From NCBI GenBank assembly GCA_027887005.1, contig JAPCJI010000001.1:124001-188000 (forward strand): a DNA stretch of 64,000 nucleotides. Reading direction: 5' to 3'. Made by a program: the position numbers and the translations under genes. The stretch's first letter is position 1. Each line of letters starts with the position of its first letter. Shown here one piece after another: positions 1-64,000 of this stretch. Source of the DNA: Nitrososphaerota archaeon (lineage in GTDB: Archaea > Thermoproteota > Nitrososphaeria > Nitrososphaerales > Gagatemarchaeaceae). Under the pieces are notes generated by a model. The model saw nothing but the letters and a program-made list of their open reading frames with translations. It searched no databases and was not told the DNA's origin.

Positions 1-386
1 TGCCTCCGTCCAGCCTTGTTCACGCTCTCCTTGTTCAGGTAGACTAACTCTAGCTCTTCGCGTATCTTCTGGGGCAGCTTCCACCCGAGCCCTAAGCGCT
101 TGTATTCCATGTAAGCACGCTTGGAGTACCGAGGCATCGGTGCAATCGAGGTATCCCCAGAAAGCTGTGAGTCGGCATACTCCATTATCTTCCTCGTGAC
201 AATCGCGTTCGTCTTCAGCTCGGCTCTCAAGGCGTTCCTAGCCTTCCGCCTATTGTTCCTAGCAGAAATTGAGAATGCGAGCCAGACCGAGAGGAAGGCG
301 ATTACAAGCGTGAAGAGGTATGGAAAGACGTACATCTGAAGGTCGTCCAACAGCGTCTGCCAGAACAGGTCAAGAGGGGTGGCCAA
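1..386 (-). CDS. Membrane-anchored hypothetical protein (partial, C-terminus outside window)
   Basis: The minus strand is open from a TTG at 386 to the window edge (128 codons). The product has one membrane segment near residues 20-42, read from sequence such as YVFPYLFTLVIAFLSVW, followed by a basic stretch (ARNNRRKARN) and a charged helical region. This suggests an N-out, C-in anchor with a cytoplasmic tail. The TTG is chosen because the TATA-like box TTTATA at 413-418 is centred about 29 bases upstream, as in leaderless archaeal transcripts. I do not recognise the family. The C-terminus lies beyond the window. Confidence 0.6.
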   Translation of the reverse strand, partial: MATPLDLFWQTLLDDLQMYVFPYLFTLVIAFLSVWLAFSISARNNRRKARNALRAELKTNAIVTRKIMEYADSQLSGDTSIAPMPRYSKRAYMEYKRLGLGWKLPQKIREELELVYLNKESVNKAGRR

Positions 387-412
387 GTCCGAAAGTTGTA
401 GGGGGCGTTCGG

Positions 413-418
413 TATAAA
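413..418 (-). promoter_or_regulatory. TATA-like box for the gene starting at 386
   Basis: TTTATA read on the minus strand, centred about 29 bases before the TTG start, matching a leaderless archaeal promoter. Confidence 0.5.
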
Positions 419-475
419 GAGTAACCGGAAGTGCAATACAGATTCCGCGAAGAGGTTTCTCTCCCGGCCAGGATC

Positions 476-877
476 CTACTTCCTCGAGATGTCGGCATAG
501 TTCGAACCGGCCGAGATAACGTTCGCGAGGGCCAATTCAAGAGCGTCGAGCATATCGGTAAGCGTGAGTCTGTCTTCTGGGGGTTTGGACAGGTCGAGCG
601 TTTCTCTCTTGAGTGCGAAGGCAACCCAACCAGTCGTTATGATTGTCGATGCCATCATGAATACAATCACGTGACTCCCGGTGAGTCCGATTTCTTTCGC
701 GATCGAATGAGTCTGCCTTCGGATTAGCTCCTGAAGCCTGGTCTGTGTGGCTTCGATTTCCTCGGGAGTCTTGCCTGGGCCGATGTCAATTAGGACTCTT
801 CTGAGCTCTTCTTCGATCTGGTCTATGTACTTCTTCATGTCGACTCGGCTCGTGACAGCCGGAAATCCTTCGCTCAT
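476..877 (-). CDS. Small single-pass membrane protein, unknown function
   Basis: A 133-residue protein counted from the ATG at 877; a TTG at 889 would add four residues. The first 70 residues are charged and helical (DMKKYIDQIEEELRRVL, then TRLQELIRRQTHSIAKE), probably a coiled coil or amphipathic helix. One membrane segment follows (HVIVFMMASTIITTGWVAFAL, about residues 73-92), then a cytoplasmic or external tail of about 40 residues. A TATA-like TTTAA lies at 909-913, which fits the 889 start slightly better than 877. Like its neighbour ending at position 1, it pairs a single membrane helix with a long helical segment. No family recognised. Confidence 0.65.
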   Translation of the reverse strand: MSEGFPAVTSRVDMKKYIDQIEEELRRVLIDIGPGKTPEEIEATQTRLQELIRRQTHSIAKEIGLTGSHVIVFMMASTIITTGWVAFALKRETLDLSKPPEDRLTLTDMLDALELALANVISAGSNYADISRK

Positions 878-990
878 TCTTGTACCCAAATCATTTGTCT
901 AGCCAGTCTTAAACGTTTGAGAAAATAGAATCAGTATTGGATAGGAAGTAATGGATTATGGCAACCCGCTCCTTCGCAAGGAATCCGCCA

Positions 991-1209
991 CTAGTTCCTG
1001 CAAAGCAAGCACTCATCCGATGTCTTGAACATTCGAATTCTCCTTTCACCGTCAGTTCCTCTTCGCCACGAAAAAATCAAATTGGGCATCATTACGTAAT
1101 ACTTCACTTCAGAATCTCCATAGATTATGAAGACTTTCACAGTCGCCTCGTGCTCTTCGCAGATGGCTTGGTCCAAGGCTTGGTTGGCCGTCCTGCCGCG
1201 CTTCAGCAT
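991..1209 (-). CDS. Hypothetical 72-residue protein with C-terminal CxxC
   Basis: A small soluble protein ending in ECLLCRN, with a possible beta-rich centre (TVKVFIIYGDSEVKYYVMM). The main support is upstream: an ATATAT box at 1236-1241 is centred about 29 bases from the ATG at 1209. The composition is protein-like, but I recognise no family. The final CxxC could bind a metal or take part in redox chemistry; this is inference only. A chance open frame remains possible. Confidence 0.4.
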   Translation of the reverse strand: MLKRGRTANQALDQAICEEHEATVKVFIIYGDSEVKYYVMMPNLIFSWRRGTDGERRIRMFKTSDECLLCRN

Positions 1210-1235
1210 GTTTCAATACGAACGCCCCCTGTTGG

Positions 1236-1241
1236 ATATAT
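1236..1241 (-). promoter_or_regulatory. TATA-like box for the small gene at 1209
   Basis: ATATAT, centred about 29 bases upstream of the ATG at 1209 on the minus strand. The box is nearly palindromic, so it could also serve the plus strand. Confidence 0.4.
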
Positions 1242-1256
1242 GCGAAGTGGAGCTAG

Positions 1257-1541
1257 AATTCAGTAAGAAGGTCTGTCGAGGATGAACTCTGCTTCGAAAC
1301 CCCACTGCTCCCGAGGGGAAACTGGCTCTGGACTCTTGGGCTCCCGTTCGAGGATGTCCTCAAATGGCATTTGTTCGAGAAGGAGGACCCTGCCTTATTC
1401 TGCTTTGTGTACTACGGGTACATAGTTCGCGTTTGTTGGACCTTCGTAGGTTCCCAAGTGACCTCTGAGAAATTCAGAAGGCCGACTAGGTTTCCAAATG
1501 CTATCACATCCTTCGCTCATCTAATCAGGAGTTGGGATTGA
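1257..1541 (+). pseudogene. Open frame of 94 codons without a canonical start; possible gene remnant
   Basis: After the in-frame TAG at 1254 the plus strand stays open to the TGA at 1539. The translation looks like a folded protein, rich in W, F and Y, for example GNWLWTLGLPFEDVLKWHLF and FCFVYYGYIVRVCWTFVG. There is no ATG, GTG or TTG in the first third of the frame. It may be a truncated gene that lost its 5' end, a gene with a non-standard start, or chance. This is the only content I see in the gap 1210-1564. Confidence 0.3.
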
Positions 1542-1564
1542 AATCTTAGGAGCCTGACTGCAGA

Positions 1565-1783
1565 CTAAGGAAATATCCTCTCGATCCAGAACTCTCGCTC
1601 ATCGCAGCAAGTTAGGGTCTCCGGAGTACTCTCCGGACTCTTTCCCTTGCGCCTGTTGACCTTTTGATAGGAGAGGAGCGTGATCATCGGCGTGGGATGC
1701 TCGCAGACTCGATGCCGTCCTTCCATGCATTGCCTGCAGGGTTCTTCCAGTCTCGCCATCATGGGCGAGTGAATCACCCCCAT
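1565..1783 (-). CDS. Hypothetical small Cys/His-rich protein
   Basis: A 72-residue frame from ATG 1783. Cysteines and histidines cluster in the first half (CRQCMEGRHRVCEHP), like a short zinc-binding knuckle, with a further CC pair later. No good TATA box is seen, but AGTAGGAAA directly precedes the start. It sits in a row of small minus-strand genes, two of which have Cys motifs. No family is recognised, and the frame could be spurious. Confidence 0.35.
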   Translation of the reverse strand: MGVIHSPMMARLEEPCRQCMEGRHRVCEHPTPMITLLSYQKVNRRKGKSPESTPETLTCCDEREFWIERIFP

Positions 1784-1904
1784 TTTCCTACTTGAGGGTT
1801 GTGAACTCTGGATTCGGATTTTGGTTTCTTGCCAGGTCTAGAATCAAGCCGGTCGAATGAGGCCCTCGTTCAAGCTTAACCTGGAAAAAAGGAGAGGGAG
1901 ATTC

Positions 1905-2048
1905 TCACTTGCCAGTTATTCGGAATAACTTGCTCCCGCAGGACGAGCACGTCCCCGAGATTGCCTTGCGACCATTCTTGAAGGTGACTGGTCGGGGTGA
2001 GTTGATCTCCCTGGTCTTCTTCTCTTTAACACAGAAGGCCTTGGTCAT
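1905..2048 (-). CDS. DUF5679-like mini zinc-ribbon protein
   Basis: A 47-residue protein. The order is FCVKEKKTREI, then PRPVTFKNGRKAISGTC, then SSCGSKLFRI. This matches the DUF5679 pattern found in archaea and some bacteria (CVKCK, then a KNGR-type turn, then CxxCG). The ATG at 2048 is chosen over an upstream alternative because a TTTATC box at 2072-2077 is centred about 27 bases away. Oddity: the second cysteine of the first knuckle is a glutamate (CVKE rather than CVKC), so the usual four-Cys zinc site is incomplete. Function of the family is unknown; a nucleic-acid or protein-binding role is a guess. Confidence 0.7.
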   Translation of the reverse strand: MTKAFCVKEKKTREINSPRPVTFKNGRKAISGTCSSCGSKLFRITGK

Positions 2049-2071
2049 CAAGGAACAGAAGTGATACGGAT

Positions 2072-2077
2072 GATAAA
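2072..2077 (-). promoter_or_regulatory. TATA-like box for the DUF5679-like gene
   Basis: TTTATC on the minus strand, centred about 27 bases upstream of the ATG at 2048. It fixes the start of that short gene. Confidence 0.55.
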
Positions 2078-2276
2078 CACTCCAGAGACAATCTAGTTGC
2101 ACTGTGGAGTCGGCCAATCTTGACCAGTTCTAGGCTAGCAGATGTGCCCTTGCGAACCTAATCGGGCATGAGGGCTGAGTCCTTTGATCGTTGATCCACC
2201 TATGGAACATCATGGAATATCTTCTATAACGTCATTCCACGAAGTATCTACTATCATGACACATAATGACTGACAA

Positions 2277-2284
2277 CTTAAATA
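2277..2284 (+). promoter_or_regulatory. TATA-like box upstream of the gene at 2317
   Basis: CTTAAATA, the same octamer that precedes the oxidase gene at 40436. In both cases the ATG lies 36 bases after the box centre, implying a leader of about ten bases. Confidence 0.5.
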
Positions 2285-2316
2285 GAATTTCTACGGTGGG
2301 GTCGGTGGCACCCCTC

Positions 2317-2709
2317 ATGCATACAGAGAAAACCACCGAGTTCAATACGTTCCCCATAAGGGTAAAGAGTCTACTGAAGAGGGCCATCACTTCGTCCAAA
2401 CGAAGGGGAGCCTGGTTCGCGCTTGACAGAAGGGAGAAATCCATCCTGTCGCTGTCGATCCGCCTCGAGCTCAAGTTCGAGAGCTTCGACCTCCTCCGCG
2501 CGCTGACCTCAATTCTGAAGAAGTTGGCGGGGCAGGGGGAGACGCTTCACGCATGGCTGCAGAGAGGGACCAAAATCGCTTGGGCATTCTCTGATTTCGC
2601 CGTCTCATCGGGAAACGCCTCCGCACGCTCCTGGAGGCAAGATAGGAACTACGTGGAGTACCTCGGCCGAGCAGTCTCGGGAGGTCTAAGGGGGATAGCC
2701 GCGTTTTGA
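2317..2709 (+). CDS. Conserved-looking basic helical protein, unknown function
   Basis: A protein of about 130 residues from ATG 2317. It is mostly amphipathic helix with a basic N-terminal half (RVKSLLKRAITSSKRRGAWF) followed by a helical repeat-like stretch (RREKSILSLSIRLELKFES). A CTTAAATA box at 2277-2284 is centred 36 bases before the ATG; in-frame GTG codons at 2296 and 2305 are alternatives. I recall similar short basic archaeal proteins beginning with a long R/K-rich helix and a WF...R.E..ILDLTIR-like motif, but no function is known. The gene precedes the glycan run and may be transcribed independently of it. Confidence 0.6.
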   Translation: MHTEKTTEFNTFPIRVKSLLKRAITSSKRRGAWFALDRREKSILSLSIRLELKFESFDLLRALTSILKKLAGQGETLHAWLQRGTKIAWAFSDFAVSSGNASARSWRQDRNYVEYLGRAVSGGLRGIAAF

Positions 2710-2735
2710 GTTCTAACGCAGGTCCTTAGCGAAGT

Positions 2736-3053
2736 TTGGAAAAGAGTCGTCGCAAGCGCAACAGTTACGAGCTTCTAGCTGAGATGCTAATCTCCTCCAG
2801 AGGTGGCGCTAGAAAGACGACGATAATGTTCAGGGCAAACCTGAGCTTCCAGCTCCTCACCAAATACTTGACAATTCTCCTAACGAATGGCTTCCTCGAA
2901 TTTGAAGATGGCTTTTTCCGACCAAGTCCGAAGGGATTATCCTTCCTCCGAAGATTCGCCAAGTATCAGCGTGCCAAGAATGACGTGAGGAAAAGTGAGG
3001 AGCTGGTCAGATCATACTTGTCATTCACCCCTACGCCGGGACGACCCGCATGA
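2736..3053 (+). CDS. Small winged-helix protein (archaeal HTH_45/ArnR1-like), predicted DNA-binding
   Basis: A 105-residue protein starting at TTG 2736. It has the archaeal single winged-helix layout: YELLAEMLISSRGGARKT (helix 1), a helix-turn-helix around FQLLTKYLTILLTNGFLEFE, a wing (DGFFRPSPKGLSFLRRFAKYQ) and a C-terminal helix. This resembles the HTH_45 group of putative regulators. Its stop overlaps the next gene's ATG by four bases (ATGA at 3050), so it is probably translationally coupled to the sugar nucleotidyltransferase and may be a cluster-specific regulator. A similar domain is fused to the DUF354 protein ending at 6302. Confidence 0.75.
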   Translation: MEKSRRKRNSYELLAEMLISSRGGARKTTIMFRANLSFQLLTKYLTILLTNGFLEFEDGFFRPSPKGLSFLRRFAKYQRAKNDVRKSEELVRSYLSFTPTPGRPA

Positions 3054-3748
3054 AGGCAGTACTGCTCGTCGGTGGAGCGGGCACGAGGATGCGACCCCTC
3101 ACATACGTCATGCCGAAATGCCTCCTGCCGGTGGGTGGAAAACCTCTCGTCGAGGGAACGATTGCCTACCTCAAGGGTTACGGCATACGCGACTTTGTCC
3201 TGTGTGTGGCTTACCTGAAGAAGCAAGTAATGGACGCCCTGGGAGATGGCTCCCGCCTCGGCGTCAAAGTGGAGTATGCCGAATCAGATTCTCCCATGGG
3301 GACAGCAGGGCAGCTAAAGACCGCAGAGCCCTTCCTCAGTGGGACTTTCATCGCCATGAACGGCGACATCGTCACCGACCTCAACGTCGCCCACCTTCTC
3401 CAGAGTCACCTTGGGAGCGGAGCTATAGCGACCCTCGCTGTGAAGAAGTATGGCGTCAAGATTCCATACGGCCACATCACGGTCGACGAATCCTCGGCGA
3501 TAATAGCGTTTGAAGAGAAACCTACTCTGCACTACCTTGCCAACGCAGGGGTCTATGCGATCGAGTCGAGACTCCTAGAGTCAATCCCGGCTGCGACCCA
3601 AAGCAGCCTCGAGAAGGAGATATTCCCGCGGCTCCTTTCCAAAGGCGAGAAGCTGAACTCCTACTTCGAAGAGGCAAGCTGGGCAGACGTCGGTTCGATG
3701 GCTGACTTCGAGCGGATCAATGATGAGGTGTTGGCAAACGGAACCTAG
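3050..3748 (+). CDS. Sugar-phosphate nucleotidyltransferase (NDP-sugar pyrophosphorylase family)
   Basis: A 232-residue NTP_transferase fold enzyme that joins a sugar-1-phosphate to an NTP, giving NDP-sugar and pyrophosphate in the cytoplasm. Visible motifs are the nucleotide loop GGAGTRMRPLT with PKCLLPV and KPL near the N-terminus, the metal-binding NGDIVTDL around residue 105 and FEEKP near residue 155. It lacks the C-terminal left-handed beta-helix of bifunctional GlmU/RmlA-like forms, so it is the short archaeal type. The substrate cannot be read from sequence; mannose-1-P/GTP or glucose-1-P/UTP or dTTP are all possible. It is coupled to the upstream winged-helix gene. Confidence 0.85.
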   Translation: MKAVLLVGGAGTRMRPLTYVMPKCLLPVGGKPLVEGTIAYLKGYGIRDFVLCVAYLKKQVMDALGDGSRLGVKVEYAESDSPMGTAGQLKTAEPFLSGTFIAMNGDIVTDLNVAHLLQSHLGSGAIATLAVKKYGVKIPYGHITVDESSAIIAFEEKPTLHYLANAGVYAIESRLLESIPAATQSSLEKEIFPRLLSKGEKLNSYFEEASWADVGSMADFERINDEVLANGT

Positions 3749-3971
3749 GGCAAACGGAAGCCGGCATGGAGCGTACAAACACGCGATTTTGGTGATATTT
3801 TCCCTCTTTCCCTTTGGAATATCTGCCATCGCTTCACTCGCTGCGTGGGAGATTTCGTCGGGCTTTGACCCAATTCCGAGGCTGGCCCTCGCCGTCTTCT
3901 CGTGGGTGATTGCCTTCGCAGCTGGAACACAAGCATTCTGGAAGGTTGTGGAACGATTAGCTCCTCGGTAG
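3720..3971 (+). CDS. Small two-helix membrane protein
   Basis: An 83-residue frame beginning at ATG 3720, inside the end of the nucleotidyltransferase gene. Two hydrophobic segments are clear (HAILVIFSLFPFGISAIASL and LALAVFSWVIAFAAGTQAF). Downstream TTG or GTG codons near 3789-3794 could also start it, giving a shorter protein. It ends six bases before the likely start of the membrane transferase at 3977, suggesting a small partner or assembly subunit for that enzyme. No family recognised. Confidence 0.5.
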   Translation: MMRCWQTEPRANGSRHGAYKHAILVIFSLFPFGISAIASLAAWEISSGFDPIPRLALAVFSWVIAFAAGTQAFWKVVERLAPR

Positions 3972-3976
3972 CAGGC

Positions 3977-4954
3977 TTGGACCCGATAGTTGGGACTGCA
4001 GCTGTGGCCGTCGCCGCGTTGTCTTCCTTTTCGATAGCCAGGTATCAGAGCAACAAGTTCGGGGCTCTTGGAATTACAGGCATCGATGTGCACAAGCCCC
4101 ATGGGCCCGTTGCGGCGGAGATGGGAGGACTAGCGGTGCTCTTCGGTTCAGCATTGGGGGCTTCTGTCTACTTGGTCGCGGCTTTTCCCCATGACGGCTC
4201 TTTCCTCGCTTTTGCCGCAGGGATGTCTGCGATTGGATTCACAGGAGCAGTCGGCATTGCGGACGACCTCTATGACATCCGCCAGCGGTACAAGCCCTTC
4301 ATGATTGTAGCCGCTTCTATCCCTTTGATGTACTTCCTGATGGGACGAGGTTCAGTCTACCTCCCGCTAATTGGGAACCTGAACATTGGCCTGCTCTTCC
4401 CGCTTGTCGCTGTACCCCTGGCGGTGACCACGTCCGCCAACTTCTCGAACATTTTCGCTGGGTTCAACGGTCTGGAGGCGGGCATAGCGGTAATCTCGCT
4501 TGGAACCCTTTCTTTCCTCTCTGCGGAGAGGGGATATCCCACGGTGGCCATGTTGGGAGCGATACTCACGCTCGCCTATCTGGGTTTTCTGTTTCTCAAC
4601 TGGTATCCCGCACGTCTCTTCCCCGGAGACACAGGTACCCTGATGGCAGGGGCCGCCGTTGCAGTCATCGGCATCCTGGCGAGGGTAGAGTTCGAGGCAA
4701 TAGTATTGAGCATCCCCGCTGCCATGGACTTCGCCCTCAAGGCGATGCAGAAGAAGCCCTTCGGTGGAAGGAAGATTCACGGCAACACCTCGGTTGACGC
4801 GGACGGCACCCTGACACCCCCCGGATATCCTGCTTTGGCTCACGCCTTCATGAAGGTCTCCCCCATCAAAGAGAGGGGGCTGGTCCTTTCGCTGCTCAGT
4901 ATGCAGGCCCTCTTCGCATTGACTGCCATAGTGATTGCCATGGGATATGCGTGA
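3977..4954 (+). CDS. MraY/AglH-like polyprenyl-phosphate HexNAc-1-phosphate transferase
   Basis: A multi-pass membrane enzyme of about 325 residues in the GPT/MraY family. It transfers a HexNAc-1-phosphate from UDP-sugar to a polyprenyl (dolichyl) phosphate at the cytoplasmic face, the committing step of lipid-linked glycan synthesis. Seen motifs: KPHGPVAAEMGG after the first helix; the metal-binding DDLYD with RQRYKP; NFSNIFAGFNGLEAG; FPGDTGTL; and a late GGRKIHG loop. These match the archaeal Alg7/AglH type better than bacterial MraY. The open frame extends upstream to 3902, but the TTG at 3977 directly follows the previous stop and precedes the first helix. Its end overlaps the DUF354 gene, a pairing that fits joint action. 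Confidence 0.85.
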   Translation: MDPIVGTAAVAVAALSSFSIARYQSNKFGALGITGIDVHKPHGPVAAEMGGLAVLFGSALGASVYLVAAFPHDGSFLAFAAGMSAIGFTGAVGIADDLYDIRQRYKPFMIVAASIPLMYFLMGRGSVYLPLIGNLNIGLLFPLVAVPLAVTTSANFSNIFAGFNGLEAGIAVISLGTLSFLSAERGYPTVAMLGAILTLAYLGFLFLNWYPARLFPGDTGTLMAGAAVAVIGILARVEFEAIVLSIPAAMDFALKAMQKKPFGGRKIHGNTSVDADGTLTPPGYPALAHAFMKVSPIKERGLVLSLLSMQALFALTAIVIAMGYA

Positions 4955-6302
4955 TGAGCTGATGGACAAGCCAAGTGGAGTCAAGAACGCCAAGATCCGG
5001 AAGATATGGGTGGCAATGAGCACCCCATTCCAGGCGAACTTCTTCGCTCCCTTAATCAAGGAGCTGGAGAATGACTACGATTTCGTTGTAACCGCCCGGG
5101 AGCACGACAACATATCCCGTATCCTCAGGGCCAAGAATATCGACTTCATCCAGGTCGGGAAGCACGGGGGGAGAGAGCTTTCCAACAAGCTAGAGGCCTA
5201 CGCCGATGGGATCAAGACCATGATCCCCATAGTCTCGAGGGAAAAGCCCGACCTACTTCTCACGGAAAGATGGCCCGAGGCCGTTAGGGTCGCCTTCGGG
5301 CTAGACATTCCCGCTTGGACTATTTTCTACGATGAGAGGGAGACTCATGTCAATCAGATGGTTTTTCCCCTGGCGAGCAGGGTGTATGTTCCCCGATTCT
5401 ACAATTTCCAGGAAATATACGCGAGTGGAGTTACCGATCCGGACAAGGTTGCCTGGTTCAACGGGTTCCACACGGGTTACCTGAAGGGGACGAAGACCAA
5501 CGGCGAAAACCCCTACAAGAAACTTGGAATCAAGTCTCCTCTAGTTTTCGTCCGACCAGAACCGGAATTCGCCTCGTTCTTTCCCACCCATGAACCGGTC
5601 CTTGAGAAGGCAGTCGCGCGGATCGTGAAGAACGATAAGGCTTCAGTAGCCGTCTTGCCAAGGACTGAGTCTCAGCGCAGGACGTACTCACAGATGGGTG
5701 TGACCGTGCTCGAATCATCCATGATCGAGTCTCCAGTTGCCCACGCGGATGTTACTTTAGGAGCAGCGGAAACGATGCTGATGGAGGCGTTCATCCTAGG
5801 GAAGCCGGCTGTCAGTGCCATCTACTGGAAAGCATCCAAGCCGGTGGCCGAGCTGCATAGGTACATTCCTCACTCGACAGACCCAACCCAAATCGCAGAA
5901 TACGTTGAAGAGTATCTCGACCCTGACACGCAGAAAGCCTTCAGTGAAAAGGTCTCTCTGCTGGTGCAGAACATGGACAACCCTGTCCAGCTCATGATAA
6001 ACGACATCCGCCGGCTAAGCGATCCTAAGCCGGTAGAAGTGTCCCTGAAGAGGAGGTCAAGGCTTGAGATCTATCTTGACATAATCCAGGCCGCGTCTTT
6101 GAGACCGCTTCGTCCCACCCAGATAATGAAGGAAGCAAATATTTCATACAACGAACTGAGAGGGATAATAGAGAGCCTCGAGGCGAGGGCTCTAATCAGA
6201 ACCGAGAACACAATCAGCGGGAAGTATTACCAGGCAACTGACGAAGGTCTTAGGCTACTGGAGGATTATCGCACTGTTCGTGGTCGGCTCTTTCCCGAAT
6301 AA
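4947..6302 (+). CDS. DUF354-family glycosyltransferase fused to a C-terminal winged helix
   Basis: A protein of about 451 residues. Residues 20-350 match the DUF354 group, GT-B-fold proteins related to UDP-GlcNAc epimerase/MurG-like enzymes: KIWVAMSTPFQANFFAPLIKE at the start, RPEPEFASFF in the middle and a donor-site-like VTLGAAETMLMEAFILGKPA. The last 85 residues (RSRLEIYLDIIQAASLRPLR, then ANISYNELRGIIESLEARAL, then YYQATDEGLRLL) form an archaeal winged helix. Such a DNA-binding-type domain on a glycosyltransferase is unusual; it may regulate transcription or only bind a partner. The start at ATG 4947 overlaps the previous gene by eight bases; ATG 4962 is an alternative. Confidence 0.8.
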   Translation: MRDELMDKPSGVKNAKIRKIWVAMSTPFQANFFAPLIKELENDYDFVVTAREHDNISRILRAKNIDFIQVGKHGGRELSNKLEAYADGIKTMIPIVSREKPDLLLTERWPEAVRVAFGLDIPAWTIFYDERETHVNQMVFPLASRVYVPRFYNFQEIYASGVTDPDKVAWFNGFHTGYLKGTKTNGENPYKKLGIKSPLVFVRPEPEFASFFPTHEPVLEKAVARIVKNDKASVAVLPRTESQRRTYSQMGVTVLESSMIESPVAHADVTLGAAETMLMEAFILGKPAVSAIYWKASKPVAELHRYIPHSTDPTQIAEYVEEYLDPDTQKAFSEKVSLLVQNMDNPVQLMINDIRRLSDPKPVEVSLKRRSRLEIYLDIIQAASLRPLRPTQIMKEANISYNELRGIIESLEARALIRTENTISGKYYQATDEGLRLLEDYRTVRGRLFPE

Positions 6303-6417
6303 GAGTAGGTCGATTGAATATGAGAGAGTTGGGCGTGCGGTCAAGCCACCCTCGCGAATGGAGGAGGCTCAAGGTTGGCACCCCCCACACACCCCGTCTG
6401 TACTTGGGTTGCAATTT

Positions 6418-6427
6418 GGATAAAAGC
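6418..6427 (+). promoter_or_regulatory. Possible TATA box with a short leader frame before the deacetylase
   Basis: GGATAAAAGC is centred about 30 bases before an ATG at 6452. That ATG opens an 18-codon frame ending at the TGA 6506-6508, which overlaps the CTG proposed as the deacetylase start (6505) in another frame. It may be a leader peptide, or the true start of the deacetylase followed by a frameshift. Confidence 0.35.
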
Positions 6428-6504
6428 TTGATGAATTTGAAAACCATAAACATGAGGGTGAAATCCTTTGCACCGAGCGGCTTCATCACGGGAGGGAATC
6501 GAAA

Positions 6505-7401
6505 CTGAACCTGAAAAGGGTCGCGAAACAGCTCGCCGTAAGGGCCGTCTCATCAACCTATGTTTCGCAACCCCTTGTTTCCAAGGAGGTTCTGAGGGTT
6601 CTGAACTTTGACTACGGACCGTCGATTGACGCTGCCGGGGTTCTCCCTGGCACCGGAGCAATCTCATGCGTAACGGTGGACTTCGACGTCACCACTCCCT
6701 CCAGATACGATGACAACCGAAACGGGACCATTGCACTGCTCGAGCTAGCTGAAAGGTACGCAATTCCACTTACATGGGCTGTCTGCGGGAAGTCGGCAGA
6801 GGAAGACATGAAATCCTACTCAGCCATCGTAAACTCTTCAATCCTTCACGAAATAGGGGTGCATACCTACTCCCATCTTGACGCTACTGCTTGCACATCT
6901 GGAGAATTCAGAGCCGACATCCAAAGATGCATTCAAACACTCGGTCTCGACTCTCCGCGGAGCTTTGTCTTCCCATGGAACCGGGAAGCTCATTTCGACG
7001 TGTTGTCAGATATGGGTTTCAGGGCATACAGGGGCAAAGCGCGAGCAATTGGAATCCCGGTGAAAAGGGAAGGACTCTGGAATATTAGGCCTGTCTACTA
7101 CTTGGACCAGAAATCAAGAGGAGCCCAGTCCCTGATAAATAGCTACATCGACCTATGCATCAGGCACTCTCTCCCTTTTCATCTTTGGACCCACCCTTGG
7201 TGCATGGTTTCTGAAGGCAGAACTGAACCCATGATGAAGACCTTGGAGGCCGTCTTTTCCTACATGAGGGAAAGGAGAGCGGACAAGACCCTTGCAACGC
7301 CAACGCTTGGGGAGATAGGCGCGTCGCTTGATACTGCAACCGAGCCCAATGCAGCGTTCTCGAGAGCAGTTCCCTTGCCATCGCGGGTGGCCGCCAATTG
7401 A
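6505..7401 (+). CDS. Polysaccharide deacetylase (NodB-like), non-canonical start or frameshift
   Basis: A carbohydrate esterase family 4-type enzyme removing N- or O-acetyl groups from glycans. Visible NodB elements are VDFD (motif 1 aspartates, residues about 59-61), HEIGVHTYSHLD (metal-binding His pair), FVFPWNREAHFDVL (motif 3 region) and FHLWTHPWC (late catalytic His). The first canonical start, GTG 6676, would cut into the first beta-strand. The frame is open and protein-like back to 6424 with no ATG, GTG or TTG. CTG 6505 follows a GGAGG at 6491-6495 with nine bases between, so I place the start there (298 residues). A frameshift after ATG 6452 is the alternative. Its stop overlaps the next gene's TTG start. 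Confidence 0.75.
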   Translation: MNLKRVAKQLAVRAVSSTYVSQPLVSKEVLRVLNFDYGPSIDAAGVLPGTGAISCVTVDFDVTTPSRYDDNRNGTIALLELAERYAIPLTWAVCGKSAEEDMKSYSAIVNSSILHEIGVHTYSHLDATACTSGEFRADIQRCIQTLGLDSPRSFVFPWNREAHFDVLSDMGFRAYRGKARAIGIPVKREGLWNIRPVYYLDQKSRGAQSLINSYIDLCIRHSLPFHLWTHPWCMVSEGRTEPMMKTLEAVFSYMRERRADKTLATPTLGEIGASLDTATEPNAAFSRAVPLPSRVAAN

Positions 7402-8567
7402 GAATTGCTCAAGTGAATTCCTACTTCCACCCCTTCATGATTGGAGGAGCGGAATGGTACGTTTACAACATTTCGAGGGAGTTGGTGAAGGCAGGTAACG
7501 AGGTCACAGTCTTCACGTCTGAAAGTTATCGCGGCAAGAAGGCGCCTCGTGAAGACGAAGTTGAAGGCATCAAGGTCCGACGGATTCCGCTCAGAATCGA
7601 CTGGAGCTATCGGATCAAGCTTTGGGATGGTCTAAGAGACGCGCTGACAAGGGAGGGTTTCGACATCATACACACCTACGATTACGCGCAGAAACACAGC
7701 ATAGACGCTCTGGGAGCCGCTAAGCATATGGGAATAGGAACTGCACTGACAGTTTTCGACGTGCATTCCTCCATTCCGAGAAGATGGTACAAGCGAGTCC
7801 CAATGAATTACCTCGACTCGTATTGCGCTAGGCGGACCTTCCCATTTGCGACGAGAATACTCGTCCGTGCACCGAATCTTGTTCAACATCTGCCTGAACT
7901 AAAGGGGAACGAGGGCAGGGTCAGAGTCTCACCTTCGGGGGTGCGTGTGGAATCGTTTGCAAAGTACGACGGAGAGAAGTTCAGGGGGAAGCACGCAATA
8001 AAAGGTGCGCCCGTTGTCCTCTTCCTGGGGAGGCTCAATCCCCTCAAAGGACCGCAGGTCCTCCTCGAGGTGGCACCGACGCTGCTTAGGCAATTTCCAG
8101 ATTTTGCCGTGGTCTTCGCTGGCCCCGACCAGTCTGGCTACAGGAGGTATCTTGAAACTAGAGCTGAACAACTTGGGATTTCCTCGCGAGTCTACTTTAC
8201 AGGAATGATCGACGATTTTGAAGAGAAGATGCAGGCCTATTCAGCCTGCGATGTCTTCGCACTTCCCACAACCTACGAGGGAACCAGCCAAGCAATATTC
8301 GAGGCCATGGCCCAGGCTAAGCCAGTTGTGGCGACAAGGACTGGGGGAATCCCATACCAGATCACGGACGGCAGGGAAGGATTATTGGTCACCTACGGCG
8401 ACTTGGGAGCACTGGCCGAGGCGATTGCGTTCCTCTTGAGGGATACCGTGAAGGCAAGGGAGATGGGGAACAGGGCCAAGGAAAAGGCCATGGGTTTCCA
8501 ATACCCGAACTTGGCTATCGGTCTGCAATCCGTTTATGAGGAGATAGTTGAGGCAAATGGAAATTAA
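7398..8567 (+). CDS. GT4-family glycosyltransferase
   Basis: A retaining GT-B glycosyltransferase of 389 residues. The N-terminal acceptor domain starts with IAQVNSYFHPFMIGGAEWYV, the typical GT4 glycine-rich opening. The C-terminal donor domain has VLFLGRLNPLKGPQVLLEV and the E-x7-E motif in YEGTSQAIFEAMAQAKPVV, followed by TRTGG. The TTG start shares bases with the preceding TGA (7398-7401), and the end overlaps the epimerase by 11 bases, so the three genes are coupled. Donor and acceptor sugars cannot be deduced. Confidence 0.88.
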   Translation: MRIAQVNSYFHPFMIGGAEWYVYNISRELVKAGNEVTVFTSESYRGKKAPREDEVEGIKVRRIPLRIDWSYRIKLWDGLRDALTREGFDIIHTYDYAQKHSIDALGAAKHMGIGTALTVFDVHSSIPRRWYKRVPMNYLDSYCARRTFPFATRILVRAPNLVQHLPELKGNEGRVRVSPSGVRVESFAKYDGEKFRGKHAIKGAPVVLFLGRLNPLKGPQVLLEVAPTLLRQFPDFAVVFAGPDQSGYRRYLETRAEQLGISSRVYFTGMIDDFEEKMQAYSACDVFALPTTYEGTSQAIFEAMAQAKPVVATRTGGIPYQITDGREGLLVTYGDLGALAEAIAFLLRDTVKAREMGNRAKEKAMGFQYPNLAIGLQSVYEEIVEANGN

Positions 8568-9570
8568 CGATCAGAAAGTCCTAGTGACTGGAGGAGCCGG
8601 TTTCATCGGTTCCAGCATGTCCGAGGCTCTTCTCAGACTAGGCGCAGAAGTGACTGTTGTAGACAACTTCGACGACTTCTATTCAGGGAAGGAGAAGAAC
8701 ATCGAGGGTCTCCGCCTGAACAAGAGATTCAAACTGATTCGGGGCTCTATCCTCGACCAGGACCTTCTTCTCTCAGCGAACAAGGGCGTTGACCTAGTCG
8801 TCCACCTGGCTGGCCAAGCAGGGATTCGCTATTGCAACGAGCGGCCCTCCAAGGCCAACGAGGTGAATGCAACTGGCACCATGAATGTCCTTGTCGCCGC
8901 CCGCCAACGGCAAGTGAAGAAGGTAGTGTATGCGTCTTCCTCTTCTGTTTACGGAGATCCCGTGAAGACGCCGATAAGAGAGGATCATCCGACCGAACCC
9001 TCGAGTCCCTACGGAGCCAGCAAGCTGGCCGGTGAGAAGTACTGCACATCTTTCGTGAAGACCTACGATATGGACATAACCTGCCTTCGATACTTTTCGG
9101 TGTATGGACCTCGGGGACGCCCCGATCAGATACTATACTCTTTCGCGCAGAAGGTGGCAAACGGAGGAGCCCCAGTCATCTACGGCGACGGCAGCTATTC
9201 GAGAGACTTCACCTACGTGTCGGACGTCGTCTCCGCGACTCTGATGGCCGTTATACATGAAGAAAGTCGGGGTCGAGTGATCAACGTTGGATATGGAAAA
9301 GACTTCAAGGTGATCGAGGTGGCACGGCGTATCATTGACCGCTTCGGCCTAGATATTCAGCCCGTCTTCAAAGAGAGCTACGGTGGCGATTTCTCAAGGA
9401 CACTCTGCGACAACAGCCTGGCAAGGCAAGTGCTGAAGTGGACACCGGAAATCAAATTCGAAGACGGATTACCTCGATTCTTGGACTGGTTTGACGAACA
9501 TCACAATTCCGCCACAACGAGGACTGACGAAGCCACGTTCCCAAAGTCTCCTGAACATCCTGAACTCTAG
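8557..9570 (+). CDS. NAD-dependent nucleotide-sugar epimerase/dehydratase
   Basis: A 337-residue extended short-chain dehydrogenase/reductase. The NAD-binding GGAGFIG is at residues 12-18, the active-site SSSSVYG near residue 125 and the catalytic YGASK (YxxxK) near 150. RYFSVYGPRGRPD and a DFTYVSDVV segment are typical of UDP-glucose 4-epimerase or UDP-glucuronate epimerase relatives. It most likely interconverts UDP-hexoses for the neighbouring glycosyltransferases; the exact substrate is open. ATG 8557 is chosen over TTG 8548. The end lies one base before the next gene's ATG. Confidence 0.87.
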   Translation: MEINDQKVLVTGGAGFIGSSMSEALLRLGAEVTVVDNFDDFYSGKEKNIEGLRLNKRFKLIRGSILDQDLLLSANKGVDLVVHLAGQAGIRYCNERPSKANEVNATGTMNVLVAARQRQVKKVVYASSSSVYGDPVKTPIREDHPTEPSSPYGASKLAGEKYCTSFVKTYDMDITCLRYFSVYGPRGRPDQILYSFAQKVANGGAPVIYGDGSYSRDFTYVSDVVSATLMAVIHEESRGRVINVGYGKDFKVIEVARRIIDRFGLDIQPVFKESYGGDFSRTLCDNSLARQVLKWTPEIKFEDGLPRFLDWFDEHHNSATTRTDEATFPKSPEHPEL

Positions 9571-9571
9571 C

Positions 9572-11782
9572 ATGAAGCTAATCCTGTATGTTCTGCTCTT
9601 GGGGCTAGCCACGACGATGCTGCTGATCGCCAACCACCCAGCCAAAGCCGCAGGTCAATCGCCGGTCATCCTCTCCTACAACATCACGGGGGGTGGGACT
9701 AACAGTTCTGCGGTTCTCTATTACGTATCAAATGGCGCGAAGGTCAATACATCCCTAACTCAAACCCCGACGACATACGCGATCGACCAAGGTACGGTCT
9801 GGACCGCCTCGAGGTCGCTTCCCGGCAGCAACAGCACCGAACGCTGGCAATTCAAGGGTGATAATCCGAGTGGCAACTCCGGAAGCAAACCCCTTGTCTT
9901 GAGCTACTACAGGCAGTATCTGGCCGCCTTCGGTTTTACTGTGGTAGGAAGTATCAAAGGAATGATCGCACCCTTGGTCAACTTTACAGCATTCGGGAAG
10001 CCCCAATCATTGCAAGCGGGGTACGCCGACTGGGTCGACTACCAGTCCACTTATGCCTACGGGGTTGCCCACGGGAACAGGTCTGGTGTCCGATGGTTCG
10101 CGGGAGCTGGCACGTCCGGGGTTGTCAACGGAAGGGTCAGAGTCTCTCCAAAGTACTACCAGCAATACTACGAGGTCTTCAGCCTCAGTACCAAAGGAGC
10201 AGACGCTGTGCCGCCAATCTCCCTGGGCACGACATTCCTTGGAGTGGCCATTCAAACCCAACTGGGCGGCTCCGGACTGTCAATGTGGGTCGATGCTGGA
10301 ACCCTGTTCTCGTTCCCTCCCGTGATCAATTCCGGCTCCCCCGATCAAAGATGGACGTTCCATAGCGTCGACGCGGCTAGCGCGGTATCCCCCGCCAACC
10401 TAAAGGTAGTCTACTACGAGCAGTATGTGTTCGTCCTGAGCTTCTCAATCAGCGCCGGCGCCGCTCCCTCCCCTCCCGTCCTCACCGCTATCGCCAACGG
10501 CCAGCAGACTTCCTTTCAGATGTACCCGAGCGGTCCAGCAGTCTGGGTCGACCTCAGTTCAACTTACTCAGTTTCGAGCCTCCTCCTTGGGTCCACGTCT
10601 GGGGAAAGATGGATTACGATTGAAGGCACTTCCGGCGTAGTCAACGGACCGAAGTCCCTCGCATTGTCCTACTACCATCAAGTGCAGGTCAGCTTCAGCT
10701 ACACCGCGATAGGCGGAGGAGACCTACCCGCTTCTGATGCGTCGTTCTTCGACTTTGGGAAGAATATGACCTCTCCCATCGGCACCGCAGTGGGCAACGC
10801 CTGGGCGGATTATGGAACGAGTTTTGTGGTGCCAGGCGGTCATGATGACGCGGGTTCGGGGGGGAGATGGATTCTCGGCTCGGCTCCGTCCCTGATTCTC
10901 CTCGAGCCCGCTACTCTGTCTCTTCACTACTACCATCAGTATCAGATCGTGGTCACATACTCCTTGTCGAACGGCGGACATGCCCCGCCTGACAACTTGA
11001 CCGGAATTGCCTTCGGGAAACAGATCATGGCCTCGATTCCTTCGAGCGCGATCCTGTGGCTTGATGGCGAGTCAACTTGGAGTGTTTCTCAAGTCCTGTC
11101 GAGACACACAAGCGGGGAGAGATGGTCTGCCGTGGGAGCGACCGGCGGAACCGTCAATGGCTCCGCGACTATTCACGCACTCTACGAACACCAATACTTC
11201 GTGAGCACGAGCAGCAACTCTCCAGGAGGCGGTACCTTCACTCAACCCGGCTGGGTTCCCGCTGATTCGCCTTTCGGCCTGTCAGTGGCACCGAACGAAG
11301 GGTGGAGATTCATGGAATGGGTTGGTACCGGCGCCGACTCCTACACTGGACCCACGGAAAACGCCACAATTACTGTCTCGGCGCCGGTGAACGAGACTGC
11401 AAGTTTCGGAGCGGCGTTCACAATCGAGGCAGTGGGGAAAGGAACTCTAATGGTTTCTTACGGCTCGAAGATCTTCGCTGTGGCCAACGCGGCTCTCGTC
11501 CTTTACGTGCCTCCCGGGAGCAGCGTAACGATCAATGCGGAACCGGGTATTCTCTCGCTGTTCGACAGGTGGAGTGGCGCGTCGGGTTCTAACCAGAATC
11601 CCGCTACGTTCGATATCACTTCACCCACTCAGATACGCGGAGTGTTCGTCGCCAACGCAGGGTTAGAATACTCGATGATTGCTGGGGTCTGGTTGGCCAC
11701 ACTCTACTTCGCTGCGTATCTGGTGAGGCGCAGAGGCATTTCGTTTGGTTCCCATAGGCGAATCATGTCGAGGCGAGACTAG
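9572..11782 (+). CDS. Large repeat-containing surface protein with C-terminal membrane anchor
   Basis: A 736-residue protein. ATG 9572 starts a signal peptide (LILYVLLLGLATTMLLIANH, cleavage near AKAAG). Six units of about 86 residues follow, each with a WxD...S core, a GERW or similar and a closing YYHQY-type motif. A region like InlB B/Listeria-Bacteroides repeats follows (GWRFMEWVGTGADSYTGPTE and FDRWSGASGS), then one membrane helix (GVWLATLYFAAYLV) and a short RRR tail. The protein should therefore be held in the membrane with its repeats outside. Several NxS/T sites could be glycosylated. It is the first of five near-overlapping genes ending at 19032. Confidence 0.8.
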   Translation: MKLILYVLLLGLATTMLLIANHPAKAAGQSPVILSYNITGGGTNSSAVLYYVSNGAKVNTSLTQTPTTYAIDQGTVWTASRSLPGSNSTERWQFKGDNPSGNSGSKPLVLSYYRQYLAAFGFTVVGSIKGMIAPLVNFTAFGKPQSLQAGYADWVDYQSTYAYGVAHGNRSGVRWFAGAGTSGVVNGRVRVSPKYYQQYYEVFSLSTKGADAVPPISLGTTFLGVAIQTQLGGSGLSMWVDAGTLFSFPPVINSGSPDQRWTFHSVDAASAVSPANLKVVYYEQYVFVLSFSISAGAAPSPPVLTAIANGQQTSFQMYPSGPAVWVDLSSTYSVSSLLLGSTSGERWITIEGTSGVVNGPKSLALSYYHQVQVSFSYTAIGGGDLPASDASFFDFGKNMTSPIGTAVGNAWADYGTSFVVPGGHDDAGSGGRWILGSAPSLILLEPATLSLHYYHQYQIVVTYSLSNGGHAPPDNLTGIAFGKQIMASIPSSAILWLDGESTWSVSQVLSRHTSGERWSAVGATGGTVNGSATIHALYEHQYFVSTSSNSPGGGTFTQPGWVPADSPFGLSVAPNEGWRFMEWVGTGADSYTGPTENATITVSAPVNETASFGAAFTIEAVGKGTLMVSYGSKIFAVANAALVLYVPPGSSVTINAEPGILSLFDRWSGASGSNQNPATFDITSPTQIRGVFVANAGLEYSMIAGVWLATLYFAAYLVRRRGISFGSHRRIMSRRD
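9657..11190 (+). repeat. Six tandem coding repeats of about 255 bases
   Basis: Motifs of the type YYxQY recur near 9903, 10152, 10412, 10670, 10926 and (as YEHQY) 11180, giving a period of 250-260 bases. Each unit also carries a W(V/A/L)D-type motif and an ERW/GRW-type motif. Divergence is high, so this is an old domain duplication and not a recent DNA repeat. Confidence 0.75.
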
Positions 11783-11786
11783 GGCT

Positions 11787-12545
11787 TTGAGTGGAGATTC
11801 GAGTCAGGTGCCGAAGGGTGAAAGCCCGTCAAGAACGGGACGCCGGCTCCTCGGAAGTGGAAATTCGAGGATATTTGGGGTGGTGCTCATTGCGACTGGT
11901 GGTCTCCTCTTCGGACTCGCCTTCGAAACTGGTCTCCCAGTGTTCGAAGTCGGGTCGCTTATGGCGTTCGTCTTGGGCGTTATCCTCGTTGCAGTAGAAA
12001 TCGAGCCCAGAATAAAGATCAGCATGGCATCTGATAGCACTCTAGGCTATTTCAAAGCCCTTGTGAGCGCCCTGAAGATTCTGGGGGCTGAAGGCAAGGC
12101 CACGTATCTTCCGAAGGGGAACGAGATCAGCATGGTCGTGGCGCGTGACGACAAGCAGACGCCAATCGAATTGGCACCTGTAGGAGACGGCCTCTACTCC
12201 GGGTTCGTAGAAGAACTCGGCGAAATGCAGAGGAAAGGGTTCGACTTCTTCACCTCGTGGATACCCAGAATAGTCGTGGACGGAATCGGAGCAGCAGACA
12301 AGGTCAGCGTTGCCAAGGAAGGAGACCGTGTAAATATCACAATGCGCCGGCCCTACGTAAGGCCTCTCTGCGCTGACCCTTACGTCAACGCTAACGTGTG
12401 CTGCAGGATGGGTTGCCCCTTGGCCGGATCCTTGGCGCAAGCGCTGGCAGCCACGACGGGGAGGGAGGTCAGGTTCGAGAACTGCGCCTATGACCCGAAG
12501 CTCCAAACGGCGACGACCACCCTCGATTTGGGCAGGAGTCCATAG
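11787..12545 (+). CDS. Two-helix membrane protein with Cys-rich C-terminal domain
   Basis: A 252-residue protein from TTG 11787, four bases after the previous stop. A basic N-terminus (RTGRRLLGSGNSRIFG) precedes two membrane helices (about residues 28-48 and 52-72). A soluble domain of about 175 residues follows and would face the cytoplasm by the positive-inside rule. It ends in a conserved-looking block with four or five cysteines: RPLCADPYVNANVCCRMGCP, then RFENCAYDPK. These could form a metal site. I recognise no family. It sits in the middle of the surface-protein operon and may couple the external parts to a cytoplasmic signal or energy source. Confidence 0.75.
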   Translation: MSGDSSQVPKGESPSRTGRRLLGSGNSRIFGVVLIATGGLLFGLAFETGLPVFEVGSLMAFVLGVILVAVEIEPRIKISMASDSTLGYFKALVSALKILGAEGKATYLPKGNEISMVVARDDKQTPIELAPVGDGLYSGFVEELGEMQRKGFDFFTSWIPRIVVDGIGAADKVSVAKEGDRVNITMRRPYVRPLCADPYVNANVCCRMGCPLAGSLAQALAATTGREVRFENCAYDPKLQTATTTLDLGRSP

Positions 12546-14066
12546 GTGTCCGGTTCAAGGACACTGGCCATTACGCTAGTCCTTCCCGTACCTGCGGTCA
12601 TGGTTCTATGGCAGGACGCGATGGGGACATTCTCTTTGAACTTGTTGAATAATCTTCCTTTGATAGGCTTAATCTTGGGCGCATCTTCGCTATCTGTCGC
12701 TGCCGCAATCAGAAGAATCGGCCCCCAGTACGCACTCGGACGCTCGAACACTGGCGCCCTGCTCATTGCCGTGGCTCTCTTCTCATATCTCTTCGGCACC
12801 TCGGTCCAGAGCGACCAGTTGCATTTGCTTTCAATCATGGCATTCTACATGGGCGGCGTCTTCTACCTCGGGGGAGTGAAGTATCTCATTTCCACTATTC
12901 CTGGTCTGGGAATTGCGCTGTCAGTCCTCCTTCTCCAGCCATACGGAACGGTGGTCCAGCTGGGATCAGAAGGGGTTCTGGTGGGATTGATATTCGCATT
13001 CGCTTTGATGCTCTGGAGCTCAAAGAAGCGAACCGAGAGGGCACTCTGTCGACTCTGCTCCTCCTTCAGGGATACTGGTGCGAGTTTCTGTAACGCGTGC
13101 GGAAGAAACCTGAAACCATTCATGGTTAGGCTCCCATACGCGAGATTCGCAGGCTTCGCTATCTTCTCTTTGCTCCTGGTCTCATTCCTAGCGGTTACCG
13201 TCCCGGCGGTCTCTGATTCTCCCAAGCCCTCATTCGTTACCCTCACACTCGGTGGGATTCAAAACAACGGCCCGTTCACGCCGCTTCCAGGATGGAGTAT
13301 GAGCGGCCAGGTTCACTATCTCTCGGGGCAGACGCTACAGTGGTTCGACCTGACTAGGGGCAGGACTTCTATTCAGGCTATCATCAGTACGTCGTTCACC
13401 CGTGCGGCGGCTGTAGGAGCCCTCGGTCAGCTGGCAGGCAATGTGACGGTGAGCCCGATTGCGGTCAATCAGTCCGGTGTGAGCCTGGTAAGGTACTCCG
13501 CTGTCATCAACGGGACGCACTACGAGGGCGTTCAAGGAAGCGATCTAGTCGGGGTGGTCAACGGCTCACGGTTGTCCCAGAGCTACGTTGCTTTTGATCT
13601 GCAGCAGACTACCAGCCAATTCAAAAGCGACAATGGCGCCTCTCTTTATCCTGCCGGAGCTGCAGTGGCCAATTGGCTTTCCAATTCTGGAGTTTGGTTC
13701 CCGAGCGTAGTAGCTCTTTTGCCTCAGTATCAATCGGCAAACCTTCTAGTTGCAGATGGCTCCCTCGGTCTAATCGCGGTATTCCTGTTCTCCTCCATCA
13801 GGACGTACGATCTTGCTATTGAGCGACGGCTCGAGTCAACCCTTGGCCTCACCGCTTCCGCACTCGCCCACCTGAGGGCCTTCGGCGTTAACGCAGGAAA
13901 TGCGAAGGGAGAAGACCTCCTGGCGATAGCAAGGAGGGTGGACCCCGGCCTTGATGAACGCGGATTCTATCTCGAACTCAACGAGCTGTCAAAAAGGGGT
14001 TTGGTCGAGTCTCAGGTCTCGTACATCGCGGGCGAACCAGTCCTCCTATGGAGGTGCCTCATTTGA
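12546..14066 (+). CDS. Eight-helix membrane protein with cytoplasmic zinc ribbon and extracellular domain
   Basis: A 506-residue protein whose GTG start abuts the previous TAG. Six helices fill residues 1-158. A zinc ribbon with C168, C171, C182 and C185 (CRLC...CNAC) follows. Then come a seventh helix (FAIFSLLLVSFLAVTVPAV), an external domain of about 180 residues with several NxS/T sites, an eighth helix (GSLGLIAVFLFSS) and a cytoplasmic tail of about 85 residues that may be a winged-helix-like fold (GFYLELNELSKRGLVESQVS). Six helices before the ribbon put the ribbon and the tail on the same side. No known family; the build suggests a sensor or scaffold. Confidence 0.78.
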   Translation: MSGSRTLAITLVLPVPAVMVLWQDAMGTFSLNLLNNLPLIGLILGASSLSVAAAIRRIGPQYALGRSNTGALLIAVALFSYLFGTSVQSDQLHLLSIMAFYMGGVFYLGGVKYLISTIPGLGIALSVLLLQPYGTVVQLGSEGVLVGLIFAFALMLWSSKKRTERALCRLCSSFRDTGASFCNACGRNLKPFMVRLPYARFAGFAIFSLLLVSFLAVTVPAVSDSPKPSFVTLTLGGIQNNGPFTPLPGWSMSGQVHYLSGQTLQWFDLTRGRTSIQAIISTSFTRAAAVGALGQLAGNVTVSPIAVNQSGVSLVRYSAVINGTHYEGVQGSDLVGVVNGSRLSQSYVAFDLQQTTSQFKSDNGASLYPAGAAVANWLSNSGVWFPSVVALLPQYQSANLLVADGSLGLIAVFLFSSIRTYDLAIERRLESTLGLTASALAHLRAFGVNAGNAKGEDLLAIARRVDPGLDERGFYLELNELSKRGLVESQVSYIAGEPVLLWRCLI

Positions 14067-16981
14067 AGAAGCGCGTATTCCTTACAACTCTTGCCTTGGT
14101 CACACTTCTGACTGTGGTGCAATTCCTTGTGCCCGTGGCGGTCTCCCAATCCGCGGGTTCACCCAGCCAGCAGCAATGGTGGAATACCCAGTATGGCTAC
14201 AGGCGCCAAATCACGATACCCGACAGGACTCCCCTGCCTTTGGTCAACCAGACGGCGATTGCACATCTCAGTTTCGCGTCCAACTTGGCAGAGGACCCGC
14301 TGACAAGCTTCAGGCTCATCAGCGCGGCAGGGAAAGAGATTCCTTCCGTCGTCGTGGGCGAGCAGTATTCTGGCGCGTTCCTCACTTCGGCGTACCTGCT
14401 GTTCCTTGCCGATGCCCCAGCGAATTCAAACTCGACCTATTACCTCTACTATGGAAGCGGCGTCCAAGCGCCTCCTTCGTACAGGGCATCAGGACAACTC
14501 ACCTCGCTCAGCAACAATCTCATCAGGGCTCAGCCGGGGGCGCAGACCCTGGACGCTTCCAGGCTCGAAATCATCTTCGGAAATGTCTATACCGAGACCA
14601 CCATTTCGAAGGTCTCCTACGTGAATGGCGGGGCCATGGACTATGGTCCAACGCAGATATCGGCGAACCCGTTCTCGTCTGATAATGGTTGGGTCAGCGC
14701 CGGGGACCTTAGTTCCTCAATATCCGTGGCTTACGACGTTCTCAAGGCTGGAACGGTGCAGCTTACAGAGATCCTGCTCGTAGGCCCGAGCTCGGCGGTC
14801 ACGGTCAACGCCGTCGCAAACGCGGGACCAACCGAGATTTCAGGGGTGAGCCTGACCTCGGTGATTGGACTGGCGGGCCTTTCAGTGATATTGCCCTCAG
14901 TTTCAACCTACGACGCGAGCAGCGGCTTCCTGACCTCCCAGTCCCCAGGTGTGGCTTTCGGTATCAAGTCGCTGCCTCTGCCTGTATCCTACGGCCTCGG
15001 TTCGCAAAAGCAGGTCATGTCGGAAGCTTTGTCCAATGGATTCCAAAGCAGCTCGTCCCAATCGGGAGCGTCCGCGGCTGGCTTCGTGTGGGGGCTCGGG
15101 ATTCTGCCCCCGGCAGCGTCGAGCTGGGTTTCATCAGACTGGAGCGCAGCCGCAAGCACCAAGGGGCTGAGCTCAGGTTCTTTCCGGATGCCCGTAGTGG
15201 CCCTGGGAGGGCCAGAGGAGGCTATCGGGGTCGCCACCCCAATGGCGAGGTCGCTGTGGAACACCACTCTCACTATCGCGGGCGTAACTGTGCCTGCAAC
15301 CGGGCTGACGGTCCCCTTCACCCTCAAAGGCGCCGCATTGGTGCCAATCATGACAGCGATCAGCGGGAGCTTCTCTTACAGCGTTCCTCCAGCCCCCTCG
15401 GTGGTCCCTGGGGCCTGGTCCGCGGCAAGCTTGTCGACGGGGAACGGGACAGCATTCGCTTCTCCAAGTTACTATGCGTTTGACCTGGGGGCGAACGTCG
15501 GGAGGCTCTCGGGATACGTTCCCAACAACTCTAGCTCTGTCACAGCTCGCCTCGCATCAAAGGGGTTCTTCGCCTACGGGGGACCCTTGGTATCGCTCGA
15601 AATTCGTTACAAGGCGTCCTACTCCGTCAACGCGGGCAACTTTTCCCAGCAGAACTTCTACGTGGCAGCGGACCTAGACCCGACGTTGAACAGTAACTTC
15701 AACGAGAGCATCCTAGTCCCTGTGGTTGGTAGCTCGACCACCATAGGTCCCTTCGGCTGCCAGCTTCCAGGCTTGAGGCCCCCGGTTGTACTAAACCAGA
15801 GAGGGGGGAACAACTACTTGATTGGAGACAATGCATGGAGGACCCTCACCCTGAGTCTTCCGGACAACCTGCCGAAACAGGGGTTCAACGTCAGGATAAG
15901 GAGTTGCGTCTCTTCCTCCCCTGGTTTCGCAGGAATCATGCAATTGGACATCCAATCGGCGAGCATTTTGCTGCGTGGCCCGGCTTCAAGTGTACTTCAG
16001 GCGTCCACTTCCTACGCGAGTCCACGGGTGGTGGTTGACTATTTGCCTGAAGCCGCTGGCCTGTCCTCTGCGGGAGTTGTAGTGAACTTGACGCTGGCCC
16101 TTTCACTCCAGGCCAAAAGCAGCATAAGCTGGGCCGACGGGGCTGACTTCACCGGTCTTGCCTCTGCTCCTCGATCCTTCAGTCTCAACAGATCGTCATT
16201 TCTGGGGTCTGAGACGCTAGCTATGCCGCACCTTCAAGGGGTCCTCGTCAATTCCGCCATAGCCAATCGTGCAGTCGATTCGTCAGTGGGAGGAACTTCG
16301 GTACAGGGCTCGCTTGCTCTCGGCTCGCTCTTCCTCCCCTCTCCCATTCTTCCGACGCCCTCATCACCCGTTCCATACAGGATTGGCCTTGGAAGCAAGA
16401 CCGTCCGGGTGACTGTCCTTGACAAGAACGGCGTTGGGGTCCCGGGAGTGGTGGTAGTTCCCCAGTTGGAGGGGACCATCATCCCTGGCACGTATGCGAC
16501 TGATACATCGGGGAGCGCTCAATTGAAGTTGGTCCCCTGGACGTTCCAAATGAACGCCACCTACCTTGGAAACACCGTCGCTTCCGAAGGCATTATGGTG
16601 GGTAGCCAGTCCTCTCTGTCGATCAATGCAAGCATTTTCAGCGTCACCGCAGCTGTCGTGGACTCCCGCAACCACCCATTTGTGGGGGCTGAAATCAGGC
16701 TAACCCTGGGCAATTACACGATTTCAGGGGTGACCGACAGCAAAGGCTTCTTCTCGTTCCATGCTGTTGGCAATGCCGTCTACAATACTACAGTGAGTTT
16801 TGGGGACCAATCATACTTCAGCGGTGGGGTTGGAGTGCCGAATAGCAACGTGGTCGTAGTGGTATCTACGTCGTATCTTCCACCGTCATTCCAGCTGATA
16901 ATACTTGCCCTCGCGGCGGCAGTTCCGATTTCGGGAATCGCTGTCTACTTCATTGCCAGAAGACTGAAGAAACCCAGATGA
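14063..16981 (+). CDS. Large surface protein with DUF2341-like domain and C-terminal membrane anchor
   Basis: A 972-residue protein; TTG 14063 overlaps the preceding stop. A signal peptide (FLTTLALVTLLTVVQFLV) leads to a DUF2341-like module: WWNTQYGYRRQITI at the start and NSTYYLYYGSG about 100 residues later, typical of that beta-sandwich, carbohydrate-binding-like family. Further beta-rich regions follow. Near residues 775-930 lie two CarboxypepD_reg/Big-like folds (VRVTVLDKNGVGVPGVVVVP and AAVVDSRNHPFVGAEIRLTL). A membrane helix (IILALAAAVPISGIAVYFIA) and a RRLKK tail end it. It is predicted to be anchored in the membrane and to extend into the cell-surface layer. The last four bases overlap the next gene (ATGA). 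Confidence 0.8.
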   Translation: MKKRVFLTTLALVTLLTVVQFLVPVAVSQSAGSPSQQQWWNTQYGYRRQITIPDRTPLPLVNQTAIAHLSFASNLAEDPLTSFRLISAAGKEIPSVVVGEQYSGAFLTSAYLLFLADAPANSNSTYYLYYGSGVQAPPSYRASGQLTSLSNNLIRAQPGAQTLDASRLEIIFGNVYTETTISKVSYVNGGAMDYGPTQISANPFSSDNGWVSAGDLSSSISVAYDVLKAGTVQLTEILLVGPSSAVTVNAVANAGPTEISGVSLTSVIGLAGLSVILPSVSTYDASSGFLTSQSPGVAFGIKSLPLPVSYGLGSQKQVMSEALSNGFQSSSSQSGASAAGFVWGLGILPPAASSWVSSDWSAAASTKGLSSGSFRMPVVALGGPEEAIGVATPMARSLWNTTLTIAGVTVPATGLTVPFTLKGAALVPIMTAISGSFSYSVPPAPSVVPGAWSAASLSTGNGTAFASPSYYAFDLGANVGRLSGYVPNNSSSVTARLASKGFFAYGGPLVSLEIRYKASYSVNAGNFSQQNFYVAADLDPTLNSNFNESILVPVVGSSTTIGPFGCQLPGLRPPVVLNQRGGNNYLIGDNAWRTLTLSLPDNLPKQGFNVRIRSCVSSSPGFAGIMQLDIQSASILLRGPASSVLQASTSYASPRVVVDYLPEAAGLSSAGVVVNLTLALSLQAKSSISWADGADFTGLASAPRSFSLNRSSFLGSETLAMPHLQGVLVNSAIANRAVDSSVGGTSVQGSLALGSLFLPSPILPTPSSPVPYRIGLGSKTVRVTVLDKNGVGVPGVVVVPQLEGTIIPGTYATDTSGSAQLKLVPWTFQMNATYLGNTVASEGIMVGSQSSLSINASIFSVTAAVVDSRNHPFVGAEIRLTLGNYTISGVTDSKGFFSFHAVGNAVYNTTVSFGDQSYFSGGVGVPNSNVVVVVSTSYLPPSFQLIILALAAAVPISGIAVYFIARRLKKPR

Positions 16982-19032
16982 AGCCCACTCTTACTCTCTG
17001 CCTCCTCCTGGTTACTTGTATGTTCCTCGTGGTACCGAGCCAGGGGGTACACGCCCAGCAATCTTCCCTGGCCGTCACCTACGAGGCAGACCTCAGCCAG
17101 CATTTTGGGCTCTACAGCGGTACCATCCACGGACTGAAGTTGACGGTCTCTGGGGTGATTCAACAAACGAACGCGAGCGCACACGTATCGATTTACTACC
17201 AGTTCAACCTCAAGTCAGTCAGTGGCCTTCCGTCGGGCGCGAACTACTCCATAATCTCAATATCGCAGCACCCCGTCCTGAACGATTTGTACATCACCCT
17301 CCCTCCTGGAACTAGTGGGTTCGAATTCAGCGTCTACGCGACCATCCACGACCAGAGCGTTCTGTACCGAGGCACCGCGACTCTCACCTACGCCTCCGTT
17401 GCGATGGATGTTCCACCATATTCTCCGACGTCGTACGTTGTCCTAGTGCCAACATCGCCAAGCTTCGAAATTCTCTCGGTCTTCCCAGGCAGTGGTCCCA
17501 ACGTGGTGACGCAGGATATCTCGATCAACGGTACCTCCTATCTGCAGACGGGGTTCGTATCAGGTGTGTACGAATATGTTCCTGGAACCATCGTCATTCT
17601 CTACCAGGCAGCATACTTCAAGTACTTCCTCGTCGCTTATGTTGTCCTCGCCGCGGGTCTTCTTGCTGCTGCGGGGCTTGTCCTTCGGAGGCTAAGGCAG
17701 CAGTCGGGGAGCTTGTTGGTCCGAGTAAGGAGGCTCTTGAGGTGGCTCGTAACTTCTATTGACTCCAGGAAACTGCTCGCCTCCCTGGTGGGGGTGGCCA
17801 TCCTCATGGTTTCGATTGCGTTCATTTTCGGGCCACCCCCCTCTCCCAGGCTCTACCTCGCCGCCACGCCCCAGACCGCCCAGACATTGGGGCCGGCTAT
17901 CAACGGCACGGGTTTCACCTACCTGACCCCCACGCAAGCCTCTGACGAGTTTGACAGGCTATCGCAATTCGGCTTCTTCCATTCCGTGTTGGTGGCGGAT
18001 TATCAGATACGCCTGCCATCACAGGGACTCGGATCAGACTACAGGATTCTCGTTCTGTCGCAGTACGCGAACGCGACGTATATTCGCGAGCTAAAGTCCC
18101 TCTACAGCCCCTGGGTTAGCGTGGCAAACAATACCCTGGAAATGACCAGGGCGCTAGATGGTCAGAGGGTGAACTACGGCTCGAACCATCTGGGCCTGGG
18201 TTTCTTTCCCCAAGGTTACGCAGCCATCAGCAACATCGAGGGGCTGTTGAGCTTGGTGGTGCCGTTTCTGGCCCTGGCGTTCTTTGCACGCTTCATGATC
18301 GAGTCTGCCTCGAAGGGTCTCGGCAGGCTGGCGCAGGCCGTTGCTTTCTCGTTCTTCTTGTTCCTGTTTGGCGAGCTGGTCTATATCCAGACCGCGGTCC
18401 TACTGGGCATCCCGGTTGCTTTGCACGCCACGATTTCTCCGCTAGAAACGGCGGGGGGAGGACTCGGATTTGGCGGGGGTTCCCGTCCCAGACTTGTAAT
18501 GGGGATTGTCGGATTCTTGTTCGGGGCTTCGTTCGGGCCCGGTGGGAGAATCAAGTTCGACAGGGTTGTCTTCATCGGGCTTGCTTCGGCTTTTGTCTTC
18601 CTGATTGTCGACCCGCTTCAAATCGGCCAGGATTTCTACCAACTCATACTCTTGGGCTTGACCAGCGAAACTGGAACCACGTTCGGTCAGAGCGCGTTGG
18701 TCACCGTTAGAGATTCTGTTTCCCATGTCATGAGTATTTTTGGGGACTTCTCGACACTGTCGTATTTCGCTCAGCACGGGGCAGTGTTCTTCTTCGTAGG
18801 AGCCGTGCCTTTTGCCCTCTACACCTACATTCGTAAGTCGTCTGCGACTCTTCTCCTGTTCTTCTCGGCACTCTTGTCGGGCCTGGGTTACGTCAGAATC
18901 GGGGACCAGGACCCGCTGAAGGCGATTGCCTCGACCATGCCAGGGGTCACTATCGGGATCCTGGTCATACTCGCATTCCTCTCGCTCGATAGGGTTGAGA
19001 GGTTTCTAAGGCTCAGGCTCGGGATTCCTTAA
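16978..19032 (+). CDS. Polytopic membrane protein with N-terminal extracellular domain
   Basis: A 684-residue protein. A signal peptide (LTLCLLLVTCMFLVVP, cleavage near VHAQQ) precedes an external beta-rich domain to about residue 205. Two helices follow (FLVAYVVLAAGLLAAAGLVL and ASLVGVAILMVSIAFIFG), then a second external segment of about 130 residues, and about seven to eight further helices to the C-terminus. The double Gly-rich segment GGGLGFGGGSRPR before the late helices is unusual. It has no match I can name. As the last member of the coupled five-gene set it could be the transport or scaffold core that the single-pass surface proteins associate with. Confidence 0.77.
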   Translation: MKPTLTLCLLLVTCMFLVVPSQGVHAQQSSLAVTYEADLSQHFGLYSGTIHGLKLTVSGVIQQTNASAHVSIYYQFNLKSVSGLPSGANYSIISISQHPVLNDLYITLPPGTSGFEFSVYATIHDQSVLYRGTATLTYASVAMDVPPYSPTSYVVLVPTSPSFEILSVFPGSGPNVVTQDISINGTSYLQTGFVSGVYEYVPGTIVILYQAAYFKYFLVAYVVLAAGLLAAAGLVLRRLRQQSGSLLVRVRRLLRWLVTSIDSRKLLASLVGVAILMVSIAFIFGPPPSPRLYLAATPQTAQTLGPAINGTGFTYLTPTQASDEFDRLSQFGFFHSVLVADYQIRLPSQGLGSDYRILVLSQYANATYIRELKSLYSPWVSVANNTLEMTRALDGQRVNYGSNHLGLGFFPQGYAAISNIEGLLSLVVPFLALAFFARFMIESASKGLGRLAQAVAFSFFLFLFGELVYIQTAVLLGIPVALHATISPLETAGGGLGFGGGSRPRLVMGIVGFLFGASFGPGGRIKFDRVVFIGLASAFVFLIVDPLQIGQDFYQLILLGLTSETGTTFGQSALVTVRDSVSHVMSIFGDFSTLSYFAQHGAVFFFVGAVPFALYTYIRKSSATLLLFFSALLSGLGYVRIGDQDPLKAIASTMPGVTIGILVILAFLSLDRVERFLRLRLGIP

Positions 19033-19142
19033 TGGAATCGTGCGCCCACACGTTGAGTCCGAACAAGGCTATGGACAAATCAAGCGACCTCCAAGTTCCC
19101 GCCATTGTCCCCACAACGACAAGGAACTGAGGCGTCATCGGA

Positions 19143-20360
19143 ATGAACATAATCTACGTCACTCCGGACGTCGCCATCCCCTACTTCAGGGGCGCCTCCA
19201 CTCATGTGTTCGAGGTTTCAAAAAACCTCTCCGCTCGGGGTCATCACGTCTCCGTGGTCTCGCGCCGGTTGAATCGTTCACAGCCCAGGTGGGAGGCAAT
19301 CGATGGGTTCGAAACTTACAGGACGTTCCAGGGTCTGGCGTTTGAGCCGCCAATGTCGAGTTACAGCAGATCTCATGTAGACAGGGAGAGCCTCTCCTCC
19401 ATCCAACGTGTCTATTCCTGGTATCTCGGTTCCTATCGCGCTTTTCAACTGGGTGTGGAGGTTGCGACCGTGATGTCGGGCAGGGAGGCTGACATCGTCA
19501 TTGAGCGAGAGACGGCGTTCGGGGCCGGGGCTGTGCTGAGTTCGATTCTGGGCGTCCCGATGGTTCTTGAAATGATAGGTCCGAGAGTGAGTGTGTTATC
19601 TTTGAAGCGAGCAAGCAAAGTCCTGGCGTATTCCACGAGAATGGTGGGGGGTAGGGTCCCCCGCGAGAAGCTGGAGATTGTCTCGGGCGGGGTGAATACA
19701 GAGATGTTCAGGCCAGACCCGGAGGCAGGAGCTAGGGTAAGAAGCAGGTACGGGCTGACAGATGAGTTTGTAGTGGGGTATGTTGGCACGTTTCCGAAGT
19801 GGCACGGAGTGAACGCCCTCTTGTCTGCCTGCAGAGTGCTTGATTCTGCTGTCCGGAAGGTCAAGGTCTTACTCGTGGGTCCGTACTACGCTGACGCAAG
19901 GCAATTCGCGGAGGGTATCGGGATGGGAGACAAAGCCCTATTCGCTGGGCCTGTCTCTTATGATATGGTCCCAGAATATATCAACGCCTGTGATGTCCTT
20001 TGCGCACCCTATGACCCCACCCTCTCACGGATTAGGAAGGAACGCGGAATCGGCGCCCCGCTCAAAGTGTTAGAATACATGGCCTGCCAGAAGGCAGTGA
20101 TATCGACCAATGTGGGACCGGTGAATGAAGTTGTGGAAAGCGGAAGGACAGGGGTACTCGTTCCTCCCGGAGATGTGAACTCCATCACAGACGCAATAAG
20201 GGGATTCATCGAAGGCCCGGACCTCTTGGAAAGAATGGGGATCGAGGCAAGGAAGGAAGTAATCGCCAAGTACTCCTGGCACAGGCTCGCGGAGATTCTT
20301 GAAGGAATCCTTTACTCCGCAAGTTCTCCCCGCATTGGGAGGCAAGAAGCGCTGAGTTGA
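19143..20360 (+). CDS. GT4-family glycosyltransferase
   Basis: A 405-residue GT-B enzyme. It opens with NIIYVTPDVAIPYFRGASTH. The donor half has VVGYVGTFPKWHGVNALLSA and an acidic motif in ERGIGAPLKVLEYMACQKAV, followed by GPVNEVVESGRTGVLVPPGD. Predicted to add a sugar to the lipid-linked glycan on the cytoplasmic face. About 110 bases separate it from the membrane operon, and its stop shares bases with the TTG start of the ABC ATPase, so synthesis and export genes are coupled here. Confidence 0.87.
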   Translation: MNIIYVTPDVAIPYFRGASTHVFEVSKNLSARGHHVSVVSRRLNRSQPRWEAIDGFETYRTFQGLAFEPPMSSYSRSHVDRESLSSIQRVYSWYLGSYRAFQLGVEVATVMSGREADIVIERETAFGAGAVLSSILGVPMVLEMIGPRVSVLSLKRASKVLAYSTRMVGGRVPREKLEIVSGGVNTEMFRPDPEAGARVRSRYGLTDEFVVGYVGTFPKWHGVNALLSACRVLDSAVRKVKVLLVGPYYADARQFAEGIGMGDKALFAGPVSYDMVPEYINACDVLCAPYDPTLSRIRKERGIGAPLKVLEYMACQKAVISTNVGPVNEVVESGRTGVLVPPGDVNSITDAIRGFIEGPDLLERMGIEARKEVIAKYSWHRLAEILEGILYSASSPRIGRQEALS

Positions 20361-21433
20361 GCGTCTTGGAAGGAGCCACCAAGCAGTCAGAACGCGAGTC
20401 TGTTCCCCCCGCGGTGAAGATCACCGATCTCTACAAGAGATACTCCGGGCGGAAACGGGGACGCGACCTCTCGCCGAGAGGTTTCCTGAAGTCCATCTTG
20501 GTTGGGAAGGAATGGGAAACAATCGCGCTCGACAGGGTCAGCTTGACAGTCGAGCATGGCGACGTCTTCGGGCTTCTTGGTCCCAACGGCTCGGGGAAGA
20601 CGACGATGATTAAGATTCTGGCCAACCTCGTCATACCGGACTCGGGCACGGCCTATGTGGAAGGCATCAACGTGGTCCGGAGGCCCTATGCCGCCGCCAA
20701 AAGGCTTCAGACCGTCCTGGCCGAATCGATTGGTTTGGAGAAGCGGGTTACCGTGAGGCAGAACCTTCAGCTCTTTGCATCTCTGTACGGTTTGCCCAAG
20801 CAAGAAGCTAACGAAAGAATTGATAGGCTCCTTGACTACTTCGGGTTGAGCGAAGTCACTGACAAACAGTCACAGTCGCTTTCCACCGGGATGTCGCGGA
20901 AGTTGTCTATCTGCAGAGTGCTCCTCAGCAATGCCTCGGTGGTCGTCTTCGACGAGCCAACAAGCGGCTTGGACCCTTCTGCTGCAGAGAACTTAAGGGA
21001 GTTGCTCGTGCGAGACCTTGTTAAGCGCGAAAAGAAGACCATCATCATAGCTACGCACAATCTGGCCGAAGCAAACTCGATTTGCACTCGCATAGCCCTC
21101 CTGAACAGAGGCAGGCTGATCGCCCTAGGTAGTCCGGAAGAGATCAGGAGGAGCGTCCAAGATCAAGTTGACATAGCCATTACAATCACCGGGGCGGACG
21201 GCAATCTGGAAGAGTTGCGTGAGAAGCTTGGAAAAGTTGACGGTGTATTTTCGGTCGAACTTGTCGAAAGGCACCAATCCAAACAGATTCGGCTAACGGG
21301 AAGGAAGGACATGCGTTACCTGGATGTCTTTTCTCTGGTGTCGGCCCGCGGGTTGGAGGTGCTCTCAATGGAGACCTCGTCCCCCTCGCTTGAAGACGCA
21401 TTCATCCGGTTGACCCGCGAGGCCAAGAAGTGA
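20357..21433 (+). CDS. ABC transporter ATPase of an ABC-2 (polysaccharide-type) exporter
   Basis: A 358-residue ATP-binding subunit. Walker A is GPNGSGKTT (about residue 76), the signature is LSTGMSRKL in place of LSGGQ, Walker B is VVVFDEPTSGLD and the switch histidine is in ATHN. The last 100 residues form a regulatory domain of the kind seen in multidrug/polysaccharide ABC-2 ATPases (DVFSLVSARGLEVLSME). An insert of about 20 residues (KRGRDLSPRGFLKSILVGKE) separates the first strand from the core, recalling KpsT/Wzt/TagH-like ATPases. No carbohydrate-binding Wzt C-domain is present. It should energise export of the glycan or its lipid-linked form through the permease at 21430. Confidence 0.88.
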   Translation: MSVLEGATKQSERESVPPAVKITDLYKRYSGRKRGRDLSPRGFLKSILVGKEWETIALDRVSLTVEHGDVFGLLGPNGSGKTTMIKILANLVIPDSGTAYVEGINVVRRPYAAAKRLQTVLAESIGLEKRVTVRQNLQLFASLYGLPKQEANERIDRLLDYFGLSEVTDKQSQSLSTGMSRKLSICRVLLSNASVVVFDEPTSGLDPSAAENLRELLVRDLVKREKKTIIIATHNLAEANSICTRIALLNRGRLIALGSPEEIRRSVQDQVDIAITITGADGNLEELREKLGKVDGVFSVELVERHQSKQIRLTGRKDMRYLDVFSLVSARGLEVLSMETSSPSLEDAFIRLTREAKK

Positions 21434-22266
21434 AGTTCTATTCCTTCGAATGGGGGAAGATATTGGCGCTGATGCGAAGAGACTTCCGTAACTGGTCCTC
21501 GTACAAAATGCAGGTAGCCATCGCCATCATGGGCGCGCTTGTAGGGTTCGCGTCTTGGGGCTTTAATGCGAGCTACAGAAACGTCACAGTCACATTCCAG
21601 TCCTTCCAATCGACCCCCGTTTATCAGACATCGTATCTGTCCTTCATCATCACTGGGATACTAGTGTCCAACGTTGTACTATCGCTTACAGGTGGATTGA
21701 CAAGCGGACTCCGTCCGTGGATGCTTGAAAGCATTCTGATGACAGGAATGAGGCCATCCACCTTCGTATTGGGGACTGTGGCCTTTTCCTACTCTCTTTC
21801 GGTTGTTTTCTTCATTCCTCAACTTATGATAGGGGTTTTCTTTTTCAATGCGGGCCTAAATGTGAACTACCTCTCCTTCATCGTTTCGGTGCTGATCTCT
21901 GGAGTAATCGTCTTTGGGATTTCGATGGCCAGTGTGGGACTACGGCTGGTTACGAAGGTGTCAGACCCCATCAGCTGGATGCTCGGAATCTCCATGTCGC
22001 TTCTTTCTGGACAGACATTTCCAGTTCAGTACCTCAACAACTTCTTCCCCGGCATATCAAACATCTCGTGGGCCCTTCCCTACACCTGGATCTTCGACAT
22101 CATCAGACTCTCGACCCTGACAGGCGCGTCGATCTTCGAACCTAGCGTTGCCGTGGCCTTCCTCGTCAGCCTCGCCTATGCGTTGGTCCTCGTTCCGGTC
22201 GGCCTCTACGTCTTCCTTTGGGGACTTCGCAAGGCGAAGAAGCAGGGAACCCTGGGCTGGTTCTGA
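21430..22266 (+). CDS. ABC-2 type transporter permease
   Basis: A 278-residue membrane protein. GTG 21430 overlaps the ATPase stop by four bases. An N-terminal amphipathic stretch (KILALMRRDFRNWSSYKMQV) precedes about six helices, including VAIAIMGALVGFASWGF and VLISGVIVFGISMASVGL, a layout typical of ABC2_membrane proteins. A GQTFPVQYLNNFFPGISNIS loop lies before the last pair of helices, as in lipid or polysaccharide exporters. Its partner is the adjacent ATPase. Substrate unknown; the context points to a surface glycan. Confidence 0.85.
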   Translation: MKFYSFEWGKILALMRRDFRNWSSYKMQVAIAIMGALVGFASWGFNASYRNVTVTFQSFQSTPVYQTSYLSFIITGILVSNVVLSLTGGLTSGLRPWMLESILMTGMRPSTFVLGTVAFSYSLSVVFFIPQLMIGVFFFNAGLNVNYLSFIVSVLISGVIVFGISMASVGLRLVTKVSDPISWMLGISMSLLSGQTFPVQYLNNFFPGISNISWALPYTWIFDIIRLSTLTGASIFEPSVAVAFLVSLAYALVLVPVGLYVFLWGLRKAKKQGTLGWF

Positions 22267-22286
22267 GTCATGCTGGTCGACTCCCG

Positions 22287-24443
22287 ATGAAGCAAGTAAT
22301 CGCCGAGGCAGGCAAGATCAAGGTGATTGAGGTTCCGGTTCCTCAGTGCAAGGATACCGAGGTCCTCGTCCGTTCCGAGTTCTCTCTGATAAGCACCGGC
22401 ACGGAAACGTGGACGCTGGAATCCACCAGGCCCATAGGGGCAGGCGACCTCGTTGCGGACTCGTCCAAACTGAAGAAGGCTGCCGGTCTTGCCGCTGGCG
22501 TGCTCAGAAAGGAAGGAGTCGGCGGGTTGGTAGACTACGTGAAAGCGGTCAGGAATCCCGAAGTTGCTCTGGGATACAGTCTTTCTGGGGCGGTGGTGCG
22601 GATAGGCAAGAACGTGACTGACCTGACCGTGGGTGACCACGTCGCATGCGCCGGGGAGGGCTACGCCTGCCATGCTGAGTACGTAGCGGTCCCGAGAAAC
22701 CTCGTGACGAAGGTTCCAGAAGGGGTGAGCATGAGGGACGCAGCCTTCTCGACCCTCGGAGCTATCGCCATTCATGGTTTCAGGCGCAGCGGCTCCGCCC
22801 TGGGTGAGACTGTCGCTGTGATAGGAGCGGGATTGGTTGGAAACCTGGTGGTCCAGGTTTGCAAGGCCGCAGGATGCAGGGTCGTGGCACTCGACGTTAG
22901 GAAAGAGAGACTCGAGCTCGCCGAAAGGGTTGGGGCAGGCCTGACCCTGGAGATTGGTGACCAGAGCCTTCTAGATCATATTCTCCACTTCTCGAATGGG
23001 AGGGGCGTTGACGGGGTGATAGTTTGCGCATCAGGACAAAGCAATGATCCTGTAAACCTCGCATCAAAGCTGGCCAGGGATAGGGCAAAGGTCACAATCG
23101 TGGGAAGAGTCGGGATGGACTTCGACAGGAAAGACTACTACCAGAAGGAATTGGATGTCTCGATGTCCAGATCCCTCGGGCCGGGTAGGTATGACGTGAG
23201 GTACGAGGAGCAGGGGTCCGATTACCCCCTCAGCTATGTCCGCTGGACCCTCAACAGGAACATCGAAGCCTTCCTGGATATGCTCTTGCAAGGGAGTGTC
23301 TCGGTTGGAGAGCTCGTAGGTCAAGAGTATCCCATCGAGAGGGCATCGGAAGCGTACGAAGCCTTGAAGACCACTTCCAAGGTCGCTCTAATGTTACGAT
23401 ATTCAACTGAGTCCGTTCCGGCTGAGACCTTCGCGGTCCAGGAGGCAAAGAAGACTGCAAAGAAAGACGCCTTAGGCGTTGCACTCGTCGGACCTGGAAA
23501 CTACGCTAAGGAGATATTGCTACCACTGCTCCGTAGAAATAGGAGATTCACTCTCAGGTGGGTGGTCTCATCGGACCCGCTTCACGCACGACAGGCCGCC
23601 CGACGCTATCATTTCGAAAACTTCGCCACCGACTTGGACAATGCCTTGGGCGACCCCCAGACCGACCTAGTTGTGATTTGCACCCCCAACAACACGCACG
23701 CTCAGATGGCGATAAGGTGCGCCCGAGCTGGGAAGGCGGCATTCATTGAGAAACCGCTCTGCATCACCGTTCAACAGCTTGAAGAGGTAATTCAAACCCA
23801 ATCGGAGACCCGTCTTCCCATGATAGTGGGGTTCAACCGGAGATACGCTCCCCTCGTCTTGAGGATGAAGGAAAGGCTTGCGCGCCTTGACGGTCCGATA
23901 CTTATCAATTACAGAGTCAACACTGATCTAGTACCTTCGATTCGATGGTCGCAAGACCCCAGCATAGGCGGAGGGCGGGTCATTCACGAGGCATGCCACT
24001 TCTTCGACCTTTTCAACTTCCTTGTTGCGGCAAGCGGACCTAAGGTGTCTGTTACCTCAACAGATGTCAATTCCTCCACGGCGGTAGCGCGAGACAACTT
24101 CGTCGCGGTGCTCAAGTACCCGAACGGTTCGGTGGCGTCGCTCACCTATTCTTCCCTCGGGACGAAATCGATGGACAGGGAGAGGATAGAAGTTTTCGCT
24201 CAGGGACAGGCCTTCGTCTTGAGCGACTTCGTACGTCTGAATATCTACGGTGTGAGGAACGTGGAGGTTAACCTCAGAACGCAGGACAAGGGCCATGCTA
24301 GAGAGTTGGAGGAGGTGTTCAACGCGTTGACCTCCAGTTCATCGAGACTGATCACATTTGGAGAAGCAGTAGAAGCGATGAGGACCACATTCGAAGTGGA
24401 CTCCAAACTCAGAGAGCTCGAAGGGCTCTCCAGAGAGAAGTAG
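22287..24443 (+). CDS. Bi-domain oxidoreductase: zinc-alcohol-dehydrogenase-like plus Gfo/Idh/MocA-like
   Basis: A 718-residue fusion. Residues 1-375 are an MDR alcohol-dehydrogenase fold with LGYSLSGAVVRIGKNVTDL, VGDHVACAG and the NAD(P) loop GAGLVGNLVVQV. Residues 400-718 are a Gfo/Idh/MocA dehydrogenase with GLVGPGNYAKEI-type Rossmann start (ALVGPGNYAKEIL), ICTPNNTHAQMA, the catalytic-type FIEKPL and GGGRVIHEACHFFDLF. Such two-domain proteins are known from bacterial capsule and O-antigen clusters, where they are thought to process nucleotide sugars in two coupled redox steps. ATG 22287 follows the permease by 20 bases. The substrate is not determined. Confidence 0.87.
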   Translation: MKQVIAEAGKIKVIEVPVPQCKDTEVLVRSEFSLISTGTETWTLESTRPIGAGDLVADSSKLKKAAGLAAGVLRKEGVGGLVDYVKAVRNPEVALGYSLSGAVVRIGKNVTDLTVGDHVACAGEGYACHAEYVAVPRNLVTKVPEGVSMRDAAFSTLGAIAIHGFRRSGSALGETVAVIGAGLVGNLVVQVCKAAGCRVVALDVRKERLELAERVGAGLTLEIGDQSLLDHILHFSNGRGVDGVIVCASGQSNDPVNLASKLARDRAKVTIVGRVGMDFDRKDYYQKELDVSMSRSLGPGRYDVRYEEQGSDYPLSYVRWTLNRNIEAFLDMLLQGSVSVGELVGQEYPIERASEAYEALKTTSKVALMLRYSTESVPAETFAVQEAKKTAKKDALGVALVGPGNYAKEILLPLLRRNRRFTLRWVVSSDPLHARQAARRYHFENFATDLDNALGDPQTDLVVICTPNNTHAQMAIRCARAGKAAFIEKPLCITVQQLEEVIQTQSETRLPMIVGFNRRYAPLVLRMKERLARLDGPILINYRVNTDLVPSIRWSQDPSIGGGRVIHEACHFFDLFNFLVAASGPKVSVTSTDVNSSTAVARDNFVAVLKYPNGSVASLTYSSLGTKSMDRERIEVFAQGQAFVLSDFVRLNIYGVRNVEVNLRTQDKGHARELEEVFNALTSSSSRLITFGEAVEAMRTTFEVDSKLRELEGLSREK

Positions 24444-24452
24444 GTAGTAGGT

Positions 24453-25589
24453 TTGCTGAAGAGTTTCAATGACCGTAGCCAGTTCGACATCAAACTACAG
24501 GCCAGCAATCAGGCCATGCACCTCCTCGCCCATACCGATCCGGAAGAATCAAAGCGAACGCGGGTGACCCATCAAGAATACGTTGGTGCGAAGGACGCAC
24601 CAAGGGTTTCAATCATCCTCCCGCTCTACAACTCTGCGAAGGAACTCCCCTCGGCCCTGTCCGAATTGGACAATCAATCCTTTCGGAACAGGGAGATAAT
24701 ACTTGTGGACGATGGCTCCTCTGATGAGACTTGGAAGACGGCAACAACTCTTTCCACCGGTCGAGCCGATCTTTTCCTCTTAAGGACCGAACATCGTGGA
24801 CCAGCCCACGCTCGCAACGCAGGGTGGCGACAGTCTCGTGGTGCTATAGTCTTCTTCTCCGAGTCAGATTGCGTCTATGATAAGACGTACCTACAGCGAG
24901 CAGTCGAGTGTCTTGACACGCAAAAGGAGGCTGCCGCCGTTTGCCTTACAGGGGCTCCGCTCATTACCCGGTCGACCCTGGCCACGGAGTGCATTGACAT
25001 CGAGAACAAGGTGCAGCACCGTCTGCTCAGCCAGGGGAAGATCAAGCCATTCTATGCGTGGGTCTATCGTCGGGAGGTCCTGGTGAAGCTGGGTGGCTTC
25101 GACGAGGACCTCTTTCAGGCAGAGGACAAGGATCTATTCAGGAGGCTCAAGAATGCCAAATTCGAGGTGGCATGGGTTCCAGGCGTGAACTGGCGACACA
25201 TACGAGACCAGACCACCCTTGACCTCTCAAGAAAGTGGTTCGGCCGTGGGAGGACGAGGCTTCTCTACCTGCTTAAGCACAGGCGCACACTTGAAATTCT
25301 CAAGACTGTGCTGCCTTTGTGGGTAACTGTGCTTGGCGTAGTCCTGTCAGTGTGGTTCCCGTTACTCGGCGCTTTGGTTCTCCTCCTCGTTGCAGTGGCG
25401 TTCTTGGCCAATACAGTGAGAATCACTCTGATAGCGTGGTCGTCGGTCACGAGAAGGCGTTATTTCATCGGGTACCCGCTCTTCACTATTGCTCGGAATT
25501 TCTCCACGGCATTTGGATACTCCTCGGCGATGATCACGATTCTAGTCAGAAAACTCCAAGGCAAACAATTGACATGGGACACCCTGTAG
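24453..25589 (+). CDS. GT2-family glycosyltransferase with C-terminal membrane helices
   Basis: A 378-residue inverting GT-A enzyme. After about 50 variable residues comes PRVSIILPLYNSAKELPSAL, the UDP-binding VDDGSSDETW and, near residue 140, an ESDCVYD motif in the place of DxD. GGFDEDLFQAEDKDL is the acceptor/base region. Two hydrophobic helices around residues 290-330 (VLPLWVTVLGVVLSVWFPLL and onward) anchor it to the membrane, as in enzymes that use polyprenyl-linked acceptors. TTG 24453 is used; ATG 24516 would shorten it by 21 residues. Confidence 0.85.
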   Translation: MLKSFNDRSQFDIKLQASNQAMHLLAHTDPEESKRTRVTHQEYVGAKDAPRVSIILPLYNSAKELPSALSELDNQSFRNREIILVDDGSSDETWKTATTLSTGRADLFLLRTEHRGPAHARNAGWRQSRGAIVFFSESDCVYDKTYLQRAVECLDTQKEAAAVCLTGAPLITRSTLATECIDIENKVQHRLLSQGKIKPFYAWVYRREVLVKLGGFDEDLFQAEDKDLFRRLKNAKFEVAWVPGVNWRHIRDQTTLDLSRKWFGRGRTRLLYLLKHRRTLEILKTVLPLWVTVLGVVLSVWFPLLGALVLLLVAVAFLANTVRITLIAWSSVTRRRYFIGYPLFTIARNFSTAFGYSSAMITILVRKLQGKQLTWDTL

Positions 25590-25706
25590 GATTGTCACAG
25601 AACGGCAGAAGGGAGCTGACTTTCCTTGCCGCAGAGATCGACATCGGTGAAGGGAACGGGCACTCGGGACGAGTCCTCCCGCAGGAATCTGACAGGAAAG
25701 GAGACT

Positions 25707-26960
25707 ATGAATGGCCCTCTCCGGGGCTCAAGCGATTCCACCTCGGCCATGGAACGAATTGACCACGAATTGATAACCAAGGTTTGCCGTTTCGTCGGCG
25801 AGTATCCTAGAGCTGGGGAGGCTTCATATGGCCTCCAGCCAGTATTTGTGAATCTATCTGAGGAACAGGCTCGAATGGGCTACGAAGTGCATGTGATTGC
25901 GAGAAGGAGCCCCGGGCAGCCTTCCCACGAAACAGTGAAGGGGGTAGAGATTCACAGGGTCAACAGCCCCTTCAACGTAACCGCCCTGGACCTCAGCCTG
26001 AGGCTCACGGGGGGCGAACCTGGATGGGTTCTTCACCCGCATGCTACTTCGGGCATCTTCCTGAGTATCACTAGCAGATGGGGACGCACCCCTCTCGTGT
26101 GCCATTCACACGGCACGTCCCGGTCTCACAACGTCCCCATCAGCCTGAGTCATGGGGAAATCAAGGTTGAACAGTCGAGCGGCGGAATGCCTTTCCATGT
26201 GGTGCGGGAGAGGATGCTTTGGTCCAGCGCCGACAGGCTTCTCGTAGTGAGCAAAGCCGTAGAGCGTGACGTGACAGGAACCTACGGCATCAATCCCGAG
26301 AAGGTCAGGGTTGTCTACAATGGTGTCGATGCCAGTCTTTTCAGTCCAAAGGAGGGTGTTCCCCTCCCAGCACAGCTGGCTGACCTCGGCGGAAAGAGAA
26401 TCGTCCTCTTCGTTGGTCACTTCGGGCTGCGCAAAGGAATCTTTTACGTCATTCGTGCGATGAAACGTGTCAGGTCGGAGATCCCGGACGCACACCTGGT
26501 GTGTATTGGAGGTACACCTGCCTGGCTCGGGAGGACTGATTTCGAGCAGATGCTCCGGGGAGAAATGCAGAGGAACGGGGTGGAGGACTGCGTGACCCTC
26601 CTGGACGCCGTGAAGAACACAGAACTAATTGGGTTTTATCGCCACTCAGAGGTCTTTGTCCTTCCCACCTACTACGAGGCATTCCCAAAGGTGGTAGTGG
26701 AGGCGATGGCCTGCGGAAAGCCTGTCGTGGCCACTAGGACCGGAGGGATTCCAGAGCTGGTGAAGGATGGCGAAACAGGTTTGCTTATCCCATTCGGTTC
26801 ACCCGACGCCATCTCGGAGGAACTGATTGCGCTCTTGGAAGATGAACACACGAGGGCCGCAATGGGCAGGCGCGGAAGAGAGCGCGTTGAAAGATTGTTC
26901 ACCTGGCATGCCGTGGCAGAAAGGACAAGATCAGCCTACGACGAGCTCATGCACAACTGA
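25707..26960 (+). CDS. GT4-family glycosyltransferase
   Basis: A 417-residue GT-B enzyme. ATG 25707 is preceded by GGAAAGGAG five bases upstream, a convincing Shine-Dalgarno; ATG 25749 is the alternative. N-terminal domain: EASYGLQPVFVNLSEEQARM. Donor domain: IVLFVGHFGLRKGIFYVIRA and E-x7-E in YEAFPKVVVEAMACGKPVV followed by TRTGG. Likely adds a sugar in the same glycan. A gap of 182 bases follows in which I see no gene. Confidence 0.87.
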   Translation: MNGPLRGSSDSTSAMERIDHELITKVCRFVGEYPRAGEASYGLQPVFVNLSEEQARMGYEVHVIARRSPGQPSHETVKGVEIHRVNSPFNVTALDLSLRLTGGEPGWVLHPHATSGIFLSITSRWGRTPLVCHSHGTSRSHNVPISLSHGEIKVEQSSGGMPFHVVRERMLWSSADRLLVVSKAVERDVTGTYGINPEKVRVVYNGVDASLFSPKEGVPLPAQLADLGGKRIVLFVGHFGLRKGIFYVIRAMKRVRSEIPDAHLVCIGGTPAWLGRTDFEQMLRGEMQRNGVEDCVTLLDAVKNTELIGFYRHSEVFVLPTYYEAFPKVVVEAMACGKPVVATRTGGIPELVKDGETGLLIPFGSPDAISEELIALLEDEHTRAAMGRRGRERVERLFTWHAVAERTRSAYDELMHN

Positions 26961-27163
26961 GATGGTGAATTCTCTTCTTGAATATTGCTCGACGAGTGGT
27001 GCCAGAACAGTTGATGAGAGGCATTAGGCGCCTCGGTGTTAGTGTTGCTCCATAGCCGCCAGATCGGTCGACCGCGTCCTGCCAGAAACACTCCTTGTAG
27101 CCTGCGGCCGTCAGCTCGCTCCTAACTGACTCACCACAAGGGTTGATTGAACTGGAAGTGAGA

Positions 27164-28264
27164 ATGCTGATAGTGACCTGTGACCCTCCGGTCGGTTCTG
27201 GGGGGATGGAAGGGAGGGCGTTAGCATATACCAGAGCTCTGGTCAGGTCGGGAGTTCACGTCGAAGTGGCGGCGCTCGCGCCTCACCAAGAGATGTCCGT
27301 GGAACCATACCAAGGAACGACACTGACTCGCCTCTCCTCGTCTATCCTCCAGCTTCCCAGGACCTTCGGAGCGCTGGTCCGGATGATTAGCCGTTCATCG
27401 CTCGATTCCATCTTCATCCTAAGCGGTGGGTCGACTGCTGCCGGTCTTCTCGTCTTGGGCTTCTCTCGATTGACTGGGAGGAAAAGCGGCATCTTCTTCT
27501 ACGGCAGGGATATCCTTCAGGCTAGGCAGCAGACTAGTGGAAGGATCTCACTTATGCTATCGATTCTCTTGGCGGGAAGGGTTGCGACCAATTCCAGATA
27601 CACGGCAGGGCTGCTTCCGCTCGGACCAAGGAGCCCTTTAGCTATTATTTATCCGGGCGTCGATGCCAGGATTGCTGAAGGTCCGAGCTTTGACCAAAGC
27701 CATCAGCAGAGCCGGCGAATTCTTTTCGTAGGAAGGCTCGTAAGGAGAAAGGGAGGGGACCTCCTTCTGACTGCATTCAGTCTACTGAGACCCACATTCG
27801 CTGACCTCCGGCTCGACATAGTGGGTGATGGGCCCGAAATGGGAAACCTCCGCACCCAAGCAGACGAGCTCGGCCTGGGAGACGCCGTCACCTTCCACGG
27901 CGCGCTCTATGGGAGGAGTCTTTGGGCGAGGTATGCTGAAGCTTCCATCTTCGTGATGCCTTCCAGGCAATCGAAAGTCGACGCGGAAGGCTTCGGTACG
28001 GTCTTCCTCGAAGCGGGCGCTTTTGGCGTCCCTTCCGTAGGTACGCGAACGGGGGGGATTCCCGAGGCCGTGATCGACGGTGTTACCGGAACACTCGTCA
28101 GGAGCGAAGACGTCGAAGGGCTGAGGGCAGCGATCCAGGGCCTTCTCGCCGACCCCTCAGAGATGGGACGAATGGGGAAGAATGCTCGACAGCGTGCCTC
28201 AGGGCTGTCCTGGGAAGCCAGTACGACCGAAGTTTTGTGCCTCTTTGAGAGTGATGTCGCATGA
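27164..28264 (+). CDS. GT4-family glycosyltransferase
   Basis: A 366-residue GT-B enzyme from ATG 27164; GTG 27158 and TTG 27143 are alternatives. The donor half carries RILFVGRLVRRKGGDLLLTA, GDGPEMGNLRTQADELGL and EGFGTVFLEAGAFGVPSV with TRTGG. A segment around residue 270 (PSRQSKVDAEGFG) makes the acidic motif easy to place. The N-terminal domain has two hydrophobic patches (AAGLLVLGFSRL and SLMLSILLAG) that may associate with the membrane. Substrates unknown. Confidence 0.85.
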   Translation: MLIVTCDPPVGSGGMEGRALAYTRALVRSGVHVEVAALAPHQEMSVEPYQGTTLTRLSSSILQLPRTFGALVRMISRSSLDSIFILSGGSTAAGLLVLGFSRLTGRKSGIFFYGRDILQARQQTSGRISLMLSILLAGRVATNSRYTAGLLPLGPRSPLAIIYPGVDARIAEGPSFDQSHQQSRRILFVGRLVRRKGGDLLLTAFSLLRPTFADLRLDIVGDGPEMGNLRTQADELGLGDAVTFHGALYGRSLWARYAEASIFVMPSRQSKVDAEGFGTVFLEAGAFGVPSVGTRTGGIPEAVIDGVTGTLVRSEDVEGLRAAIQGLLADPSEMGRMGKNARQRASGLSWEASTTEVLCLFESDVA

Positions 28265-28400
28265 AATACATCGCCATTTCCGGTCACCGGGGGAGCCCAA
28301 TGGTCGCAAGGCGCCCTCTGGCCACCATTCCTGGTTCGAGCAAGTCCAAAGCGAATCTCCTATTATCCGAACTTCCCGGGTCTGGGGCAAGCGAACAAAG

Positions 28401-29759
28401 ATGATTTCAAAGCACACGGTTGGGATGGTAGGGTTGGGCTACGTCGGACTTACTACGGCAGCTTGCCTAGCATCAAGAGGCATTCGCGTGGTCGGAGTCG
28501 ACGTCGACCAGCGCAGAGTCGCAACTCTCTCGAAGGGGATCGTTCCTATTCACGAGGAAGGGGTGGACTTCCTCATAAAACGGGCGCTCGGTTCAGGGCT
28601 AATATCCTTCCACGAGAGCTATGAGGCGATAAAGAGCTGTGATATCGTCTTCCTTACCGTGGGAACACCGGGACTGCCTGGTGGCACGATTGACACCAGC
28701 TACGTAGAAGCCGCCGCCGGAGCTGTGGGCAGGCTTCTGAAAGGAAGGAGAGAGTACCCCGTAGTCGTCGTCAAGAGCACTGTTACTCCTTCGACTACGC
28801 AAGAGAGAATCCTTCCCATTCTGGAAAAGGAGTCGGGTCTCAAGTGCGGTGAAGGATTCGGACTTGTAACGAATCCGGAGTTCCTGAGAGAGGGGAAGGC
28901 AGTCTGGGACATGATGCATCCCGACGCCGTAGTCCTCGGGAAGGTGGACCAACGCTCAGTGCGGGTCATGAAATCGCTTTACGGCAGAGTCTATGTGAAG
29001 ATGCCCCCTCTATTGGTGACCGAAGCAGTGAATGCAGAGTTCGTAAAGTACGGAGTGAACTCCATCAGAGCCGTCCAGCTCAGCTTCATCAACACCTTGG
29101 CCAACATGTGCTCCAGACTGGGAGGCGCCAAGGTCGACGAAGTCGTACGAGGGCTCCTCCTGATCAATCATATCGACAAGAGGTACTCCCGCGCAGGGCT
29201 GGGGTTCGGGGGGAGCTGCCTCCCAAAGGACACGAACGCGTTAATCTCACTCGCTCGGTCGATGGGCGTCAACGAAGGCCTCCTGAGTATGGCAGTGGAG
29301 GTCAACGAGGGCCAGGCTAACGAGGCGATTGCCATGGCAGAAAGTCTCATTGGCTCTGTCAGGAGTAAGAGAATTGCCGTCCTAGGCTTAGCATTCAAGG
29401 CAGGAACCGACGACACGAGAGAATCGGTCGGAATTCGCGTGGCAAAGTCGCTTGTAAGCAAGGGAGCTGAGGTCACAGCGTACGACCCAGCCTACCTTGT
29501 TGAAAAGCACAAGGAGGATTCGTTCAAGCTCGCGAGGAGCGTCTCCTCCTGCATCAGAGGTGCAGATTGTTGCATCGTTACGAACGAGTGGGACGAATTC
29601 AAGAGACTCAGTCCTCGGGCCTTCAAGAGTCTGATGAGGCAACCAGCCGTGGTTGACGGCAGGGGTCTGTATGACGTCAAGAAGTTTACCCGCGCGAAGG
29701 TTAACGTGCGCAGAATAGGCGTCGGAGTGCTGCCGATAGACCTCGGCCGTAGGCTCTAG
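28401..29759 (+). CDS. UDP-glucose/GDP-mannose dehydrogenase family (nucleotide-sugar 6-dehydrogenase)
   Basis: A 452-residue NAD-dependent four-electron dehydrogenase that oxidises a UDP-hexose C6 alcohol to a uronate. The Rossmann opening is VGMVGLGYVGLTTA. TVGTPGLPGGTIDTSY and NPEFLREGKA mark the nucleotide-sugar fold, and the catalytic cysteine is in GLGFGGSCLPKDTNAL. AFKAGTDDTRES begins the C-terminal NAD-like domain. The motifs fit UDP-glucose 6-dehydrogenase best. ATG 28401 is chosen because the Rossmann strand begins there; the open frame upstream lies over the previous gene's end. A second, different family member lies at 60549. Confidence 0.88.
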   Translation: MISKHTVGMVGLGYVGLTTAACLASRGIRVVGVDVDQRRVATLSKGIVPIHEEGVDFLIKRALGSGLISFHESYEAIKSCDIVFLTVGTPGLPGGTIDTSYVEAAAGAVGRLLKGRREYPVVVVKSTVTPSTTQERILPILEKESGLKCGEGFGLVTNPEFLREGKAVWDMMHPDAVVLGKVDQRSVRVMKSLYGRVYVKMPPLLVTEAVNAEFVKYGVNSIRAVQLSFINTLANMCSRLGGAKVDEVVRGLLLINHIDKRYSRAGLGFGGSCLPKDTNALISLARSMGVNEGLLSMAVEVNEGQANEAIAMAESLIGSVRSKRIAVLGLAFKAGTDDTRESVGIRVAKSLVSKGAEVTAYDPAYLVEKHKEDSFKLARSVSSCIRGADCCIVTNEWDEFKRLSPRAFKSLMRQPAVVDGRGLYDVKKFTRAKVNVRRIGVGVLPIDLGRRL

Positions 29760-29953
29760 AGTGACCCCGTCTGATCAACCTGCTCAGGGTTTGTCCCTCG
29801 TGAAAGACCAGTCTATCTCCATGGATGCGTCTTCGAGCAATCAGAGCCTCAGAGACGGGGCTCAGAGACGAAATCAGAGACGAGGCTGAGCCTGTACGTC
29901 TATCTCTCTGGCTCTCTCCCGCTCGTTGTCCCGGCCCGGTGCTCATTAGACAA

Positions 29954-30829
29954 ATGCTACCTCGAGTCTCAGTGGTAATGACGAACTTCAACAAAGGGGC
30001 GTATCTTGAACTTGCGATAAGGAGTCTACTCGGCCAGTCACTCGGGGACTTCGAACTCGTCCTCGTGGATGACGGGTCGACTGATTCCTCGAGCGAGATT
30101 ATCAGGGGGTTACAAGAGACCGATAGTCGGATTAGGTTACTTGAACATCCCAGGAATCTAGGTCCTGCAGCCGCAAGAAATACCGGCGTAAGGGAAACAA
30201 CGTCAACCCTGGTGACTTTCATGGACTCGGACGACCTATTCTCTCGAGACAGGTTGCAGAGACTCGTGGATCTTGCCGCGAACAATCCAACTCCTTCACC
30301 CATCTACTCGGATCCCGTGTATATCGACTCCAAGGCAACAACGGTCTCCACCTCTCCTTCTGACTCCGCCTTTCGACCCTCTGGGATGATCCTGAGTTAT
30401 CTGCTAAGCGGGGCTTTCAGATTCCACGGTGGGCTGATAACGGCGAAGAAGATCTGTTTCGAAGAGGTAGGCAAGTTCGATGAAACCCTAACCTGGGGGG
30501 AGGATTTCGAGATGTGTCTTCGCCTCGCTGCTAGCTATCCCATCACATATGACGGGGTTTCAACATACGGATACAGAATCTACGATCAGAACACGTTAAA
30601 TAGAATTTCAAAGAAGAAACGGTGGAGTGTGCAAGGCCAAATACTCGAGAAGCATCTTCGCATGAACATGGGGGCACTGGATTCCGAAAGCGTCAAGCGT
30701 TCCTTCGATTATCTATTCTCCTGCTATGTAGCGAGTGGACAGTGGTCCAAGATCCTACGCTATGGGTTCACAAGAAAGGAAGGATTCGAGTCCATGGTCG
30801 GCTTGCCGATTCGCGCTCTGCGGCGATGA
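29954..30829 (+). CDS. GT2-family glycosyltransferase
   Basis: A 291-residue GT-A enzyme from ATG 29954. PRVSVVMTNFNKGAYLELAI and LVDDGSTDSSSEII form the nucleotide site, FMDSDDLFSRDRL carries the DxD-type metal site, and WGEDFEMCLRLA is the catalytic-base region. No membrane helices. A 194-base gap precedes it with no clear gene. The tail is basic (LPIRALRR). Confidence 0.85.
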   Translation: MLPRVSVVMTNFNKGAYLELAIRSLLGQSLGDFELVLVDDGSTDSSSEIIRGLQETDSRIRLLEHPRNLGPAAARNTGVRETTSTLVTFMDSDDLFSRDRLQRLVDLAANNPTPSPIYSDPVYIDSKATTVSTSPSDSAFRPSGMILSYLLSGAFRFHGGLITAKKICFEEVGKFDETLTWGEDFEMCLRLAASYPITYDGVSTYGYRIYDQNTLNRISKKKRWSVQGQILEKHLRMNMGALDSESVKRSFDYLFSCYVASGQWSKILRYGFTRKEGFESMVGLPIRALRR

Positions 30830-30932
30830 CAGTTCATCCGGAGATAACACTGTGAACTACGAGGAGGCCTACCTACGCGATTAAGAGGGCTGCCGATGGA
30901 CGAACGGGAGAGTCAGGGAAGGAGTTAGTCAC

Positions 30933-31718
30933 ATGACCAGATACAGCGTCTGCATGACGTGTTTCAACGAAGTCGCAACCGTCAGAGACTCTCTCAGCAG
31001 CCTCCTCGGGCAGCTTAACGAGAATTTTGAGGTCGTCATCGTGGATAACTTCAGCAACGACGGGACATACGAAGTACTCAGGGAATTCGAACAGTCCCAC
31101 GGGGTGAAGGTTATTCGGAGGCGATGTTCGCGGGGATTGGGCCGCCAGTTCGCCTTCGAGAACGCATCGGGAGAGTACATAATCGCGAACCTGGACCTTG
31201 ATGACACATTCCTGCCTGTCCTGAATGAAGTGGTGACGAGGTATCACGAGATAGTTGGAGGGAAACTGTTGGCAGTATTCAACTCCTCCCCCCCTCCCGA
31301 CATGACCAGGGGGTGGACGCAGAACATCACAATCGGCCCTCAGAAGCTGATCGCGTCGCTTGGCGGGTGGCGCGACTTGAACGTGTTCGAGGATTGGGAC
31401 ATCTGGAGCCGGGCGAACAAGCAGCAAAGTTTCGGTTGGACTTCGTTCAGGTTTGCGGCGAACGAGACTCTTCATCCGGTGTCAAGACGGGCTCTCACCA
31501 GGTTGGTCCAAAGGTATGAACGGTACCGCAACAGACTCCGGCTCGGATTGAAGATCTTCAGCCCCGGCGAGAATATTGGCCTTTCGCAGAGGCTTGCCTA
31601 TACTGGTGCCCGACTGTCTCTCCTTTCCCAGGGAGCTCTCGTCGGCCAAGATCCAGAATTCAACTCGCTGGACATTGGTCTCTTCATCGACTTTGGGGCA
31701 GGCGAATCGCGTGAATAG
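30933..31718 (+). CDS. Divergent GT2-like glycosyltransferase, copy 1 of a pair
   Basis: A 261-residue protein from ATG 30933, with GGAG eight bases upstream. It has a short GT2 fold: YSVCMTCFNEVATVRDSLSS, VVIVDNFSNDGTYEVL, then RRRCSRGLGRQFAFENASGE and NLDLDDTF in place of DxD. SLGGWRDLNVFEDWDIWSRA corresponds to the acceptor/base region. The CSRGxGR segment is shared with the protein at 34172 and is not usual in GT2 enzymes, so the two form a distinct subgroup. Its end overlaps the HprK-like gene start. Confidence 0.8.
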   Translation: MTRYSVCMTCFNEVATVRDSLSSLLGQLNENFEVVIVDNFSNDGTYEVLREFEQSHGVKVIRRRCSRGLGRQFAFENASGEYIIANLDLDDTFLPVLNEVVTRYHEIVGGKLLAVFNSSPPPDMTRGWTQNITIGPQKLIASLGGWRDLNVFEDWDIWSRANKQQSFGWTSFRFAANETLHPVSRRALTRLVQRYERYRNRLRLGLKIFSPGENIGLSQRLAYTGARLSLLSQGALVGQDPEFNSLDIGLFIDFGAGESRE

Positions 31719-32958
31719 TCCGAAGGGGGAAGGTGGAGAAGAGGAACGAAGCTACGATGTTCATGGGGCAGTAGCGATGAGACTGGTCGGTCATGACCCG
31801 GTTTCTGAGATAATTGATAGGACGCTGAGTTTCTTTAGGTCTCCGACAAAGACTCCCGATCTAACATTGGTCCTCGGACAATATCCGAGCCAGGAATGGA
31901 CGCCCACTGGAACACTCGTCGGAGACAGAATCCTCTACGACCCGGAGAGCAGAACGACGAGTGTCCTTCGCAACAAGGCCACCAAGAAGGTAGTGAGGTC
32001 CGAGGCCGAATACGTGGTGATCGGGGACCTCCGAGCTTGGGGAGAACCGGTGACCGTCTACGTTCCAAGCCTGCGGAGACCCATGACTCCGCGGAAGACT
32101 TTCGGTCGAGATGTCAGGCACGGCCATTTGAGGCGGGCTATGCTCGCCGTGGCGGGTAACCCCCTCGGGATGAGACAGGTTGTCCGACAGGCTGAAATGA
32201 TAACTGAGGCTATTCTCGAGCCGTTCCTTTTCTACAGGCTCCCAGCAAAAGGACTGAGCCTCATCCACGCTGCTTCCGTCTGCTCCCAAAGCGCTGCGAC
32301 GGTGTTCGCTGGGTCGGCGAACATCGGTAAGAGCACCCTTGCGCTCCGTTTCGCGAAGGAGAAAGCAGCCTTCCTAGGAGACGCCCTAGTAATCTTGGCA
32401 GAGAGTGGCGAGGTTCTGCCATATCCCGGGCTAGTCAAGCTGCACGGGGGACACTTGGCATCATTCCCAGAACTCAGAATTCGCCTTACGGCAGGAATGG
32501 GTCCGATTGGTACCTACCTCCTTCGGAGCGAGCTGTCCGCCAACCCCATGGAGGCGCTCGAATCTCTCCCACAGCGCGAGATGGTGGAGCTATTCGATGA
32601 GGTCATTATACCGAAACGCTGTAAGCTGAAAGAAGTCGTACTTATCAGACGGGGACCCTTCGCTGAGGCCAAAGTCGAAGAGATTGACCCCGAGTTGCTA
32701 GCCCGAGTCCTGTCTGCGGAAATTTATTGGGAGGCTGAGGCTGCTCCGTGGCGCAACGGACAATTCATCTACGCTCCCTCGGCTGCCACCGGGAGGGACT
32801 TCTTTCAGGAGGCAGCGGAGCATCACGCCAAAGTTGACGAGATCATGCGTAGGGGAGTTGCCAATGCGAAGTGCTTCATGGTAGCTCTCCCGATCGAGGC
32901 GCCTGTCCAGATGGTTGAGGGTCTGGTCCCCGGGTTCAGGGGCTCGACGCAAGACTGA
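31711..32958 (+). CDS. HPr-kinase/phosphorylase-like P-loop protein
   Basis: A 415-residue protein from GTG 31711, overlapping the GT2 gene by eight bases. The P-loop FAGSANIGKSTLAL is near residue 200, preceded by LIHAASV, the arrangement of HprK-type kinases; FLGDALVIL is in the place of the Walker B region. The N-terminal 190 residues form a separate domain. Archaea generally lack the PTS protein HPr, so the target must differ: perhaps a small molecule or a carrier protein. HprK-like proteins in bacteria occur beside glycosyltransferase and peptide-maturation genes. A kinase acting on a sugar or lipid intermediate is possible but unproven. Confidence 0.72.
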   Translation: MNSPKGEGGEEERSYDVHGAVAMRLVGHDPVSEIIDRTLSFFRSPTKTPDLTLVLGQYPSQEWTPTGTLVGDRILYDPESRTTSVLRNKATKKVVRSEAEYVVIGDLRAWGEPVTVYVPSLRRPMTPRKTFGRDVRHGHLRRAMLAVAGNPLGMRQVVRQAEMITEAILEPFLFYRLPAKGLSLIHAASVCSQSAATVFAGSANIGKSTLALRFAKEKAAFLGDALVILAESGEVLPYPGLVKLHGGHLASFPELRIRLTAGMGPIGTYLLRSELSANPMEALESLPQREMVELFDEVIIPKRCKLKEVVLIRRGPFAEAKVEEIDPELLARVLSAEIYWEAEAAPWRNGQFIYAPSAATGRDFFQEAAEHHAKVDEIMRRGVANAKCFMVALPIEAPVQMVEGLVPGFRGSTQD

Positions 32959-33081
32959 GAAGCCGACTGTGGAGATGGCCTCGAGCTCGCCGGGTGCTTT
33001 CGATTTTGAGTCAGCGTTTGGGAACCATCGATTGATTGACGAACCTTCGAGACGCATTCCTTCAAGGTTGGTCTGTGCTCC

Positions 33082-34131
33082 ATGAAGATTGCGATGATAG
33101 GCGCGCGTGGCGGAGGCGGGATAGCCACGCACATAAATGAGCTTTCAAGACAACTTGAGTTGCGTGGCAATAGTGTGGCCCTCATTTCGCCGCGCCATCT
33201 TTCCCCGCCACTTGCGTTGGCTAGGTATGTGAAGAAGCTCGCGGCGGGTTACGACATTGTCCATATCCACGGGGATTATGATGTCCCAGGCCTCATTGCG
33301 GGGCTCCTTGCTACCAAGGCCCTTGGGGGTGGCACAGTCTTCACTACGCATGGCACTGGCTCCAGGTACTGGCGACCGGGGAAGCGGTGGGGGGCCCTCT
33401 GGAAAGACTCGGCCAAACGGGTCGATGTCATCATCTCGGTCTCGGAGTATGTCAGACGGAGATTGGCGCAAGTCCTGGGCGAGAACCCCCCTAAGCATCA
33501 CACAATCTACAACGGTGTGGACACGCGTTTCTTCAGCCCAGCCGAGGATTCGTCAGAGGCAAAGCGCGAACTGGGGGTCTCGGGGAAGTATGTCCTTCTC
33601 TATTTGGGAAGGCTCGCTCCGAGCAAGGGGATAAGCTATCTTCTCCGAGCTATGCCCTCGCTCAAGAACGAGATTCGAAACGTGATGCTGCTAGTCGGCG
33701 GCCGAGGGGAGATGGAGGGGGATCTCAGGAGAGAGGCGGTTGAGTTGGGAGTTTCAGACGTCGTCGAATTCAGAGGATTTGTCCCTCAAGAGCTCCTCGT
33801 CAGCTATTATGGGGCCAGCGATGTAGTGGTGGTTCCGAGCGTCATTGAGGCCATGGGGATTGTCCCACTGGAAGCCATGAGCATGAAAAGACCCGTCGTC
33901 GGGGCGAGGACGGGGGGAATCCCCGAGCTTCTGACCAACGGGCGGACCGGATTCCTAGTCCCACCCAGGGACCCGGAGGCGATTGCCAACGCCGTAAAGA
34001 CCCTCCATGAGAATCGAGAGCTCGCAGCCCAGCTTGGGGAAAACGGGCGCATGATAGTTGAGAAGAGATTCAGCTGGGAGAGAATAGCTCAGGAAACTCT
34101 TGAAGCCTATGCCGACGCACTGTCAGGCTGA
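33082..34131 (+). CDS. GT4-family glycosyltransferase
   Basis: A 349-residue GT-B enzyme from ATG 33082. The opening is MIGARGGGGIATHINELSRQ. The donor domain has VLLYLGRLAPSKGISYLLRA, a GGRGEMEGDLRREAVELGV turn and E-x7-E in IEAMGIVPLEAMSMKRPVV with ARTGG. Of average length for a GT4 enzyme and with all hallmark motifs present. Substrates unknown; it lies between the HprK-like gene and the second CSRGxGR glycosyltransferase. Confidence 0.88.
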   Translation: MKIAMIGARGGGGIATHINELSRQLELRGNSVALISPRHLSPPLALARYVKKLAAGYDIVHIHGDYDVPGLIAGLLATKALGGGTVFTTHGTGSRYWRPGKRWGALWKDSAKRVDVIISVSEYVRRRLAQVLGENPPKHHTIYNGVDTRFFSPAEDSSEAKRELGVSGKYVLLYLGRLAPSKGISYLLRAMPSLKNEIRNVMLLVGGRGEMEGDLRREAVELGVSDVVEFRGFVPQELLVSYYGASDVVVVPSVIEAMGIVPLEAMSMKRPVVGARTGGIPELLTNGRTGFLVPPRDPEAIANAVKTLHENRELAAQLGENGRMIVEKRFSWERIAQETLEAYADALSG

Positions 34132-34171
34132 GCCGACAGCGTCGGAAAACGTCTCAGAAGTGTGATGGCAC

Positions 34172-34981
34172 ATTCTCAAATATAGCATCTGTATCACTCA
34201 CTACAACTCCGGAGCAACCGTAGAGAAGTCCATCAATAGTATTCTCAGTCAAATTGACGATCAGTTTGAAATCGTAGTCGTAGACAACCTGAGCAAAGAC
34301 GGCTCGAGATCGATTCTACAGGAGCTCGCAAGACGAGGCTTAATCAAGTTAATCGAGAAGAAATGCTCCCGTGGCAAGGGGAGAGAGATAGCATTCGAGG
34401 AGGCAAGAGGTCAGTATGTGATCTCAGGTCTGGACATGGATGAAGCCTTCAAACCGAGGCTGCTATCGCTCCTCGACTTCTACCACAAGAAATGCGAAGG
34501 GAAGTTGTTGCGAGGAAAATGGCAAGGAACGATTGTCGCCCCCCGGCGTCTGGTGGCTGAGCTCGGCGGTTGGAGGGATTTGCAATACAGCGAGAATTGG
34601 GATCTGCAAAAACGTGCGGCTCAGGTCGGCCTTTACAGATGGACCATCTTCTTGCTCACGGAAGGAGCTGAGAACCGCCATCCAGAGAGATGGAGTTTCC
34701 GCGGGGCTACAAGATACAGGTATATCATGTATCGAGAGAATCTGAGAGTAGGGCACCGCCTGTTCCAACCTAACGAGTCCATTGGCTTGCAGAAAAGGCT
34801 CATTGAGTTGGCAGCTCTTGTTTCCCTTCCCTTCTACGGGTCATACCGCGGAGGCGTCGCTGGCTTCACATCAAACGAACTGGAGTATTTTGTAGATTCG
34901 AGAGATTGGTGGTATGATGGGACTGACGCCGAGAGGGAACGTGAACGGTATGGGACACTGTTGGGAAAGGAGTTTCCTTGA
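34172..34981 (+). CDS. Divergent GT2-like glycosyltransferase, copy 2, apparent ATT start
   Basis: The frame homologous to the protein at 30933 begins YSICITHYNSGATVEKSINS at 34181 and continues through VVVDNLSKDGSRSIL, KKCSRGKGREIAFEEARGQ, GLDMDEAF and LGGWRDLQYSENWDLQKRA. No ATG, GTG or TTG lies between the in-frame TGA at 34163 and the GTG at 34415. Homology puts the start at the ATT 34172, and a GTGAT at 34162-34166 gives a Shine-Dalgarno-like match five bases upstream. A one-base shift from ATG 34165 is the alternative. About 269 residues. Confidence 0.7.
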   Translation: MLKYSICITHYNSGATVEKSINSILSQIDDQFEIVVVDNLSKDGSRSILQELARRGLIKLIEKKCSRGKGREIAFEEARGQYVISGLDMDEAFKPRLLSLLDFYHKKCEGKLLRGKWQGTIVAPRRLVAELGGWRDLQYSENWDLQKRAAQVGLYRWTIFLLTEGAENRHPERWSFRGATRYRYIMYRENLRVGHRLFQPNESIGLQKRLIELAALVSLPFYGSYRGGVAGFTSNELEYFVDSRDWWYDGTDAERERERYGTLLGKEFP

Positions 34982-34995
34982 TCCTTGAGCGGTCC

Positions 34996-36216
34996 TCAAG
35001 GGGCTTCAGAGTGTCTGGAAAGCTGGACAAGCTCGCGCTTCACGGTATTCTCCCACGAGAAGTTCTCAGCGAGCTGACGCGCCTTCTTGGCAAACATCTT
35101 TCGCTCTTCTTCGGCTCGCAGTAATTCTCTAATCTTGCTTGCGAGGGCGGAGGGTTGATCGACCGGGAAGAACACAGCCGCGCCCCCGTAGACCTCCTTG
35201 AGCGGCGGAATATCGGACAGGAGGCAACAGAGACCGCAACCCATCGCTTGAGACACAGCTTGGGCGAAGCCTTCCATTCTCGAGGGGAACACAAAAATCT
35301 TTGACGAGTTCAAGAGTCTTACCAGCTCCGCGTCCTCGACGAACCCTCTGAATTCTACATTTCTCTCGAGCCGAAGTTCCTTTGCCATTCCTTTGTAGCG
35401 TAGGACGTCCTCGGGGTCGCCCCCGCCCAATATGACCAACTGAGAGCCCGGTTCTTCTTGGACCACCTCATTCCAGGCTTGCAGAAGAACGTCAATTCCT
35501 TTCTGAGGTGCCAAGCGGCCGAGAAACGCCGCGTCGAAAGTCTTCGGTAGGTCAAGAGGGCGGAACTTTACTGTATCCAGCCCATTCCCAACCACCGTGC
35601 AGTCTTTGATTCCAATGTGCTTCTCGACATCTTCCCTGGTTGCCTCAGACAAGGCAATATGAACATCAGCGTGATTCGCAGCAAACCTGTTAAGAGCCGG
35701 CAGCAGGCTCTTGAAAACGGCTCGAACGGGATGGAAACCCCTTCGCGTTCGATCGATAATGCCCTTTCCAAACGAGACGAAGGCTGCGGGCCGTATTTGG
35801 TGATAGACTACTATTAGAGGAGCACCGAACAAGAGTTTCAGCAAGAAACCTACCCAGAGGTTCTCGATATCCTGGTTGTACGCATAGATTGCTACGGGCC
35901 TGGAAGGATATCGTCGGATCGCTGCTTTCAAGGAAAATAGCGAGAGCATGAGGAGTTGGCCAATGCTCTGAGGTGGAATGGGACAACGTCCCAATATCAT
36001 TTTGGTGTAGAGTTGTTCATTCATTCCGTCCTGAATTGATGGTTCCTTCTCAAGTGTATAGAATTCAAACCCCAGTGACCTGAACGCTTTGACTTTCTCT
36101 ATGTACCCTCTTTCGTCACCCCGAATTTGGTGCCCCCAGGCGTAGGTATGGATGAAAGTGCCGACAATGAAGCGCTTTGCAGGAGACTTCCCTGTAGAAG
36201 AGACTGACCGTTCCAA
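34996..36216 (-). CDS. GT4-family glycosyltransferase with altered E-x7-E motif
   Basis: A 406-residue GT-B protein starting at TTG 36216. It has HTYAWGHQIRGDERGYIEKV near the start and FLGRLAPQKGIDVLLQAW with ILGGGDPEDVLRY in the donor domain. The usual acidic motif reads MEGFAQAVSQAMGCGLCC: the first Glu is present, but the second is Gln, which may change activity. A TTAAAAAG box at 36243-36250 is centred about 30 bases before the TTG, so the gene has its own promoter, divergent from the PP-loop gene. It is the first minus-strand gene after the long plus-strand run. Confidence 0.85.
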   Translation of the reverse strand: MERSVSSTGKSPAKRFIVGTFIHTYAWGHQIRGDERGYIEKVKAFRSLGFEFYTLEKEPSIQDGMNEQLYTKMILGRCPIPPQSIGQLLMLSLFSLKAAIRRYPSRPVAIYAYNQDIENLWVGFLLKLLFGAPLIVVYHQIRPAAFVSFGKGIIDRTRRGFHPVRAVFKSLLPALNRFAANHADVHIALSEATREDVEKHIGIKDCTVVGNGLDTVKFRPLDLPKTFDAAFLGRLAPQKGIDVLLQAWNEVVQEEPGSQLVILGGGDPEDVLRYKGMAKELRLERNVEFRGFVEDAELVRLLNSSKIFVFPSRMEGFAQAVSQAMGCGLCCLLSDIPPLKEVYGGAAVFFPVDQPSALASKIRELLRAEEERKMFAKKARQLAENFSWENTVKRELVQLSRHSEAP

Positions 36217-36242
36217 CCTTTACCGGGCATCCCGCAAATCTC

Positions 36243-36250
36243 TTAAAAAG
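36243..36250 (-). promoter_or_regulatory. TATA-like box for the GT4 gene at 36216
   Basis: CTTTTTAA on the minus strand, centred about 30 bases from the TTG start. It lies in the 115-base divergent spacer shared with the PP-loop gene at 36332. Confidence 0.55.
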
Positions 36251-36331
36251 TAGAGCAAAGACGAAGCGACTCCCGCGAGGATATTCAGTTTATTACCGAT
36301 CATCAAGGCAGCCTGACGAAGGCACGAATTA

Positions 36332-37687
36332 TTGAATCCCACTCGAGGACCCCCCGCCGACGGCTCCGCCGGAAAGCCATACTCGGGGGCTTTCATTGAA
36401 CTCGAAAGCATTCAGGTACATTCGGACACCCTTCTTCTCAGGATCTCGTACCACGAGGTCCTAGATCCACTCCTAACTTCGGGACTGTTCTACGCAAAGT
36501 TTGACTTCCCAATCGAGCAGGTGCCCCCTTCCATACTCTCGATTCCCCTCCTTGGATTCCTTGCACCACTGGGATGGCTTACAAATGCGGAGATTCGGTT
36601 CGGAGACGTTGACGAAGAATACCTGAGTTCGCTGCCTCGGGTGGCCCAGGAGTTCAAGAAGATGTACCCGAAGATACCTTTCTCGGGGAGAATCCTGGCC
36701 AATCCAGTGAAGAACAGTTCGCAGTGGGACCATGAGAAATATTGCATACTCTACAGCGGAGGAGTCGACTCCACCACCTCCTTGATCCGAAACTTCGAAA
36801 ATCACCCATCCATCTTGACCGTTAGAGGAGCGCCAGACGTCCCGCTCCAAGATGATGAATACTGGAGGCGGGTCCAAGAGCGTATCCAGCCTTTCATCAG
36901 TGGCCTTGGGGTCGAGAGCCATGTCGTTGAAACAAATGCCTTGGACATGATCAACCTCGGGGCCATCAAGGCCAACTTCAAGTTCCAGCTCCGAACGGGC
37001 TGGTGGGAGGATCTCACTTTTGGGTTGTTCCTTGTTAGCATGTCCGCCCCGTACACCTTTCTCAACCAGATTGGTAACGTGATGATTTCTTCTTCCAATA
37101 CGGCGAAGTCCCAGGTACCATGGGGTTCGAGTCCCATGACAGATGAGAAAATCAGGTGGGGAGGTATTAGGGTGATTCATGATTCATATGACCTTGAAAG
37201 GGTCGAAAAGATTCGTCAGGTCGTTGTCCCATTTGCGAAGAGCCACGGTGGCACGGTTCCGCTTAGGGTGTGCACTGGAAGCAGGCGTGTCAGGCTTGCG
37301 AGCAACCAGCTTAACTGCGGTCAGTGCTCCAAATGCATGGTGATTGAGCTCACTCTGATCCTCTCGGGGGCTGATGCGGGTGAAAGCGGCTTCGACATCT
37401 CCCCCGCCTCGCTGTCGGCGTTGAAGCACAATCTGGAGGTCGGATTATTCAGCAGGGAATATGACGAGTCCAGCTGGATGTTCATCAAAGAACACGCCAG
37501 ATTTGCGCCCAATGAGATTGTGTCCAGACACCCAGGTCTTCGCGAGTTTTTCAACTGGTTTGCGGATTGGGACGAGAGGCCTACGAGGAAGAGCAGGAGC
37601 TGCGTAGATAGAATGGCGCCTCGAGGGAGCCGGCGGAGGGACATAGCTAGGGCAATGTTCGCCAAGAAGGAGAACCGGACAGAGTGA
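36332..37687 (+). CDS. PP-loop ATPase of unknown substrate, full-length copy
   Basis: A 451-residue protein. The N-terminal 140 residues are a beta-rich domain of unknown type (FIELESIQVHSDTLLLRISY). The PP-loop SGGVDSTTSL is near residue 148, as in adenylating enzymes of the N-type ATP pyrophosphatase class (QueC, GMP synthase, WbpG sugar amidotransferase). A late LNCGQCSKCMV with an earlier VCTGSRR offers a zinc site like that of QueC. The last 60 residues are basic. Context (glycosyltransferases, and uronate dehydrogenases elsewhere in the window) suggests amidation or a similar activation of a sugar carboxylate, but this is inference. A paralogue starts at 63251. Confidence 0.75.
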   Translation: MNPTRGPPADGSAGKPYSGAFIELESIQVHSDTLLLRISYHEVLDPLLTSGLFYAKFDFPIEQVPPSILSIPLLGFLAPLGWLTNAEIRFGDVDEEYLSSLPRVAQEFKKMYPKIPFSGRILANPVKNSSQWDHEKYCILYSGGVDSTTSLIRNFENHPSILTVRGAPDVPLQDDEYWRRVQERIQPFISGLGVESHVVETNALDMINLGAIKANFKFQLRTGWWEDLTFGLFLVSMSAPYTFLNQIGNVMISSSNTAKSQVPWGSSPMTDEKIRWGGIRVIHDSYDLERVEKIRQVVVPFAKSHGGTVPLRVCTGSRRVRLASNQLNCGQCSKCMVIELTLILSGADAGESGFDISPASLSALKHNLEVGLFSREYDESSWMFIKEHARFAPNEIVSRHPGLREFFNWFADWDERPTRKSRSCVDRMAPRGSRRRDIARAMFAKKENRTE

Positions 37688-37818
37688 GGCCACAACACAT
37701 CAACTTGATTCACGAGAGGGTCAAGTGACCTGGCAGAGGAATATTCCACTCGGCCTCAGGTTCTCGTAGTGATGCTACCCCCCAAGGCTCGCCCGCGCGA
37801 CCAACTTGGGGAGGTCAG

Positions 37819-37846
37819 ATCAGCATACTCGTATCAGCATACTCGT
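37819..37846. repeat. Tandem direct repeat, 14 bases twice
   Basis: ATCAGCATACTCGT occurs twice without a gap (37819-37832 and 37833-37846). It directly precedes the hairpin at 37848. Confidence 0.85.
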
Positions 37847-37847
37847 C

Positions 37848-37870
37848 AGAGCAGATGAACCGTCTGCTCT
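37848..37870. terminator. Stem-loop between convergent genes
   Basis: AGAGCAGA (37848-37855) pairs perfectly with TCTGCTCT (37863-37870) around a seven-base loop. Placed between two converging genes it could end transcription or protect RNA ends, though there is no T-run. Confidence 0.4.
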
Positions 37871-38031
37871 TGCGGATACAATACTCGGACTCCTCTCGAC
37901 GAGGGGAAAAGAGTTGAATACTCAGCCCGAAGCGAATCTCTAGCATGAAGCTTCTCCTGGGGTATTGTCGCGAAGAATGTTCTTGCCGCCTTGAGCGGGC
38001 AAGCATTGGGCAGCGAAGTCCGCAGGCTTTG

Positions 38032-39120
38032 CTAATTTGAAGAGTGATCTCTTCGTTTCGCGAGAATTAGCCCAGCTTCGTACCGTGGACTCGAGCTACT
38101 TGAATTGAAGCTGAAGTGGAGATCCCATTTCCTGGTAATGTTGAAGCCGGCGCTTTTCAACTTCTCTAGTATTGGCTTGGCTCCATAATGATACTTGAGG
38201 GCTATCTGAGAGAAATGTGCAAGATCCTCTGCAGACGCGTTCAGTAGGAACTCGTACTCAGAGCCCTCCCCATGGAATTTTAGGACCGCCTTTTCAATTC
38301 CGAACCTCGATATGATGTCGTTCAGCGAATTGAACCTCACCTCTTGTCCGTCGTTCGACGGAACAGCGTTGGCCCAGAGGTTTCGTTCCGAACGAGATAG
38401 CTTCATCCAACCCGAAACGCCCGCTCCTTCGTTCAGGAGTATCACTCTATCATCGAAGCCATTCGCTGAGATGTTGTGCTTTGCGTGCGCATACGTCGCA
38501 GGATATGGCTCGAACGATATCACTCTGCGCGCACCTTTAAGGCCAAAATAGATGGGCGTGTCTCCGATACTCGAGCCGATATCGACTACGTCCATCCCTT
38601 CGACATCCAGTCCTCCGTACGGTTCGTGTATGAAGAACTCTTTCAGCACGACCAGCGTGCCATACCTATTGCCTTCATAGGGGAACGCGAGGTTCCTCCC
38701 TTTGAAACTGAAGCGGAAAACTCCCGCGTGCTCCCCAAGAACATCCTCATCGAAAGGTGAGGGCTTATAGGCCGCACGAACGCGTTTCGAGAACTCATTT
38801 CGATCTGCCGAGTTCCTGACGTTAAATGGCCGTCCCGCGACGGTGGCCGTGAAGGGAATTCTGATCCCGAGCCTCCAGAGAAGGAAACCTAACCATCCCT
38901 TAACGTGCGACGGGATCCATAACTGGTAGGCAAGGCTCGTCTTTACTCTCCGCGTCCAAGAGCTTGGACCAATCAGCCTGAGACCGACTGCCCACTTCAG
39001 TCGATACAGAATCCATGCGAATCTCCCCATTTCTGAAACTGGAGTCTTGGATGGCCTCATCAGTTGCAAGCCGGCCAACGACGGTGATTGGAACTCCTTT
39101 TCCTCTGTTTGAATCGTCAT
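38032..39120 (-). CDS. FkbM-family methyltransferase
   Basis: A 362-residue SAM-dependent methyltransferase. The SAM site is VVDIGSSIGDTPIYFGL (near residue 195), with the acidic strand end RVISFEPYPATYAHAKHNI. KFHGEGSEYEFLLNA matches the FkbM block that usually reads K-D-EG-E. The N-terminal 150 residues are basic and partly hydrophobic and may bind membrane or acceptor. FkbM proteins often O-methylate sugars in glycan clusters; archaeal N-glycan pathways use them for uronic-acid methylation. The target here is unknown. Confidence 0.82.
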   Translation of the reverse strand: MTIQTEEKEFQSPSLAGLQLMRPSKTPVSEMGRFAWILYRLKWAVGLRLIGPSSWTRRVKTSLAYQLWIPSHVKGWLGFLLWRLGIRIPFTATVAGRPFNVRNSADRNEFSKRVRAAYKPSPFDEDVLGEHAGVFRFSFKGRNLAFPYEGNRYGTLVVLKEFFIHEPYGGLDVEGMDVVDIGSSIGDTPIYFGLKGARRVISFEPYPATYAHAKHNISANGFDDRVILLNEGAGVSGWMKLSRSERNLWANAVPSNDGQEVRFNSLNDIISRFGIEKAVLKFHGEGSEYEFLLNASAEDLAHFSQIALKYHYGAKPILEKLKSAGFNITRKWDLHFSFNSSSSSPRYEAGLILAKRRDHSSN

Positions 39121-39243
39121 GGCTGGAGTAGTTGAAGGGAAGTGCGAAACCTATTAGGGCAAATATGCCCTTCTCACAGGTTTTCAAGTCAGGCCCCCCC
39201 GAACACGGCAACATTGGCGAAGTCGTAAGTGGGCCCAGTGCTG

Positions 39244-40182
39244 TCAAGCCGCCAGAGCGCGCTCGAGCCCAGAGAGGGCGCCATCCGGGACCTTCATCTC
39301 AAGAACTCCGAGGTACTCGACCACTTGACCCGGTTTGGACGCGCCTACAACCGGGGCGGTAACCGATGAGTTGCTGAGTACCCAGGCCAGGGCTAGCTTA
39401 CCCAACGGAACGCCTGCTCCTTCGGCTATCACGCGGAGCCGTTCGATTGTCTGAAAGTCTCCTTCCTTCGTTACCTTATCCCAATACCTCCGGTTTGCCA
39501 GTCCCCTTGAGCCTAACGGGGGCGGCTTACCCACCTGGTACTTGCCAGTGAGGAATCCTCCCCACAGCGGACTGTAGGTTAGGACGGACATCTGATGGGC
39601 TGTGCAGTAGGGGAAGAGGTCCTTCTCGGCGTCCCGGTTCAGAAGGTTATACGGCGGTTGGACAGCGACCGGCTTGGCGAGTCCGAGCCGCTCGCAAATT
39701 CCCAACGCCTCTTCAAGCTGGCCCAAAGTGAAGTTTGAGACACCAAGGTATCTCACCTTGTTCTTCTTGACCAGCCCATCGAGCGTCCTAAGCGTCTCTT
39801 CCAAAGGCGTGTGCGGGTCGAACCTCTGCACATAGTAGAGGTCTATGTAGTCTGATTTGAGGCGCTTCAGGCTTTCTGCAACCTGCCGTTCGATGTATTT
39901 GCGTGAGAGATCAGCAGTCCTTGGTCCTTCACCTGTCAGTATTCCGACTTTTGTTGCAATCAGGACCTGGCTCCGGATGGCGTGTAAAGCATTACCGATT
40001 ATCTCCTCGGAGCGTCCTCCGTTGTATACGTTCGATGTGTCAAAGAAATTAATCCCTATTTCGAGCGCCTTGGATATGATGGCCTTGGATCCGTCCTCGT
40101 CCAGCTGCTTTCCGAAGTTGTTCGTGCCCAGGCAGAGACGCGAGACTTTGGGACCATCGGGTCCTAGGGTTCTGAAATACAC
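39244..40182 (-). CDS. Aldo/keto reductase family protein, catalytic His replaced by Gln
   Basis: A 312-residue TIM-barrel oxidoreductase. FFDTSNVYNGGRSEEIIGNA carries the conserved Asp and Tyr, and ATKVG carries the Lys. The fourth tetrad position, normally His in Y-x-H-R-x-D, reads YYVQRFDP, so it is Gln. NADP-binding features are at the end (GASKPGQVVEYL). The family reduces sugar and other carbonyls with NADPH. A His-to-Gln change may shift the pH optimum or weaken reduction. It lies next to the FMN alpha-hydroxy-acid oxidase and may act with it in 2-hydroxy-acid or sugar metabolism. Confidence 0.85.
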   Translation of the reverse strand: MYFRTLGPDGPKVSRLCLGTNNFGKQLDEDGSKAIISKALEIGINFFDTSNVYNGGRSEEIIGNALHAIRSQVLIATKVGILTGEGPRTADLSRKYIERQVAESLKRLKSDYIDLYYVQRFDPHTPLEETLRTLDGLVKKNKVRYLGVSNFTLGQLEEALGICERLGLAKPVAVQPPYNLLNRDAEKDLFPYCTAHQMSVLTYSPLWGGFLTGKYQVGKPPPLGSRGLANRRYWDKVTKEGDFQTIERLRVIAEGAGVPLGKLALAWVLSNSSVTAPVVGASKPGQVVEYLGVLEMKVPDGALSGLERALAA

Positions 40183-40395
40183 GCCGCCTCGTCTCCTTTT
40201 CGCGAGTATTCACTCTTGCGCCTGATGCGAAGGTGAACTCGTGTCCTCTCGTTGCCCCCAGAAGTCCTTCCAGGAGGAGATGAGATGTGTGATTCTCGAC
40301 TCTGCGGTGCGGCCATGATCCGCGTCGTTTTGCCCCCTCGAACTTGACCAGACGCTTAGATTTCCCCCTCTTCGCTTTGGATTTTGCCGTTCCAG

Positions 40396-40403
40396 CTTAA
40401 ATA
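40396..40403 (+). promoter_or_regulatory. TATA-like box upstream of the alpha-hydroxy-acid oxidase
   Basis: CTTAAATA, centred 36 bases before ATG 40436, identical in sequence and spacing to the box at 2277-2284. Confidence 0.55.
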
Positions 40404-40435
40404 ATTGAAGCCGTCCAAAAGTTCGACGAGTTATC

Positions 40436-41536
40436 ATGGTTGGCAAGGAACTCCCAGTATCCTACGAAGGCTGGGAAGAGCTAGCCCGGAAAACTCTTAA
40501 CGAAGAACGGTTCAGGTACATCGCAGCTGGCACCGGCTATGATGAGACGATCAGTGCAAATCTTGAGGCGTTCAGGAAATGGAAGATTGTCCCTAGGGTG
40601 CTCAGGGATGTCGGGAATCGAAGTAGCGCGGTGACGCTGCTCGGGACGATCGCCTCCGCCCCACTCCTCCTTGCTCCAGTGAGGGCGCTCGGTTACATCC
40701 ATCACGATGGGGACATGGGTGTTGCAAGGGCGGCCGCCGATCTCGGGGTGCCTTTAGTCGTGAGCACTTTTGCGACGACCCCCATTGAGAAGATTGCGGA
40801 GGCAATGGGGAACGCGTCGAGGTGGTTCCAGCTCTACCCGGGTACAGATCCTGAGATAATGAAGAGCTTGGTGCATCGCGCGGAGGTATCGGGGTACTCG
40901 GCTATCGTCGTCACAGTGGACAAGGCGGACAACTACCCTCAGTACAGCGGCCCCCGAGGGCACGAATACGATCTGACCGGTTACGAGGTCTACTTTAGCG
41001 ACCCAGTTTTCGGGGCAAAGTTTGGCGGAAGGCCCGAAAGGCAGTTCGAAGAAGCTCTAAAACTCTGGAAAGAGGTTCGGCTGGGACCTGGCCTCTCCCT
41101 AGACGACCTTCTTATGCTTACAAAGCAGACAAGGCTTCCGGTCATCCCCAAGGGTATCCTAGATGCGAGGGACGCTGCGCTCGCGGTCGAGAATGGTGCC
41201 GCCGGAATCATAGTCTCGAACCATGGAGGAAGGAGCCTCGACGGGGAGGTGGCGAGCCTGGACGCACTTCTCGAAGTCCGCAAGGTTGTTGGGAAGGAGT
41301 TCCCCGTGCTATTGGACAGCGGAGTCCGGTCGGGAACTGACATGGTGAAAGCTTTGGCGCTGGGCGCCAACGCTGTGCTAGTTGGGAAGGCCTACCTTTT
41401 CGGGCTTGGAGTGGCGGGTGAGCTTGGGGTAAGGAAGGTCCTGCGCAGACTAATCAGGGAATTCGACTCGGCCATGGGTCTCTGCGGTGCATTGACTGTC
41501 GGCGACATCGACAGGTCAGCGGTAGTGAGTGCGTAG
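40436..41536 (+). CDS. FMN-dependent alpha-hydroxy-acid oxidase/dehydrogenase family protein
   Basis: A 366-residue (beta/alpha)8 flavoprotein. RYIAAGTGYDETISANLEAF corresponds to the substrate Tyr and start of the family fold; WFQLYPGTD and VTVDKAD are the FMN-side strands. SNHGGRSLDG has the catalytic His and Arg, and LLDSGVRSGTDMVKALALGA is the phosphate site. It would oxidise a 2-hydroxy acid (lactate-, glycolate- or mandelate-like) to a 2-oxo acid. The active-site loop after VTVDKAD is unusual (NYPQYSGPRGHEYD), so the substrate may differ from lactate. Divergent from the reductase at 40182. Confidence 0.85.
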   Translation: MVGKELPVSYEGWEELARKTLNEERFRYIAAGTGYDETISANLEAFRKWKIVPRVLRDVGNRSSAVTLLGTIASAPLLLAPVRALGYIHHDGDMGVARAAADLGVPLVVSTFATTPIEKIAEAMGNASRWFQLYPGTDPEIMKSLVHRAEVSGYSAIVVTVDKADNYPQYSGPRGHEYDLTGYEVYFSDPVFGAKFGGRPERQFEEALKLWKEVRLGPGLSLDDLLMLTKQTRLPVIPKGILDARDAALAVENGAAGIIVSNHGGRSLDGEVASLDALLEVRKVVGKEFPVLLDSGVRSGTDMVKALALGANAVLVGKAYLFGLGVAGELGVRKVLRRLIREFDSAMGLCGALTVGDIDRSAVVSA

Positions 41537-41625
41537 CCCTTCGCTCCCAAGTCATCAAGGGTGATGTTTCGGCTTTGGCACGGTGCTCGCAAGATCACAT
41601 GAATTCCTTTGCCTTGACCCCAGCT

Positions 41626-42852
41626 TCACTTTGCGTGAACCAGCGCGAGAACCCTGTCCACAATCCTGGGAATCCTCGATTCGATGGAAAACGCTTCAAA
41701 ATGCCTGGCTTGATCCTCCGCTTCTGAGTGGAGAAGCCCATGGTCCTTCTGGACGTTCTTCAGAGCACTCAGAAAGCTCTGATAGTCCGAGTCGACCCAG
41801 ACGACGCCCTTCAAGTGTGAGTAGTCAAGCTTGCTGATTTCAGTCTTTGTCGCAATGATCGGCGTGCCTACGGCAACGGACTCGGCGATCTTAAGCCAGT
41901 TGGAGTGTGTTGAGAATCGGAACTTCGTGCTTACGGGGCAGATAGTAACGTCGCTTGCTGCTATGTAGTCAGGAAGCTTGGTGTAAGGAATTGTTCCAAG
42001 CATGGTGAATGAATTACCTGCTTCTGTGCTTCGGAGCCTATCAAATTCGCCAAGCAGCGGTCCTTCTCCACCAATCAGGAAGTGAGCGTTGGGTATCTCT
42101 CTCGCTAGGTTTTCTATGAGTGGGACGATGATTTCCTTTATCATGCGATAGGAGTGCATTAAGCCAAACCAGCCGATTACAAATCTACCCTCTAGCCCCA
42201 ACTTAGATTTCGCGTCGTTTGGCTTGACTTGTGGTTTGAAAACCTCCGGATCAATCCCCCTGAAGATCCCAAGTACCTTTTTCTCTGGAATGCCCTCGGA
42301 TATGTAAAGCTCGGAGTACGCTTCTGAAGGCAGGATAATCAGGTCAGTTTGTCTGAGCAATAGCGAACGGATCAAAGAGAGCCGCCTGTGTATCTTCGTC
42401 CCCTCGTTCAACTCGCCCGCGGCGATCTCGAAATCCACGTAGGGGTCTCTTTGGTCTAGAACAAGCTTCACACCGAATCCGCGCAAGATCATCTGGCACG
42501 CCAGACGCGCCCAAGGCTTCTTCCTAAGGAATAGCCACTCGTCCTCATAGACCACCTGAATCCTTCGAGTGGCGCAGTACAAGGCTAGAGGTAGAGCTTG
42601 GAGCGCCTCGGGGAGGTGGCCCCCCCTTGGAGCCCTGAGCACGGCGAATTGTATCCCGTCTTTGTTCCATCTTTTCTTGGGTCCTCCGAGCTGCACCCAA
42701 TTGACCGTGAGCCCTCGCCTTTTCATTTCCTCGGACACGTAATAATTTTTCATGTTGTGAATGTCGGGAGGATAATTCATTCTCCCGCTGAACAAAAATG
42801 CGACTCGCGGCCCCCCCTTGGAACCAACATCCTGCGGACTCGCTCGGGCCAC
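41626..42852 (-). CDS. GT4-like glycosyltransferase, divergent donor motif
   Basis: A 408-residue GT-B protein from GTG 42852. RVAFLFSGRMNYPPDIHNMK opens the N-terminal domain, and FVIGWFGLMHSYRMIKEIIV with IGGEGPLLGEFDRL belongs to the donor domain. The region that normally holds E-x7-E reads TKFRFSTHSNWLKIAESVAV, keeping only the second Glu. A CTTAAGG-type box at 42872-42878 is about 23 bases upstream. It may be a true but atypical glycosyltransferase; the acceptor is unknown. Confidence 0.8.
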   Translation of the reverse strand: MARASPQDVGSKGGPRVAFLFSGRMNYPPDIHNMKNYYVSEEMKRRGLTVNWVQLGGPKKRWNKDGIQFAVLRAPRGGHLPEALQALPLALYCATRRIQVVYEDEWLFLRKKPWARLACQMILRGFGVKLVLDQRDPYVDFEIAAGELNEGTKIHRRLSLIRSLLLRQTDLIILPSEAYSELYISEGIPEKKVLGIFRGIDPEVFKPQVKPNDAKSKLGLEGRFVIGWFGLMHSYRMIKEIIVPLIENLAREIPNAHFLIGGEGPLLGEFDRLRSTEAGNSFTMLGTIPYTKLPDYIAASDVTICPVSTKFRFSTHSNWLKIAESVAVGTPIIATKTEISKLDYSHLKGVVWVDSDYQSFLSALKNVQKDHGLLHSEAEDQARHFEAFSIESRIPRIVDRVLALVHAK

Positions 42853-43138
42853 AGAATCGCTTCCTAAACTATCCTTAAGAGGTTATGGAGCCCCATGAGA
42901 CCTCTCTTGTGAAAGGACGCGACTTGCATTGGCTCAGCGAAGCCGATTATTTCCAGATGGGCACTTCTCTGGCAGGCGCTGCTATCTCAGCCCATCGGTC
43001 TCCCGCGGCCTATCGTGGGAGGCCTTGCGCTCGAAGTGACCCACGCTACACCCAAAAATCTACATTTGAGGATGAAGGAGGTAAGTCAAATCCTCTTAGG
43101 CTCCTGCTGAGTGAAGATTCCAGTGCCCCTTCCCGATT

Positions 43139-43804
43139 CTATGACTGTGCTTTTGAACTGACAATGAATGATTCGATTGGCTCGGCAGGAGAGTACGCGG
43201 GGGGAACCTGGCGTCGTGGAGAACATAGGTTCTTGGCGCCGAACAGGGCTAGGCCAAAGACTAGGACTGAAGCGAGATGCTCGAGAACGTCCAGTTCATA
43301 CCACGAGGACCTGACAGCTGACTGCACTGAGTGAAGAGGTATGTTCTGAAAGTAACTCAGGATGAACGCAATCCCGAGAAGCATGTAAATCCACAGCCTC
43401 CCATCATGCAAATGGAGGGCACCATCCGAGATCTCCCATACAGAGAGATAAAGGAAGACGAGTGTTGCCAGGTGGAGGAGGAGCTCGAGGGTAAGATGAG
43501 GAAGAAGGGGGTTGAGCCTCGTGACTTCCGGCCAGGTAAGGACCGAATCGAAGTTCACCGGGGCATCGTCGATGACAGACCAAAGGTATCCGACGAATGC
43601 GAACAAGAGGAATCTGTTGTCCCTTCGGCGAAGGAGGGCCCACCCTACTGCCAGAGGAATAATAACGCCGATCATGAAGGTCGAGTAGTCGAACGCCTGG
43701 TTGTAACCGACGTAAACCTCAGTGGCCACTAGCGCTGCGATGACTGTGGCCCCAGATCCAAAGCGGCGGAATCCCGCTGACACGCTAAAGAAGCACCCTT
43801 TCAT
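43139..43804 (-). CDS. Six-helix membrane protein, unknown function
   Basis: A 221-residue protein from ATG 43804. Six hydrophobic segments are clear, for example ATVIAALVATEVYVGY, MIGVIIPLAVGWALL, LLFAFVGYLWSVI and LWIYMLLGIAFILSYF. Charged loops are short; HLTLELLLHLATLVFLYLSV has two histidines inside a helix. No family recognised. Predicted to sit in the cytoplasmic membrane. It is isolated, with about 290 bases on one side and 450 on the other free of larger genes. Confidence 0.75.
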   Translation of the reverse strand: MKGCFFSVSAGFRRFGSGATVIAALVATEVYVGYNQAFDYSTFMIGVIIPLAVGWALLRRRDNRFLLFAFVGYLWSVIDDAPVNFDSVLTWPEVTRLNPLLPHLTLELLLHLATLVFLYLSVWEISDGALHLHDGRLWIYMLLGIAFILSYFQNIPLHSVQSAVRSSWYELDVLEHLASVLVFGLALFGAKNLCSPRRQVPPAYSPAEPIESFIVSSKAQS

Positions 43805-44251
43805 TCACGCAATCCAGCCTTCTGAATGGCTCACTGCACCAATCTTATGAATATGTGTTGGAATTAGTATTTTTCAGGTAATGGTCATCCATGAGACCTG
43901 TCATGGTCCGGAGTACAAGAAGGGCCTCATCCATGGGGTCGGCCCAACAAACGCTTCCCTCGGAGTGTCAGAAAGAGCTAGCTGGGGAAGCGAAATGCGA
44001 AGTAGAACAACTACTGTCCAAAATCAGGAACATCATGTCGACTTGACATGAATCCGATATTCATGCGCATGACTCCCTGGTACATACAAGGTTCCAGTCT
44101 CTGCCGGGTTCTCGAGGGCTGGAGTCAAACAGGCGCATCGCGATCCTCGATTCTAACATCGCAAACGAGTCCGTCAATTCAAGGTCGATTCGAGCTTCAA
44201 GAATGGTCCTCGGGACTTCCTGGGCGTTCGATTGAACCGACCCTAGGCATC
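43805..44251. other. Spacer of 447 bases between the membrane protein and the Lrp gene
   Basis: Contains the possible small gene 43891-44046 and an AT-rich stretch near 43855-43875. The rest (44047-44251) shows no convincing gene or RNA. Confidence 0.5.
43891..44046 (+). CDS. Possible 51-residue protein
   Basis: A short frame from ATG 43891 with a basic start (MRPVMVRSTRRASS) and an amphipathic helix (LAGEAKCEVEQLLSKIRNIM). An AT-rich box (TTAGTATTTTT, 43864-43874) is centred about 22-25 bases upstream, fitting leaderless transcription. Two cysteines are present. It may be a small regulatory protein, or chance. No family recognised. Confidence 0.4.
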   Translation: MRPVMVRSTRRASSMGSAQQTLPSECQKELAGEAKCEVEQLLSKIRNIMST

Positions 44252-44806
44252 TCAGCGTGCGGCCAAATCTTGGGTCGGACCTTTGTGAACTTTGTCGCTG
44301 TGAACCCTACTCCTAGGGAACCTCGTTTCCCTCAGGTAGCGTAGTAATGACGCGTAGTCTTGCTTAAGCTTCTTTGTGACCAGCGAGGTTGTCAGCTCAG
44401 CAGCAAGGACGTCAAGGTCGCGAAGGACCGAGTCTCTCATCTTGAACATGTCTGTCTCAATCACCTTCATCGTGTAATTATTGGAGCCAAGAGTCTCGTA
44501 ACATGTAACGATCCTGGGGTCGGAGTTTATGAGCTCGTTGAGCTTGTGAGCATACCCAATCCCACGAACTGTGGTCGACCCGACATAAGCCTGAGCCCGA
44601 AGTCCGAGTTTCGACCAATCTATTTCGACAGCTTGCTTCAGCACCCCTTCGTTGGTGAGAGTCCTAATTCGCTTTGCCACAGTCCGCTGGTCCCAGTGGA
44701 GCAATTCAGCGATGTCCTTGTAGTTCATCTCGGGATGGCGGACCAACGTTTCGAGCAACATTAGGTCGAATTCGTCTGCCTCGAACGTTGTCTCCGACGA
44801 CACCAT
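44252..44806 (-). CDS. Lrp/AsnC-family transcriptional regulator
   Basis: A 184-residue protein. The N-terminal helix-turn-helix is DEFDLMLLETLVRHPEMNYK and then IAELLHWDQRTVAKRIRTL. The C-terminal part has a RAM-like ligand domain (LRAQAYVGSTTVRGIGYAHK and YETLGSNNYTMKVIETDMFK). Such regulators bind DNA as dimers or octamers and respond to amino acids or other metabolites. ATG 44806 is preferred over 44821 because a CTTAAGG box (44833-44839) is centred 30 bases upstream. The C-terminal 30 residues are basic and not part of the RAM fold. It may control neighbouring glycan or transport genes, but the target is not shown. Confidence 0.85.
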   Translation of the reverse strand: MVSSETTFEADEFDLMLLETLVRHPEMNYKDIAELLHWDQRTVAKRIRTLTNEGVLKQAVEIDWSKLGLRAQAYVGSTTVRGIGYAHKLNELINSDPRIVTCYETLGSNNYTMKVIETDMFKMRDSVLRDLDVLAAELTTSLVTKKLKQDYASLLRYLRETRFPRSRVHSDKVHKGPTQDLAAR

Positions 44807-44832
44807 GACACTCGATGGCATGAACTCTTGGG

Positions 44833-44839
44833 CTTAAGG
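44833..44839 (-). promoter_or_regulatory. TATA-like box for the Lrp/AsnC gene
   Basis: CCTTAAG on the minus strand, centred 30 bases before ATG 44806; it argues against the ATG at 44821. Confidence 0.5.
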
Positions 44840-44964
44840 CTATCCGTTGGGTCATCCCTGCCGCCCTCGGTCTAATTCTTGCCAAGCGAGACGAGAACCA
44901 CTCCTGCAACTTTCAAGTCCGAGTCAAATTGTTGCGACCAACCTAGCGTGAGGGGGGGTTTCCT

Positions 44965-46236
44965 TTGAACTCATGTCAAACCATTTCGCCCAAAACCCCA
45001 AATCAGGGGTTAGAGGAAGCGGGGGACCTTGACAACACTTCCATCTTGTATTCAAACGGGACCTCCAACTTCTACAGGATGCCTGGCTTGACGAAATTGA
45101 GAGTCCTGATTGTCACCCCATCGTTCCCGCCGCTACGAAACGGGACGGCGAGGCTGATTGGAAACATAGCTGATTCCCTGAGCGCAGGAGGATCCTCCGT
45201 CGTTGTACTCACCCGCCGAACAGGGGCATTGCCTGCTCGCGAAAGCGCGAATGGAGTCTACATCATGCGCATTTCTGCTAGCTCCTCATTTTTCGGGAAG
45301 ATTTCCTTCGTGATTCAATCCTTGGTGCTTCTGGCGGTCTCTATTCGGCGCTGGCGGATCGAGGTGATTCATTCCGTCGGCACGGCGGCGCTAGCCTCTT
45401 CGATATTCGGGTCGCTCTTCTCTCGACCGATCATCGTGACCTTCCCCGGGCTGCCCGCTGAATCAAAGCGATCTGGAGACCCTCAGAGGGCCGTTAAGAC
45501 GAAAGCCCGCGGGATACTACGTGTCCTTTCCCTTTTTCCTCGATACGCGACCGTCCCTACGAAAGGGGCATTGGGGCCAATTGTCGAGCTCTGCGGCGAA
45601 CGAATCGCCGAGAGAATTCGGGTGATTTCGAACCCGATGGATGTGGCCAAGTTCTCACCTTCTGGTCGCGCGAGGCCCGAAGGAAACTTCCCCGAGATAC
45701 TGGTTGTGGGCGGACTCCGGTCAAGAAAGGGCGTTGGGACCTTGATTCGTGCCCTTCCCGTGGTCTTGCATGAATACCCAACCCTTAGAGTGACTCTTGT
45801 GGGGAGTGGGTCGTTTGCGCCTAGCCTCGAAAGGCTGATTCAGAAGTTGGGCATAGCAGGGTCGATAGGATGGACGGGAGAGGTCAGTGACGAACAGCTC
45901 ATTGATCGCTACGAGGACAGCGATGTGGTCGTAGTTCCTTCCCTTGCCGGAGGAGAAGCGTTCGGATACGTCGTTGCCGAAGCAATGTGCATGAAGAAGC
46001 CGGTGATTGCGTCCGCAACGCCTGGGCCGTCAGAGATCATCACAGACGCCAACTGCGGCCTCTTGTTTCCTCCTGGAGACCAGGCCGAGCTAGCGGCACT
46101 GATTCTTCGGATCGCAAGAGACGACACTCAATGCAGGTTGTTCGGCGAAAATGGCAGGCGTTACGCAGAAGAGCATTTCGACTCAAAGAAAGTGATTGTG
46201 GAATTCGAGGACTTGTACAGAAAGGCAATAGGTTGA
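44965..46236 (+). CDS. GT4-family glycosyltransferase
   Basis: A 423-residue GT-B enzyme. The fold begins at LRVLIVTPSFPPLRNGTARL, about residue 45, so ATG 45079 may be the real start and the first 38 residues may be non-native. Donor domain: ILVVGGLRSRKGVGTLIRAL, GSGSFAPSLERLIQKLG and E-x7-E in GEAFGYVVAEAMCMKKPVI. SIRRWRIEVIHSVG and flanking hydrophobic residues suggest membrane contact. It is the last glycosyltransferase before the extracellular-protein group. Confidence 0.85.
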   Translation: MNSCQTISPKTPNQGLEEAGDLDNTSILYSNGTSNFYRMPGLTKLRVLIVTPSFPPLRNGTARLIGNIADSLSAGGSSVVVLTRRTGALPARESANGVYIMRISASSSFFGKISFVIQSLVLLAVSIRRWRIEVIHSVGTAALASSIFGSLFSRPIIVTFPGLPAESKRSGDPQRAVKTKARGILRVLSLFPRYATVPTKGALGPIVELCGERIAERIRVISNPMDVAKFSPSGRARPEGNFPEILVVGGLRSRKGVGTLIRALPVVLHEYPTLRVTLVGSGSFAPSLERLIQKLGIAGSIGWTGEVSDEQLIDRYEDSDVVVVPSLAGGEAFGYVVAEAMCMKKPVIASATPGPSEIITDANCGLLFPPGDQAELAALILRIARDDTQCRLFGENGRRYAEEHFDSKKVIVEFEDLYRKAIG

Positions 46237-46447
46237 ACAACCAGCCGACTGATCTTGACCCTCCTAATGACCCCCGAGGAGCGAAAACAAGGGCAAAAAT
46301 TATTCAATAAATCCCCTCCCCTGCCTGCAAGATTTCTGGTACTGAAGCCTCTCGGATGGAAAGATGTCGGAAGTGGAAGCATAGATTCAGAACCCTCGTT
46401 TGAAATCCATTCCACTTATGAGCCTAATAACATGAAAATCTGCTTGT

Positions 46448-49117
46448 TTGAGGAAGAAAGATTCAAGTTTACTTGTTCTCGCTATCTTGGTGGTCTCCTC
46501 ACTCTATCCGATGATCCTGACTTCTACAGTCGCGCCAGTCAGTGCATCAGGCGGAGCGCGCTTGGGCTTCTGGGTTGACGAGCGCGACCAATGGAGCGGC
46601 ATCGGCTATAACTGGACGCCACAGCAGTTCATAACGAATTACTTCAATACCGCGCCGTTCCCATCTGCCATGGTCTGGGCGACTTCGATGACCCCTGGAG
46701 GTCCCAATAACCCCGGTGCGTTGGGCGAGGCCGCGTGGCTCTCGCAGCTTGCGAGTCTATGCAAGTCGTCGAACCTAAATGTCGAGATAATACTTCTTAT
46801 GTTCATCAACCTCTCCGGAACCACAGTCAATGGCGTTCCGGATCAGACTGCGCTCTTCACCCAATACGTAGCCGCGCTCGGAACTCACTCGAACATTGCA
46901 GGTTTCGAGTACGAGCGCGAGTATTACGGTAACACCGTCTCGGAGAACACCGCTTTCAGAGACATAGTCCAAGGGGCGGGCTATACTTGGATCATCGACC
47001 CTTCAATGGTGCCGAACTTCTCAACTGGGCCTGTCCTTGACTACTCCACCTACCCCTACTTCGGCGCGACAATCCCCTCTTCGCTCTCTTCGGGCTCTCG
47101 AAGCATGGGGGTCGGGTACGGGGAGACGGGGTCCCCGACGGGCAATACTCCTAACCCCGCGTGGACTCAAACGAGCGTCCAGGCCATTGTCGACACATCT
47201 CCAGCCAATCCCTACGTTCTGCTCTACTCGGGAAGCGGAGGGACGGGCCAACCTTCCTATCAACTCTGGAACTGGCCCACGCTCCGGAACTGGATATGGA
47301 ATGACCCCAGCTACCAGCAGAACTTCGTGCTTTCCACCCTTTCGGGAGGGGGCGGTACGACCACGACTTCCACCAGCACCACTTCCTCCACGAGTTCAAC
47401 GACTAGCACGTCTTCCTCCACCACTCGTTCCACCTCCACAACGTCTTCAACATCTACCACGAAGTCCACTTCCACGGCGACCACCTCCAAGTCCACCACG
47501 ACAACTACTTCCACTGTGACCACGGCCAAGTCCACAACGACAACTTCGACCTCTTCTTCGGCAGCAACAACGAGTTCGACCACCACGTCGACGACAACGC
47601 CTACAAGTCCAACTTCGACCTCTTCCTCGACAACCACAACCAGCTCTGCGACCACGACGTCAACTTCAAGCAGTCCTAGTCTAACAACCTCGCAGCCGGC
47701 ACCGACAAGAACAAGCACTTCCCAGGGCACGCCATCGTACACGCTTTCGGTCGTGGGCGTTTGTGTCTCGTCTGGGGCAGGGTCCTATGTGGATGGCTCC
47801 ACGGCGACCGTCGAATTCACGGGAGTCTGCTCGAGAAGCCAAGGATCGGGGGTCAGGGTGATCTCCTGGTCACTTGACGGCGGACGAAACACCACCGTTC
47901 AAACTCCTGCTGCGTCTAGCATCTCAGTACTCATGGATACATCTCATACTGTCAGACTCTACTCCGTTGCTCAGTACCAGTTATCCCTCGACTACGGAGC
48001 CGAGACCTCTATGCTGTCTGTCACGTCTCCCAGCATTCCGGGGGACGGCTATTGGTACGACTCCGGGACCACTGTCTCATTTGCCGGCGAGGTCGGGGTA
48101 GTTGGGTTCCAGGTCACGGGCTGGGCGCTGGATGGTTCGGGCACCAACTCGGTTTCAAGCGCCACAACGTTCTCCTCGACCCCATTTGCCATGACCAAAC
48201 CACGTTCACTCACCATCGTTCTCACTCCTGCCTCCGGTCCCTCATGTGGGTTGTCCAGTTGTACTTCAGCACCGGTATTCGATATGACCGTCAAGACAGA
48301 CAAGAACGTTGCTGGTGGGGTCTGGGTCGATGGGACTTCCTTCCCCCAGACAGTGACATTCTCCTGGCCAGCTGGGTCGATTCACAATATCACCGCGATC
48401 CAAAGCGACATTGATTCGTCGGTGCGCGAATACTTCAGCCACTGGTCTGGAGACTCTACCTCCCGATCACCGACCATCACGTTGATTGTTAACAAGACTG
48501 GGTATTTGGCGCCAGAATATCATTCACAATACTTGGTGTCTTTGGCTTTTACAGACGCTGGGGGAAGCCCTCTGACGCCTCAGGCCGTCACCCTAGACGG
48601 GCCTGCCGGCGTGCAGAAGCTCGGGCCGAATCTGTCGATGTGGGCAATCGAGGGAGACAACTACAAGTTGACTTCGGTGTCCTGGTCGGGCTCGAACGTG
48701 GTGATGGACAATGCATCCGTGTTCAGCGTGAACTTCCCTCAAACCATTGCCTTCCCGCTCGCCGTTTATCCACAGGTCGTCAGGGCCACCGACGTCTATG
48801 GCTTGCGGCTCCAGGGTGCGATGGTCAACGTCACAACTTCGACCGGCGTCGGCTTCTCAATGAAGACCGATGCCCAAGGAATAGTCCGATTCAGAGTCCC
48901 ATTCGGGATATATGCTGCCACTGTCAGCTATTTGGGGGTGACCGAACAGATTGTCCCAAACAGTCTGGGGAGTCACACCTTCACAGTAAGTTTCTTGCTC
49001 AGCTATCCTCTCTTCGCAACCGTTGGGGCCGCAACTGCCATAGCCTGCGTCTTCGTTTTCGTCAGACTTCGGAGGAGACCAGACTTTCAAGGCATATACT
49101 ACTTCGACTCGGAATAA
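46448..49117 (+). CDS. Membrane-anchored extracellular protein A: DERD domain, Thr/Ser stalk, Ig-like domains
   Basis: An 889-residue protein from TTG 46448. Signal peptide (LLVLAILVVSSLYPMILTS), then a domain of about 260 residues (35-295) with LGFWVDERDQWSG, GFEYEREYYGNT, VLDYSTYPYFG and WNWPTLRNWIW. A stalk of about 115 residues made almost only of Thr and Ser (300-415) follows, then three or four beta-sandwich segments (YTLSVVGVCVSSGAGSYVDG and onward; VRATDVYGLRLQGAMVNVT near 780). A membrane helix (LFATVGAATAIACVFVFV) and RLRRR tail end it. The first domain is shared with 49907 and 51480. Acidic clusters and aromatic strips suggest a TIM-barrel glycoside hydrolase or sugar-binding protein; this is inference. 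Confidence 0.78.
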   Translation: MRKKDSSLLVLAILVVSSLYPMILTSTVAPVSASGGARLGFWVDERDQWSGIGYNWTPQQFITNYFNTAPFPSAMVWATSMTPGGPNNPGALGEAAWLSQLASLCKSSNLNVEIILLMFINLSGTTVNGVPDQTALFTQYVAALGTHSNIAGFEYEREYYGNTVSENTAFRDIVQGAGYTWIIDPSMVPNFSTGPVLDYSTYPYFGATIPSSLSSGSRSMGVGYGETGSPTGNTPNPAWTQTSVQAIVDTSPANPYVLLYSGSGGTGQPSYQLWNWPTLRNWIWNDPSYQQNFVLSTLSGGGGTTTTSTSTTSSTSSTTSTSSSTTRSTSTTSSTSTTKSTSTATTSKSTTTTTSTVTTAKSTTTTSTSSSAATTSSTTTSTTTPTSPTSTSSSTTTTSSATTTSTSSSPSLTTSQPAPTRTSTSQGTPSYTLSVVGVCVSSGAGSYVDGSTATVEFTGVCSRSQGSGVRVISWSLDGGRNTTVQTPAASSISVLMDTSHTVRLYSVAQYQLSLDYGAETSMLSVTSPSIPGDGYWYDSGTTVSFAGEVGVVGFQVTGWALDGSGTNSVSSATTFSSTPFAMTKPRSLTIVLTPASGPSCGLSSCTSAPVFDMTVKTDKNVAGGVWVDGTSFPQTVTFSWPAGSIHNITAIQSDIDSSVREYFSHWSGDSTSRSPTITLIVNKTGYLAPEYHSQYLVSLAFTDAGGSPLTPQAVTLDGPAGVQKLGPNLSMWAIEGDNYKLTSVSWSGSNVVMDNASVFSVNFPQTIAFPLAVYPQVVRATDVYGLRLQGAMVNVTTSTGVGFSMKTDAQGIVRFRVPFGIYAATVSYLGVTEQIVPNSLGSHTFTVSFLLSYPLFATVGAATAIACVFVFVRLRRRPDFQGIYYFDSE

Positions 49118-49222
49118 CGAATATCCTCGAGGCCGCCGAATCAGGTGAAATGTCAAGAACAATCGTTGGATTAGGTCATGATTGCCTAAACCCTGGTTAA
49201 GCGCGAACCAGGCCTGATTCGA

Positions 49223-49705
49223 GTGTCTCGGCATAGACGGCTAGTCGCCGATCTCGTTGTGTCGGCTTTCATACCGTTCTTGGGCATCTGGCTCTATGAA
49301 ATGACTAATTGGATGGCTCTGGCACTTCAGGGCTATGGTGTTTCTCTCAGCATGGCGGGGTGGATGCCTTTGGGAGTCTCGGCAGTGACTTCATCGGGAC
49401 CCTCCCCTTTGACCAAGGTGGTCCAAGTGGCCGTTGCCATCGGCCTCCTGCTGCCGCTGAGGAAGCTTTTCTCCAGCACTAGGCTCCCTCTGGCCGAGGC
49501 CTTGGTCGTCTCTTCAGTCGGCATCTTTCTCGCCAGCGGATATTGGGAGATGCTCTCCCTTCTGACAGTTCTGCCAACTGCGATTCATATGGGCATCTTC
49601 ATCTCCGGCACAGGCGCCTCGGTGCTAGTACTGCTCCATGGTAGCCAAATCGGTCGACCCCGTCACTTCGCACGCACTTCTGCGCGCCCAGCACCACGCT
49701 TGTAG
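49223..49705 (+). CDS. Small polytopic membrane protein
   Basis: A 160-residue protein from GTG 49223. Four hydrophobic segments (LVVSAFIPFLGIWLYEM, VVQVAVAIGLLLPL, ALVVSSVGIFLASGYWEML, LPTAIHMGIFISGTGASVLV). The C-terminus is basic (RPRHFARTSARPAPR). It lies just after protein A and convergent with protein B. Family unknown; a membrane partner of the extracellular proteins is possible. Confidence 0.65.
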   Translation: MSRHRRLVADLVVSAFIPFLGIWLYEMTNWMALALQGYGVSLSMAGWMPLGVSAVTSSGPSPLTKVVQVAVAIGLLLPLRKLFSSTRLPLAEALVVSSVGIFLASGYWEMLSLLTVLPTAIHMGIFISGTGASVLVLLHGSQIGRPRHFARTSARPAPRL

Positions 49706-49906
49706 GGGGACGCACTACTATCTGGTTGGCGCCCTGCAATAGAAGGGGCACCTGCAGAAACCGCCAGTCTGCCGGCAGACCACCTACATGATAGAGTGAG
49801 CTTCGGAAACCCTGACCTCGTCAGATTGAATTCGTAGGCGGCGGATTGCCTTCTCCGCATGGTGAGTCGATAATAGTGATCGCCTAGGGCTCCATGAGTA
49901 TGGCGC

Positions 49907-51037
49907 TCATCCATAAGTGGAAAGCACGAAGTCTTGCTGGTAGTTGGAGTCAGTCCAAATCCAATTTCTGAGCGTAGGCCAGTTCCACATCCGCGTTGAC
50001 GGTTGGCCTGCGGGTAAATATCCCGCGCCCGCATATACCAGGACGTAGGGATCGGCTGGAGATGTGTCTACAATGGCCTGGACGCTCGTTTGAGTCCACG
50101 CTGGAGTCGGAGTCGAACCAGTTGGAGCACCAGTTTCTCCATATCCTATCCCTATGCTGCTTGAGCCCGAGGGGAGCGAGCTGGGAATAGTCCCTCCGAA
50201 GTAGGGATAGCTCGAGTAATCCAAAACCGGATCAGAGGGAAAGTTGCTCATCATCGAGGGGTCGACTACGTTGGTGTAACCCGCCCCGTTGATGATGGTC
50301 CTGAATCCAGCGACCTCCGCGACGGTGTTGCCGTAGTATTCCCGCTCGTATTCACAGCCAGCGATATTCGTGTGGCTTCCGAGCGCGCTCATGTATTGGG
50401 TGAGGAGAGTGGTCTGGTCTGGAACCCCGTTGATGGTTCCTCCCGAGAGGTTGACGAAGAAGAGAATCACTATCCTCACGTTCAGCCCTTGGGACTGTGC
50501 CAGGCTCGCTACCCGTGAGAGCCACAGGGCCTCCCCTATCGCGCTTGGCGCGTTCGGTCCAGTAGGCGTCATGGCTGTCGCGAAAAGCATCGCTGAAGGG
50601 TAGGGCGCAGTCAGGAAGTAGTTAGTTACGAACTGCTGGGAAGTCCAGTTGAGGCCTACCCCGCTCCACATGTCCCTCTCATCAATCCAGAATCCGAGCC
50701 TGTACGTTGCAATTACGGTTCGAGTCGTCGTTATTGTCCTGTTGGTGATGATTGTGGTCTGGGTCCTGATTGTTGTGGTTTGAATCGTTTGAGTGGTTTG
50801 GGTGGTTCGGGTCGTGGTCGTTATGGTTTGGGTCGTTGCCGTCGACGTCGTTGTGATTGTGCTAAGTGGGAGAGTGCATGAATGGGTCTCGCAGGCGTTG
50901 GTCGTGGCGCCACCTGCGATGTCGAGGTATGCAAGAGCGCTAACAACAGAAGCGACACAAACTATGCCGATTACGAAGATGGCTGCCCAGAAAGTGTTCT
51001 TCGTTGTCCACGTCTTCATTCGCGCGGCGAATGTCAT
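49907..51037 (-). CDS. Membrane-anchored extracellular protein B: N-terminal helix, Thr stalk, DERD domain
   Basis: A 376-residue protein. ATG 51037 is chosen because TTAAAG (51062-51067) is centred about 27 bases upstream. Residues 15-40 form a membrane helix (FWAAIFVIGIVCVASVVSAL). A Thr/Ile-rich stalk of about 50 residues with a preceding CETHSC pair follows, then the shared domain from LGFWIDERDMWSGVGL to WNWPTLRNWIWTD. This places the domain outside, held by an N-terminal anchor. It is the same domain as in proteins A and C, which flank it. Confidence 0.78.
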   Translation of the reverse strand: MTFAARMKTWTTKNTFWAAIFVIGIVCVASVVSALAYLDIAGGATTNACETHSCTLPLSTITTTSTATTQTITTTTRTTQTTQTIQTTTIRTQTTIITNRTITTTRTVIATYRLGFWIDERDMWSGVGLNWTSQQFVTNYFLTAPYPSAMLFATAMTPTGPNAPSAIGEALWLSRVASLAQSQGLNVRIVILFFVNLSGGTINGVPDQTTLLTQYMSALGSHTNIAGCEYEREYYGNTVAEVAGFRTIINGAGYTNVVDPSMMSNFPSDPVLDYSSYPYFGGTIPSSLPSGSSSIGIGYGETGAPTGSTPTPAWTQTSVQAIVDTSPADPYVLVYAGAGYLPAGQPSTRMWNWPTLRNWIWTDSNYQQDFVLSTYG

Positions 51038-51061
51038 CCGAATTTTCAAGCGCGCGGGGAA

Positions 51062-51067
51062 TTAAAG
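51062..51067 (-). promoter_or_regulatory. TATA-like box for extracellular protein B
   Basis: CTTTAA on the minus strand, centred about 27 bases from ATG 51037. Confidence 0.55.
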
Positions 51068-51199
51068 GTTTCACTGCTCCACATCGTGAGTGGGTCAGGT
51101 GGTGGGCTGCTTTGATTCTTGAGGTAATGAGGGTCGTCTTGGTCGGGCTGGGTGGTTGGGCTGAGTCGAACAGTGGACGAGTGGGACACGAAGTTTGAC

Positions 51200-51427
51200 A
51201 TGACCGACAGTAAGGGAGGCTCGAACGAGCCGGTGGTGGTCGATGCTACTCGCTTGCTTCAATCGTTCGTCAAGATCGCGAAGTTCACTCGAGGGGGAGA
51301 GAATTGGCCACCCGTTGATGGCACTGCATCTGAGCTTGATGGAAATGCAAATACGTTCCTTCAATGTGTCATGATAGGCTTATCTCTCTGTATGACATGG
51401 ATATTGTATGTTCGTGTTATTCAATAA
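51200..51427 (+). CDS. Possible small protein with C-terminal membrane helix
   Basis: A frame of 75 codons from ATG 51200 (the open frame extends to 51152). It has an acidic N-terminus, a segment VVVDATRLLQSFVKIAKFTR and a hydrophobic C-terminus (FLQCVMIGLSLCMTWILYV). Codon use is more AT-rich than in its neighbours, and the 3' end runs into the promoter region of protein C. It is the only possible gene in the 430-base gap 51050-51479. Could be chance. Confidence 0.3.
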   Translation: MTDSKGGSNEPVVVDATRLLQSFVKIAKFTRGGENWPPVDGTASELDGNANTFLQCVMIGLSLCMTWILYVRVIQ

Positions 51428-51479
51428 CACAGGCAATTATATCTGAACCGGAACATCCCCAAGAAGGAAGTACTAGTCG

Positions 51480-52361
51480 ATGTCGAAGTTCCCCTTGTTC
51501 CTTGCGATTATCCTCGTAGTCAGTCTTCTCTCAGTCCCCGCTGCTATTGCTCAACCAACGCACAGGCTCGGATTCTGGATTGATGAGAGGGACATGTGGA
51601 GCGGGGTAGGCCTACATTGGTCACCCCAGCAGTTCGTAACCAACTACTTCCTGACTGCGCCGTATCCGTCGGCCATGGTCTTTGCCACGGCGATGACACC
51701 TGACGGCCCATACGCTGGCACGTTGGGGGGAGCGCTGGGGGAATCCAAGTGGTTGGGACAGGTGGCGAGCCTGGCACAGTCCCAAGGGCTGAACGTGAGG
51801 ATAGTGATTCTCTTCTTCGTCAACCTCTCGGGAAAGACGATTGGAGGTATTGGGGACCAGGCTGGGCTCCTGACCAAGTACATGCAGGCACTCGGGAGCC
51901 ATACAAGCATAGTTGGTTGTGAATACGAGCGGGAATACTACGGCAACACCGTCGCGGAGGTCACCACGTTCAAGAGCATCGTAAACAAAGCGGGATGCAC
52001 CAACATAGCCGACCCCACGCAGAAGGCCAACTTTCTCTCCGACCCAGTCCTGGACTATTCGATCTATCCATATTTCGGAGGGACAGTTCCTGGCGCGCTT
52101 CTCGCAGGTTCCCGGAGCATAGGGCTAGGATACGGGGAGATAGGAGTGCCTTCTGGCAATACTCCCAACCCCGCATGGACCCAGGCAAGCGTTCGCTCTA
52201 TCGTCGATGCGTCCCCTGGCAGTTCCTTCGTACTGATTTACTCAGACAACGGCGGCAAAGGCCAGCCATCGTGGGAGTTGTGGAACTGGCCCACGCTCCG
52301 GAACTGGATATGGACTGACTCCAACTACAAACTCAATTACGTTCTGTCCACGACCAAGTAG
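51480..52361 (+). CDS. Secreted protein C: signal peptide plus DERD domain only
   Basis: A 293-residue protein from ATG 51480. Signal peptide (PLFLAIILVVSLLSVPAAIA, cleavage near AIAQ), then the shared domain alone: LGFWIDERDMWSGVGLHWSP, CEYEREYYGNTVAEV, VLDYSIYPYFGG and WNWPTLRNWIWTDSN. No stalk or second anchor, so it should be released or held by partners. AATTATATC at 51434-51442 may be its promoter. Proteins A, B and C together show one domain in three membrane topologies within 6 kb. Confidence 0.8.
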   Translation: MSKFPLFLAIILVVSLLSVPAAIAQPTHRLGFWIDERDMWSGVGLHWSPQQFVTNYFLTAPYPSAMVFATAMTPDGPYAGTLGGALGESKWLGQVASLAQSQGLNVRIVILFFVNLSGKTIGGIGDQAGLLTKYMQALGSHTSIVGCEYEREYYGNTVAEVTTFKSIVNKAGCTNIADPTQKANFLSDPVLDYSIYPYFGGTVPGALLAGSRSIGLGYGEIGVPSGNTPNPAWTQASVRSIVDASPGSSFVLIYSDNGGKGQPSWELWNWPTLRNWIWTDSNYKLNYVLSTTK

Positions 52362-52383
52362 CGGCCAGCAAGTTGACCACCAC

Positions 52384-52402
52384 GACCAGGACAACCCTGG
52401 TC
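52384..52402. terminator. Hairpin after protein C
   Basis: GACCAGG (52384-52390) pairs with CCTGGTC (52396-52402) around a five-base loop, 23 bases after the stop at 52361. A second perfect hairpin, TCCTCGCA/TGCGAGGA, lies at 52435-52463. There is no T-run, so the terminator role is uncertain. Confidence 0.4.
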
Positions 52403-52434
52403 AGTCAACACGCATCCGACCCTCGTCGTTCCAC

Positions 52435-52463
52435 TCCTCGCACTTTATGTGAAGATGCGAGGA
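52435..52463. terminator. Second hairpin in the spacer after protein C
   Basis: TCCTCGCA (52435-52442) and TGCGAGGA (52456-52463) are perfect 8-bp arms around a 13-base loop. The rest of the 286-base spacer 52362-52647 shows no gene. Confidence 0.35.
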
Positions 52464-52647
52464 CTTTGGAGTGAACAATTGGCGGTCGAAATCTAGAACA
52501 TCCTACCTCTAAACAATGAATGCGAGATTCATGATAATGAATTGCTGGAACACTCGTGGCCTATTGGTTGCCTTCGCGTAACTTGGGGCTCGTCTTCAAG
52601 CTATCCATTCTGATTTGCACCAAATGAGTCCGAAAACAATAACCTAG

Positions 52648-53181
52648 CTAGATGTTCAAGACTTTGTGAAGTGATTCGACCTTCTTCTGGTTTCGTGCGA
52701 GAATGTCCCAGAAGCGTTGGCTCTTACCAGGGTCAAGTTGGAGTCCCTTGCTCCAATAGGATCTGTTGACTGGGTCCGAGAGAACCTGCGAATCGAATTG
52801 GTCTTCTCTGACGACCATATCGACCTCGTCTTCGAAGATGTCGAGGGAGGGCGGAACCACCCTCTCTGTCGCGGTTACCGCCACGATTCCTTCGGCGATA
52901 CCAGGCCAGCTGACGACGGGAGCATCAGCCCGGGTTCTGACATCATGAGGTTCCCTTATGTCGAAGACTACTCCAGAGGATGCGCCGACTCTTTCCCATT
53001 TGCCGATTGCCAGGACCTCGATTTCTCCCGCCAGAACAAAGGTTGATTCCTGAGTCATCAAGTGAACATGCTCGCCGTCTTTCGCGTTGGCTGTTCGCTT
53101 TGTTATCGATATCATGCTCCTACCACTGTAGAAGCTCTTTGCAAATCCATCCAGCGAATCGCCTGCTTGAATGACTTGCAT
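52648..53181 (-). CDS. Cupin-fold protein
   Basis: A 177-residue protein from ATG 53181; GTG 53193 is an alternative. A single cupin core is visible: EHVHLMTQESTFVLAGEIEV holds the HxH and a following Gln/Glu of motif 1, and DIREPHDVRTR, with its His, is motif 2. This could bind a metal. The C-terminal 60 residues are charged and helical (RSYWSKGLQLDPGKSQRFWD). Cupins have many roles (isomerases, dioxygenases, sensors); the substrate is unknown. Convergent with protein C and followed upstream by a transporter. Confidence 0.75.
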   Translation of the reverse strand: MQVIQAGDSLDGFAKSFYSGRSMISITKRTANAKDGEHVHLMTQESTFVLAGEIEVLAIGKWERVGASSGVVFDIREPHDVRTRADAPVVSWPGIAEGIVAVTATERVVPPSLDIFEDEVDMVVREDQFDSQVLSDPVNRSYWSKGLQLDPGKSQRFWDILARNQKKVESLHKVLNI

Positions 53182-53309
53182 GAAGTTCCACACTTGTGCG
53201 ACGGTATTTCAAGGTTCGGAACTGCGGCCAGAATGCCAGGTGGAAGAGGTGAGTCAGGATGAAGGTGGTGCTGGTCAGGAACTGCCTTACCTCCCGGCGG
53301 GCATTTCGA

Positions 53310-54707
53310 TCATGGGAGCGGGGTCGTCTCCACCCTGTGGATCCTGGAATAGAGATAGTAGATTAGCAACCCCAAGATTATCCAGACTGTTCCCACTTCT
53401 CTTCCGATCGGATGAAGGACAACCACCAACAGCCAGATGGTGAGATCTGCTGCAAAGCATGCTGCGGCGAGGATCGGGACCTCATACTCTCTTTGCCCGC
53501 CACTTTGGGTCTTCCTCTTGATTCTGATGCTCCAAGGGGCCTTGAAGGGGCGAACGAGGTTTTTCTCTTTGTTTCGCAGCGAGATAAGGCTTAGACCCAC
53601 TATCATGTAGGCGATTAACGCTCCAAAGTTGTACATTTCCGCAAGAATGTCAAGCTCGGCGGAAAAGGCGACGACGATAGCGATTGCAATCGATGAGAAG
53701 ACAACAATTGAGACGAAGGGGGTCTTGTACCTCTTATGCAGACGGCTGAAAACCTTTGGGATGACTCCCTCATCACTCATGGCATAGGTGATCCGAGAGA
53801 CTCCCACAATTCCTGCGTTGGCAGCAACAATCAGAACCGAGATTCCGAGGATAGCTGTAAGCCCGCCAAGAACCCATCCGAACGGAAGCCTAGACGCGAT
53901 GAACGAAACGGGATAGTTGATAGCGGCCGGATTGTTCTGAAAGGCCTGATATGGGACGACGCCCAACGCCAGTGTCGAATAGGCTAATGTTGCTGCGACC
54001 ACCGCGATGCTGATGAGAAAAATCGCCCGTGGGATGTTCTTTCCGGCATGCTTGGTCTCTCCGCTACTCTGAGAGACGACTTCAATCCCAAGGTAGGAGG
54101 ACATGGCGATGGTTACTGCATAGAGAAGATTCGGATAGGTAGGGGTGCTCCCAAGAACCGGCGGAGCATTCAATGCCGGGTGATAGGAAAGGACGAAACC
54201 AATCGCCAGCACCACTGCCTCTCCGACAAGGTCGAACATGACCAGGAAATACGAGAATCTCGCAGACTCCCCAATCCCCAAGATGTTGATTGCCAACAGT
54301 CCAAGGATGACTGAGACGGTTACAATGCCCGCTACGGTGTTTAGCACTGGGAAGAAGTACCCCACATATCCGACTGCGGCAACTGCGGAGATTGCAGTCG
54401 TCACTAGATAATCCAACAGCAGCGCCCAGGCAGCTAGGAATGCGACCCTACGGCCAAAGGCCTTCTTCGCGAAGATGAAGGCTCCCCCAGCCTGGTGGTA
54501 GGAACTTGATAACTCAGCGTAGCAAATGGCGGTGAGGACGTACGCAATGGTGGCGAAGACGTACGCATATGTCGCAGCCGCGCCAGCGTACAGCAACACG
54601 AGGCCGAGGGTGAAGTAGACCCCCTCGGCGACATCGCCGTAGGCGAAAGCGAAGTTTCCGAGGATACCGATGTCCCTTCGAAGACTCTGTCCTCGTTTAC
54701 GTTGCAT
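53310..54707 (-). CDS. APC-superfamily amino-acid/polyamine permease
   Basis: A 465-residue secondary transporter with about 12 helices. The N-terminal FAFAYGDVAEGVYFTLGLVL and helix 2-3 region AICYAELSSSYHQAGGAFIF (the G-G-x-Y/F substrate segment) match the APC family. MSSYLGIEVVSQSSGETKHA is the conserved helix-6/loop motif (SYxGIE...GE), and NAGIVGVSRITYAMSDEGV is the helix-8 block. It should import an amino acid or amine with H+ or Na+. TTTTTAGAG (54744-54752) is a plausible promoter element about 40 bases upstream. Divergent from the TrkA-N gene. Confidence 0.87.
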   Translation of the reverse strand: MQRKRGQSLRRDIGILGNFAFAYGDVAEGVYFTLGLVLLYAGAAATYAYVFATIAYVLTAICYAELSSSYHQAGGAFIFAKKAFGRRVAFLAAWALLLDYLVTTAISAVAAVGYVGYFFPVLNTVAGIVTVSVILGLLAINILGIGESARFSYFLVMFDLVGEAVVLAIGFVLSYHPALNAPPVLGSTPTYPNLLYAVTIAMSSYLGIEVVSQSSGETKHAGKNIPRAIFLISIAVVAATLAYSTLALGVVPYQAFQNNPAAINYPVSFIASRLPFGWVLGGLTAILGISVLIVAANAGIVGVSRITYAMSDEGVIPKVFSRLHKRYKTPFVSIVVFSSIAIAIVVAFSAELDILAEMYNFGALIAYMIVGLSLISLRNKEKNLVRPFKAPWSIRIKRKTQSGGQREYEVPILAAACFAADLTIWLLVVVLHPIGREVGTVWIILGLLIYYLYSRIHRVETTPLP

Positions 54708-54848
54708 AGGAATAATCGGAGGGGTCGAAGGTCTGGCGCATCTCTAAAAAGCGTTTAAATCGAGCTGATTTTCGCTTTCATTAGGTAACGATTGTAGCTC
54801 ATGAGAGATACCCCGGATAAAGAATTTGAAGATTGAGTGCTTCTGAGT

Positions 54849-55508
54849 TTGCCAACGCTAGTTACCGGTGGAGGCGTGATAGGGTCTAGGCTCGCTGTCT
54901 ATCTCTCTCAAATTGGGGAGGATGTGACCGTAGTCGAGGAAGATAGAAAGAAATGCGAGTGGATTTCGAAGAACTCCGACGCAAAGGTGTACAATGGCAG
55001 CGCGCTGGACCCCGACCTCCTCATGCAGGCGGGCATCGACAAGGCTGACACCCTGATCGTCGCTATGGGGAACGACCAGCTCACCAGAAAGGTTGTGGAT
55101 CTTGCAAAGAAACAGTTTGGAATCCCCAAAGTCTTCGCCATAACAAGAGAATCTGAGCATTCTGACCAAATACGCTCCAGCGGAGCCAACAGGGTGATAT
55201 GTGCCCAAGATGAAGTTCTGGATGAGGCCAAGAGAGCGTTGAACTCGGGCGCCGATCGAATGATCTATCACGACGTGCAGAGAGGCTGTCTCATTTCAAG
55301 GGCAACCCTTCGGGCGACTTCGAGCGCGATTGGGAAGCCGATTTCAAAGTTCCAAAACAAGTCTGCAAGGATCTCGGGATTGATACGTGATGGAAACCTC
55401 ATGTTTCCGTTCGAAGACACGACCCTCGAAATGGGCGACGAGCTGTTCATCATCGGAATGCAGGACGACGTTGAAGAGGTTGTGAGGGTGCTAAGTGAGG
55501 AGAGCTGA
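54849..55508 (+). CDS. TrkA-N (RCK) domain protein
   Basis: A 219-residue protein. The NAD-type Rossmann motif VTGGGVIGSRLAVYLSQIG, VVEEDRKKCEWI and VYNGSALDPDLLMQAGIDKA match the RCK N-lobe; SKFQNKSARISGLIRDGNLM and FEDTTLEMGDELFIIGMQDD match the TrkA-C lobe. Such proteins gate K+ channels or transporters by ligand binding. TTG 54849 is chosen because GGATAAAG (54815-54822) is centred about 30 bases upstream and the Rossmann strand begins there; a GTG at 54837 would add four residues. No TrkH follows; an MscS channel does. Confidence 0.85.
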   Translation: MPTLVTGGGVIGSRLAVYLSQIGEDVTVVEEDRKKCEWISKNSDAKVYNGSALDPDLLMQAGIDKADTLIVAMGNDQLTRKVVDLAKKQFGIPKVFAITRESEHSDQIRSSGANRVICAQDEVLDEAKRALNSGADRMIYHDVQRGCLISRATLRATSSAIGKPISKFQNKSARISGLIRDGNLMFPFEDTTLEMGDELFIIGMQDDVEEVVRVLSEES

Positions 55509-55518
55509 GAGTAGAGAA

Positions 55519-56307
55519 ATGTCGTCAACGATATCGACCTCCTCCGTCACAGACATCGTCGTAAGGATAATCATATCTGCGGTCATCCTGGCAACCACGT
55601 ACCTGATCACCTTCGGGTTTGGCAGGCTTGTCGTGCAGGCTATCGGAAGGCGAAGCAGGAGCTCTGCCTATGAGATTGGGAGGGTGGGATCCACGGTGAT
55701 TTGGATCATTGGGATACTTTCGATACTACCTGTCCTTGGCGCTTCGGAAATCGTCGTTGCCGTGGTCATCTTGCTCGTCGGCGCCTTTCTGATCTTGGCC
55801 ACGAGGGACTTTTCGAACAACTGGTTTGCCGGCCAGATGATCAAGGCGATCGGACCATTCAAGATCGGAGACTGGATTCGGACGACCGATGGCTCCTACG
55901 GACGAGTAGCAAAGATAGAGGGGCTCTACACGCTGCTCGTGACGCCCCAGAACGAGATAGTTGTCATCCCGAACAGCAAGTTGACCTCTGACTTGCTCTT
56001 GGACAGGACCACGAGTGGGAGTCTGAAGGTGCCCGTCGAACTGGAACTTGATCGCGGCGTGGAGTTTGGGCAATTCACCCTGGCTGTCTCAAGGATCATG
56101 GAAGATCTAGGGCAGAACTTCACCGATTCTGCGCCGAAGGGTAACGGACCGGAGATATACTTGGTGTCGACAACGCCCGATTCTATCAAGGTGAGAATCT
56201 TTCTCAGAATAGACAACGCCGCGAAAGAGGAAGAAGTAGCATCGGAATTCAGAAAGCGCTTCAGCGTATCGGGACTAGAACGACGAAAGGCAAACGTCCC
56301 TGGCTAG
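55519..56307 (+). CDS. Mechanosensitive ion channel, MscS family
   Basis: A 262-residue protein from ATG 55519; GTG 55495 would overlap the TrkA-N gene. Three helices precede the pore helix: VRIIISAVILATTYLITFGF, then GSTVIWIIGILSILPVL, then VVAVVILLVGAFLILATRDF as TM3. FKIGDWIRTTDGSYGRVAKI and VIPNSKLTSDLLLDRT are the family's beta-domain signature. The C-terminal alpha/beta domain is complete. It should open under membrane tension to release solutes. Pairing with the RCK protein suggests joint osmotic control. Confidence 0.88.
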   Translation: MSSTISTSSVTDIVVRIIISAVILATTYLITFGFGRLVVQAIGRRSRSSAYEIGRVGSTVIWIIGILSILPVLGASEIVVAVVILLVGAFLILATRDFSNNWFAGQMIKAIGPFKIGDWIRTTDGSYGRVAKIEGLYTLLVTPQNEIVVIPNSKLTSDLLLDRTTSGSLKVPVELELDRGVEFGQFTLAVSRIMEDLGQNFTDSAPKGNGPEIYLVSTTPDSIKVRIFLRIDNAAKEEEVASEFRKRFSVSGLERRKANVPG

Positions 56308-56350
56308 CCAACATCTGACCAAAAGGGCACGGCCTGATGACACGCGCGCA

Positions 56351-56557
56351 TTACGGGTAGGTCGTCGTCTGAGCGGGCTTCGCGACCGGCGCAGGCTTGG
56401 CTTTCTGCATGAACATGTACCCCCCCACGACTAGGAGCACTATTCCGACCCCTATGCCGCCTGTACCGATGGTCCTATGCCAGTCTATAGCATACATTGC
56501 CCCGCCGATGATTACACCGAGTACGCCCAGCAGGATCACCCACATTCCAGACTTCAT
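56351..56557 (-). CDS. Small two-helix membrane protein
   Basis: A 68-residue protein. ATG 56557 (not the GTG at 56593) is chosen because AATAAATA (56581-56588) is centred about 27 bases upstream. Two helices (WVILLGVLGVIIGGAMYAI and IGVGIVLLVVGGYMFM) are joined by DWHRTIGTGG; the tail is AKPAPVAKPAQ. No family recognised. Convergent with MscS. Confidence 0.7.
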   Translation of the reverse strand: MKSGMWVILLGVLGVIIGGAMYAIDWHRTIGTGGIGVGIVLLVVGGYMFMQKAKPAPVAKPAQTTTYP

Positions 56558-56580
56558 GTCGCGAAGTAGACCGACCCGCC

Positions 56581-56588
56581 TATTTATT
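56581..56588 (-). promoter_or_regulatory. TATA box for the small membrane protein at 56557
   Basis: AATAAATA on the minus strand, centred about 27 bases before ATG 56557; a clear leaderless promoter. Confidence 0.6.
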
Positions 56589-56593
56589 CTCAC

Positions 56594-57127
56594 CTAACAT
56601 GAGGATGGTCCTGCACTCTCCTAGGCTTGGAGGCAGGGTCTCCGTCCGGGCGAGCAAAGTCTCTTGAGCCCTTCAAAGCGGCCAATCCTTGAACGGCGGG
56701 ATAGGAGGAACCACACAGGCCGTACACCTGTCATCTTTGGATCAAGTCGAAAGACCCGAGCGAGCCGAGACCTCCCAAGCAGCCCCTAAACGAGACCCTT
56801 CTGGCAATCAGATGGACCCTGCTTGAGCTGACTGAAGGGGGCGAGATAAATGAGGCGCCCGACATCAGCGGCCACAATGAGGAAGAATTGGTGGCCCCCT
56901 CGGGTTCACACGGCCCTTGAAATGGGGGACGAGCCGCTCATTTTGCTGGTTCTCTTGAATCCAAATGAAGGAGGGAGGCGTGAAATCCATAACATCGGTG
57001 CCTTTGAGCATGAATCCGAGGTTTATGTTCGTGAATTGCTGCCACATTCATTCGTATAAGCAGTGACCCTCTGGATCTAATTGGAGTGCCGGGGTGAGTT
57101 GGGAATGGCACGCTCAAGGGGCTATGA
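56594..57127. other. Spacer of 534 bases with one possible small gene
   Basis: It holds a GATAAAT box (56843-56849) and the possible gene at 56877. A 71-codon open frame (56705-56920) lacks any early canonical start and was not called. Confidence 0.4.
56877..57059 (+). CDS. Possible 60-residue protein
   Basis: A frame from ATG 56877 with the start MRKNWWPPRVHTALEMGDEP and a hydrophobic LILLVLLNP. It ends in EVYVRELLPHSFV. GATAAAT at 56843-56849 is centred about 31 bases upstream. It could also start at ATG 56850. Family unknown; the opposite strand is also open here, so confidence is low. Confidence 0.3.
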   Translation: MRKNWWPPRVHTALEMGDEPLILLVLLNPNEGGRREIHNIGAFEHESEVYVRELLPHSFV

Positions 57128-57190
57128 GTGTGTTTTCGGTTATCCGGCATTCCTGAGCATTGGCGAATGGCCCAGGTTGGGCCGGCAGCC

Positions 57191-57742
57191 ATGAATGTGC
57201 TTTTGGCAGCAGTCTCGAAGGCGAAGAAGAGGATGGGGGTGACCCCGGGGCAATGGGGGGTGTTAGTCGCGGCGTGTGTGATGACAGTTACGGTTGGCAC
57301 AACAGTGGTGCTGACATCAACTCCAACTACCTACGTGGTTACCGACACATCAACAGCCACAGTGGTTTCAACATCGAGCGTCACCAGAACGGCGTCCGAA
57401 GTTCCGACATCGACGGTGACCTCCACTCAAACATTAACTGTGACTTCGGGGACCGGACTCACCTCTGTCAGGACGACCACTACGACTGTCACCACCTCGC
57501 CGAGCACGACGATAACAAGGACGGTCATCACCACCTTGACCGTCGCTTCAACCACAACGGGTACGACGACTTCCACCAGCACTACCTCGACCACTGTTAC
57601 CCAGACGGTCACCTCGACCCAGTCCTCAACTAGCATTGTCACATCAACGAGTACGGTCACATCCACGAATACAGTCACATCCACGAATACAGTCACTTCG
57701 ACGACCACTGTGACCACTACACGCACCACGCGCAGCCACTAG
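57191..57742 (+). CDS. Membrane-anchored Thr/Ser/Val-rich stalk protein
   Basis: A 183-residue protein from ATG 57191; ATG 57167 and TTG/ATG codons further up are alternatives. After a basic stretch (SKAKKRMGVTPGQWG) comes one helix (VLVAACVMTVTVGTTVVL). The remaining 130 residues are almost only Thr, Ser and Val with a few Arg. It is an extended, probably O-glycosylated external stalk like that of protein B, but without any head domain. It may be a surface fibre, a linker protein or a truncated relative of protein B. Confidence 0.65.
   Translation: MNVLLAAVSKAKKRMGVTPGQWGVLVAACVMTVTVGTTVVLTSTPTTYVVTDTSTATVVSTSSVTRTASEVPTSTVTSTQTLTVTSGTGLTSVRTTTTTVTTSPSTTITRTVITTLTVASTTTGTTTSTSTTSTTVTQTVTSTQSSTSIVTSTSTVTSTNTVTSTNTVTSTTTVTTTRTTRSH
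57638..57709 (+). repeat. 18-base tandem repeat in the stalk gene
   Basis: Four units of 18 bases; the second and third (57656-57673 and 57674-57691) are identical (GTCACATCCACGAATACA), and the outer ones differ at several positions. The repeat encodes VTSTNT and suggests slippage-driven length change of the stalk. Confidence 0.8.
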
Positions 57743-58043
57743 ACTTCGCAGTCCTCGAACGGATTCAATTCCCGGATGTCCGGTGGGATAGCTGGCCGAC
57801 GGAGATCTCCGAGTAGTTCTGCTTGGGCGATTATGGCGGAATAGAGTCCATTCTGAGCTTGCTTGGACTAGCCCGGCTAAGGGGTGCGGCTGTATGGGTC
57901 CGAATGCATCTCCAATTCGAAAGTCAATGGATGAGCCTTGTGCGTGCCGCTCCACCTGCAGTAGCCTATCTTCGGCTCAAGATTCAACTAGTTCTTGATG
58001 GATTCTATGGCGGTGATCGTTCCTGCCCATTGATGCGACACTC
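57743..58043. other. Spacer of 301 bases
   Basis: No convincing gene or RNA seen between the stalk protein and the antiporter; no clear TATA box at the expected distance from 58044. Confidence 0.5.
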
Positions 58044-59237
58044 GTGATACAGGACCTGGCCCTAATCATGGTCGTCGCATCTGTCATGGCTCTCGCATCC
58101 TTCAAACTCAAGCAGCCCATGGTACTAGGCTACATTATCGCGGGGATGATTCTTGGACCCTACACCCCTCCCGGGAGCCTCCTCTTGGATCCGGACGCGG
58201 TCAACGTCTTTGCCCAGATTGGAATCATTCTGCTCCTGTTCGTTGTCGGCCTCGAATTCCCCATGAACAGGCTGAGGGTGATTGGAAGGAAGGCAACCCT
58301 GATTGCGTCCACAAAAGCCCTGGGTACTTTCGCCGTGGGCTATCTCGTCGCCTACGCCCTGGGGTTCTCCCCTTTTGACAGACTCTTCGTCGCTTTATCC
58401 ATCTCTGTCACGAGCACTGTGGTTGCACTCAAGGTCATGGAGGGACTCGGCATGGTCAAAGAAGAGGCGGCTTCTCTGATTGTAGCCATCTCTATAATCG
58501 AGGACATCGTAGTGATTTCAGCGTTGGCACTCCTTCAATCAATAGCGTCGACGGGAACCCTTTCGGTCCTACAATTGGCCACCTCGACAGGCTTGGTTAC
58601 ATTGTTCATCGGAGGGACAGTGTTACTCGGTTCTCGGACCATCCCCAAGTTCATGAACTTCGTTGCCAGGTCGAACAACGAGGAGCTGTTGCTGATTGCG
58701 ATGCTTGGCGTTGCGTTCGGCCTCGCCGTCGTCGGAAGCAAGCTCGGGATATCCGTGGCGACAGGTGCGTTCCTTGCGGGGGTGGTCGTTGCGGAGTCGA
58801 AGGCGGTCGACCCTGCAAGGGTTATCTCGAGGCCCTTACGAGATATGTTCTCTGCCATCTTCTTCGTATCTATGGGCGCGCTGATGAACGTCTTTCTGAT
58901 TCCGCTTTTCATCATTCCGGCGCTGATCTTCGTGTTAGCTTCAGTTACCATGAAATTCGTTCTCAGCGTGTCCGCTGCAACGGTCCAGGGATACCAGCGG
59001 TCACTATCGCTCAAGGCAGGCGTCGGATTGTCTGGAACCGGGGGCGAGATGTCTCTGGTGGTGGCGAAAGGGGGTGCAGATGTTGCCGCCACTAGCGCGT
59101 TCGTCCTCCCGATGATCGGCGTCATCACGCTCATCACAACCTTTCTCTCACCTTACATCATGAGAGTAGGCTGGAAGCTAGTCGACCAACGCTGGGCGGA
59201 GCCTCAGAGAACCCCGCCCCAGGCAGCCACGCCTTAG
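58044..59237 (+). CDS. CPA2-family cation:proton antiporter
   Basis: A 397-residue membrane protein with about 12 helices from GTG 58044. LKQPMVLGYIIAGMILGPYT, IGIILLLFVVGLEFPMNRLR, SISVTSTVVALKVMEGLGM, GSKLGISVATGAFLAGVVVA and GVGLSGTGGEMSLVVAKGGA are typical of the Na+/H+ exchanger domain. It exchanges Na+ or K+ for H+ across the membrane. No TrkA-N or TrkA-C domain is fused, so the free TrkA-N protein at 54849 could regulate it as well as MscS. Confidence 0.88.
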   Translation: MIQDLALIMVVASVMALASFKLKQPMVLGYIIAGMILGPYTPPGSLLLDPDAVNVFAQIGIILLLFVVGLEFPMNRLRVIGRKATLIASTKALGTFAVGYLVAYALGFSPFDRLFVALSISVTSTVVALKVMEGLGMVKEEAASLIVAISIIEDIVVISALALLQSIASTGTLSVLQLATSTGLVTLFIGGTVLLGSRTIPKFMNFVARSNNEELLLIAMLGVAFGLAVVGSKLGISVATGAFLAGVVVAESKAVDPARVISRPLRDMFSAIFFVSMGALMNVFLIPLFIIPALIFVLASVTMKFVLSVSAATVQGYQRSLSLKAGVGLSGTGGEMSLVVAKGGADVAATSAFVLPMIGVITLITTFLSPYIMRVGWKLVDQRWAEPQRTPPQAATP

Positions 59238-59465
59238 GTTCAATACATCCGTGACTCACTTGAAACAGTGGTCCCAGGGATTTCCGGTCGAGTTAATGCC
59301 ATGAAAGCTTTCAAAATGAAAATGTTTTGATTTGAGCCTCTATCGAATGTAGATGGCAGATGCTCAAGACCCAAGAATGGACCTTGAGAGTGCGATCCCA
59401 GAATCAAGTCTTTTTAGTAGGGAGGTAACCTCGTGCGGGCGGGAACTGGCCCGTTGAGATTGTAA

Positions 59466-59912
59466 TTGAGACAGAAAGTTGTAACGGTCTTGCTCCTTAT
59501 CGACGTTCTCTTTGCCGGTCTGATAGTGTATCTGCAATTGGCGAATCGCGGTGTTATCACTTTGGATGTCAGGACCACGACAGTCACCGTGACGTCGACA
59601 GTCGACTTAATTCAGGCACCCTACGCGGCAGTAAACGTGACTTCGGTGAACTGCATCGCGTCTGACCGAAGCTGCAACATCACCGTCTTGAACTACGGAG
59701 ACATGGAGGTGAGGTTCTCAGCGTGTATCTTCCAACAGAGCGGTGGAAAAGGCACACTCAACGCTACGGCCGGGTTGCCTCCTCACAGTCAGACAAGGGT
59801 GAATTGCTTGGCGCCGGCGGATATGGCAGGTGTCGCTGCGGGAGCCAGAGTTCTCGGAGCGTTCTTCTTTGTCGGAAGTTCTACGCTCAATTGGTCAGGG
59901 ACTTGGCAGTGA
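59466..59912 (+). CDS. Signal-anchored small extracellular protein
   Basis: A 148-residue protein from TTG 59466. An N-terminal helix (VVTVLLLIDVLFAGLIVYLQ) serves as anchor or signal. Then comes a TTTVTVTSTV stretch and a beta-rich external domain with four cysteines (VNCIASDRSCNITVLNYG, SACIFQQ, VNCLAPAD). NxT/S sites are frequent. No family is known, but the N-terminal helix plus Thr/Val segment recalls the larger surface proteins. Confidence 0.65.
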   Translation: MRQKVVTVLLLIDVLFAGLIVYLQLANRGVITLDVRTTTVTVTSTVDLIQAPYAAVNVTSVNCIASDRSCNITVLNYGDMEVRFSACIFQQSGGKGTLNATAGLPPHSQTRVNCLAPADMAGVAAGARVLGAFFFVGSSTLNWSGTWQ

Positions 59913-59967
59913 GCCAGAGCACTCTTACGGCATTCCAAACTGATGCTAGGTCTATCAGGGGGCTTGG

Positions 59968-60552
59968 TTGGCTCTCAGAAGTGAATTGAGCCTAACGAGG
60001 TCGGCGATCATGCTCGCCGCGATCTATGGCGTCCTGGTCCTTGCGTTCACCGGCATTGGCATGGCGGTCGCGGCGCCTGGGGCACAGGTTGGTGGGACCC
60101 GGTCCTTGGGGACAATCCCGGGACATCTGTTGGAATTGGCCTTCTTCGGACTGTTGCTGGGGGCAGCCTCAGCAGTGTTCTATGGGCGCAAGGGGCTCCC
60201 ACTGTTCCTCCTGACGCCATTTCTGGTCGTCTTGCTCGACTTGGACCACATCCCAGCCTACCTAGGTTTGTCCCAACCGATCCGACCCGCGCACTCCTTC
60301 GTCTTCCTTCTTTTCGCCCTGGTTTCTGCGGCGATAGTCTTAAGGCGGATTGATCTGGAACTGATACTCACGTCTTCGTTTATGGCGCACCTGGGGGTCG
60401 ATTCGGGCCTCTTCCCGCCATTCTCCCCTCTTTCCTTCGAATACATCCAGGTAGACCCGTACCGGGTCCCGCTGCTGGTTGGCTCCGTTACGTTCGCCTT
60501 GCTGGCTGGGCTCTTCTGGCGAAACAGAGTTAAGGGGAAGTCTGCCAGATGA
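59968..60552 (+). CDS. DUF457/YdjM-like membrane protein
   Basis: A 194-residue protein; TTG 59968 is listed, though ATG 60010 has a GAGGT eight bases upstream and may be the true start. About five helices. LLDLDHIPAYLGLSQPIRPA followed by HS resembles the DLDH...H-S metal-binding block of the YdjM/DUF457 group (predicted membrane-bound metal-dependent hydrolases), and SFMAHLGVDSGLFPPFSPLS its second H-x-x-x-D/PF block. Its stop overlaps the next gene's ATG by four bases (ATGA), linking it to the nucleotide-sugar dehydrogenase. Confidence 0.65.
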   Translation: MALRSELSLTRSAIMLAAIYGVLVLAFTGIGMAVAAPGAQVGGTRSLGTIPGHLLELAFFGLLLGAASAVFYGRKGLPLFLLTPFLVVLLDLDHIPAYLGLSQPIRPAHSFVFLLFALVSAAIVLRRIDLELILTSSFMAHLGVDSGLFPPFSPLSFEYIQVDPYRVPLLVGSVTFALLAGLFWRNRVKGKSAR

Positions 60553-61940
60553 AGCAAATGAAGGCCTCAGTTGTCGCGTTGGAACCTGAATCTGGCAAGG
60601 TGGCCAGCCTCCTTCGCCAGGGAAAAGTCAGGATCGCAGTTCTAGGCCTGGGGCGGATTGGCCTCCCTACGGCCGCAGTCTTCGCGGCAGCTGGCGCGAA
60701 AGTCGTGGGGGTCGACGTCAGCGCCGACGTCGTCCGGAACACGAACGCCGGCCGCTGCAAGTTCTCCGATGAGCCGGGCCTGCCGGAATTGGTCAAGAAG
60801 GTCGTAAGGAACAGGAAGCTGCGAGCCACGGTTGAACCCGGTGAGGCGATAACCAATGCCGATTTCATCCTGGTCTGCGTGCCCACGCCGGTCGACGAGA
60901 CCAAGACCCCGGACTACTCGGCCGTCAAGTCGGCCTCGCACACGATAGGCAAGTTCCTGAGGAAGGGGAGCACCGTGGTCATCGAGAGCACGATTGGCCC
61001 GGGCGTAGCTGAAGAGATGGTGCGACCAATCCTGGAGGGGGAGTCTGGCCTGAAGGCAGAGGAGGACTTCGGACTTGCAAGCTGCCCGGAGCGCTCTGAC
61101 CCGGGGAACATACTCGCTAACATGAAGTCGCTGCCCAGGATCATTGGTGGGATGAGCTTGAAGACCACCGACTCGGTCATCTCCTTTTACGAGGGGGCCC
61201 TGGGGGTCAAGGCGATCAGGGTCGCGGACCCGAAGACTGCAAACGCGGTCAAACTCACTGAAAACCTGTTCCGTGACGTCAACATCGCTCTCGCCAACGA
61301 ATTCGCGCTATTGTTCGAGAAGATCGGGATTGATGCCATCGAAGTCATAGACGCCTGCGCTTCAAAGTACAATTTCATGCCTCACTACCCCGGGGCCGGG
61401 GTGGGGGGCCCCTGCTTGCCTTCGAATTCCTACTACTTGATTTCAGAAGGCGTCAGGGCGGGCAACATCCCATATCTCATTCGGATGGCCCGAGAAATCA
61501 ACGACAGGATGCCCGACCACGTGGTGGAGCTGGTGGGCGAGGCCCTGAACGAAGTGGGGAAGACGATCAGGGGCTCGAAGGTGGCGATCCTCGGAGTGGC
61601 CTACAAGCCCGACATAAAGGACACCCAGCTGACACCCATTGAGAGGGTAGCCTCGCGCCTGGGCGAAATGGGCGCGGCGGTTTCAATATACGACCCCATG
61701 TTCAAGGGGGAGAAGGTCTTCGGCATCAAAGTGAATGCAAATCTGAAAGGCGCAGTTCGAGGAGCAGACTGCGTAGTAATCGGGACCGCGCATTCAGAGT
61801 TCAAGGGACTGGATCTGGGGGTCCTTGCTTCCTTGGCCAATGTGAGAGCGGCCCTGGTGGACGCGAGAAACCTAGTTTCGCCCAAGCAGGCGGTTAGGAA
61901 CGGGTTTGCGTACAGAGGAGTCGGAAGAAGGTCGTCCTAG
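60549..61940 (+). CDS. UDP-HexNAc (ManNAc/GlcNAc-type) 6-dehydrogenase
   Basis: A 463-residue nucleotide-sugar dehydrogenase, distinct from the one at 28401. RIAVLGLGRIGLPTAAVFAA is the NAD site, VCVPTPVDETKTPDYSAV the UDP-sugar fold, CPERSDPGN a motif typical of UDP-ManNAc/UDP-GlcNAc dehydrogenases (WecC/WbpA type), and GAGVGGPCLPSNSYYL holds the catalytic Cys. It should make a UDP-HexNAc uronate such as UDP-ManNAcA. ATG 60549 overlaps the membrane gene. The pyruvyltransferase-type protein and PP-loop enzyme follow, suggesting further processing of the uronate. Confidence 0.88.
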   Translation: MKQMKASVVALEPESGKVASLLRQGKVRIAVLGLGRIGLPTAAVFAAAGAKVVGVDVSADVVRNTNAGRCKFSDEPGLPELVKKVVRNRKLRATVEPGEAITNADFILVCVPTPVDETKTPDYSAVKSASHTIGKFLRKGSTVVIESTIGPGVAEEMVRPILEGESGLKAEEDFGLASCPERSDPGNILANMKSLPRIIGGMSLKTTDSVISFYEGALGVKAIRVADPKTANAVKLTENLFRDVNIALANEFALLFEKIGIDAIEVIDACASKYNFMPHYPGAGVGGPCLPSNSYYLISEGVRAGNIPYLIRMAREINDRMPDHVVELVGEALNEVGKTIRGSKVAILGVAYKPDIKDTQLTPIERVASRLGEMGAAVSIYDPMFKGEKVFGIKVNANLKGAVRGADCVVIGTAHSEFKGLDLGVLASLANVRAALVDARNLVSPKQAVRNGFAYRGVGRRSS

Positions 61941-62013
61941 GCGCCCTGACCTTTTGTGGCTCCGCCGTTGAAATCCTAATGAGGTGCCATCGGCGGAGGA
62001 TTAGACCTTGACA

Positions 62014-63261
62014 ATGAATCAGCACCGCAAGAGACTGCACGTTGTCATCTGTGGATATTATGGAAAGGGCAACCTCGGGGACGAAATCATACTCGAAACC
62101 ATGCTTCGCTCAATGCGAGCAGCTTTCCCGGAAACGACTTTCGTCGTCTTCTCGGACAATCCACGGCAAACGTCTCAGAGCTTCGGCGTGGCAAGCGTGA
62201 TGAAAAGGGGGAGCTGGTTCGATTGGCTGAGGCGAATCCGAGTTCTCATTTCCGCGGACCTGTTCATATTGGGCGGTGGTGGGATCCTAATGGATTATGG
62301 CGCCTCAGCTGCGGTCTTGCTGAAAGGGCTTGAACCTCTGGACGTTGCACAGCTCCTTGGGGTCCCGACGATGACCTACGGAATAGGGGTGGGGGACGTG
62401 TATACCGGAAAGGGGCAGGATGCCCTCAGGACGAGGTTGAATGAAACAAGTGTCGTCTGCGTACGTGACAGGGACTCTCAAGTAAGACTCGCCGAACTCG
62501 GGGTCCAGAAGTGCGTTGTGACTGGCGATCCTGGAGTTACGATTTCCGACCAATTTGGGATTGGGTACGGACAGAGGGCCTTGCATGTTTCTTCGCCCCA
62601 AGTCAGTGTCTTCCTGCGGCATTGGTTCGTGAATAAGGACGAAACCACAGACATCCGAACTTGGGAGCGCTTCGAGGACAACCTCGCGGAGTTTCTCGAC
62701 ATCCTAGTTGAAACCCGTGCCGCATCAGTAGTCTTCGCGCCCATGCGGACCGTTTCGTCGAGGGACGACGATCGCGTTGTCGCAAAGGAGGTAGTTGATA
62801 GGATGACCCAAAAGAAGGCCGCTACCATCCTCGAAGGCGAACCATCCACTAGCAAGTTGATGGAGCTCGTAAGCCAGAGCGACCTGGTCGTGGGGATGCG
62901 ACTTCATTCTGTCATCTCGGCAGCGTCAGTCGGAACTCCCACGATCGCGGTAAGCTATGCCTCGAAAGTCGAGAGCTTCATGCAGTCGATTGGGGCGGCC
63001 GAGTGGGTACTCAGACCCGACCAGTGCTCCGTGGAAACGCTCCAAGGTCTATCAGAGAAGGTTTTCGCCGGGAACTATCCTAGGGAGACTTTACGGGTTG
63101 GCTTGGAGAAATTGAAGGAGTCAGAGAGACAGAATGTGGCTCATGCAGCCGACCTTTTGCTTCGAGCGGAAGGCCGACGGAGGAGGTTGTCAAAAGCAAT
63201 GGCAGGGCTGGGGATTGCGACCGGCGTGAAGAGGAGAAGGACGAATCAGAATGGAACCTGA
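62014..63261 (+). CDS. Polysaccharide pyruvyltransferase family protein (CsaB-like)
   Basis: A 415-residue protein. VVICGYYGKGNLGDEIILET is the family opening (G-Y-x-G-x-N-x-G-D-E), FILGGGGILMD the second glycine-rich block, and VGMRLHSVISAASVGTPTIA, with the conserved R-L-H and late Gly-Thr-Pro, the third. Family members add a pyruvate ketal from phosphoenolpyruvate to ManNAc or other sugars of surface glycans; in bacteria this helps SLH proteins bind. The overlap with the PP-loop gene is 11 bases. ATG 62014 is preferred over TTG 62008. Presence in an archaeon suggests a pyruvylated surface sugar, not proven. Confidence 0.85.
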   Translation: MNQHRKRLHVVICGYYGKGNLGDEIILETMLRSMRAAFPETTFVVFSDNPRQTSQSFGVASVMKRGSWFDWLRRIRVLISADLFILGGGGILMDYGASAAVLLKGLEPLDVAQLLGVPTMTYGIGVGDVYTGKGQDALRTRLNETSVVCVRDRDSQVRLAELGVQKCVVTGDPGVTISDQFGIGYGQRALHVSSPQVSVFLRHWFVNKDETTDIRTWERFEDNLAEFLDILVETRAASVVFAPMRTVSSRDDDRVVAKEVVDRMTQKKAATILEGEPSTSKLMELVSQSDLVVGMRLHSVISAASVGTPTIAVSYASKVESFMQSIGAAEWVLRPDQCSVETLQGLSEKVFAGNYPRETLRVGLEKLKESERQNVAHAADLLLRAEGRRRRLSKAMAGLGIATGVKRRRTNQNGT

Positions 63262-64000
63262 TCCCACATATCAGGCAGACTATTTCGACGATGATTCTAA
63301 TCATGACAAGTTCATCGAGCTTGAGAGCACCCAGGTCCATTCCGGCACCGTTCTTTTCAGAGTCTCATACCACGAGTCTCTCAGCAGGTACCTTACCACC
63401 GGGCTCTTCTACCTGAACTATGATTTCCCCCTAGAATCAGTTCCCCCCTCCATTCTGTCGATCCCTCTCTTGGGTTTGCTCCTGCCATTCGGATGGTTGA
63501 CGGGTGCGGAGGTTCGGGTGGGAGACGTTGACGCCAAGTATCTAGACTCGCTGCCGGAAGTGGCCCTGGAGTTCAAGAAGATGTTCCCAACGATGAACTT
63601 CTCGGGGAAAATCCGGGCGCACCCTGTCAAGAACGACTCGGAGTGGCGCCAAGATAGTTATTGCCTCCTGTACAGCGGGGGAGTTGACTCCACGTGTTCT
63701 CTTATCCGGAACTATGAGAAGAGGCCGTCACTAATGACCGTAAGGGGGACCCCCGACATCCGCCTCCATGAAGAGCAGTATTGGACTCGGGTGAGGGGAC
63801 GGATCCAACCTTTCATCAAGAGCATGGGGCTGGAGGCTCACGTTGTGGAGACCAATGCCATAGACATGGTCAACCTAGCGGCTTTGAAAGCTGATTACAA
63901 GGGGCTGGTTAGGCATGGCTGGTGGGAGGAACTCGCCCATGGCTTGTTCCTTTTAGGCGCATGCGCACCTTACACCTTCCACAACCAAATTGGCAGCGTC
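63251..64000 (+). CDS. PP-loop ATPase, second copy (partial, C-terminus outside window)
   Basis: The frame runs open from ATG 63251 to the window end (250 codons). It is clearly homologous to the protein at 36332: FIELESTQVHSGTVLFRVSY, PPSILSIPLLGLLLPFGWLT, the PP-loop SGGVDSTCSL near residue 145, then MTVRGTPDIRLHEEQYWTRV. The order of blocks is the same with many substitutions, so this is an old duplication. It overlaps the pyruvyltransferase-type gene and so belongs with uronate and pyruvyl sugar chemistry. Confidence 0.8.
   Translation, partial: MEPDPTYQADYFDDDSNHDKFIELESTQVHSGTVLFRVSYHESLSRYLTTGLFYLNYDFPLESVPPSILSIPLLGLLLPFGWLTGAEVRVGDVDAKYLDSLPEVALEFKKMFPTMNFSGKIRAHPVKNDSEWRQDSYCLLYSGGVDSTCSLIRNYEKRPSLMTVRGTPDIRLHEEQYWTRVRGRIQPFIKSMGLEAHVVETNAIDMVNLAALKADYKGLVRHGWWEELAHGLFLLGACAPYTFHNQIGSV

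Follow-up and report, generated by a model that had tools for sequence, protein, structure and literature searches.

The window analysed here is a stretch of 64,000 nucleotides on contig 1 of an archaeal bin of 1.6 Mb in 26 contigs, and it encodes three paralogous proteins that share one domain, called the head in the following (Table 1). An earlier note on this DNA had reported the three paralogues with three different membrane topologies, and our analysis bore this out: the open reading frames were found, their heads are 62–73% identical over ~260 aa (gene 3 shares 73% with gene 1 and 64% with gene 2), and hydropathy and Ser/Thr scans, from which all topologies were called, gave the same arrangements. 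The sequence blocks quoted at that time were also all found, with WVDERDQWSG in gene 1 and GYGEIG in gene 3 as small variants. Hydrophobic segments are located at residues 7–25 and 847–865 of gene 1 and at residues 6–24 of gene 3, which has no stalk and whose product is predicted to be secreted, and the head of gene 2 starts at residue 117.

Table 1: Features of the window, numbered from its first nucleotide, and proteins with distant heads in two other genomes (last two rows).
Feature	Position	Strand	Description
Gene 1	46448..49117	+	889 aa, TTG start; predicted signal peptide, head, Ser/Thr stalk, Ig-like tail, C-terminal TM anchor
Gene 1 head domain	46559..47338	+	residues 38–297
Gene 1 Ser/Thr-rich stalk	47309..47749	+	residues 288–434; from Ser/Thr scan and composition
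Gene 1 Ig-like tail module	47960..48976	+	common to many surface proteins of the order
Gene 1 C-terminal TM anchor	48986..49042	+	residues 847–865, followed by RLRRR; predicted
Gene 2	49907..51049	-	380 aa, TTG start; predicted N-terminal TM anchor, Thr-rich stalk, C-terminal head
Gene 2 head domain	49916..50701	-	
Gene 2 Thr-rich stalk	50744..50893	-	residues 53–102
Gene 2 N-terminal TM anchor	50930..50986	-	residues 22–40; predicted
Gene 3	51480..52361	+	293 aa; predicted signal peptide and head domain alone
Gene 3 head domain	51564..52352	+	
Glu122 codon (gene 3 domain numbering)	51927..51929	+	end of predicted strand 4; candidate acid/base
Glu192 codon, GYGE	52137..52139	+	end of predicted strand 7 in the window clade; candidate nucleophile
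ABC-exporter-like pair (ATPase, permease)	20357..22266	+	named from sequence reading; syntenic in SubAcS15-15
GT4-type glycosyltransferase	41626..42852	-	orthologues in the distant-head islands of SubAcS15-57 and SubAcS15-15
GT4-type glycosyltransferase	44965..46236	+	directly upstream of gene 1
Distant-clade proteins of SubAcS15-57			954, 482 and 546 aa
Distant-clade proteins of SubAcS15-15			1200 and 487 aa

A search of the genome's contigs revealed exactly these three copies and no fourth. As the differences between them are concentrated at codon position 3 (0.41–0.56, against 0.13–0.20 at position 2), they appear to be real coding genes under purifying selection, and since their GC content of 0.55–0.56 equals that of the surroundings there is no sign of a recent foreign acquisition. 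A headless protein of 204 aa, consisting of one hydrophobic segment followed by a stalk of nearly only Thr, Ser and Val, is encoded at 57128–57742.

From ~7 kb to 63 kb the window is largely occupied by one surface-glycan island with glycosyltransferases, UDP-sugar dehydrogenases, an ABC-exporter-like pair, a polysaccharide pyruvyl transferase and large membrane proteins. The glycan cluster that the earlier note had seen next to the three genes is thus present, and it is syntenic in both other genomes in which we found the head. For two of its genes strong orthologues were detected only in these two genomes, SubAcS15-57 and SubAcS15-15, with weaker ones in few others. A protein with a VGSARVGKTTLA P-loop, HPr-kinase-like by eye, related to island proteins and encoded at 31576–32958, is present in all three glycan islands with 37–40% identity.

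Distribution and homology of the head

The family had been left unnamed before and remains so, as the full proteins gave no credible match in Pfam (up to E 1), NCBIfam or PHROGs, no carbohydrate-active family was matched among the Pfam and NCBIfam profiles, and the PDB sequences, queried with gene 3 and two profiles, gave chance matches or none. IMG/VR, phages and plasmids contained no relative of the head, so nothing points to an origin from a virus or plasmid. The contigs of GTDB r220 include relatives in only two other bins of group I.1c, SubAcS15-57 and SubAcS15-15, which have been described as Thaumarchaeota MAGs from acid subsoil belonging to Ca. Subgagatemarchaeum within the Gagatemarchaeaceae (PMC10640624). 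When 300 genomes of the order were searched with a single protein, only two outside genomes were matched, both weakly, and the best match in each was a protein composed of signal peptide, head, stalk and anchor that adjoins glycosyltransferases. Using a profile search, further copies were added in the same two genomes, giving five distant heads in total, and these are also located in islands with glycosyltransferases and nucleotide-sugar dehydrogenases that are syntenic with the island of the window. No members beyond these three genomes were found in samples of the order, the class and the phylum, but the phylum sample is weak evidence of absence as it had no positive control (the source genome itself gave no match to the profile). 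A match in one further genome (G040) was rejected as it covers only 30 residues and includes an internal stop. As far as sampled, the head family seems to be restricted to one archaeal family.

Window clade and distant clade share only about 22–27% identity, and as a simple HMM test between them was not clearly above shuffled controls and hence not decisive, we used a profile–profile comparison with shuffles. With hhalign the two clades aligned colinearly over the full length with a score of 37.3 (E 1.6e-4), while the top score of 600 column shuffles was 26.1. In addition, all eight heads contain the motif F-x(3,4)-F-x-T-x-P-[YF]-P-[ST], for which 0.006 occurrences per million residues are expected, and the 954-aa (E 5e-50) and the 1200-aa protein (E 2e-39) have tails homologous to that of gene 1 and the same order of parts. 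Taken together, the profile score, the shared motif and the homologous tails make a common descent of the heads of both clades very likely. For the alignment of the eight heads default MAFFT misplaced the middle part, and the colinear alignment given by E-INS-i and hhalign was used. It shows that R-x-G-F, F-x-T-x-P-[YF]-P-S, G-x3-E, [YF]P and the region [LM]W[ND]-x3-[LF]R are kept in the distant members. The blocks with supposedly invariant Asp, Glu and Trp residues, from which the earlier note had argued, mostly reflect close paralogy, since neither WIDERD nor WNWPTLRNWIW is retained in this form in the distant clade.

The 1200-aa protein of SubAcS15-15 (L019:10066-13668, minus strand) contains a second putative barrel at residues ~432–680, AFLRIRALDTNSEWV...FQYVSLDDWGGF, which is located between two Ser/Thr stalks and apparently unrelated to the head; the whole protein has no Pfam match.

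Predicted fold and candidate active site

In order to get an idea of the fold, two AlphaFold2 models were calculated, one for each clade from its own alignment. The model of the window clade reached a mean pLDDT of 49 and a pTM of 0.48, that of the distant clade a mean pLDDT of 59 and a pTM of 0.67 with values of 72–94 (blocks of ten) for residues 1–110; the C-terminal half of the models is unreliable. Both low-confidence models alternate between strand and helix from the N-terminus on, as a (beta/alpha)8 barrel would. A Foldseek search against the PDB gave no match at E 0.001 or better, and the weak matches, with a best E of 0.054 for the window clade and 0.0099 for the distant clade, are mostly TIM barrels: HMG-CoA lyase, GH6, GH5, GH10, aldolase and triosephosphate isomerase for the former, and homocitrate synthase, GH6, chitinases, chitinase-like proteins, O-GlcNAcase and triosephosphate isomerase for the latter. 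The search of viral structure models returned nothing informative. A TIM barrel is thus a probable and moderately supported fold of the head, for which we infer the closure of the barrel.

When the conserved positions of the aligned heads are mapped onto the predicted strands, R-x-G-F, G118-x-x-x-E122 and [YF]-P fall at strands 1, 4 and 6, respectively, F-x-T-x-P-[YF]-P-S and a Gly precede strands 2 and 5, respectively, and a stretch [LM]-W-[ND]-x3-[LF]-R is located near the C-terminus; the row of the 546-aa protein ended before this stretch in the alignment, and its full sequence has LWDNPAFR. Glu122 is invariant in 8/8 heads and the sole acid invariant across both clades in the E-INS-i alignment, preceded by Tyr in the window clade and by Val, Ile, Ala or Asp in the distant clade. 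Glu192 is found in the window clade, and the distant clade has a G-x-D/E nearby, where the alignment is uncertain. The TIM barrel suggested in the earlier note, and the acidic residues at the ends of strands 4 and 7 that it named as a sign of an enzyme, are partly supported: both low-confidence models are compatible with the barrel and the Glu at predicted strand 4 is invariant in all eight heads, whereas the assignment at strand 7 depends on an uncertain alignment.

With its Glu at predicted strand 4, an acid tentatively placed at strand 7 and GH5 and GH10 among its weak structural matches, the head resembles the retaining glycosidases of clan GH-A. It differs from them in having E-x-E or x-x-E instead of Asn-Glu at strand 4, as well as in having no Pfam match and a fold that is predicted only. 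A second resemblance is to GH18 and GH84, which use a substrate-assisted mechanism with the acids at strand 4: chitinases, chitinase-like proteins and O-GlcNAcase are among the better matches of the distant clade, and D-x-E in two distant heads as well as E-x-E in the window clade are located at strand 4. However, the GH18 signature D-x-x-D-x-D-x-E is absent from all eight heads, which also have no Pfam match.

The gene 1 tail and GH135 heads

The Ig-like/InlB-like tail of gene 1 (47960–49114) is a widespread module that carries many different heads; a search of 250 genomes from the order matched it in 33. Its best further match is a protein of 930 aa from one of these genomes (G139), which carries a Spherulin4/GH135 head together with stalk and tail, and a protein from another genome (G112) is built likewise. 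GH135 heads of this kind read G-V-V-I-P-L-Y-T-Y-P ... G-I-F-F-D-E. Some other heads on tails of the gene 1 type are not glycosidase-like (e.g. L040), and hence tail sharing alone is no proof of an enzyme. Within the family, the GH135 profile PF12138 matched 10 of 46 genomes with many copies in several topologies, and the Spherulin4/GH135 proteins of the Gagatemarchaeaceae are expanded (loci L055–L084): one genome can have as many as 7, and they come in stalked, anchored and shorter forms. PF12138 was not matched in any of the three genomes that carry the new head, which is not significant against 10 of 46, and with only three genomes it cannot be claimed that GH135 and the new head exclude each other. 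A related island in a further genome (G130) contains neither GH135 nor the new head in the available 24.5 kb.

The new head is similar to GH135 (PF12138; Sph3, an alpha-1,4-galactosaminogalactan hydrolase) as an extracellular, here predicted, TIM-barrel head of about 230–260 residues that occurs in multiple copies and several topologies and shares its stalk and tail with GH135 proteins of sister genomes, but it shows no detectable sequence relation to it. No PF12138 match was found in the source genome up to E 10 or for the three proteins in Pfam up to E 1, the hhalign scores of 16.5 and 21.4 against local archaeal GH135 heads lie within the range of the shuffled controls from the clade comparison (up to 26.1), and the block G-[IV]-[FL]-[FL]-D-E with its D-E is absent from the head, which reads GCEYERE, GFEYERE or G-x-x-x-E in this region. 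We therefore rejected GH135 as an assignment, given the missing PF12138 match and the profile scores at noise level. A very divergent member of the wider endo-galactosaminidase group (GH114, GH135, GH166 and GH191), all of which are TIM barrels (PMC12054363), would agree in domain size and predicted fold and explain the shared tail, but the same noise-level scores, the empty PF12138 search and the lacking GH135 block make it highly improbable that the head belongs there rather than to a separate family.

Proposed role in the glycan island

The reading we lean towards is that the head represents a new, lineage-restricted TIM-barrel family that is active on glycans, probably a glycosidase for the polysaccharide of its own island, whose activity and substrate we infer. 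One island would then supply the head in three ways: anchored at the C-terminus through a long, glycosylatable Ser/Thr stalk and Ig-like spacers, anchored at the N-terminus through a shorter stalk, and as a free secreted domain. Its likely task would be to trim or remodel the polysaccharide, or the glycans of glycoproteins, that the glycosyltransferase and exporter genes around it produce, or to release them. A precedent would be Sph3 of fungi, a membrane-bound GH135 glycosidase that is dedicated to the extracellular galactosaminogalactan of its own cell, tied to the synthase and needed to make the polymer (PMC12054363). By analogy, the polymer processed by the new heads is probably the one made by their own island.

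The stalked form could also be purely structural or adhesive. More generally, the head might be a TIM-barrel pseudoenzyme or lectin-like domain that binds its own glycan or neighbouring cells, as an adhesin or S-layer-associated spacer without catalysis. Stalks and Ig-like domains with TM anchors are typical of adhesins, heads unlike enzymes also occur on the gene 1 tail, and inactive relatives of TIM-barrel glycosidases exist, with chitinase-like proteins among our Foldseek matches. On the other hand, the Glu of strand 4 is kept in every head despite the low identity between the clades, and a secreted protein consisting of the head only, as encoded by gene 3, fits poorly to an anchored adhesin, so that we regard this explanation as rather unlikely. 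Less probable still is a degradative enzyme, with heads digesting polysaccharides of fungal or bacterial cell walls for nutrition, a role that has been proposed for secreted GH135 and GH92 of this archaeal family. Secreted GH135 and GH92 and a heterotrophic lifestyle have been reported for the Gagatemarchaeaceae (PMC10640624) and a secreted copy does exist with gene 3, but the copies are located within biosynthetic surface-glycan islands and not beside obvious uptake or catabolic genes, and membrane anchoring is predicted for 7 of the 8 heads of both clades.

Going beyond the glycan-active family favoured above, we tentatively propose, at somewhat less than even confidence, a new glycoside hydrolase family confined to group I.1c of acid subsoil that would be dedicated to an archaeal surface polysaccharide and be deployed from one gene island at three distances from the membrane. 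As part of this tentative proposal, heads would have been exchanged on the tail module, which carries GH135 in the sister genomes but here the new family.

To our knowledge, the surface polysaccharides of uncultured soil Thaumarchaeota are essentially uncharacterised, and a head family encoded together with a biosynthetic island would be a specific tool for finding the nature of the polymer. Exchangeable heads on one anchoring tail, belonging to a known glycosidase family in some genomes and to an unnamed predicted barrel in others, moreover form a pattern that can help to annotate the numerous stalked proteins of such genomes that are still hypothetical.
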